Of a stretch of 36,230 nt of DNA, positions 1 through 36,230 are shown piece after piece. Every line of letters begins with the position of its first letter. Within the stretch, counting starts at the first letter, position 1. The DNA is from Methanomicrobiales archaeon (GTDB lineage: Archaea; Halobacteriota; Methanomicrobia; Methanomicrobiales; Methanomicrobiaceae): contig JAAEEQ010000012.1 of assembly GCA_013415665.1 (NCBI GenBank), positions 1 through 36,230 of the forward strand, in the 5' to 3' direction. Below the pieces are notes generated by a model, which did not search any database, was not told where the DNA came from, and was given only the letters and a program-made list of their open reading frames with translations. The translations under genes and the position numbers were made by a program.

Positions 1-88
1 CCCTTTCCTGCTTCGTCAACCCCGCAGATCACGCGTAATGGTACGATTCACAAGTTATATCAATGGCGATGATTGAAACCAGAATGCA

Positions 89-754
89 ATGTATATCATC
101 ATCGTTGGTCTTGGCGGCATCGGGCGGAACCTGACTGCAATATCCGTGCAGCATGGGGACAGCGTGGTGGTCATCGATCAGGATGAAAGCCGGTGCAGCG
201 AGATCCTCGAACATTACGACGTGCTCGCGATCACCGGGAACGCAACCGACAAATCGGTCCTGGAAGATGCCGGCATCGATCGTGCCGATGCGCTGGTAGC
301 GACGACCAGCGATGATGCGGTCAACCTGATGACGTGCTGGCTGTCAAAAAGGTTCAATGTCCCCAATGTCGTTTCCATCGTCAACCAGAAGGAGCACTCC
401 GACCTCTTTAAGGAGGTGGGGGTGAAGATCAGCGAAAATCCTGACGAGCTCGTTGCGAACCGCCTCTATTACTGGTCGGAAAACCCGAACATGCAGCAGC
501 TCGCTTCGATTCCCGGAGGGACGATCTTCGAGATTGTCGCCGAAGAGGACGCACCGATCGTCGATCACGAAATTCGGGAGCTTGATGTCAAGGATTTCGT
601 TTTCATCGCCATCCGGCGTGCCGGAGGGGACCTCATCATCCCGAGCGGCACCGTCAGGATCCGGCCGCAGGACATCATTACGGTATTTACCAAAAAAGAG
701 GCGGAAGCGGAGTGCCTCCGCATTCTGAACCGGCAGCTGAAAAAAATCAGCTGA
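89..754 (+). CDS. trkA: TrkA-family potassium uptake regulatory protein (RCK_N + RCK_C)
   Basis: 221 aa; N-terminal Rossmann motif [16 protein letters not shown], acidic [25 protein letters not shown]-terminal TrkA-C-like segment. Confidence 0.9.
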
Positions 755-1943
755 TTATTTTCTGCAGGGTGCGAAGTTCCAGAAGGAGCCTGGGATTGCG
801 CTTTATCAGTTCCTTGATCAGCGTAAGCGTTGAGAATTCATCGAGGTTGATGTTTTTCACCGACGAGAGCAGGTCGTTGAGTTTCCTGTCGTCGAGGGTG
901 ATGAAAAATTCCTTGACGGCGTGATTGCGGGCAATCGCCTTGCCCATCCGTGATTCACGCCAGAGGAGATCGTATTTTGCGAGCGCTGCCTTTCTCGTGT
1001 CGCCCGCGGCGATGCACTCCGCCGCCACCTGGCCGGCGAGTTTTCCGGTGAGCATCGCATTGTATATGCCGCCGCCGGTGATGGGATCACTGACCCGTGC
1101 GGCATCCCCGACGATGATCAGGCCGTCCGCTACGGTTGACTCGAGCGGTTTGCAGACCGAAACTCCCCCGATGATCAGTTCGGTCTTTTTTCCGCCGGGG
1201 AAGCGGTCCCTGACGAAGGCATCGAGGTAGTCCCGTGCACGGTGCCCGTCACCGCTCTTTCTCCCGGAAATGCCGATGCCGACATTTGCGGTGCGTTCCC
1301 CCTTCGGAAAGATCCAGACGTAGCCTTCGGGCGCGATCTCGGTTCCGAGGTAAAAAACCGTCTTATGGGGGTCGATATCGATATTCGAAAGGACATACTG
1401 CGCACAGGTCTCGAGTTCCCGCATGGGGACGGTCGTATCGATGCCGCACCAGCGGGCAAATTTTGACTCGACCCCGTCGGCGGCAATGACGACTTTCGCA
1501 CGGACATCGCGCTGCACGCCCCCGTATTCCACCTTCGCGCCGGCGACGGCGCCCCTCTGCATGATCGCATCCACGGCACGCGCCTTGACGAACACATCCG
1601 CTCCCGCTTCCGCCGCCTGCCATACCAGTTCGCGATCGAAGACCTTGCGATCGAGAATGAAGCCGACTTCATTTCCCGCCATCTCGGGTTTAAGATCGAG
1701 GGTGGTGCCGTCCGGTGCGACAATGCGGGCACCATCGATCTTTGCAGAGATCCATTTCGGATCCGGTTCGCAGAACTCCCGGAGCAGTTCCTCGCCGACA
1801 CCTTCGGCACACCTGACCGGAACGCCGATTGCCGGACGTTTTTCGATAAGGCAGACGGAGCATCCTGCAAGGGCCGCGGTCTTTGCCGCCAGCGCCCCGC
1901 CGGGCCCCCCGCCAATCACGAGGATGTCATATTCCTGTTTCAT
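747..1943 (-). CDS. Geranylgeranyl reductase family FAD-dependent oxidoreductase (digeranylgeranylglycerophospholipid reductase)
   Basis: 398 aa; FAD motif [56 protein letters not shown] typical of the GGR family. Confidence 0.92.
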
Positions 1944-2118
1944 CGGTCACCTCCAGTGCTCCGAGGGGGCAGATGCGTGCGCAGATTCCGCACCCGATGC
2001 AATGGTCGTCAACCGTAAGATAGGCATCTATCAGTTCAAGTGCGCCTTCCGGGCAAACGGACACGCATGCGCCGCAATACCCACAGATCTCCCTTCGTAT
2101 CTGCAGCATTGCACACAT
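1927..2118 (-). CDS. 2x[4Fe-4S] ferredoxin
   Basis: Two CxxCxxCxxxCP clusters ([14 protein letters not shown] and [14 protein letters not shown]); overlaps the GGR gene start. Start codon (2109, 2118 or 2136) uncertain. Confidence 0.9.
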
Positions 2119-2293
2119 GTTGGAACTTTTCGCCAAAGAACCTTTCTTCCCGAATCTCCACCGGAGGCGGCTATAGTGGCATTTTTCAGGGTGGTGCGCA
2201 CCACAGGGCGTTCACCGGAATGTTTCTGCGAATCAGGCCTCATCGCCGCGCGAAAAGCCCGTCGTTTCCGGGGCGAAAACAAGGATTAATACC

Positions 2294-2312
2294 ATAATAC
2301 AATTTAACTTTA
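2294..2312 (+). promoter_or_regulatory. Candidate cobalamin-operon upstream motif, copy 1 (AATACAATTTAACTTTA)
   Basis: AATACAATTTAACTTT immediately upstream of cbiT; a near-identical copy lies in the cbiM/cbiA intergenic region at 11132-11152. Confidence 0.45.
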
Positions 2313-2323
2313 CATTGAACCAG

Positions 2324-2857
2324 ATGGAACTGACCGGAGGTCCTACGCAGGACGAAGTCATGGCTATCTCCCTCTACAAGCTCGGCATCCGGGCCGGGGA
2401 CTGTGTTGCGGACATCGGATGCGGGACAGGGAAAGTGGCGGTGGAACTTGCGGGAAAGGCAGGACGGGTCGTTGCCATCGATCGGCGTTCCGAGGCCGTT
2501 GCGTGCACCCGCTCCCGTGCCGAAACCTCGGGAGCATGCAACATCACCGTGATGCACGGCGAGGCGACAGCGCTGCTCCCCTCAATCGGAAACCTGGACT
2601 GCGCTTTCGTCGGCGGATCAGGGGATCTCGAGGCAGTCCTCTCGCTCCTCTCCACCCGGGTGAAAAGGACGATTGTCGTGAATGCGGTGCTGCTGGATAC
2701 GGTCCAGCGGGCTGTCCGGGCGATGCAGGATCTCGGTATGTTCCGCGAAGTCGTCCACGTTCAGGTCGCTCGATCCTATCCATTGGCGGGAAGCATTGCC
2801 TTAAAGCCCATCAATCCGGTGTATATCATCGTCGGGGAGGTGAAGGAAGTATGCTGA
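2324..2857 (+). CDS. cbiT: Cobalt-precorrin-6B/7 C15-methyltransferase (decarboxylating) CbiT
   Basis: SAM-methyltransferase motif VADIGCGTGKVAVELA; first gene of the cbi operon. ORF track starts at TTG 2315; ATG 2324 (MELTGGPTQDEV) is preferred. Confidence 0.9.
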   Translation: MELTGGPTQDEVMAISLYKLGIRAGDCVADIGCGTGKVAVELAGKAGRVVAIDRRSEAVACTRSRAETSGACNITVMHGEATALLPSIGNLDCAFVGGSGDLEAVLSLLSTRVKRTIVVNAVLLDTVQRAVRAMQDLGMFREVVHVQVARSYPLAGSIALKPINPVYIIVGEVKEVC

Positions 2858-3459
2858 TTGGCGTCGGGATTGGCCCGGGCGACCCGGAGCTGCTGACGAT
2901 GCGGGCGGTGCGCCTGATCCGCGAGGCCGATGCGGTCTTCGTCCCGGGCAGCGTGGCGAAGGCGATCATTGCGCCGTACCGGAACGATGTATCCGTGCTT
3001 TCATTCCCGATGACGGATGACGAAGCCGAAATCCGGTCCTGCATGGAGGAGAACGCAGATGCGGTGGCGCCTGCTGCCCGGCAGGGGACCGCGGTATTCT
3101 GCATCCTGGGGGACCCCAATTTTTACGGGACATTTCCCCGCCTGACCACGGTGCTGAAACGGAAACATCCCGATATCGCCTACGCCACGGTTCCCGGCAT
3201 CAGCGCCATTACGGCATTTGCCTCGGTGGCCGACGTCGCGGTATCGGGAGGATTTGCCGTGAGTGACGGGTCCGGCGAGTGCGCCCGCATCGTGCTGAAA
3301 GTCCGGGAGCCCCGGCGTGTTGCCGAAGACTTACAAGCGGAAGGCTTTACCAGCTTCATTCTGGTGGAGCGCATGAATATGGAAGGGCAGCGGGTGTACC
3401 GGGATGATGAACTGCCGCTTAAGAGCAGTTATTTCAGCATTCTCTATGCGAGGCGATAG
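2851..3459 (+). CDS. cbiL: Cobalt-factor II C20-methyltransferase CbiL
   Basis: Starts MLIGVGIGPGDPELLTMRAVRLIREADAVFVPG; tetrapyrrole methylase fold; ATG overlaps the cbiT end. The longer ORF 2419-3459 is an upstream open-frame extension. Confidence 0.9.
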   Translation: MLIGVGIGPGDPELLTMRAVRLIREADAVFVPGSVAKAIIAPYRNDVSVLSFPMTDDEAEIRSCMEENADAVAPAARQGTAVFCILGDPNFYGTFPRLTTVLKRKHPDIAYATVPGISAITAFASVADVAVSGGFAVSDGSGECARIVLKVREPRRVAEDLQAEGFTSFILVERMNMEGQRVYRDDELPLKSSYFSILYARR

Positions 3460-3461
3460 CG

Positions 3462-4178
3462 GTGAAGAAAGTCTATATTGTCGGCGCAGGGCCGGGCGAT
3501 CCCGGCCTGATTACCGTAAAAGGGCAGGAGCTGCTGGATACGGCGGACCTGCTCGTGTACGCGGGATCGCTTGTCAATCCCGTTCTTGTGAACCGTTGCC
3601 CGGCTGCCGAGAAAGTCGACAGCTGGGGGATGAAGCTGCACGAGATCGTCGGGAAGATGGCATCGGCCGTTGCGGCGGGAAAACAAGTTGTCCGCCTTCA
3701 TTCCGGGGATCCGTCATTATACGGCGCTATTGTGGAGCAGATTGCTGAATTGAAGGCACGCGGGATTTCCGTCGAGATAGTCCCCGGCGTGTCGTCGATG
3801 TTCGGCGCGGCGGCAGCCCTGCAGACCCAGCTGACGCTTCGCGGGGTGTCTGACTCGGTGATCATCACCCGCCCTGCCGGCGCTACGCTCGAACAGGACC
3901 GGATCCGGGAACTCTCCCGCCACGGGACGACCATGGTGGTGTTTCTCGGAACCGAACACCTGACAGCGGTCCTTGAAAAGATAGAGCGTCCGCCGGAGAC
4001 ACCGGTTGCGGTCGTGTACCATGCCACCTGGGAAGACCAGGCAATCGTAACGGGAACGATCGCCGATATCGCCCCGAAAGTCAGGGCTGCCGGTATTGAG
4101 AAAACCGCACTGATCATCGTCGGCAGTGTGGTGGATGCCACGGCATCGTCGTTTTCCCGTTCGGACCTGTACGGATGA
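3462..4178 (+). CDS. cbiF: Cobalt-precorrin-4 C11-methyltransferase CbiF
   Basis: GTG start; MKKVYIVGAGPGDPGLITVKGQELLDTADLLVYAGSLV, typical CbiF/CobM. Confidence 0.92.
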   Translation: MKKVYIVGAGPGDPGLITVKGQELLDTADLLVYAGSLVNPVLVNRCPAAEKVDSWGMKLHEIVGKMASAVAAGKQVVRLHSGDPSLYGAIVEQIAELKARGISVEIVPGVSSMFGAAAALQTQLTLRGVSDSVIITRPAGATLEQDRIRELSRHGTTMVVFLGTEHLTAVLEKIERPPETPVAVVYHATWEDQAIVTGTIADIAPKVRAAGIEKTALIIVGSVVDATASSFSRSDLYG

Positions 4179-5047
4179 CCCGCACCTGCATCATCGCACT
4201 GGCACGGTTTTCCCGGGCAGCAAAAATCCTGGCGGAGGCAACGGGGGGGGATTTTCTTGCGTATTCGGCCGATGCCTTTCCCGACGCTTTTGCGCGGTAC
4301 GACCGGATCATCGCCCTGATGTCGGCGGGAATTGCCGTGCGGGGAGCGGCGCCCCTGATCCGGGACAAGTGGACGGACCCTGCCGTTGTCGTGGTCAGCC
4401 CTGATCTCCGGTACGCGATCCCGATCGTCGGGGGGCACCACGGTGCCAACGATCTTGCCCGCGACCTTGCACGCCTCGGCATCGAACCGGTGGTTACCAC
4501 GGCGACGGAGACGCAGGGCCGCCCCTCTGTCGAGGGTACTGCTGCATGCCACGCATGCGATATCGTCAACCGGCCTTCGACAAGGCCGGTAAATGCCGCC
4601 CTTCTTGACGGGGACGTTCCGCTGTACCGGATCGCCGGCCCCGCCATGGTCATCGCCGAACCGCAGGTTTCGGTGCTGGTGCGCAAAGGAGGCTATGTCG
4701 TCGGGATCGGGTGCCGGCGGGGCGTTGAGGCGGCGGAAGTCGTCGATGCGGTGGATGCCGTGCTCGATCACGCCGGAATTGCACGGCAGGACGTGCTGGT
4801 CTATGCCACGACCGAAAAGAAGCGGGGTGAGGGGGGCCTCATCCAGGGTGTGCGCGAGATCGGCGGGGTGCTGGTCTTCGTCGACGATGCCGCCATCAAC
4901 AGCCAGAAAGGCACCGGCACGTCGCGGGCCGATCTCATCGGCCTGGTGGGCGTTGCCGAGCCGGCGGCACTCGCCGTATCACGGCACAACGAGATCCTAT
5001 GCGAAAAAACAGTTATCGGGAGGGTGACGATTGCAATCGCGCGATAA
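4175..5047 (+). CDS. cbiG: Cobalt-precorrin-5A hydrolase CbiG
   Basis: 290 aa; GGHHGANDLAR motif, C-terminal CbiG domain VVGIGCRRGVEAAEV; operon context; 4-nt overlap with cbiF. Confidence 0.9.
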   Translation: MTRTCIIALARFSRAAKILAEATGGDFLAYSADAFPDAFARYDRIIALMSAGIAVRGAAPLIRDKWTDPAVVVVSPDLRYAIPIVGGHHGANDLARDLARLGIEPVVTTATETQGRPSVEGTAACHACDIVNRPSTRPVNAALLDGDVPLYRIAGPAMVIAEPQVSVLVRKGGYVVGIGCRRGVEAAEVVDAVDAVLDHAGIARQDVLVYATTEKKRGEGGLIQGVREIGGVLVFVDDAAINSQKGTGTSRADLIGLVGVAEPAALAVSRHNEILCEKTVIGRVTIAIAR

Positions 5048-5813
5048 GGCACAGGGAAAGCTGTATATTGTCGGGACAGGGCCGGGGAACACGGAAATGC
5101 TGACAGGGCAGGCACTCGCCGCCATCAGCGACGCCGAATACGTCATCGGCAACACGTTTTATTTAACCCTCATCGAGCCCTACATCCAGGGAAAAACGGT
5201 CATTCCGAGCCCGATGGGGGGTGAAGTCGACCGGGCGCGTCGATGCATCGATCTCGCCCGCGACCACCGTGTTGCCATGGTGAGCGGGGGTGATCCGGGC
5301 GTCTATGGCATGGCAAGCATCGTCCTGGAGGTGCTGGATCATGCGGGGTGGACGGTCGATGTCGAGGTCATACCGGGCGTGACGGCTGCGACGGCATGCG
5401 CCGCCCGTCTTGGCTCCCCGCTTTCCGGGGACTACGTGACGGTTTCGCTGTCGAATCTCTTGACGCCGCTCGAGATCATCATGAAACGGCTCGAAGGCGC
5501 CTTTATGATGGGCGTTCCGGTGGTCGTCTACAACCCGAAAAGCAAAGGGAGGCCTGATAACCTGAAGATGGCCCTGGGTGTGGCGCTCCGCTACCGGGAA
5601 CCTGCCACCCCGGTGGGGATCATCAGGAATGCGTACCGTGAAGGGGAATGCATTGTCTATTCTACCATTCAGGGACTGATTGAGGATGATGCGTGTGTGG
5701 ATATGCATACGCTCGTCATTATTGGCGGAGAAGAGTCGCGATTCATGCGGGAGGGAGACCATGTCAGAGGAATCATTACGCCGCGGGGCTACCACAGAAA
5801 ATACGTATACTGA
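5031..5813 (+). CDS. cbiH: Precorrin-3B/cobalt-factor III C17-methyltransferase CbiH
   Basis: GKLYIVGTGPGNTEMLTGQALAAISDAEYVIG; MVSGGDPGVYGMA; operon context; TTG start. Confidence 0.92.
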   Translation: MQSRDKAQGKLYIVGTGPGNTEMLTGQALAAISDAEYVIGNTFYLTLIEPYIQGKTVIPSPMGGEVDRARRCIDLARDHRVAMVSGGDPGVYGMASIVLEVLDHAGWTVDVEVIPGVTAATACAARLGSPLSGDYVTVSLSNLLTPLEIIMKRLEGAFMMGVPVVVYNPKSKGRPDNLKMALGVALRYREPATPVGIIRNAYREGECIVYSTIQGLIEDDACVDMHTLVIIGGEESRFMREGDHVRGIITPRGYHRKYVY

Positions 5814-6429
5814 TATCGGGGCTGATACACCCGAAGGGTACGCGATTGCACACAGCAGCCGTTCCCTTGCCCGGAAGGTCGTGGGCGATCACACACCGGA
5901 GGATCGCATCCGTCAGCGCTGCGCGATCGCGGTCGGTGATTTCATTATGGCCGATTTAATGTGTTTCGTACAGGATCCCGTCACAGCGGGACTCGCCGCC
6001 CTTGATGCCGGTGCGCCCGTCATCACCGATATCCGGATGGTCCAGGCCGGCATCCTGAAAAAAGGGCATGCCAGCGATCTGCTCTGCGCCCTGGACTTCG
6101 GGGATGGCATCGCACGGGAGCGGGGCATCACCAGGAGTTCCGCAGGTCTTTATGCCCTGCGCGAGAGGCTCGGTGGTGCCATCATCGTCATCGGCAACGC
6201 ACCGTCCGCACTGCTGGCGATCTGCGACCTGATAAGCGAAGGCATCCGCCCCGCCCTCGTCATCGGAACCCCGGTGGGCTTTGTCAACGCCAGGGAATCG
6301 AAGGCGCAGCTGCGCCACTGCCCGGTCCCCTCGATTTCGAATCGCGGAACCCGCGGCGGAACGCCCGTGGCGGTTGCCTGTCTGAACGAACTGATCACGA
6401 TGCATGCGGAGCGCCAGTCGGGTGTGTAA
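5761..6429 (+). CDS. cbiC: Cobalt-precorrin-8 methylmutase CbiC
   Basis: PEGYAIAHSSRSLARKVV..., PVGFVNARESKAQL, RGTRGGTPVAVACLNEL; ATG at 5761 preferred over 5680. Confidence 0.92.
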   Translation: MSEESLRRGATTENTYTDIGADTPEGYAIAHSSRSLARKVVGDHTPEDRIRQRCAIAVGDFIMADLMCFVQDPVTAGLAALDAGAPVITDIRMVQAGILKKGHASDLLCALDFGDGIARERGITRSSAGLYALRERLGGAIIVIGNAPSALLAICDLISEGIRPALVIGTPVGFVNARESKAQLRHCPVPSISNRGTRGGTPVAVACLNELITMHAERQSGV

Positions 6430-6443
6430 GGCGGGAGGGTGAT

Positions 6444-7466
6444 ATGGGCGACGAAAGCGGGCTGACGGATCCAGTGACCGGGTTTGCCTATCCTGCCGCG
6501 TGGGTGAAGCGCTGCACTAACGCCGGGCGACGCGAGGTTGCCGCGGGGCGTTCGGTGCTGACGGCATCCGGCCGCGTTCTGCGCCGCGGCTATACGACCG
6601 GGACAACGGCTGCGGCTTCGTGCAAAGCTGCCGTCATATCGCTTGACCGTCCCCTCGATCGCGTGGCTCTCACACTTCCCTGCGGCCTGCCGGCAATCCT
6701 GCCGGCCTGTGCATCCGGCGGTATCGCGACGGTCGTCAAGGACCCGGGTGATTATCCGGGTGATGCCACCGGCGGCCTTGCCTTTGTTGCGACGGCGGTC
6801 AGGAAAGATACGGGGATCCTTTTTCATGCCGGTGAGGGGATCGGGCGCTTCGCCCGCGATACTCCACGCTACCGGCAGGGGGATCCCGCGGTCAGCCCCC
6901 CTGCCTATGCGTCGATTCTCCGTGCGATTGAAGAAGGCATGCAGGAATGCGGTTTTTCAGGAATCGAGGTGACGCTCTCGATCCCGCACGGAATGGAGAT
7001 CGGACAGCGGACACTCAATCCCCGCATCGGCGTGGAGGGGGGGATTTCGGTGCTCGGGTCGACCGGTTTTGTCGAACCATGGGACAATCACCTCGCGGCG
7101 TCAGCACTCGAACGGGTGAAAGCCGCACGCCAGCCGGTTCTGACGACCGGGCGGCTTGGCATGCGTTTTTCCCACCTTCGCTATCCCGACGGCGACATCG
7201 TGCTCGTCGGCGCCAGAATCGGGGAGGCGATCGCTGCTGCCGAAGGGCGCACGGTCATTCTCTGCGGCCTTCCCGCCCTGATCCTTCGCTTTATCGAGCC
7301 GCATATCCTTGAGGGCACCGGCTGTGCGACTGTGGAGGAATTTTCGCGGGACCCCGGATTTTCCGCCGTTGTCAGCCGGATTCTGGCGGACTACCGGAGG
7401 CGGGCGCCGCTGGTCCATGTCGTCCTGGTCGATCGCGACGGAACGGTCGTAGGGGAGAGTGCATGA
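6444..7466 (+). CDS. cbiD: Cobalt-precorrin-5B C1-methyltransferase CbiD
   Basis: LRRGYTTGTTAAASCKAAV, VVKDPGDYPGDATGG; 340 aa. Confidence 0.93.
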   Translation: MGDESGLTDPVTGFAYPAAWVKRCTNAGRREVAAGRSVLTASGRVLRRGYTTGTTAAASCKAAVISLDRPLDRVALTLPCGLPAILPACASGGIATVVKDPGDYPGDATGGLAFVATAVRKDTGILFHAGEGIGRFARDTPRYRQGDPAVSPPAYASILRAIEEGMQECGFSGIEVTLSIPHGMEIGQRTLNPRIGVEGGISVLGSTGFVEPWDNHLAASALERVKAARQPVLTTGRLGMRFSHLRYPDGDIVLVGARIGEAIAAAEGRTVILCGLPALILRFIEPHILEGTGCATVEEFSRDPGFSAVVSRILADYRRRAPLVHVVLVDRDGTVVGESA

Positions 7467-8044
7467 AAATCGTCGGTGTGGGCTGCGGCCCCGGCATGCT
7501 GACCGAGCAGGCGATCCGGGCGCTCGCCCGCGCGACCGACGTCTATGGATCGCGGCGTGCGCTCGACCTTGCCGCACCGCACCTTCCCCCGGGGTGCACC
7601 GTGCAGGAGATTACCGACTACAAAAACCTTCGTTCGCTGCCGGCGGATGCAGTGGTGCTCTCGACCGGCGATCCCATGCTCGCGGGGCTCGGGTACCTCG
7701 GGGGAGAGATCATCCCCGGCATATCATCGCTGCAGGTGGCGTGCGCCCGTCTCGGCATATCGCTGGCCGGCATCGCCGTCGTCACCGCCCACGGGAGGGA
7801 CCACGGGCGGGCCGTGGCCCGGACCCTCGATGAGCTCGGGCGGGGAAAAACCGTCTTTATCATTGCCGATCCCGCATTCGATGTCGGGTTGCTGGGAGCG
7901 GAGATCGCGCGGGCGGGGCGCGACGTACGCATCGCGCTCTGCGAGCGGCTCGGCTACCCGGACGAACGGATTGCCGTCGGGACCCCCGTGGCACCGCCTG
8001 CCAAGGAGCACGAGCTCTTTGTGCTCTGTATCGGCGTGTTCTGA
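7463..8044 (+). CDS. cbiE: Cobalt-precorrin-7 C5-methyltransferase CbiE
   Basis: MKIVGVGCGPGMLTEQAIRALARATDVYGSRRAL; VVLSTGDPMLAGLG; 4-nt overlap with cbiD. Confidence 0.9.
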   Translation: MKIVGVGCGPGMLTEQAIRALARATDVYGSRRALDLAAPHLPPGCTVQEITDYKNLRSLPADAVVLSTGDPMLAGLGYLGGEIIPGISSLQVACARLGISLAGIAVVTAHGRDHGRAVARTLDELGRGKTVFIIADPAFDVGLLGAEIARAGRDVRIALCERLGYPDERIAVGTPVAPPAKEHELFVLCIGVF

Positions 8045-8051
8045 AATGCCG

Positions 8052-9248
8052 TTACGGATCGGAACGGCCGGCCTCACCGCCCTCTGGGCTCAAAAACAGG
8101 ATCGGGATGGGATTGCCGCTTTCCCGGACATAATCCCGGATTCTCCTGCCGACATGCTCCACCATCCCTCCCGATGTCAGGATCAGGGAATCCTGTCCGT
8201 TCAAGGCTTTCAGGATGCATTTGTCGACGACCCCGAAGGTAAATTCCACATCTATGTTTTCCAGCGCCGTCATTTCTTTTGCGTGCGTTCCCATGGCGCC
8301 GGTGTGGGCGATCCCGTGCCCGGCGATGCCCTCCCTGATCGCTGCGGCCCCTGCCCGTTCGACATCGCAGAGGTATATCGATCCCGGCGCTCCCGTGCCT
8401 CCCGGTGTCCTGATCCGTGATTCCAGCAGATCGGTGACGTCGAGAATGCTCCGGGGCACCTTATCCGTACCGATCAGGTTCCGCTGCACGAGCTCCCGGA
8501 AGAGTTCAAGGAGAACCGGTGGTTTGAGGCGGGCATCGTCGAGGAGCTGCCCGTCGGCAAAGACGCGGTCGGGCGGCCCCTGGCAGAGGAGATTTCCGTC
8601 CTTGACCAGGATAATCTCGTCGGCCCAGCGGTACGCGAGATCGACATCGTGGGTGGAGACGAGGATCGTCCTGCCCCCGTGGTTCAGCTCCTCGAGCAGG
8701 TCCATGATCTCCTCGGCGGTGGCCGGATCCAGCGAGCTCGTTGGTTCGTCAAAGATAAGAACCTCCGGCTCCATGGCGAGAATTCCGGCGATGGCGACCC
8801 TTTTCTTCTCGCCTCCCGAAAGGTGGTGGGGGGTTCGCCCCTCGAATCCGTCAAGGCCTACCGCCCGAAGCGAGCGTGCCACGGCGGTTTCGATCGCGGC
8901 ATGCTCCATGCCCAGGTTCAACGGCCCGAATGCCACATCCTGGTATACTGTCGGGGCAAAGAGCTGCATATCGGAGTTCTGAAAGACAAGGCCGACTTTT
9001 TTTCTCACTTCCCGGAGAGCCCGCGTGGTATAGGCAAGCGGCATGCCGTTGATCCGCACTTCGCCCCGTGCCGGCCGGAGCATGCCGTTGCACATCAGGA
9101 TCAGGGTCGTTTTTCCTGCGCCATTGGCGCCGACAAGGGCGATTTTTTTCCCTTTCGGAATGGCAAAGGAGATCCCGCGGAGGGCGTCAGGGAGGTTCGG
9201 GTAGGCGTAGTGGACAGCATTGAATTCGATAATCGGATCAAAGGGCAC
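8052..9248 (-). CDS. cbiO: Cobalt ECF transporter ATPase CbiO with a C-terminal extension
   Basis: Walker A GANGAGKTTL, signature LSGGEKKRVAIAG, Walker B VLIFDEPTSSLDP; about 120 aa beyond the ABC domain are unassigned. Confidence 0.92.
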   Translation of the reverse strand: MPFDPIIEFNAVHYAYPNLPDALRGISFAIPKGKKIALVGANGAGKTTLILMCNGMLRPARGEVRINGMPLAYTTRALREVRKKVGLVFQNSDMQLFAPTVYQDVAFGPLNLGMEHAAIETAVARSLRAVGLDGFEGRTPHHLSGGEKKRVAIAGILAMEPEVLIFDEPTSSLDPATAEEIMDLLEELNHGGRTILVSTHDVDLAYRWADEIILVKDGNLLCQGPPDRVFADGQLLDDARLKPPVLLELFRELVQRNLIGTDKVPRSILDVTDLLESRIRTPGGTGAPGSIYLCDVERAGAAAIREGIAGHGIAHTGAMGTHAKEMTALENIDVEFTFGVVDKCILKALNGQDSLILTSGGMVEHVGRRIRDYVRESGNPIPILFLSPEGGEAGRSDP

Positions 9249-9249
9249 G

Positions 9250-10032
9250 TCAGATCACCTGGATGTCAGCGGTAACGATGAGAATGAGGGTGCAGGCCGC
9301 AAGGTACGCGGCGACGCAGGCGGCACCCCGGAGGGAGAGCCGGGTGTCGGTACGGGGAAGTTCGAGTCTGCCGTCATAACAGCGCGAGTCCATCGCTCTC
9401 AAGAGGTCTTCGCCTTTCTCCCATGAGCGGATAAAGAGCATTGCACCCAGCATGGAACATGAGCGGACCGATCGTTTAAAACCGGTATACCCGTGCCGCA
9501 TTTCCTGCGCATTCTGAATGGCAATCGCTTCTCCGATCAGGACGAAGATGAACCGATAGACCAGCATCGAGAGATCGATGAACTCCCGCGGCAGACGCAG
9601 CGTTTGCATCACGGCAAAGAGCGACACCATCGGCGTGGTCAACGCGATGAAATAGAGGGAACACATGCCACCGAACGTCCGGGCAACGGCGAGAAGTCCG
9701 AGATTAACCGATGCGGCCGTCACCGAGAGCGAACATCCGAGGACGGTCGCTTCCCAGAGGTGGGCGCCGCCCCCCGTCAGGAGGACGAGCACGATCCCGC
9801 TGGTTGCGGCAAAACCGAAGGGTATCGCAAGCAGCCGCAGATACAGTCCTGCAGGGATTTTTGCGAGGATTATCGTAATGCACGCCATCGTGGCGGCGAT
9901 GCACAGGGGTGCTGCCGGGGATGCCGAGGAGACGCTGATGATAATCGCACCGATGCCGAGCACCAGCTTTAACCGTGCGTCGACATGCCTGAGTGCATTT
10001 TGATGTGCGAAGTCATCGAGAATATTCTCCAT
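9250..10032 (-). CDS. cbiQ: Cobalt ECF transporter transmembrane protein CbiQ
   Basis: 260 aa multi-TM; HVDARLKLVLGIG, LPREFIDLSMLVYRFIFVL; adjacent to cbiO. Confidence 0.92.
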   Translation of the reverse strand: MENILDDFAHQNALRHVDARLKLVLGIGAIIISVSSASPAAPLCIAATMACITIILAKIPAGLYLRLLAIPFGFAATSGIVLVLLTGGGAHLWEATVLGCSLSVTAASVNLGLLAVARTFGGMCSLYFIALTTPMVSLFAVMQTLRLPREFIDLSMLVYRFIFVLIGEAIAIQNAQEMRHGYTGFKRSVRSCSMLGAMLFIRSWEKGEDLLRAMDSRCYDGRLELPRTDTRLSLRGAACVAAYLAACTLILIVTADIQVI

Positions 10033-10105
10033 TGGTGTTCACCGGTGCAGCAGTCGTGGCATACCTGTTGGGCCCTGAAGAAGAAAGGGGTATCTTTGAT
10101 GGTTG

Positions 10106-10408
10106 TCAGGATGCATGCTCGTTTTTCCCACGGTAGTACCCGAAGAAATAACCGATGACAAGGGCGCCGATGGCTGCCTGGAGACTGAAGAACAGGGACT
10201 CGATCTCACCGCTCGGGGGCTCCCAGAGAGGTGAGAACCATGGCTCGTAGCCGGATGCCTCGATGATTTCTGCAGCGTTGCCGTCGGCCCCGCCCCATGC
10301 CTCTTCGCCCTCGCCAAGGTTCGCCTGAATCGCGGCGTTCTGGACGAGGAAGATGGCGGCGAAGATGATGATGGCGGCTGCCACGACCAGTTCGAGCCCG
10401 TATTTCAT
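10106..10408 (-). CDS. cbiN: Cobalt transport protein CbiN
   Basis: 100 aa, two TM segments, soluble loop [41 protein letters not shown] typical of CbiN; between cbiM and cbiQ. Confidence 0.9.
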
Positions 10409-11100
10409 GCAAGGGCCTCCCGTATTTTATTGACGGAATTCTGGCTCAGGACCTCCAGCCGTACGAGCAGATCCGGCCTGACGGCGATGATGTATTTGAA
10501 GATGAGCGCGATGATCAGCCCTTCGATAATGGCCAGGGGGATTTGCGTGATGGCAAACACCGTCCCGAATGCTGCAAGCGAAGCAAAAATGCCGCCTGCT
10601 TCGGCGGGGAACGCAACCGCCAGCTGCACGGACGTGACGATATAGGTGGCGAGATCCGCCAGCGCGGCCGCAAGGAAGACCGTAACGAACGTATTCACGC
10701 CGGCCTTCGTTCCGAGGCGGTAGATGCCGAAAGCGACGAGCGGCCCTGCGATGCCCATCGAAAAGACGTTTGCGCCGAGGGTGGTCAGGCCGCCGTGGGC
10801 GAGGAACAGCGCCTGGTACAGGAGGACGATAAGGCCGAGCACGGACGTGATGAACGGCCCGAACAGAATGGCGCCGAGCCCCGTGCCCGTCGGGTGGGAG
10901 CAGCTGCCCGTTACCGAGGGCAGTTTGAGCGACGAAAGGACGAAGACGAACGCACCGGCGACGGCAAGGAGGGGGAGCGCTTCACGGCGTTCTTCAAAAA
11001 GCCTGCGTAACTGGAACATACCGTAGATGACGAATGGCGCGGAAATGATGAACCAAATCTGCCACCACGGTCCGGGGAGGAATCCTTCCATGATATGCAT
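10405..11100 (-). CDS. cbiM: Cobalt transporter substrate-binding component CbiM
   Basis: [16 protein letters not shown] (conserved metal-binding MHIMEG N-terminus); [17 protein letters not shown]; 231 aa. Confidence 0.95.
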
Positions 11101-11110
11101 ATAACACCCC

Positions 11111-11132
11111 TAAATCAAATTAATATGATTTA
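11111..11132. promoter_or_regulatory. Perfect inverted repeat TAAATCA-N8-TGATTTA upstream of cbiM (candidate operator)
   Basis: 7-bp perfect arms, 8-nt spacer, 11 bp upstream of the cbiM ATG, in an AT-rich island. Confidence 0.5.
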
Positions 11133-11152
11133 ATACAATTTTACTTTTATTA
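11132..11152 (+). promoter_or_regulatory. Candidate cobalamin-operon upstream motif, copy 2 (AATACAATTTTACTTTTATTA)
   Basis: Matches AATACAATTTAACTTTA at 2296-2312 upstream of cbiT; lies in the divergent cbiM/cbiA intergenic region. Confidence 0.45.
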
Positions 11153-11300
11153 TGTGGGCTGACGTGTTATTTAACTGTTGTTTTTCATATGGCGGCGGCA
11201 TGCCGACAGACAAAAGAGCATTTACCGGAGGATGCAGAATAGTAGATAACCACCGGCGGGCGGGCAGATCCGGCCCGGGAGATATGATGCGGAGAAAGCC

Positions 11301-12629
11301 ATGATCCCGAGAATTGTCGTAGCGGGGACGCACAGCGGGTGCGGGAAAACGTCAATCGCAGGCGGCATCATGGCTGCGCTGACAGCACGCGGGCTCCGTG
11401 TCCAGCCCTTCAAGGTCGGCCCGGATTTCATAGATCCTTCGCACCACACCGCCATCTGCGGCCGCAGATCCCGCAACCTCGATGCGTACATGATGGGCGA
11501 GGATGGCGTGCGTGCGACATTTGCCGGCGCTTCGGAGGGTGCGGACATCGCGGTTATCGAGGGCGTGATGGGGATGTACGACGGGCTCGACGGCTCGGAT
11601 ACCGGAAGCACCGCACATATCGCACGGATTCTCGACGCACCGGTGATGCTCGTGTGCGATGTGAAAGGGATGTCCCGGAGCACCCACGCCCTTGTTTCGG
11701 GATTTTCCCGGTTTGATCCGCATATCCGCTTCGCGGGTGCCATCTGCAACCGCGTCGGAAGCCCCCGCCATCGCGCCATGATCGAAGAGGGGCAATCACT
11801 GCCGTTTCTCGGCTGGGTGCCGGTAACTGTTGAGGGAACGGTGCCCAGCCGTCACCTGGGCCTCCGGATGGCGCATGAGACCGGTGCCGTCGCACATTTC
11901 GGCAGGCTGGTCGAGGAGCACTGCGACCTTGATGCAATCTTAGCGGCAAGCCGGGATGTCGCACCATTCCGTGCACCTGCCGCCGTCCCGCTCCGGCACA
12001 CCACGCCGGCGGTGCGGCTAGGCATCGCCTACGACGAAGCGTTCTGTTTCTACTACCAGGACAACTTCGACCGCCTGCGCCGGGCGGGGGCAGAGCTCTG
12101 CTTTTTCAGCCCGCTTTCCGATCGCCTGCCCGATGTGGACGGGGTCTATCTCGGGGGCGGCTATCCTGAACTCCACGCGGCGGCGCTCTCTACTGCCCCC
12201 TGCCGGAGCGATCTTAAGCGGGCCGTCGATGGAGGGCTTCCTGTGTATGCCGAGTGCGGCGGACTTGCCTATCTGACGGCGGGGATATCGACCGGAGAGG
12301 GGGATTATCCCATGGTGGGGTGCCTTCCCGCCCGGACGGTCATGCAGCACCGTTTTGCAGCCCTGGGCTATGTCGACGCGGTCTGCACCGGCGGCACCTC
12401 CCTCATGCCGCAGGGCATGCATCTACGGGGCCATGAATTCCACTATTCACGGTGCGAATGCGATCCCGAAGCCCGGTTTGCGCTGCGCCTTTCCCGCGGA
12501 ACGGGGATCGGCGGTGGGAAAGACGGGTTGTATGCGGGAAATGTTCTCGCAGGGTACACCCATGCATACTTTACCGACACGCAGGCCCGGTCTTTTGTCG
12601 CTGCGATCAGCACTGCTTCACGGGCCTAG
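11301..12629 (+). CDS. cbiA: Cobyrinate (or Ni-sirohydrochlorin) a,c-diamide synthase, CbiA/CfbB family
   Basis: MIPRIVVAGTHSGCGKTSIAGGIMAAL, KVGPDFIDPSHH, glutamine amidotransferase region YAECGGLAYL; CbiA favoured by cobalt-gene context. Confidence 0.88.
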   Translation: MIPRIVVAGTHSGCGKTSIAGGIMAALTARGLRVQPFKVGPDFIDPSHHTAICGRRSRNLDAYMMGEDGVRATFAGASEGADIAVIEGVMGMYDGLDGSDTGSTAHIARILDAPVMLVCDVKGMSRSTHALVSGFSRFDPHIRFAGAICNRVGSPRHRAMIEEGQSLPFLGWVPVTVEGTVPSRHLGLRMAHETGAVAHFGRLVEEHCDLDAILAASRDVAPFRAPAAVPLRHTTPAVRLGIAYDEAFCFYYQDNFDRLRRAGAELCFFSPLSDRLPDVDGVYLGGGYPELHAAALSTAPCRSDLKRAVDGGLPVYAECGGLAYLTAGISTGEGDYPMVGCLPARTVMQHRFAALGYVDAVCTGGTSLMPQGMHLRGHEFHYSRCECDPEARFALRLSRGTGIGGGKDGLYAGNVLAGYTHAYFTDTQARSFVAAISTASRA

Positions 12630-12710
12630 ACGGGCGCAGACCCTGCGGTGCACGGGAAGGGATTTAAGGAAAACACGTATCAGGCGGAAGGCACAATATA
12701 GACCATAGAC

Positions 12711-12890
12711 ATGATCACCAAGGCAATTCTTGATGACGACGAGACCTTTTCACTCCTCCTTCAGCTCACGGATATTGCCGCAGCTGCGCACGAGCGCGGC
12801 GATTATGAAAAACGTGATCAGGCGCTCGACGAGATCCGGCAGCTGCGGGAAAAGATAACCCGCATTAAATACGGCGAAGAATCCGGATAA
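12711..12890 (+). CDS. Small hypothetical protein (59 aa), absent from ORF track
   Basis: ATG-TAA frame: MITKAILDDDETFSLLLQLTDIAAAAHERGDYEKRDQALDEIRQLREKITRIKYGEESG; charged, helical-looking composition; fills the gap between cbiA and the EndoQ gene. Confidence 0.6.
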   Translation: MITKAILDDDETFSLLLQLTDIAAAAHERGDYEKRDQALDEIRQLREKITRIKYGEESG

Positions 12891-12965
12891 TGCCGGACCA
12901 CGATACCGGGTGGCGCACGGATGTGCCGGTGCGGCAGGAGAAGGCGTGCGGAAAAACGGGCGGCA

Positions 12966-14081
12966 TCACAACGAAAATGAACCGTATTTGCCGCCCCCGC
13001 CGGGAAGAAGGGTGATCTTGCCTTCCCGAAACGATCCAATTGCCGCTGCGATACGCCGGTCAACCGCCGCGATCTCCTCAAGCGGAATATCGATAAGGAT
13101 TCCGATCTCGGGACCGAGCCTGTCGATTAGCATCTGATACAGGCACCTGCAGCCGGCGGTTTCCGGGGACGACGTGCCCAGGACCACGCGTATTATCTCT
13201 CCAAGCGGAATGATATGGCAGTACGGGGGGCGGGGCAGCGGTTCGGCGTCCGTGAGTTCGCGTGCGCGATCCCGCACTCCCTTTTTGATCCGTCCTCCGT
13301 CAAGCGGGCACCGCCAGGCCAGGGCATCCGCCTCAGCCGGCGAGTACCGCGTGAAGCACCGGGTACATGCCGTCCGGTTGTATTTTCCTTCTTCCGGGAA
13401 ATATCCGGCGTTCATGACGATATCGCCCTTCAGCACGCTCCCGATCACGGCACCCACCGTGCCCCGCCCGATCCGGATACGGTTGAATTCTCTGCCTATT
13501 TTGGCGGGCGATGGGCTGTGGGCGTCCGAATTGGAGAGGAACGGAACGCCCCGCAGTTCACTGATGCCTGCACCGTACGAGCTGTCGGCAGAGAGCCCCA
13601 GTTCGAGATAATCCGCCGTTTCCCCGCCGTAGCACCCGTGCAGTGTGTTAAAATGCGCATAGATGCCTGTCCAGGGGGTGAAGGCATGGGCCGGCCCGAC
13701 ATGCCCTCCCTCCTCGTGAATGATCCGGGCAATCTCACCGCCCGAAAGACGCACCTGGGGGCGCCCGCCGGTGACCATGTTTTTGGAGAAGGGGGCCATC
13801 CGGGAGGTGCAGTTCGCAAAAATGTCCATCTCGGGGGCAAGAATCAGGTGATGCACCCTGTTTCGGTCCTCGACTTCGGCGGACGGCACCACGATGACGC
13901 CTGCATCGTTCTCCAGGAAATCGCCCCACTGCAGGCGCCATTCGGGGTGGAAGGCGTCGCCGGTGGCAAGCACCCCGATCCCCTTGATCGCACAGGCGTC
14001 GAGGAGTGCAGGGGGTGTCATGCGGGGTGACACCGCCATCGAAAAAGGAGAGTGGATATGCAGGTCGGCGTTTACGTCCAT
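12966..14081 (-). CDS. Endonuclease Q-like PHP-domain protein (TIGR00375-type family)
   Basis: MDVNADLHIHSPFSMAVS PHP motif, GHVGPAHAFTPWTGIY, SNSDAHS, zinc finger CTRCFTRY...CPLDGGRIKKGV, C-terminal PGGGGKYG. Start MDVNAD at 14081 preferred over 14162. Confidence 0.82.
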   Translation of the reverse strand: MDVNADLHIHSPFSMAVSPRMTPPALLDACAIKGIGVLATGDAFHPEWRLQWGDFLENDAGVIVVPSAEVEDRNRVHHLILAPEMDIFANCTSRMAPFSKNMVTGGRPQVRLSGGEIARIIHEEGGHVGPAHAFTPWTGIYAHFNTLHGCYGGETADYLELGLSADSSYGAGISELRGVPFLSNSDAHSPSPAKIGREFNRIRIGRGTVGAVIGSVLKGDIVMNAGYFPEEGKYNRTACTRCFTRYSPAEADALAWRCPLDGGRIKKGVRDRARELTDAEPLPRPPYCHIIPLGEIIRVVLGTSSPETAGCRCLYQMLIDRLGPEIGILIDIPLEEIAAVDRRIAAAIGSFREGKITLLPGGGGKYGSFSL

Positions 14082-14082
14082 A

Positions 14083-14826
14083 TCAGCCGATGTAATTGAG
14101 TTCCTCGTCGTTTTTCGCTTCTTCCATCTGGCGAAGCTTCTCGACAAGATGCTCCATTTCACCTGCCCGTTCCTGAAGCGTGGTCGTATCCACGGTAATT
14201 CCGGTCAGTTTGCAGAGCACGGTCATCAGGCTGTGGGCGCTGATCGGATCGACAAGGTATCCCGATGTCTCTCCCATCAGGCAGATGCCCTCGATGTCGC
14301 GGAATCCTCCCAGCCCGAGCAGGAGGCCGGAAGCCCCGACAATACCGCCGCCCGGTTCGTCGCGGGTGAAGACTGCTCCGGCTGCCTCAACTTCTTCGCG
14401 CAGGTGCGGCCGGTTGACCGCCCCGAGTACGCGGGGTTCGTCGATGAGGTGGCCGACGCCATACCCGCCGAGGGTATAAATCCGCCGCACTCCAAGCTCT
14501 TCCGCGATATCGAGGTACGCGCTGGCAAGGAGGTAATGCCCCTCTCCCGAGGCGCTCTGGTAGTCACCCACCAAAAACAGGATCGGGCGGTCGCCGGCAT
14601 AGCGGAAGATTTCATTGCAGACAAGCCTGGTCGTGCCGTCGCCGTCCAGCAGCACCTGCGGAGGGAAATAGATGGAATGAATCTCGGCAATCTTTTCGGC
14701 ACCGAGTTCGTGGATGAGGTGTTCTGCCACGAGTTTTCCCACCTGCCCGACGCCCGGAAGCCCTTCGATCAGGATGCACTCCTGCGGTTCGATCTCCTCG
14801 AAAAAATGTACCTCTATCGGATCCAT
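14083..14826 (-). CDS. PAC2/proteasome assembly chaperone family protein
   Basis: ILIEGLPGVGQVGKLVAEHLIHELGAEKIAEIHSIYFPPQV; ORF track extends to 14955 but the MDPIEV start at 14826 follows nop10. Confidence 0.85.
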   Translation of the reverse strand: MDPIEVHFFEEIEPQECILIEGLPGVGQVGKLVAEHLIHELGAEKIAEIHSIYFPPQVLLDGDGTTRLVCNEIFRYAGDRPILFLVGDYQSASGEGHYLLASAYLDIAEELGVRRIYTLGGYGVGHLIDEPRVLGAVNRPHLREEVEAAGAVFTRDEPGGGIVGASGLLLGLGGFRDIEGICLMGETSGYLVDPISAHSLMTVLCKLTGITVDTTTLQERAGEMEHLVEKLRQMEEAKNDEELNYIG

Positions 14827-14975
14827 TGTTTCATCCTCCTGCGATAGCCCCCGTAGTGGTCCTGGGGGGAAAAACGCCCCGGATGCGCGGCTCCGGTGGG
14901 ATTGCCGCATACCGGGCAGACTTCTGCGAGCGTATACCTGCCGTCCCGGGAACACCTTCGGATTTTACCGGTCAT
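14814..14975 (-). CDS. nop10: Ribosome biogenesis protein Nop10 (absent from ORF track)
   Basis: Hand translation: MTGKIRRCSRDGRYTLAEVCPVCGNPTGAAHPGRFSPQDHYGGYRRRMKQWIR; zinc-binding CPVCG and HPxRFSPxDxYxxYRR hallmarks; ATGA overlap with the aIF2-alpha stop. Confidence 0.92.
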   Translation of the reverse strand: MTGKIRRCSRDGRYTLAEVCPVCGNPTGAAHPGRFSPQDHYGGYRRRMKQWIR

Positions 14976-15775
14976 TGATGCTTTCCGGACCGCTGCTTAC
15001 GGACGAACCTGCCGCTGCCTTCCGCCCGTTCGACAACGCCGATTGCGGCAGACGCGGCCTTCTCGATTGCTTTTTCCGCCTGCTTGTAATCAGGGGCGGT
15101 GACCTTGATCGCATATTTCGGCGCACCGATGTAGTTGATGTCTATCTCGACGCCGTCGATCTTGGGCTGGGCGCTCCTGAGCGCACGCCGGATGACATTC
15201 ACGCCGTCCGGTTTGTTCGACGTCAGAACAAGGTGCCCCGAGATCGTCACCTTCGAGATTTTGACATTCTCGCCGGCAACGGTGATGAGCGCACCCGCAA
15301 CCTTCGCATCAAGACCGAGCTTTTTTAAGGTGCCCTTCTCATCGAGCAGCACATCTTCGAATACCGGATAGAGCATCCCGTATTCCCGGTAAAAGATATC
15401 CTCGATCGCTTTTGCGTCCGCACCCGAGGCTTCGGCAACAAAACCAATCCATTTGTGGGCTTTCTGTTCGTTTTTCCACTCGTGGATCTTTTCACGGTGC
15501 TGGTGCTCGTTGACATCCTTGAGCGAGAGATCGATGTGACCGCGGTTTTTATCGACATGCAGAACCTTGCAGACCACCTTCTGCCCTTCCCGCACGTAAT
15601 CGCGGATATATTTGATCCATCCCCGCGCGATTTCTGCAATAGGGATGAGCCCTTCCCGGCCGCTGTACTCGTCGAGGGTAACGAATGCGACAAAATCCTT
15701 TACGTTCGTTACCGTGCAGACAACCAGTTCGCCGGTTTCGGGCCAGTCTCGCTCATGCATATCAGCATCACTCAA
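14972..15775 (-). CDS. Translation initiation factor IF-2 subunit alpha
   Basis: S1 domain GELVVCTVTNVKDFVAFVTLDEYSGREGLIPIAEIARGWIKYIRDYVREGQKVVCKVL; followed by aIF2-alpha domains 2 and 3. Confidence 0.95.
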   Translation of the reverse strand: MSDADMHERDWPETGELVVCTVTNVKDFVAFVTLDEYSGREGLIPIAEIARGWIKYIRDYVREGQKVVCKVLHVDKNRGHIDLSLKDVNEHQHREKIHEWKNEQKAHKWIGFVAEASGADAKAIEDIFYREYGMLYPVFEDVLLDEKGTLKKLGLDAKVAGALITVAGENVKISKVTISGHLVLTSNKPDGVNVIRRALRSAQPKIDGVEIDINYIGAPKYAIKVTAPDYKQAEKAIEKAASAAIGVVERAEGSGRFVRKQRSGKHQ

Positions 15776-15956
15776 GTCTGGCTACGATTTCAGCCTTTAT
15801 AGTTGCATTGCCGCCGCGCGGCTCGGACAGGATGCGGCCGCAGACGCTGCAGTCCACGACCGTGCTCGCACGCTCAAAAATGGTCTGCTCGTTTTCGCAA
15901 TCCGGGCACTTGACGCGGAGGAAAGCAGTTCTGTTGTCTCTGTGTTGTCGTACCAT
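15768..15956 (-). CDS. rps27e: 30S ribosomal protein S27e
   Basis: FLRVKCPDCENEQTIFERASTVVDCSVCGRILSEPRGG, C4 zinc ribbon. Confidence 0.96.
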   Translation of the reverse strand: MVRQHRDNRTAFLRVKCPDCENEQTIFERASTVVDCSVCGRILSEPRGGNATIKAEIVARLE

Positions 15957-15962
15957 GTCGTA

Positions 15963-16241
15963 TCACTCCGTAAGCTCGAATTTCCCTGCCCGGAAGCCTT
16001 TGCGCAGGTGCGCCTTTCCGCAGACCGAACAGCGGTATCGTACGTTAATCTTTTTCGTCGGCTTGTCGCCGCCCGGCACCTTGTTGAACTTGCCCATGTT
16101 GCCGACCGTGCTTCTGCGCGCTTTCTGCCGGTCGATCCAGTTCAGATGGAGGGTTTTACCCTTTTTTACCTTCTCGACCTCGTGAACTTCGTGCTTTCGG
16201 CAGAAAGGACAGTACGTCTTGAATTTTCCTGGCATTTTCAT
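15963..16241 (-). CDS. rpl44e: 50S ribosomal protein L44e
   Basis: [29 protein letters not shown]...[28 protein letters not shown]; start at 16241 preferred. Confidence 0.95.
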
Positions 16242-16279
16242 GAAATTAGCCCCATTACTTTGGATAGAGAATCCCATTA

Positions 16280-16945
16280 TTATTTGCTAAGCCTGATATT
16301 TAAGGCTATGTTGCGCCCACAGAGCACCTCTGCGTTGCTCTCCGGAAGTGTTACTATATCTTCCTTCGCGAGATTATATACCCTCCCATCAATTCCCAGA
16401 AATGACTCGATATCTTCGAGGATCCGGACGATTGCATACGCCACGCCGTCTTCCCCCTCCCCGATAGCGCAGGACTCCGTCTCTGTGGGCACGGCGGATT
16501 CTGCCTGCATTCCCGCTGCCTGCCGGTCTTTTTCCTCCCCCTCTTCCTCTTCCGCATCCCCGGCCGAAGGTGCGGAAAACGACCCGATCTGGCTTTCCCG
16601 AAACCTGCCGATGGCGCCGCCGACTGCCTGAAACAGGTGCCGCTCTGCCGGAAGCATCTTCTTCAGCTCGTCGCTTTTCTCCTGCCCGTAGAGCGCGAGC
16701 AGCAGGATTTTGTGGGTTCTGAGGGTGAGGATCTCCTCGAGGGTCTCCATGACGCTGTGCAGTTCCGCGGCCGGATCGCGTGGCCTGCCGGAGAAAAACC
16801 TGTCTATCGATGGTGTTTCCCGCTGCACTTCGCAATAGAGTTTTTCGAGCTCCTTTTTTGCCTCGGAAAAGGTCTCGTGGGGGATCTGCGTCAATTTTCC
16901 GCTTTCGCGTTCATTCAGCACAATCAACCGCAGATTTTCAAGCAT
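16280..16945 (-). CDS. Archaeal GINS complex subunit (GINS15/51 type)
   Basis: [37 protein letters not shown]; low-complexity acidic linker [11 protein letters not shown]-terminal B-domain; adjacent to priS. Confidence 0.82.
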
Positions 16946-18092
16946 GCCTGCCCACCTCCGCCTCCGCGAGTTCCGCGATCCCGCGACAGCACAGGAAGAC
17001 GGCGAGCGCCTCAGGCACGGTGTTCTCCCCTTTTGTCAGGGTATACCGGTTTTCCAGTATCGGCATCGAAAGGGGCATCGCAGCATCGATTCGGACATCG
17101 TTGTCGCCGAAGACGACAGCTTCCTGCAGGGGATCGAATGCCGCAAATTCGGAAACGGAAAGTGGCGTGACACGGAATCCGCTTCCGCCGTGCAGCGAGG
17201 TCGGCATCCTGATGAGCCGTTTCGTATCGGTCGTCACCGGTTCGTCCGCGAGTGCTGCCTTCTCCCGGAGAAGACGCAAAAATTCGGTGTTCTCCGGGCT
17301 GATGAGCGGAGCGATCAGGCGGTCGTCCGGAGATACGCGCCTGCCTGCGTGAAGGGCTCCGATGATGTCATCGAGGTTTGCAATGATTTTTTTGGGAAGC
17401 TGTGACTTCCTGCCGATTCCCGGCAGGTCCTGGAGCAGCTTTCGGGCGTCTTCGGGGGGAAGCTGCCTGTACTGCTCCAGGTATTCCGCCAGTGCTTCAC
17501 GGTAGCGCCGCCGCCATCCCGTCACCGGCGCGGGGTGCCCCTGCAGCATGACCGCGGGATCGATGCCGATGCCGCAGACGTAGTCGATCAGCTCCCGCCG
17601 CTCCTGGCTCTGCCACTCCCTGATATCGAGGCGCCTGACATGCACATGATATCCGCGCCCCCCCGAAAAGGCAAGGCTGATATCCTTTTCAGCGAACCCG
17701 AGTTCGTCGGTCAGCATCGCAAGAAGTTTTTCCGTCTCCGTCTTCACCCGGGCAAGCATGACGTCGTACGGCCCCCGCATGATATGGTCGGCATCGAGAT
17801 CGAAGATCAGGTCGGCGCCGCTCCAGACCTTGTCGTTCATGGTGGACGCAGCGGGCAGGGCATAGTACGCGGTGGAGTAATAGACATGGCAGGGCGCCAT
17901 GCTGCGCAGGTAGGTCATAACCTCGTCCGGCGTCCCGAAGGCCATATGCCGGCGCATCCGCACGTCCGGCGAATCATCGAAAAATATGAATCCCCATTCC
18001 CGCTGTTCGAGCGAGGGCGGCGTGATCAGGGTCCCGCTCCGGTAATACTTCATGAAACGTTGCCGGACGAATTCCCGTGTCGCGTGATTCAT
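16938..18092 (-). CDS. priS: DNA primase catalytic small subunit PriS
   Basis: VWSGADLIFDLDADHI, SLAFSGGRGYHVHVR, MPTSLHGGSGFRVTPL; 384 aa. Confidence 0.95.
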   Translation of the reverse strand: MNHATREFVRQRFMKYYRSGTLITPPSLEQREWGFIFFDDSPDVRMRRHMAFGTPDEVMTYLRSMAPCHVYYSTAYYALPAASTMNDKVWSGADLIFDLDADHIMRGPYDVMLARVKTETEKLLAMLTDELGFAEKDISLAFSGGRGYHVHVRRLDIREWQSQERRELIDYVCGIGIDPAVMLQGHPAPVTGWRRRYREALAEYLEQYRQLPPEDARKLLQDLPGIGRKSQLPKKIIANLDDIIGALHAGRRVSPDDRLIAPLISPENTEFLRLLREKAALADEPVTTDTKRLIRMPTSLHGGSGFRVTPLSVSEFAAFDPLQEAVVFGDNDVRIDAAMPLSMPILENRYTLTKGENTVPEALAVFLCCRGIAELAEAEVGRHA

Positions 18093-19666
18093 ACGAGCCT
18101 CTTTACCATATATGGCCCTGTGCGTTCATAGCCCTGCCTCCGGTAGTACGGGCGGACGCCGATACCGCTCATCACCGCCATGCGCCGGTACCCTGCTTCC
18201 GCCGCCCCCTCTTCCGCCCGTGCAAGGAGGCGGTTGCCGAACCTGCGGTGCTGCCACTCGTGCTCGTCCGCTTCGCTGCCGATCGGGACCGGCGCACCGT
18301 ACACGTGCAGTTCGCGAACGAGTGCTGCCCCGTCTGCCAGTTCTTCACGCCACGGCTGCGCGGGGAAACGAAGCCGGACAAAGCCTACCAGCGCATCGTC
18401 CGACGAAAAGGAGATGAACCGTTCTTCACCGCCGGCGCAGGCGTACCGGATTTCGCCAAGCTCCGGAGGGCCGCCCAGAGGTGCCCTGCCGACTTCACGG
18501 CACCGGATGCACCTGCATCTCCCTCCTTCGGCTTCGAGGTGCTTTTTCGCGAGCTGGCGGAAATTGCTGTGGCGGGATCCGGCAACAATCAGTTTTGCCG
18601 GGATATCCCGCTGGATGCGCTGGAGGCGCACGTACTCCGGCAGGCGGGATTTGGCATAGGCGATGAGCTCCACGAGCTCCTGCTCCTCGTACGGCCGGTA
18701 CTCCCCGCGCCGCCACAGTTCCTCGATCTCCGAACCGGGGGTGACGAGGGTGGGATAAATCTTGATGAAATCGGGCTTGAACCGCTCGTCGGCAAAGAGT
18801 GCATCGAACATCCGGCGGTCGTCATCAATGCCGGCTCCCGGCAGATTCGGCATCACGTGAAAGCCGACTTTTATCCCGGCATCACGAAGCAGACGGTTTG
18901 CTTCCGCCGTTTCGGCAACGCCATGCCCCCGCCGGTTCAGCGCAAGAATGCGGTCATCGATCTGCTGGACGCCGAGCTCCACTTTGGTGACGCCGAGCGC
19001 AAGCATCCGGTCGATCTCGGTGCGCCGCGACCAGTCGGGCCGCGTCTCAAATGTCGTGGCGACGCACCGGACGCGGGCACCCTCGTTCTCCGTGCAGAGC
19101 ACCTCGAACGAACGGTTATCCCCGCGTTCCTCACCGCCGTACTCATTCATCGCCCTGATGCACGATCGCATGAACCATTCCTGGTACTCCGGATCGCGTG
19201 CGGTCATCGTCCCTCCCATGACAATCAGCTCCGCCTTTTCCACCCGGTGCCCGAGCGATTCGAACTGGGCAAGGCGTGCCTGCACCTGCCGGTAGGGGTC
19301 GTAGTCATGTTCCCGCGCACGGAGTGCCGCAGGCTCCTCCCCGGTGTAGCTCTGCGGTGAACCGAACGGATGGTCCGGCCCGCCGGGGCAGGGCAGGCAC
19401 CTGCCGTGCGGGCAGGGGTACGGGCTCGTCATGACGGCGACGGGGGCAACTCCCGAAATCGTCCGGGTCGGTTTGAGCTGCAGGATCCTGCGCAGATGCT
19501 CGCGTTCATCGTCGTCTGCGGCGGCGAGGATGGCCGAATTTTTCGGGATTGAGGCAAGCCCGAATTCGCGGGATACGGCGATTTTAATCCGCTGAACGTC
19601 GACCGTCAGGGGATCCTCTTGAAAGATGCGGGAAATGATTTCCCGAAAAACCGTGGACTCTTTCAT
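18089..19666 (-). CDS. elp3: tRNA uridine(34) 5-carboxymethylaminomethyl modification enzyme, Elp3 (radical SAM + GNAT)
   Basis: PHGRCLPCPGGPDHPFGSPQSYTGEEPAALRAREHDYDPYRQVQARL; GNAT end HRRFGNRLLARAEEGAAEAGYRRMAVMSGIGVRPYYRRQGYERTGPYM. Confidence 0.95.
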   Translation of the reverse strand: MKESTVFREIISRIFQEDPLTVDVQRIKIAVSREFGLASIPKNSAILAAADDDEREHLRRILQLKPTRTISGVAPVAVMTSPYPCPHGRCLPCPGGPDHPFGSPQSYTGEEPAALRAREHDYDPYRQVQARLAQFESLGHRVEKAELIVMGGTMTARDPEYQEWFMRSCIRAMNEYGGEERGDNRSFEVLCTENEGARVRCVATTFETRPDWSRRTEIDRMLALGVTKVELGVQQIDDRILALNRRGHGVAETAEANRLLRDAGIKVGFHVMPNLPGAGIDDDRRMFDALFADERFKPDFIKIYPTLVTPGSEIEELWRRGEYRPYEEQELVELIAYAKSRLPEYVRLQRIQRDIPAKLIVAGSRHSNFRQLAKKHLEAEGGRCRCIRCREVGRAPLGGPPELGEIRYACAGGEERFISFSSDDALVGFVRLRFPAQPWREELADGAALVRELHVYGAPVPIGSEADEHEWQHRRFGNRLLARAEEGAAEAGYRRMAVMSGIGVRPYYRRQGYERTGPYMVKRLV

Positions 19667-19669
19667 GGA

Positions 19670-19936
19670 TTAGTGTTCGACAGCAATCTCTTCCGAAGCG
19701 GATTCCGTGGCATAATCGACAACCGGTGAACGGTTGTGCCGGATATGTGACACCAGCTCCTCACCGAGTGTCAGGATTGCCTTTTTATGGCAGATTTTGT
19801 TTTTATGGATGTGTACCGGTGATATTGCAAGCATATCGTACTGGTCGGTGGAAATTTCCTCGCCGGTTATACCTTCGTAATATTTTCGAACGTGCACCAG
19901 CAGCATATGTAGATGTAGCAGTTCTTCCTTTTGCAC
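19670..19936 (-). CDS. UPF0058 family protein
   Basis: QKEELLHLHMLLVHVRKYYE...PVHIHKNKICHKKAILTLGEEL; GTG start likely at 19936 (track start 19954). Confidence 0.8.
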   Translation of the reverse strand: MQKEELLHLHMLLVHVRKYYEGITGEEISTDQYDMLAISPVHIHKNKICHKKAILTLGEELVSHIRHNRSPVVDYATESASEEIAVEH

Positions 19937-20009
19937 TCTCTCACCAATCCTCAAAATTTACTACTTTGCCAGACGAGATATAGTTTTTTGGTGATCTTTA
20001 TATTCGGAT

Positions 20010-20876
20010 ATGCCTAGGGTAGCAGGTTCTCTTATCGGGCTCTCCGTTGGCGACGCTTTGGGTGCGCCCCTCGAGGGCTTTCCGCCGCCCGATCATCTCT
20101 ATACCCGGATGCGTGGCGGCGGGTTGCACGGCCTTCCTGCCGGTGCCGTGACCGACGATACCCTGCAGGCATGCGCCGTTGCGGAATCGCTTATATGTTG
20201 CAGAAAATTTGATCCTTCGGATATCATGCGGCGCTTTCTTGAGGGGTTTGACGCCCATCCCGAATTCTACGGGCCGACATCGCGTGCCGTTTTTTCCGCG
20301 GTGCGTGCCGGGATCCCGCTGAAGGAGGCGGCCCTCTGGGCGCACCGGCAGTCGGGCCGATCGCGCAGCAACGGCAGCGTGATGCGGGGGGCCCCCATCG
20401 GGATTTTTTATCCGCCGGGGATGGTCGCGGGCATCAGCGTCGCCTGTTCGCGCCTGACGCATTTTGATCCGGTTGCCGCGGAGTGTTCGGTCTTTGTCAA
20501 CCGGATGATCAGCCACCTCTGCAGGGGCGCCGATCGGAGAACCGCGTACCGCCATGCACTTGCAAAAACCCGGGATCCGGAAGTACGGGGTGTCATGGCA
20601 TCACTGCATTCCCGCCCACTGGAGCCCACGCTTGATGCGCTCGATACGATCCACTGTGCGGTATCCCTGCTGCTCGCGTCGCGGTCGTTTTCATCGGCGG
20701 TCATCGGCGCGGTCAACCTGGGCGGAGATGCGGACACCGCAGGAGCGGTCACCGGTGCTCTTGCCGGCGCTGCATGGGGGATTGATGCCGTGCCGCGGAT
20801 CTGGCTCGATGCGCTGCAGGAGCGGGATCGGCTTTTAGCCCTTTCACGTCGGCTCAACGCCGCCGCGATTGCGTAG
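20010..20876 (+). CDS. ADP-ribosylglycohydrolase (DraG/ARH-like) family protein
   Basis: GSLIGLSVGDALGAPLEG, AVTDDTLQAC, SNGSVMRGAPIG, NLGGDADTAGAVTGALAGAAWG. Confidence 0.9.
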   Translation: MPRVAGSLIGLSVGDALGAPLEGFPPPDHLYTRMRGGGLHGLPAGAVTDDTLQACAVAESLICCRKFDPSDIMRRFLEGFDAHPEFYGPTSRAVFSAVRAGIPLKEAALWAHRQSGRSRSNGSVMRGAPIGIFYPPGMVAGISVACSRLTHFDPVAAECSVFVNRMISHLCRGADRRTAYRHALAKTRDPEVRGVMASLHSRPLEPTLDALDTIHCAVSLLLASRSFSSAVIGAVNLGGDADTAGAVTGALAGAAWGIDAVPRIWLDALQERDRLLALSRRLNAAAIA

Positions 20877-20882
20877 GATCCC

Positions 20883-21332
20883 TTATGCCGGCCGTAATTC
20901 GACGAGCTTGAGATTTCTTCCCCGTTCGCATCCTTCCGGCGCACCGCCGAGGATTTCGGTGACGATGTAATGTGCGCCGTCAATGATGCCCTCGGGATGG
21001 CAGAGATCATAACTTTTGCAGCCCGTCGAAGAACATGTGGATTCGAACAGGATCCGGGAACTGACGATCGCCTGTTCGGATTTGATCAGGGTGATGATCG
21101 GGGCTTCGACGACTTCGACCGCGATAACGCCGTCCCGGTGGATGCGGCAGTCATGGGGGCTGGTTCCGCGAATGTCAACGATACGATAGCGCTTTTTGGG
21201 CTGCAGGTTGGTGCACACTTTCTGCACCTTGCACCCTTCGCATTCGGGTAGCGGACCTTCAAACACGAATTCGCACTCTTTGCGGGCGAGATGTTTCCCG
21301 ATGAGCGTGATCTTTACCTTTGCCTCATTCAT
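20883..21332 (-). CDS. UPF0179 family protein
   Basis: ITLIGKHLARKECEFVFEGPLPECEGCKVQKVCTNLQPKKRYRIVDIRG; C-rich CSSTGCKSYDLCHPEG. Confidence 0.85.
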   Translation of the reverse strand: MNEAKVKITLIGKHLARKECEFVFEGPLPECEGCKVQKVCTNLQPKKRYRIVDIRGTSPHDCRIHRDGVIAVEVVEAPIITLIKSEQAIVSSRILFESTCSSTGCKSYDLCHPEGIIDGAHYIVTEILGGAPEGCERGRNLKLVELRPA

Positions 21333-21338
21333 GCCCGA

Positions 21339-22418
21339 TCACTCCTTGTACAGCATCCTGATTAAATGTCGCGCCGATTCCTCGGTCAGGCCCATGTCGA
21401 GAATCGTAAACCGCTCGGGACGGATTTCCCGCGCTGCAAGCAGCGCCTGTACGGCGGTCTCGTCATCGATTCCTATCTCCTTCGGTGTCGTGGGAGCGCC
21501 TATCAGCCGGAGGGAGTCGCGAATCCCCCGCCAGTCCCCGCTGTGCAGGTACATCGTCAGAATCGAACCGATGCCGCACTGCTCACCATGCAGCCCTTTT
21601 CCCGGCGCCAGCCTGTCGAGCGCATGGCTGAACTTATGTTCGCCTCCGCTTGCCGGACGCGACGAACCGGCGATACTCATTGCCACACCCGATGCCACCA
21701 GCGCCTTGGTGACGATCCATGCGCTCTGTTCCTGGCACGGTTTGATGAACGCAGCGTTTTTCACCAGCATTTCTGCCGTCATGCGCGAGAGGGCGGCGGC
21801 ATATTCGCTGATCTCCTCTCCGCGGAGGCGATGGGCGAGTTCCCAGTCAAGTATTGCCGTATAGTTCGAGATGATGTCCGCACACCCCGACGCGAGCAGC
21901 CGGTGCGGTGCGCGGGCGATGATACCGGTATCCGCAACCACGGCAATCGGCGGGTGGGCTTTGAGGGACAGGCTCCCGTCCGCGAGGGGGACCGAAGCCC
22001 GGGCGGATGCAATGCCGTCATGGGATGCGGCGGTCGGAACACTGAGGAATTGTTTGTCACCGTTGTATGAGGCGATTTTTGCGGTATCAATGACCTTTCC
22101 GCCGCCCACCCCGATGATGAAATCGGCATCGGATGCGGCATCCTCGGCCAGCTGGATCACCTCGGGTGAAATGGCACTGACGGAAAAATGGCTGACGGCA
22201 TACTGGTCCTCGAGCATCCTCTCCACCGCGGCGCCCGCGACCGTTCTGGTATTGGAACCGGAGATGATGAGCACAGAGGATCCAAGCCGGAGATCCTCGC
22301 AGACCTTCGGGAGCTGGGCAAGGGCGTCGTGGCCGATGACGACGTCGCGGGGCAGCTGCATCCACTTGGATTTATCAAAAATTTTCGGTTTGAGTACTTT
22401 TATACCGTCCGCGCTCAT
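21339..22418 (-). CDS. egsA: sn-glycerol-1-phosphate dehydrogenase [NAD(P)+]
   Basis: IIGVGGGKVIDTAKIASYNGDKQFLSVPTAASHDGIASARASV; HKFSHALDRLAPGKGLHGEQCGIG. Confidence 0.92.
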   Translation of the reverse strand: MSADGIKVLKPKIFDKSKWMQLPRDVVIGHDALAQLPKVCEDLRLGSSVLIISGSNTRTVAGAAVERMLEDQYAVSHFSVSAISPEVIQLAEDAASDADFIIGVGGGKVIDTAKIASYNGDKQFLSVPTAASHDGIASARASVPLADGSLSLKAHPPIAVVADTGIIARAPHRLLASGCADIISNYTAILDWELAHRLRGEEISEYAAALSRMTAEMLVKNAAFIKPCQEQSAWIVTKALVASGVAMSIAGSSRPASGGEHKFSHALDRLAPGKGLHGEQCGIGSILTMYLHSGDWRGIRDSLRLIGAPTTPKEIGIDDETAVQALLAAREIRPERFTILDMGLTEESARHLIRMLYKE

Positions 22419-22430
22419 TTATAATCGTAC

Positions 22431-23276
22431 ATGATTGGGGATTTTATATACAAATATTATGTCGGTCCCATCATCCACGGTGAAGCATACACCATCGTCG
22501 ATACCCTGACCTACGCGGCGATTCTCATCGTGTCGGTTTATCTCGTCTACCGCTGGCTGAAACGCTCCGGCATAGCAATCGACCGGGAATTCATCTACGC
22601 CACAATCCCCTTCGTCGTGCTCGGCGGCCTGCTCCGTGTCGTCGAGGATACCGGAATGGTGCCGTTCCCCTGGCATGTTCTCCTCGTTACCCCGATTATC
22701 TTTTTCGTCGTCTTTGCAATCGCGGTGTTCTGCCTGATCGTCTCCCGGACGCTTGCCTTACACGGGCGGATACGCGAGTACTGGGTCGGGTATGCCGCCG
22801 GCGGGATTCTGGCGTGCTGTATCGTCTTCCTCGTTCTTCTGGGATTCGGGCTCTCGGAAACGCGTATCGAGCCGGCCGTCTTCGGCACGATCACCCTTTT
22901 GGCGGTTGGCACGTCGGCGGCCGTTATCCTGCTGCTCCAGTACGGGATTCGCTGGGGCTATGTTGCGGATCCCCTCTACCGCCTGCTTGTCTTCGGGCAT
23001 ATGCTCGATGCGAGTGCAACGAGTTACGGCATCGATCTTCACCAGCTTACGTATGTCGAGCAGCATGTCGTCGGATCGGCGTTGATCCGTGCAACCGGAA
23101 CCGCGTTTTCCATGTTCCCGCTCAAACTGGCCGTTGTCGTTCCGGCACTGTACGTGCTTGAGATGTACCGCAAGGAAGGAAATCCGGAGCTCTGGCATCT
23201 TGTCCTTCTCGCCATGATCATGGTCGGCCTCGCCCCCGGTGTCCGTGATATGATGCGGATGGTCCTGTATGTTTAA
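22431..23276 (+). CDS. DUF63 family integral membrane protein
   Basis: MIGDFIYKYYVGPIIHGEAYTIVDTLTYAAILI...FGHMLDASATSYGIDLH; multi-TM. Confidence 0.85.
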   Translation: MIGDFIYKYYVGPIIHGEAYTIVDTLTYAAILIVSVYLVYRWLKRSGIAIDREFIYATIPFVVLGGLLRVVEDTGMVPFPWHVLLVTPIIFFVVFAIAVFCLIVSRTLALHGRIREYWVGYAAGGILACCIVFLVLLGFGLSETRIEPAVFGTITLLAVGTSAAVILLLQYGIRWGYVADPLYRLLVFGHMLDASATSYGIDLHQLTYVEQHVVGSALIRATGTAFSMFPLKLAVVVPALYVLEMYRKEGNPELWHLVLLAMIMVGLAPGVRDMMRMVLYV

Positions 23277-23835
23277 GGGCAGGTTTTCCGTTGCATTCCT
23301 CGCCTCATTCCTCTTTTTTGCCGGATCGACAGCGCTGGGCGTCTGGGTCGTCATGCAGGATCCGGCAGTCGGGGAGGCGCTGGTCGAGGCGGTCGGAAGG
23401 GAACTGTTCTCCCGGCTCATGGATGATGCGGCGTGGGTCGTCGCCGTCAAGCTGTTTTTAAATAACCTTCAGGCCTGCATCCTCCTCTTCGCGGGAGGGG
23501 CAACCTTCGGTGTGCTGACGCTCGCGGTCCTCGGCGTGAACGGCCTCCTGATCGGCGGGGTACTGGAACTCGTCCGGCAGCAGCAGGGGCTTCTCTACGT
23601 CACGCTCGCCATTGTGCCCCACGGCATCTTCGAGGTCCCTGCCTTTCTGACCGCCGCGGCGCTTGGCCTCCTGCTCGGCGAACACCTGATGAATGAACTT
23701 CTCGGCCACGGGGATGCAGCGGCAGGGGCGTCCGGGCTGGCACGGACGTTTGCCGGTATCGTGATCCCGTTTCTCGCCGTTGCAGCGATTATAGAGGCAT
23801 TTATAACTCCCCAAATCCTAAATTTACTCGTTTGA
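23269..23835 (+). CDS. Stage II sporulation protein M (SpoIIM)-like membrane protein
   Basis: FLNNLQACILLFAGGATFGVLTLAVLGVNGLLIGGV...LAIVPHGIFEVPAFLTAAALG. Confidence 0.85.
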   Translation: MFKGRFSVAFLASFLFFAGSTALGVWVVMQDPAVGEALVEAVGRELFSRLMDDAAWVVAVKLFLNNLQACILLFAGGATFGVLTLAVLGVNGLLIGGVLELVRQQQGLLYVTLAIVPHGIFEVPAFLTAAALGLLLGEHLMNELLGHGDAAAGASGLARTFAGIVIPFLAVAAIIEAFITPQILNLLV

Positions 23836-23847
23836 GGTACCGGTACG

Positions 23848-25281
23848 ATGGATGACGAGGCAGGTTCGCTTCCCGCGAAAAACGACTTCAGTGCATGGTA
23901 TAACGATATCCTGTGGCGGGCCGAAGTGATGGATGTCAGGTATCCCGTCAAAGGGCTGTACGTCTGGTACCCCCACGGGTTTGCCCTTCGGAGGGCGGTC
24001 TACCAGCTCCTTCGCGATCTGCTCGATACCGATCATCAGGAAACCCTCTTTCCGCTGCTCATCCCGAAAACGGAATTCATGAAAGAAAAGGAGCATATCA
24101 AGGGCTTTGAAGAGGAGGTCTACTGGGTCACCCACGGCGGTCTTACGGAACTTGACATCCCTCTTGCCCTCCGGCCGACAAGCGAAACCGCCATCTATCC
24201 GATGTATTCCCTCTGGATCCGCTCCCATGCCGACCTGCCCCTGAAACTCTACCAGATCGTCAATACGTTCCGGTACGAGACGAAGCATACCCGTCCCCTC
24301 ATCCGCCTCCGGGAGATCACGTCGTTTAAGGAAGCCCATACCGTGCACGCGACCTGGGACGAGGCCGAAGCACAGGTCCGGACGGCTGTCTCGCTCTATA
24401 CGACCTTCTATCGCAGGCTCTGCGTTCCGGTCATCATCTCCCGGCGCCCCGACTGGGATAAATTCCCGGGTGCCGACTACACGATCGCCACCGACACGGT
24501 CATGCCGGACGGGCGGACGCTGCAGATCGGGACGGTACACCATCTGGGCGACCATTTCTCCCGGACGTTTTCCATTACCTACGAGGATGCCAACGGCGAG
24601 CAGCAGTACGCGTACCAGACCTGCTACGGCATATCGGAGCGCTCGATCGCCGCGGTCATCAGTGTCCATGGCGATGACCGGGGGCTTGTCCTTCCTTCGG
24701 ATCTTGCACCCGTGCAGGTTGTCATCGTTCCGATTATCGTCGGCAAACGCGGCGATGAAGTGCTGGCGCATGCTGCGGCATGCGAGGCCGAGTTGCAGGC
24801 CGCAGGCCTGCGTGTCAGGACCGATGCCCGCAACCTCCGGCCGGGGGCCAAGTATTACCACTGGGAGATGCGGGGCGTCCCCCTCCGGATCGAGATCGGG
24901 CCGCGTGATATCGACGCCGGGACCGTCATGGCGGTAACGCGTCTTGGCGAAAAACAGGGCATCGCCCGGAACGGCCTTTCAGGCACCGTCCGCGAGCTGC
25001 TCGACGCGTTTTCGGAAACGCTCCGGCAGCGGGCGGAAGAACGGATGAAAGCGTCGATTCATGCCGTATCCTCGATCGACGGGGCGAAAGAGGCTGTTGC
25101 GACCGGCGTGGCCGTTGTGCCGTGGTGCGGCGAGGAGGCATGTGCTGGTGAACTCGAACGCCTGACCGATGCGAGCGTCCTCGGCACGGACGTGCGGTCA
25201 CCCCATGTCGCGGAGCGGGAGGCGCCCTGCATCATCTGCGGCAAAACAGGAAGGCCTGCCCTTCTCGGCAGGAGTTATTAA
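23848..25281 (+). CDS. proS: Proline--tRNA ligase
   Basis: [59 protein letters not shown]-terminal [16 protein letters not shown] zinc region. Confidence 0.96.
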
Positions 25282-25292
25282 TCCTTTTAAGC

Positions 25293-25300
25293 TTTTTTTT
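25293..25300 (+). terminator. Poly-T tract downstream of proS
   Basis: CCTTTTAAGCTTTTTTTTATG directly after the proS stop, in the convergent gap to the next gene. Confidence 0.45.
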
Positions 25301-25319
25301 ATGACCGGCGCATTACCGG

Positions 25320-25811
25320 TTATTCGTCGGTGTCCTCGCATCCCTCTTCCGATCCCGCACAGCCGTCGCAGACATGCCGGACACCGAACGCCTGGGAGCG
25401 GAGCGATCCCGAGAGGTACTTCTTCCCTCCCCTGATGAAGCGAACCCCGCAGACGGCACACTTTTTCGGGAGGATACGTTCGAATAATCGGAACGGAATC
25501 TCGATATTGACGGGCACTTGGCCCCCCCGCTTTTCCCCGGCCGACAACTGCTCCTCGTACCGCGAGATCAGCTGCATGATCTGGACAGGATGTGCGCCAA
25601 GACGGTCGAGTTTTTTAAAGAAAAAGTACTGGAAGACCATCCAGGAGAGATCCGAACGCCCGATGAATTCGTCGAACTCCGCATCCTCGGCTTCGCTCTT
25701 CTCCAGGGAACAGCCACAGAGAGGGCACCGCCCGCCTACCAGTTCGTCGAGATAGACTTCTTCTTTACAGCTGGGGCAGGTTGTGTGAGGAGCGTGGATA
25801 CGCGAGGTCAT
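25320..25811 (-). CDS. Hypothetical protein with two zinc ribbons
   Basis: 163 aa; N-terminal CPSCKEEVYLDELVGGRCPLCGC, C-terminal CAVCGVRFIRGGKKYLS...VCDGC. Confidence 0.75.
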   Translation of the reverse strand: MTSRIHAPHTTCPSCKEEVYLDELVGGRCPLCGCSLEKSEAEDAEFDEFIGRSDLSWMVFQYFFFKKLDRLGAHPVQIMQLISRYEEQLSAGEKRGGQVPVNIEIPFRLFERILPKKCAVCGVRFIRGGKKYLSGSLRSQAFGVRHVCDGCAGSEEGCEDTDE

Positions 25812-25894
25812 AGTATATCTCCATGATCAATGAAAGGTTCGACCTTAAAAGGGTACCCGATGAGGCGGAAAGGAAGGATGCACCCCTCCGGGCT

Positions 25895-26398
25895 TCACTC
25901 CATCAGGAAAATTGCGGCGGCGATAACGGTTGCCCATTCGCCTTCATCACTGACTTCCGCAGATTCGGTGATGTTTAAGGTTTTCGCCGGCGTTTTATCG
26001 GTTATACTCTTATACATGTCAAATGCGAGCTGTTCTGCATATTCACCGGCTCGCTTTTTGCTCTGGCCGAACGAATGATGTTCGGCAAAATACCCCCACT
26101 GGACATCCTTGTCTTCCGGAATCGCAACCCCGACCGAAGCTGAAACCCGGCGTGAGGGTTCGTTGGATGAGAGCCGGGACATCACGGTGAAGACGATGCT
26201 GCCCGCATGCAGCTCTTTTAAGCCTTCATCTTTTGATACAATCTGGCATTTGGGCGGGAGAATCGAACTGACTGTGACGAGATTATAACATTCAATCCTT
26301 GCTTCCCTGAGCGCCATTTCAAAGGAAGTGAGACGCTCGGCATGTTTGCCGGTTCCGGACGTAAAAAACACTTTCTTTGGCACAAACATTCCCGTCAC
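25895..26398 (-). CDS. pdaD: Pyruvoyl-dependent arginine decarboxylase
   Basis: FVPKKVFFTSGTGKHAERLTSFEMALREARIECYNLVTVSSILPPKCQIV (SS self-cleavage region), GSIVFTVMSRLSSNEPSRRVSASVGVAIP. Confidence 0.93.
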   Translation of the reverse strand: MTGMFVPKKVFFTSGTGKHAERLTSFEMALREARIECYNLVTVSSILPPKCQIVSKDEGLKELHAGSIVFTVMSRLSSNEPSRRVSASVGVAIPEDKDVQWGYFAEHHSFGQSKKRAGEYAEQLAFDMYKSITDKTPAKTLNITESAEVSDEGEWATVIAAAIFLME

Positions 26399-26459
26399 TT
26401 TGACATCACCTGCGGACTTTCCTCTAAGGTTTACTGCTGGCTACTTAAATCTACTTATC

Positions 26460-26600
26460 AACCCAACGTTTTAAATCGTTTTTATTCAATTTGGGCGTAT
26501 TTAAACGAATAAAAACCAAATTTGTCGTATTTAATCCTTTTAATTTCGTTTTAGGCGTTTTTAATTCGCAGGATTCTCATTTGGCGAATTTTATGTTGAG
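26460..26600. repeat. Degenerate tandem array with exact 30-nt periodicity, core TTTGGGCGTATTTAA
   Basis: 30-nt rows: aacccaacgttttaaatcgtttttattcaa / tttgggcgtatttaaacgaataaaaaccaa / atttgtcgtatttaatccttttaatttcgt / tttaggcgtttttaattcgcaggattctca / tttggcgaattttatg... ; the CGWWTTTAA cores end at 26474, 26504, 26534 and 26564. Confidence 0.6.
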
Positions 26601-26786
26601 GGCTTATTCTCCTTCCAATGCCCGGGGGAGACTGCCATCCACCCGGATCGGCTGGCACCGTTCCATAAAAGCCCTTATCGTTCCTTATTCAAGTAAAGGC
26701 TGGTGCATAATGGATTAATTCTGCGTCAGCAGCTGTTTTCCGAGCGGCCGGCCGGAGCCCGAACCGCGCATACAAATGCCTGCGTA

Positions 26787-27184
26787 TCAAAAAAGAAAGC
26801 CCGCACCGTATGGTGCGGTTTGCTGCGCAGCAGGCGTAAACACGCGGGTTGCCGGTTCCCGGTCAATCATGTAGAGCATGCCGCTGCCGACGTCCTTTTC
26901 GATCATGCGTAGTTTATCGAGAATCCCGTGGCATTGGCTTCTTCCTCTATCTGTTCATCGACAAACCACCGGAGCATATTCGATGTCGCATGGTCTTTCT
27001 GCCTGGTTGCGAGATCGACGAGATCGTTGATCCGTCAGGTGACAAACTGTTCATGCTCCAGCGAATGCTCGAAGGCCTTGCGGGGCGATTCCCATGCCGG
27101 CATGGAGAGGTACAGGTAGGAAGAGTACAGCTCCCACCGGATCTGGTCATTGAGCGCCGCTTCGACTTTTGCATTCATCATCAT
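26787..27184 (-). pseudogene. Ferritin pseudogene (internal deletion, in-frame TGA, single-base frameshift)
   Basis: Hand translation: [86 protein letters not shown](frameshift)[29 protein letters not shown]... Confidence 0.85.
26801..26818 (-). terminator. Hairpin plus T-tract terminator-like element at the end of the ferritin pseudogene
   Basis: Stem CCGCACC-GTAT-GGTGCGG; on the minus strand followed by GCTTTCTTTTTT. Confidence 0.55.
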
Positions 27185-27243
27185 GCATCGCCTTCTCCCG
27201 AAAGGGATGATACGTGGAGTGTCGTACACCTGGCATATGGGTC

Positions 27244-28125
27244 TTACGCGTCTTTTACGCCCGGCGGAAGCCTGCCTGCTTTACGGTCGATCAGCGCCCT
27301 GACTGCGGCGTCCCGCTCGGTTTGCGACTGCGGGGGGCTGTGGTAGGCATCATCGTACACCGGTTCCCCGGATGATCGGTAGAGGGTGCCGAGCGCGATG
27401 GGGGCGTCGGTGGAATAGTCCCATTCCCGTGCGATCTTCCATGCCTCCCAGAAGTCCGATGGGTCATTGCCGGAAAGCAGATAGGTGTGCTCGTTGTAAT
27501 AGCCGGTCATGTCGAAGAAACTGGCGCAGATCTGCAGGACATCGATGAAGGCAAAGCCGCGGTGCGCCATACCTTCGGCAAGCACCCCTCTCAGATGGTC
27601 GAGCTGCCGCGTGTATGCCCGGCTGACCATGGTGGCACCGGAAGCGAGCATCAGCGCCAGCGGATTGAGCGGTTTTTCATGCGTTCCCCCGGGTGTTGAC
27701 CTGCCTTTGAAATTGAGCGGGGATGTCGGGGTGTACTGGCCGGTGGTAAGGCCGTACACCCGGTTGTCATGCACGATCATCGTCAGGTCGATGTTGCGTT
27801 TCGCAGCGAATACGAGGTGATCGAGCCCTTCTGCGTAACAGTCGCCGTCTCCTGCACAGCAGATGACAGAGAGATCGGGATGCGCCAGTTTTATTCCCGT
27901 GGCTACCGGGATCGTCCTGCCGTGTATGGCATAGAAACTGTTGATATCAAGATAATCGGCTATCTTTGCATGGCAGCCGATGCCGGAAACGAGGACGGTC
28001 TGTTCGAGCGAATGGCCTTCGCGTTCCCTCTCGAGGAGGACATCGCGCAGCGTGTGTAGAATGGCGAAATTACCGCAGCCGGGGCACCAGGTGTTCCGGG
28101 CCGGGGTAATAAGGGTCCTCTTCAT
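27244..28125 (-). CDS. 2-oxoacid:ferredoxin oxidoreductase, beta (TPP-binding) subunit
   Basis: RNTWCPGCGNFAILHTLRDVL, GIGCHAKIADY, HGRTIPVATGIKLAHPDLSVICCAGDGDCYAEG. Confidence 0.92.
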   Translation of the reverse strand: MKRTLITPARNTWCPGCGNFAILHTLRDVLLEREREGHSLEQTVLVSGIGCHAKIADYLDINSFYAIHGRTIPVATGIKLAHPDLSVICCAGDGDCYAEGLDHLVFAAKRNIDLTMIVHDNRVYGLTTGQYTPTSPLNFKGRSTPGGTHEKPLNPLALMLASGATMVSRAYTRQLDHLRGVLAEGMAHRGFAFIDVLQICASFFDMTGYYNEHTYLLSGNDPSDFWEAWKIAREWDYSTDAPIALGTLYRSSGEPVYDDAYHSPPQSQTERDAAVRALIDRKAGRLPPGVKDA

Positions 28126-29777
28126 GACAGCACCTCCGCCAGCCTGCCGGCGAGTTCTTCGATCGAGAACGGGCGGCCGTCATACCGCAGGATCTGGTTG
28201 TCAACGGGAATGCCGTGGGCTGCTGCGAGACGGGCGAGCTGTCCGGTGGCATTCTCCTCGACAGCCACGATCCGGTCTGTTCCCGCACATGCCCCTGAAA
28301 ACGCGGATTGCGGGAAGGGGGAGAGAACAAGGGGCTGGACCATCCGCAGATCCAGCATGGCGGCGACTTCGCTGCAGATGCCTGAGGTCGCACCCCACGC
28401 AAGGACGGCTGTCGCAGCATCGGGATTTCCTGCCACAACGACAGCGTCAGGCCGATCGATCTCCCGGACCATCACCGGCAGTTTGCGCATCCGTTTTTCC
28501 GTCAGCCAGGCGATCGTTTCCGGGGATTCTGTCGTGAGCCCGTCTTCATCATGCGCATAACTGTTCACTTTAATGACCGATCCGGGAAAAGGAACCGTGA
28601 GGAGCGCCGAGATGCCGTCGGGAGCATCGGCATAGCGCCGGTACGGCCGTGCAGGATCCGGCGCAGGCAGCGGCTCTTTCCGAATGCGCCCTGCATTGGC
28701 GTCATCGAAAGAATAGATCCCTTCCGAGAGCGCTTTATCGACCAGCACGAAGGACGGCACCTGATACTTCCAGGACAGATTCAGGGCACGGCCGGACCAT
28801 TCGAAGGCCTGTTCCACCGTTCCCGGTGCACAGACGAAGCGGGGAAACTCACCCTGCCCCGCGCTCAGGACGAATCCAAGGTCTCCCTGGGCGGAATAGG
28901 TCGGCACACCGGTGCTCGGCCCGGGCCGCTGGGACAGAACGACCACCACCGGCACTTCGCTCATGCCGGCCATCGACAACCCTTCGGTCATCAGGCAGAA
29001 GCCCCCTCCCGAGGTTCCCACCGCAGTACGGCTGCCGGCGTAGGCAAATCCCTGCGCCATGAGCATGACCGCAATCTCGCTCTCGGGGTGCACCACTTTC
29101 AATCCGGTTTCCGGTGCCGTTTCAGCAAGGTAGTGCAGGATGCCCGAGGACGGGGTCATCGGGTACGCGACATAGGCATCCAGCCCTGCCTGCAGAAGGC
29201 CCAGCCCTATCGCCTCGTTTCCGGTAAAAAGCGGCATCTCCAAGGATTTTCCGGCAGGCAGCGTAGCGTTCCGGGGGACGGCATCAAAGCCGCGCCGTGC
29301 GATGGCAAGGTTGATCTCCACATCGCGGGGCATCTCCTCACGGAGCACGCCGGCGGCATGATCCCATGAAATGCCGAAAGCGCCGCAGAAAGCTCCTATC
29401 AGGCCTGCATTTGCCATGATCGGCAAACCGCCCTCTTCGCGGGCGATTGTCTGAATCGGCACCCCGATCGTTTCGTCTTTCACGGCATCGCTGTTGGCGA
29501 TCACGACGGTATCCCGGGTCTTTCTGGCGCCGTGCAGGAGTACTGTGTTCTGGTCGAGGGCAAGGATACAGTCTACCGTGGTATGGTGGGCAGCCACGGC
29601 GGTATCCGGTATCGCCCGGATGATTGCGAAATTGTGTCCGCCCCGGATGAGCGACGGATAATCATAGTACATGGCGATGCGGTATCCCATCCGGGCAAGA
29701 ATGCGTCCGATGATGAAACCGGCCCTATTGATGCCTTCACCCGCCTTTCCGCCGATCAGGACGGAAAAATCCTTCAT
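28122..29777 (-). CDS. 2-oxoacid:ferredoxin oxidoreductase, fused gamma/alpha subunit
   Basis: N-terminal gamma domain FSVLIGGKAGEGINRAGFIIGRILARMGY; alpha domain FTGNEAIGLGLLQAGLDAYVAYPMTPSSGILHYLAE; 4-nt overlap with the beta subunit. Confidence 0.92.
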   Translation of the reverse strand: MKDFSVLIGGKAGEGINRAGFIIGRILARMGYRIAMYYDYPSLIRGGHNFAIIRAIPDTAVAAHHTTVDCILALDQNTVLLHGARKTRDTVVIANSDAVKDETIGVPIQTIAREEGGLPIMANAGLIGAFCGAFGISWDHAAGVLREEMPRDVEINLAIARRGFDAVPRNATLPAGKSLEMPLFTGNEAIGLGLLQAGLDAYVAYPMTPSSGILHYLAETAPETGLKVVHPESEIAVMLMAQGFAYAGSRTAVGTSGGGFCLMTEGLSMAGMSEVPVVVVLSQRPGPSTGVPTYSAQGDLGFVLSAGQGEFPRFVCAPGTVEQAFEWSGRALNLSWKYQVPSFVLVDKALSEGIYSFDDANAGRIRKEPLPAPDPARPYRRYADAPDGISALLTVPFPGSVIKVNSYAHDEDGLTTESPETIAWLTEKRMRKLPVMVREIDRPDAVVVAGNPDAATAVLAWGATSGICSEVAAMLDLRMVQPLVLSPFPQSAFSGACAGTDRIVAVEENATGQLARLAAAHGIPVDNQILRYDGRPFSIEELAGRLAEVLS

Positions 29778-29848
29778 GTTGCCTCATCCTCCATCGAGGA
29801 AGAGGAAAACGGAGGTGATAAGGGTTGCCCCCCTCATACGGGCGCGGA

Positions 29849-30592
29849 TCAGGAGGAGACAACCGGGGTTGCCTCGCTGTCGAACGGATTGGTGCGCATT
29901 GCAAGGGAGAAGAGGTACGGATAATTCTCCTTGAGGTACCGCATGTAGTCGAGCCACTGCCGGACCAGCAGGCTGTAGACACGGGCAATATCATTTGCGA
30001 GGTGCGCGTAGTCCGATGCGGGCAGCCCGACAAGCGTTTCTCGCCGCTCCAGCTCTTCGGTGAGATGAAAGACCGCCCGGAGGAGCTCCGTGAACGACTC
30101 GTGTTCCAGCAGAACGGGATTTTCAAGAAGCCGAAGAAGGAAATCGCGCCGCTGCATCAGGAATTCACGGAGTTCCTCCAGCCGTACGACGCCGATATCC
30201 ACGCCGAACGGGTGCGATGCGAGGCATGCAGATACCCGGTCGAATTCATCACGCCCCCATTCCGTCTTCACGACCAGTTCCTTTTTAATGTCGCCGCCGC
30301 ACGGATCGTAGTCGGAAAGAGCGGTTAAAAGGCCGGTTCCCACTTCCGAGAAAAATGTGCCGATAACCATGTTCAGTTTCTGGAGTTTTTCCCGTTTCGA
30401 GCGTATTGAGAGAAGGGAATTTAAGACGATAGTCACGAGAAGCACATTTATGGGCAGGAATCCAAGGGCGTTGAAGACATAGAAATAGGTGTTCTCAGGA
30501 TCACCGAGGAAAAGAAATTTGATGGTATAGACAACCGCGGAGAGTGCCACGAGCACTATCCCGAGTTTCATTTCCCAGCTTAAACGCGTCAT
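29849..30592 (-). CDS. Hypothetical membrane-anchored protein
   Basis: Start MTRLSWEMKLGIVLVALSAVVYTIKFLFLG at 30592; two N-terminal TM segments then a charged helical domain. Track start 30805 gives an unlikely N-terminal extension. Confidence 0.75.
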   Translation of the reverse strand: MTRLSWEMKLGIVLVALSAVVYTIKFLFLGDPENTYFYVFNALGFLPINVLLVTIVLNSLLSIRSKREKLQKLNMVIGTFFSEVGTGLLTALSDYDPCGGDIKKELVVKTEWGRDEFDRVSACLASHPFGVDIGVVRLEELREFLMQRRDFLLRLLENPVLLEHESFTELLRAVFHLTEELERRETLVGLPASDYAHLANDIARVYSLLVRQWLDYMRYLKENYPYLFSLAMRTNPFDSEATPVVSS

Positions 30593-30737
30593 TGTGTCAA
30601 TTCTCCGGTACTGATGATGGAGTGGTTTGGCAAAAAGGATTTGCCGGGCGAGGTGGAGTCCTGCGGCCATGCTGTTCTCATCCGGCGATTTTCTGAATGC
30701 CGCAATGCTCAAATAGGTGTTTCTCGTATGACTCCCT

Positions 30738-31208
30738 ATGAGAAAAACGGTATCTCTGCTCGTTGTGCTGTGCCTTGTGCTTCTTACGTTCGGGGCAGCA
30801 TGCACCTCATCCCCCGCCGATCAGACGGCAACGCCGACACCGGTGACGACCCAGCCGACAAAGGCGGTGGTTCCGACAGCAACACAGGTTGTTGATCTGG
30901 AGCCGAAACCGACGGATGTTGTTCCGACACAGAAGATGGTCACGGTCGATGTGGACAAAGACCCGATTTACGGAACCATAACGGTGACATTCCGCGGGGG
31001 CAAGGGCCAGTATGCGGTGACAAAGCTGACGGCAAAGGCAACGCTTGCGACAGGCGAGATTATCACAAAGGATCTTCCTCCGGAGGTCAATGCAGAAGCC
31101 GAATTCCCGGGAACGACCGGCAGCGACCGGATTGAAGTGACCGCCTATTATAATGACGGCACCTCGTACCGTATCTATGACAAATTATCCGAGATTAAAC
31201 GGCAGTAA
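30738..31208 (+). CDS. Predicted secreted lipoprotein, Thr/Pro-rich linker
   Basis: Signal peptide and lipobox MRKTVSLLVVLCLVLLTFGAACTSS, linker TATPTPVTTQPTKAVVPTATQ, beta-rich C-terminal domain. Confidence 0.75.
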   Translation: MRKTVSLLVVLCLVLLTFGAACTSSPADQTATPTPVTTQPTKAVVPTATQVVDLEPKPTDVVPTQKMVTVDVDKDPIYGTITVTFRGGKGQYAVTKLTAKATLATGEIITKDLPPEVNAEAEFPGTTGSDRIEVTAYYNDGTSYRIYDKLSEIKRQ

Positions 31209-31211
31209 TTC

Positions 31212-31219
31212 TTTTTTTT
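31212..31219 (+). terminator. Poly-T tract after the lipoprotein gene
   Basis: CAGTAATTCTTTTTTTTATCC immediately after the stop codon. Confidence 0.4.
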
Positions 31220-31240
31220 ATCCGGCGGTCAGCCGGGATC

Positions 31241-32296
31241 TTAACCGAGATCGTTTTGTCGCGTCTCACGGAAATCCCTGTCCGCGAATTCGCGGCACGC
31301 AAGCAGCGCAAGGAACGGCAGGATCAGCATCCAGTAATGGAGGTACTGGCGTATGAGGAGCGTTGTCAGGAAAATGACGGCATATGCTGCAAATATGTGT
31401 TCTTCAGGGCTGCGAAGCCCTCGCCGGACAATGCTTCCTCCGGCAAAGACGAGGGTAGGAAATACCACCGCGATGCTCAATGTAAGGTTGATGAGAAACG
31501 AGAGCGGATTATCCGGACGGTAGTCGGGAACGCCGGTCATCGTCCCTGACAGGTACGCGGGTATCACCCCGAATGTCCAGTATGCCGCCGCCGCGAGGGC
31601 ATCCGGCCCCCACAGCAGGAACACGGCAAGAAACGGCAGCACGACTGCAGCGGCGAATCCGCAGAAGAGCTGGCAGAAGGAGCGATCTCCGCGCAGCCAG
31701 ATCAGCCAGATCAGCGGCAGTATCCCGAACAGTGCATATTGCTTGAAACCGCCGGCGATGCCGGTGCATATACCTGCCGCGGATGCTTTTCCGTCGATTG
31801 CCGCGTAAAGCCCGAGCAGGAGGAAAAATGCCGCGAATGGCTCGGCAAAGAGCACATACCCCTCCGCCGCAACTGCCGACACCAGAAAAAGGAGCCCGGC
31901 GGAAAATCCCGCAACAAAACCATACAAATCCCGCCCGAAATGAAAAAGCAGCATCGCGGAGAGCACATTGAGGAGGGTGACGACGGGAATGTCAAGCATG
32001 CCCGGCGTGGCAATGCCGTCGATGACCGCCACAAAGCCGTAGAGCAATGGCGGTTTCGGGTCGATAAAATCGATATACGGCGTCAGGCCCGAGAGCATGG
32101 CCGAAGCCATTGCATGGAACCGATCGGCGTCATGCGTCAGCCATCCGCCGTCCATTCCCGCCAGCGCATAACTCAGCCATGCAATGACGCTGGCAACGAT
32201 GAGGTAAACGGCACTAACACCAGCAATCTCCCGCACCCGCGCCGATGCTATCCCTCGCGCTCGACCGTCCACGTCAGCAGCACCCCGTCGTCGCAT
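31241..32296 (-). CDS. Multi-pass membrane protein, glycosyltransferase (GT39/PMT-like) family
   Basis: MDGGWLTHDADRFHAMASAMLSGLTPYIDFIDPKPPLLYGFVAVIDGI is typical of GT39-like proteins; many TM helices. GTG 32236 may be the true start, avoiding a 49-nt overlap with the upstream gene. Confidence 0.75.
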   Translation of the reverse strand: MRRRGAADVDGRARGIASARVREIAGVSAVYLIVASVIAWLSYALAGMDGGWLTHDADRFHAMASAMLSGLTPYIDFIDPKPPLLYGFVAVIDGIATPGMLDIPVVTLLNVLSAMLLFHFGRDLYGFVAGFSAGLLFLVSAVAAEGYVLFAEPFAAFFLLLGLYAAIDGKASAAGICTGIAGGFKQYALFGILPLIWLIWLRGDRSFCQLFCGFAAAVVLPFLAVFLLWGPDALAAAAYWTFGVIPAYLSGTMTGVPDYRPDNPLSFLINLTLSIAVVFPTLVFAGGSIVRRGLRSPEEHIFAAYAVIFLTTLLIRQYLHYWMLILPFLALLACREFADRDFRETRQNDLG

Positions 32297-32931
32297 TGAC
32301 GCATTCCCGCCAGTTTCAAACGTGTAAACTCCCTTTCAAGGGCAAATCCACTGCCGTCCGCCGGTGTCGGGGCACTGGCGCCCCCGATGACCATGTTGCC
32401 GACAAACGTGATGAACTCGTCGACGAGATCCTCGGCAAAGAGCGACCAGATCAGCGTCCCGCCCCCTTCAACCATGACCCTTCGCACTCCTTCCGTGTGC
32501 AGAAATGCCAGGAGGGCGGACATATCGACCTTTTCGTCCCCGAAAACCCTGACCTCCGCAAAGGGGGCGAGCCGGCTGATGCGTTCCTCCGGTGCCTGCC
32601 GCGATACCGCGATGATTCTTCTTCCGGGGCCTTTGTGCAGGATATCGGCGTCCGGTGGCGTCCGGGCTCTGCTGTCGATGACAATCCTGACGGGGTTTTC
32701 CAGGGCTCCCGTCTGGACACGCATGGCTTTTAGTTCGGAAGATTTTACGGTCAGTGATGGATTGTCGGCAAGGACGGTCCCGATTCCCACCATGACCGCA
32801 TCGCTTCCCGCCTTGATGCGATCGACACGGGCAAAGTCCTCACGTCCCGAAATTTTCACCTGTCGCCGTTCCCGCGTTGAGAGTTTACCGTCCGCGCTCA
32901 TGGCGAGGTTGACAAAGACGAACGGGCGCAT
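32248..32931 (-). CDS. 2,5-diamino-6-(ribosylamino)-4(3H)-pyrimidinone 5'-phosphate reductase (RibD C-terminal-like)
   Basis: MRPFVFVNLAMSADGKLSTRERRQVKISGREDFARVDRIKAGSDAVMVGIGTVLADNPSLTV; VMVEGGGTLIWSLF. Confidence 0.92.
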   Translation of the reverse strand: MRPFVFVNLAMSADGKLSTRERRQVKISGREDFARVDRIKAGSDAVMVGIGTVLADNPSLTVKSSELKAMRVQTGALENPVRIVIDSRARTPPDADILHKGPGRRIIAVSRQAPEERISRLAPFAEVRVFGDEKVDMSALLAFLHTEGVRRVMVEGGGTLIWSLFAEDLVDEFITFVGNMVIGGASAPTPADGSGFALEREFTRLKLAGMRQCDDGVLLTWTVEREG

Positions 32932-33105
32932 GCTCCATCGTGTGCAGGAATGAGTGTTGAATGTTTTGGATATAATGTGAAAAAGCAGCGGGCCCCTCTT
33001 GTTGGCGATATATCTTTTGGTGTCCGCCTGCCGCCGCCATCGCTGTCAATCAATGCTGATAATCGAATTCATTTCAAAAAATGGCTGAAATTCTGGCTTC
33101 AAAAG

Positions 33106-33121
33106 AAAAACCATATATATG
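33106..33121 (+). promoter_or_regulatory. Candidate archaeal promoter (BRE/TATA) for the histidine kinase gene
   Basis: AAAAACCATATATATG about 26-40 bp upstream of the start at 33147; purine-rich BRE-like sequence before the TATA-like core. Confidence 0.5.
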
Positions 33122-33146
33122 TAACGCGGAGTTAATTTAATTAATC

Positions 33147-34979
33147 ATGCATTCCGGGTTTTTTGCATCGCCTATCCTTCGGGACCTCGGTCTCCGGGAA
33201 AGCGATCTGGTAAAAATCTGGGTTATCGCCTGTTTTGTAATGGTGTCGGTTCTCGTCACCGTGTTCTCGTTCACCGTTCCCACCGGTGCAGTCTATCCGG
33301 CACTGCTCTTCCTCTTCCCCCAGCTGTATTACATCCCCATCGTGCTCATCTCGATATGGTATCCGCGATACGGGCTGCAATGCACGATATTGCTGGTTGT
33401 CGCGTTCCTCGGGATAACGTCGTATTATTACTATCTGGGCACGCCCATCGATCCGTTCATCCTCGGCATCAATGCTGCCATGTACCTCTGGGTTGTGGTC
33501 GCAACGACCCAGCTTGCCAAGGAGGGCGGGCTCTTAAACGTCAAGTACTGGAACGTGTTTAAAAATGCGGAAGCCGGGATGTTTCTCTGCAACGATATGA
33601 ATATGAAGATCGTCGATGCGAACCAGAAACTCGGCGAGCTGCTGGGGTACGAGCCCTCCGAACTCCGGGGGCTTCCCGCAGAAGAGCTCTGGGAGAATCC
33701 GCAGGACGGGGCGACCATCCTGAAGGAATGCAGCGAAAAGGGCTCTGTGGTCGAGCGAAAAGTCCGCTTCCTCGGCAAATCGGGGGAGCTTATGACGGCG
33801 CTCCTGTCCTGCAAGAAGACGATGGAGCAGCAGTACATCGAATGCACGGTGTTTGACATAACCAAAATCGAAAAAGAGGAGATCGATCTTAAAGAGGCGA
33901 AAGAGCAGCTGCAGTACCTGGTGAACTCGTCGCAGGATCTTATCTTCATGCAGGACGGCTCAGGGAGATTCCTTCAGTTCCACTGGGCGAAAGCGCCTGA
34001 ATACGGCATCGATACGGTCGAGATAATCGGAAAAACCCTCTCCGATCTCTTTCCCCAGAACGTGGCAGATGCGCACAACAGAAGGATACGGGAGGTGTTC
34101 CGGCACGGCCAGACGATCAATTTTGATTTCACGGTAACGCTGAAGGGAACGGAGCGTGTTTTTTCGACGCTTCTTGGCCCTGTCGCGGACCAGTCCGGCA
34201 AGACAATCGGCGTGATCGGCACGATGCGGGACGTCACCGACGGGCTGCAACAGGACCTGACCTATATGCAGCTCGAGCGCGAGCTTGATCGCTGGCGGAA
34301 TTTCATCAACACGGCTGCCCACGAGTTGCGAACGCCCCTGCAGCCGATTCTCGGGTACCTTCACCTTATTCTTGAAGATCCGTCGAGCTATGCCCTTGAT
34401 TCGGAAACGGTCAAACTGCTGCGTCTCTGTCTTGAAAATGTCGAACGGGAGCGCCGTGTCGTAGACCGGATGCTCGAGCTTGGCATCATGGATTCATGCA
34501 AGATCCAGCTGAAAGTGACGGAGTTCTCGCTCCGCCAGCTGATCAGCACGGTGACCAGAATTGGCGGATACGATCTGCAGGCGGAGTTCAACTGCCTGAT
34601 ATCGCCCGATGTGACCATCTGTGCCGACCGGGACCGCCTCTATCAGGTGCTTGACGGAATCATATCCAATGCGGTCCGGTACAGCAATCCGCCGCGGATT
34701 GTCAAGATTGACTATTCGACCGATGAGCAGCACCATTTCATCTCGATAAAGGATAACGGGATCGGTATTGCGAAAAAGTCGCAGAAGGCCATTTTCGAAC
34801 CTTTCTACCTTGCTGACTCGGAAAAGCTTGCCCGTGAATACGGCCGTATAGGGCTCGGGCTTTCAATCGCCCAGAAATATGTCGATATGCATAAAGGAAA
34901 AATCATCGTGGACAGCGAACCCGGAGCCGGGAGCACCTTTACGGTGCAGCTGCCGAAGGTGGTGTGCGATGAGCCCTAA
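33147..34979 (+). CDS. Membrane-bound PAS-domain sensor histidine kinase
   Basis: N-terminal TM helices, two PAS-like segments (FKNAEAGMFLCNDMNMKIVDANQKLGELLGY; NSSQDLIFMQDGSGRFL), H-box NTAAHELRTPLQPILGYL, ATPase boxes DNGIGIAKKSQKAIFEPFY and GLGLSIAQKYVDMH. Confidence 0.92.
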   Translation: MHSGFFASPILRDLGLRESDLVKIWVIACFVMVSVLVTVFSFTVPTGAVYPALLFLFPQLYYIPIVLISIWYPRYGLQCTILLVVAFLGITSYYYYLGTPIDPFILGINAAMYLWVVVATTQLAKEGGLLNVKYWNVFKNAEAGMFLCNDMNMKIVDANQKLGELLGYEPSELRGLPAEELWENPQDGATILKECSEKGSVVERKVRFLGKSGELMTALLSCKKTMEQQYIECTVFDITKIEKEEIDLKEAKEQLQYLVNSSQDLIFMQDGSGRFLQFHWAKAPEYGIDTVEIIGKTLSDLFPQNVADAHNRRIREVFRHGQTINFDFTVTLKGTERVFSTLLGPVADQSGKTIGVIGTMRDVTDGLQQDLTYMQLERELDRWRNFINTAAHELRTPLQPILGYLHLILEDPSSYALDSETVKLLRLCLENVERERRVVDRMLELGIMDSCKIQLKVTEFSLRQLISTVTRIGGYDLQAEFNCLISPDVTICADRDRLYQVLDGIISNAVRYSNPPRIVKIDYSTDEQHHFISIKDNGIGIAKKSQKAIFEPFYLADSEKLAREYGRIGLGLSIAQKYVDMHKGKIIVDSEPGAGSTFTVQLPKVVCDEP

Positions 34980-35331
34980 GGTCATGGTCATCGACGATGA
35001 CCTTCCCACCCTTGAGGTGATGAAGCTCCTGCTCCCACGACTCGGGTGGGATCCGATTATGGTTAGCAACGCGGTGGAAGCGCTCGATCTGCTTGAAAAA
35101 GAAAAACCGAGGCTTATCCTTCTTGATATCATGATGTCCCCGTTGAATGGCTGGGAATTTCTCAAAAAACTCAGGGAAAAACCGGAAATGCGCGATATCC
35201 CCGTGCTGCTGTTCACCGCAAAACATATCTGGCCGGAGGAGTTCTCGCTCTATGCCGAGGGCGTTGTCGGGGTCCTGGAAAAACCGGTGCTGCCGTCCGA
35301 TCTGCGCCGCGTCCTCGAGCAGTTCGCGTAA
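34969..35331 (+). CDS. Single-domain response regulator (CheY-like)
   Basis: MSPKVMVIDDDLPTLEVMKLLLPRLGW...LILLDIMMSPLNGWEFLKKL...PVLLFTAKH...LEKPVLPSDL; overlaps the kinase stop by 11 nt. Confidence 0.92.
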   Translation: MSPKVMVIDDDLPTLEVMKLLLPRLGWDPIMVSNAVEALDLLEKEKPRLILLDIMMSPLNGWEFLKKLREKPEMRDIPVLLFTAKHIWPEEFSLYAEGVVGVLEKPVLPSDLRRVLEQFA

Positions 35332-35420
35332 ACCGGGCGGCTCCGGCTTCATCCACGGTTCATTTACTTTCCTGCAGAATAAACCGTAATGCCGAACCTC
35401 TTCCAATCAGATTATCCCGC

Positions 35421-35537
35421 ATGAACGTACTTCGGGTATGCACAGGGGTGCTCCTCTGCTGCCTTATCGCGGGTGCCTTTGGCGTGGGCATGTCTCGAGA
35501 GCGGAACACGGATCCGGGTTTCTCACCCCTGCACTAA
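35421..35537 (+). CDS. Possible small (38 aa) signal-peptide-like ORF
   Basis: [38 protein letters not shown]; hydrophobic N-terminus, no other support. Confidence 0.2.
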
Positions 35538-36001
35538 CAGCCGCAGCGATGCCGAATTCATGCAATAACGCATATGCGTCGGGGGAGGGCCGTCGTCGAA
35601 GACATGGCCGAGATGGGCATCGCAGCGGGCGCAGAGCACTTCCGTGCGGACATAGCCGAGATCCGTATCCTGTGCCGTCGCAATGTTTTCACGGGCAATC
35701 GGCGCGCTGAAACTCGGCCATCCCGTGCCCGAATCAAATTTCGCATCCGAAGAGAAGAGGGCCGTTCCGCAACAGGCGCAGACATAGATCCCCTTCTTTT
35801 TGCAGTCATGGTATTTCCCGGTTTCCCGGTGAACGGCCGTTCGGTCTCCTTTTTCCGGGCGATGCGGTAGACGAGGGGCGGGAGCATCCCCCGCCATTCG
35901 GCATCGCTCCTGATGACCTTCTCGCGGAGTTCCGTCGTCCCCGTCTCCGGGATGAAGATGGGAATCACCGGCGGTTTTATTTCTTCAGAACGGGTGGGCA
36001 T
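35523..36001 (-). pseudogene. msrB: Peptide-methionine (R)-S-oxide reductase MsrB, frameshifted by an 8-bp tandem duplication
   Basis: N-terminal half in one frame ([37 protein letters not shown]), C-terminal half in another ([39 protein letters not shown]...); the break coincides with TTTCCCGG-TTTCCCGG at 35814-35829. Confidence 0.88.
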
Positions 36002-36065
36002 AGCTATCAGCGTTGTTCTGCGCCGTTCAGACTTTGTTGTTTCGGTCGGAAAAACGGTATGCGGA

Positions 36066-36230
36066 TTACATCTGTCGGCGGCCAAGGGCGCAGACCGCGA
36101 TGCATCCGGTGATCATGGCGATTGGGACTGCCGGCGACGGGAATTCGGGCACCGGGATATCGTCCTCGATGGTGGTGGTTTCCACCACACCATTCTGGCA
36201 GCCTGCTTCGTCGCTTCTGACACTGACCGC
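36066..36230 (-). CDS. C-terminus of a surface protein with a PEF-CTERM-like sorting signal (truncated by window edge)
   Basis: ...GVVETTTIEDDIPVPEFPSPAVPIAMITGCIAVCALGRRQM*: PEFP motif, hydrophobic segment, basic end. Not in the ORF track. Confidence 0.7.
   Translation of the reverse strand, partial: AVSVRSDEAGCQNGVVETTTIEDDIPVPEFPSPAVPIAMITGCIAVCALGRRQM

Follow-up and report, generated by a model that had tools for sequence, protein, structure and literature searches.

Upstream of pdaD in the window analysed here, a 36,230-nucleotide stretch of DNA from a Methanomicrobiales archaeon, an initial annotation described a degenerate repeat with exact 30-nt phasing in an AT-rich gap. This raises the questions of whether the phasing exceeds what AT-rich sequence would give by chance and, if so, what the repeat does beside a gene for arginine decarboxylation. 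The nearest relative found for the window is 'Methanomicrobiaceae archaeon Zod_Metabat.564'.

A phased array precedes the putative pdaD promoter

The array covers positions 26450-26593 and is made up of five units of about 30 nt in exact 30-nt register, read on the minus strand, which is the sense strand of pdaD. Periodic-profile traceback places unit a, a partial copy that is the weakest and the most distant from pdaD, at 26570-26593. It is followed towards the gene by the 30-nt units b (26540-26569), c (26510-26539, holding the core CAAATTTGG), d (26480-26509, holding the core CCCAAATTGAA) and e (26450-26479), the last of which is nearest the promoter and half-conserved, with ACGATTTAAAACG kept. 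The four cores singled out in the initial annotation do end at 26474, 26504, 26534 and 26564, and TTTGGCGAATTTTA, its weaker fifth copy, begins at 26580. TTTGGGCGTATTTAA occurs exactly once only; the copies ending at 26564 and 26534 carry two and three mismatches, respectively, and the match of the copy ending at 26474 (AACCCAACGTTTTAA) is mostly confined to its final bases. Units within one array are 0.30-0.63 identical, with no strict consensus left.

The array is bounded on one side by a putative TATA-like element, GATTTAAGTAG (26441-26451, minus strand), assigned from its position in the gap between array and pdaD and from conservation by eye. A ribosome-binding-like sequence, GGTGATGT (26403-26410, minus strand; also present in L003), lies ahead of the start of pdaD (25895-26398, minus strand), the inferred target. 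The start at 26398 had been placed correctly, and the product is a pyruvoyl-dependent arginine decarboxylase (Pfam PF01862, PvlArgDC, E=2.4e-59) that also scores above the cut-off of NCBIfam NF009064. On the other side of the array is an apparently broken ferritin-like gene (26880-27229, minus strand), interrupted by a frameshift and an in-frame stop unless the assembly contains errors there; a ferritin-like frame precedes pdaD in several other genera too. Directly downstream of pdaD, positions 25320-25811 (minus strand) encode a 163-aa protein with zinc-ribbon-like CxxC motifs, and a similar frame adjoins pdaD in genus g3.

An inverted repeat had also been reported to overlap the array. It exists, with perfect 10-nt arms, GTTTTTATTC at 26478-26487 and GAATAAAAAC at 26507-26516, around a 19-nt spacer, and is marginal in that 4.6% of shuffles contain one equally good. 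Judged by eye, the sister species has an imperfect version of it and the second genus has none.

The periodicity exceeds that of shuffled sequence

Array stretches show an identity of 0.46-0.50 at lag 30 and of 0.40-0.45 at lag 60. We compared five such stretches with 3000 dinucleotide shuffles each, counting shuffles that equalled the array at any lag from 15 to 60. Such shuffles made up 0-0.13% of the total for four stretches and 1.6% for the narrowest, so that the lag-30 similarity exceeds nearly all of them; a combined score for lags 30 and 60, taken at any period, was equalled in 0-0.07%. Across the 36 kb the array is the top 140-nt window for lag 30, for lags 30 and 60 together and for the 10-nt series, lags 10, 20, 40 and 50 also being elevated, which had gone unmentioned in the initial annotation. 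WW dinucleotides peak at a period of 10.0 in the window array (P=0.003) and at 9.9-10.1 across four genomes that include three related arrays (P 0-0.003). Because the AT dinucleotides of the array recur at exactly 10.0 bp, 30 nt corresponds to three helical turns, as had been proposed. Tandem Repeats Finder did not call the array, a search of 26300-26900 for a riboswitch or RNA leader gave no Rfam family match at E<=5, and plasmid blastn gave no match.

The array is conserved in register across two genera

We compared the regions upstream of pdaD in 22 genomes of the family, one of which (L006) supplies only 64 nt before the contig end. The orthologous regions of the sister species (G001) and of all three g3 genomes (G003, on contig C82, G004 and G005) contain the phased array; their best lag-30 z is 5.5-6.0 for G004 and G005, with a weaker signal of 2.6 for G001. 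A 30-state periodic profile, trained on the same five pdaD arrays that it aligned, places units b-e in exact register and without indels in all five genomes, which belong to two genera. Equivalent units of different genomes average 0.46-0.93 identity, against 0.41-0.51 for non-equivalent units, and the former value is higher in every pair; unit d is 0.67-0.80 identical to its equivalents in the other four genomes. Between the sister species, the array stretch is at least as similar as its flanks. Because equivalent units are more alike than neighbouring ones, the array predates the split of the two genera and is not a product of recent copying. By these comparisons of sequence, the array is old and its phasing has been retained. 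The regions upstream of pdaD in other genera of the family contain no such array, and blastn across the order returned only g3, the window itself and short scattered matches.

The signal is specific among AT-rich sequences

Among about 1,240 AT-rich windows from four genomes, with the pdaD neighbourhoods set apart, the periodic profile reached a maximum of 3.8, compared with about 50-72 for four of the pdaD arrays and 30 for that of G001. AT-rich DNA has a mean lag-30 z close to zero in G005 and of 0.3 in G001, with the exception of 25 overlapping G001 windows of more than 70% AT, whose mean z of 1.1 may include the pdaD array. Pairs of cores at 29-31 nt show no general excess in control DNA, and an excess in G070 comes mostly from one pentapeptide-repeat-like coding sequence. 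AT-rich DNA in these genomes does not generally carry such an array, a genome-wide statement that draws on model searches and sampled stretches.

One AT-rich noncoding window of G001 (L132, 6401-6540 of contig C27) has a lag-30 z of 4.2. A conserved intergenic stretch with CAAATT-type cores, between genes that by eye are HEAT-repeat-like and methyltransferase-like, has z values of 4.8 in G005 (L088, 1456-1600 of contig C2) and 4.3 in G004 (L270, 1689-1829 of contig C24) and may be a further array.

Related sites occur upstream of speD and kamA

In the window's own genome, a search for the exact core gave 16 matches against 21 for a reversed control, and by itself the 15-mer is thus uninformative. 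A three-mismatch match to the core in that genome precedes a gene assigned to the AdoMet decarboxylase family (Pfam AdoMet_dc; speD). Owing to this match, speD was already a candidate before we searched the order.

Model R1, built from the pdaD arrays only, was run on 232 Methanomicrobiales genomes and gave 37 matches away from pdaD at E<=0.05. By coordinate comparison, three of these lie upstream of speD (G070, G115 and G120) and two upstream of the lysine 2,3-aminomutase gene kamA (G013 and G004), whose status as a target was noted only once it had turned up among the matches. As a rough estimate that takes AT-rich DNA as the target space, about 0.04 matches would be expected per such gene. 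Matches near genes that by eye are grpE-like, Nramp-like transporter, nifH-like and formate-dehydrogenase-like, among others, were treated as chance. At a threshold of at least 12 bits, nine speD or kamA upstream regions were found among the 63 loci compared, some of the nine being the very matches that prompted the comparison; one further match fell elsewhere and none in 1.02 Mb of control sequence.

With model R2, the highest-scoring site of the genome precedes speD in G112, G201, G070, G115 and G120 and kamA in G012, none of these genomes being in its training set. The R2 scores are weak for G115 (E 0.15) and G120 (E 0.27), and the E-values of the models are rough, with genomes that are often fragmentary and, where related, not independent. 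The evidence at speD spans families f1 (G005), f3, f5 and f6. In genus g17, which we guess to be Methanocorpusculum-like, 10 of the 14 speD upstream regions have a lag-30 z of their own (3.7-6.6) upstream of a TTTAAAT box, although these genomes are related and the ten regions do not count as independent. In this genus the apparent speD 5' leader (L182-L195; about 170 to 1 nt before the gene) seems to be strongly conserved and may itself be regulatory.

The kamA regions of genera g3 and g5 have two cores of the CCAAATT type, spaced by about 30 nt and immediately followed by ACATATA. The element common to the pdaD, kamA and speD sites is a CAAATT/AATTTG core with flanking A-tracts; it is neither a TATA box nor TTTAAA. 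One genome has three near-identical kamA upstream copies with equal R2 scores (L268, L269 and G027:C1:24181), one of which precedes a kamA-like frame of only 159 aa. The speD genes of genus g19 lack the array, and in genera that do have arrays several of the speD and kamA regions fall below threshold, the speD region of G001 scoring like background; the regulon is therefore patchy or the models are weak.

The pdaD product converts arginine to agmatine, and the substrate of the kamA product is lysine. Together with speD, these genes are thus all tied to basic amino acids or polyamines. The speD-like gene belongs to the same enzyme family as the pyruvoyl-dependent SpeD decarboxylases of Methanomicrobia (Pfam AdoMet_dc), among which homologues including SpeDC ornithine decarboxylases have been characterised in Methanogenium, Methanolacinia and Methanospirillum (PMC10407285). 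That study deals with the enzymes, not with their promoters, and the speD-like genes found here may be AdoMet or ornithine decarboxylases.

A helically phased operator is the favoured reading

Phased units, their conservation, their place just upstream of the inferred promoter and their recurrence at speD and kamA are what we see directly. From them we infer protein binding, DNA wrapping, a likeness to Lrp/AsnC operators, a ligand, and activation or repression. We consider it probable that the array is a helically phased operator for some sequence-specific oligomeric regulator. Such an operator would consist of roughly five diverged sites that follow one another every 30 bp and stop a few bases short of the pdaD core promoter. 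A DNA-binding protein, acting as an oligomer, would sit on these sites along a single face of the helix, would probably wrap about 145 bp around itself and would tune pdaD transcription with the supply of arginine or polyamines. The related sites at speD and kamA suggest one regulator of basic-amino-acid and polyamine genes in Methanomicrobiales. Of the interpretations that the initial annotation offered, the cooperative regulator is the best supported, because the array is phase-conserved at orthologous pdaD genes and related sites lie at functionally linked genes; an array of TATA/BRE-like sites and a nucleoid-protein site are both disfavoured.

Whether the array works like an Lrp operator is close to an even call. 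Lrp sites are usually semi-palindromes of 13-15 bp, and Lrp/AsnC operators are often present at the promoter of the regulator itself too. The single cores CAAATTTG and CCAAATTGG are near-palindromic, and the dyad symmetry of the pooled unit profile is not strong, its best centre lying about 2 sd above the mean of 60. No autoregulated locus was seen among the matched loci inspected, nor was a regulator gene identified or an Lrp gene recognised among the neighbours of the R1 and R2 matches inspected. We propose Lrp-type behaviour because the 30-bp phasing, the 10.0-bp sub-period, the degenerate units and the promoter-proximal position all match. Archaeal regulators of the Lrp type bind to a series of aligned sites with a spacing of two or three turns, wrap DNA and sometimes recognise highly degenerate sequences (PMC2995911; PMC10201364), and the 30-nt register of units b-e in five genomes has this spacing. 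Like the operators of Ss-LrpB, Ptr2, FL11 and BarR, the array consists of AT-centred sites at regular intervals along one face of the helix, near the promoter of an amino-acid gene. It differs from them in having about five units at exactly 30 bp that are highly degenerate with a weak dyad, and in its targets, which are polyamine and basic-amino-acid genes of Methanomicrobiales. A bolder variant, to which we give a fairly low probability, is that a single DNA-wrapping regulator dedicated to this task, which may lie outside the Lrp family, controls pdaD, speD-family genes and kamA across Methanomicrobiales through gene-specific, chromatin-like platforms phased at 30 bp, in which phase is kept more strictly than sequence, with individual targets acquiring or losing the array from one genus to another.

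The phased operator accounts for the data better than its rivals, namely generic histone positioning, curved DNA, a neutral relic and TATA arrays, which all fit less well. The strongest of these, still unlikely, is that 30-bp histone dimers and 10-bp AT/GC phasing fix a nucleosome or hypernucleosome beside the pdaD promoter. Archaeal positioning sequences resemble the array in their 10-bp AT phasing and in the 30 bp that each histone dimer wraps (PMC10516927); the archaeal nucleosome code consists of WW dinucleotides repeated every 10 bp (PMC3691661), and the array peaks at exactly 10.0. Histone genes are at hand, with one histone-fold gene in G000 and a PF00808 match in all 14 genomes tested, yet the signal is missing from other AT-rich DNA in four histone-bearing genomes, which makes a general effect of histones or of composition less likely. 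The array is instead gene-specific, found at few promoters and at functionally linked genes, and conserved in unit sequence and not in AT phasing alone. Archaeal nucleosomes moreover exclude A/T-only pentamers, of which the array is full (TTTTT, AAAAA, ATTTAA), and are depleted upstream of start codons (PMC3691661).

We regard as improbable an intrinsic curvature, in which helically phased A-tracts would aid the promoter without a sequence-specific protein. AAA/TTT tracts do show a period of 9.9-10.0 bp, which reaches significance in three of the four genomes, but the strongest register is 30 and not 10, unit positions outside the A-tracts are conserved (C16 and G23), and the same sequence model recognises the regions upstream of speD and kamA. 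Slightly less probable still is a neutral relic of an old tandem duplication: the divergence of the units would suit it, whereas four units in exact 30-nt register in two genera, a stretch no less similar than its flanks between sister species and similar arrays upstream of other genes would not. An array of TATA/BRE-like sites or of multiple start sites is very improbable, for although the units carry TTTAAATA-like stretches in an AT-rich region immediately upstream of a gene, a separate, conserved TATA-like element and the ribosome-binding site lie downstream of the array, and the kamA and speD sites share the CAAATT/AATTTG core and A-tracts, not TTTAAA.

Implications

In a limited literature search we found no report on the transcriptional control of polyamine synthesis in methanogens. 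A conserved operator would be a ready bait for its regulator, and a phase kept better than the sequence would offer a natural setting in which to test cleanly whether an archaeal regulator wraps DNA. If the operator reading is correct, the genes for arginine decarboxylase, lysine 2,3-aminomutase and a SpeD-family decarboxylase would form a polyamine regulon, defined by the element that they share.
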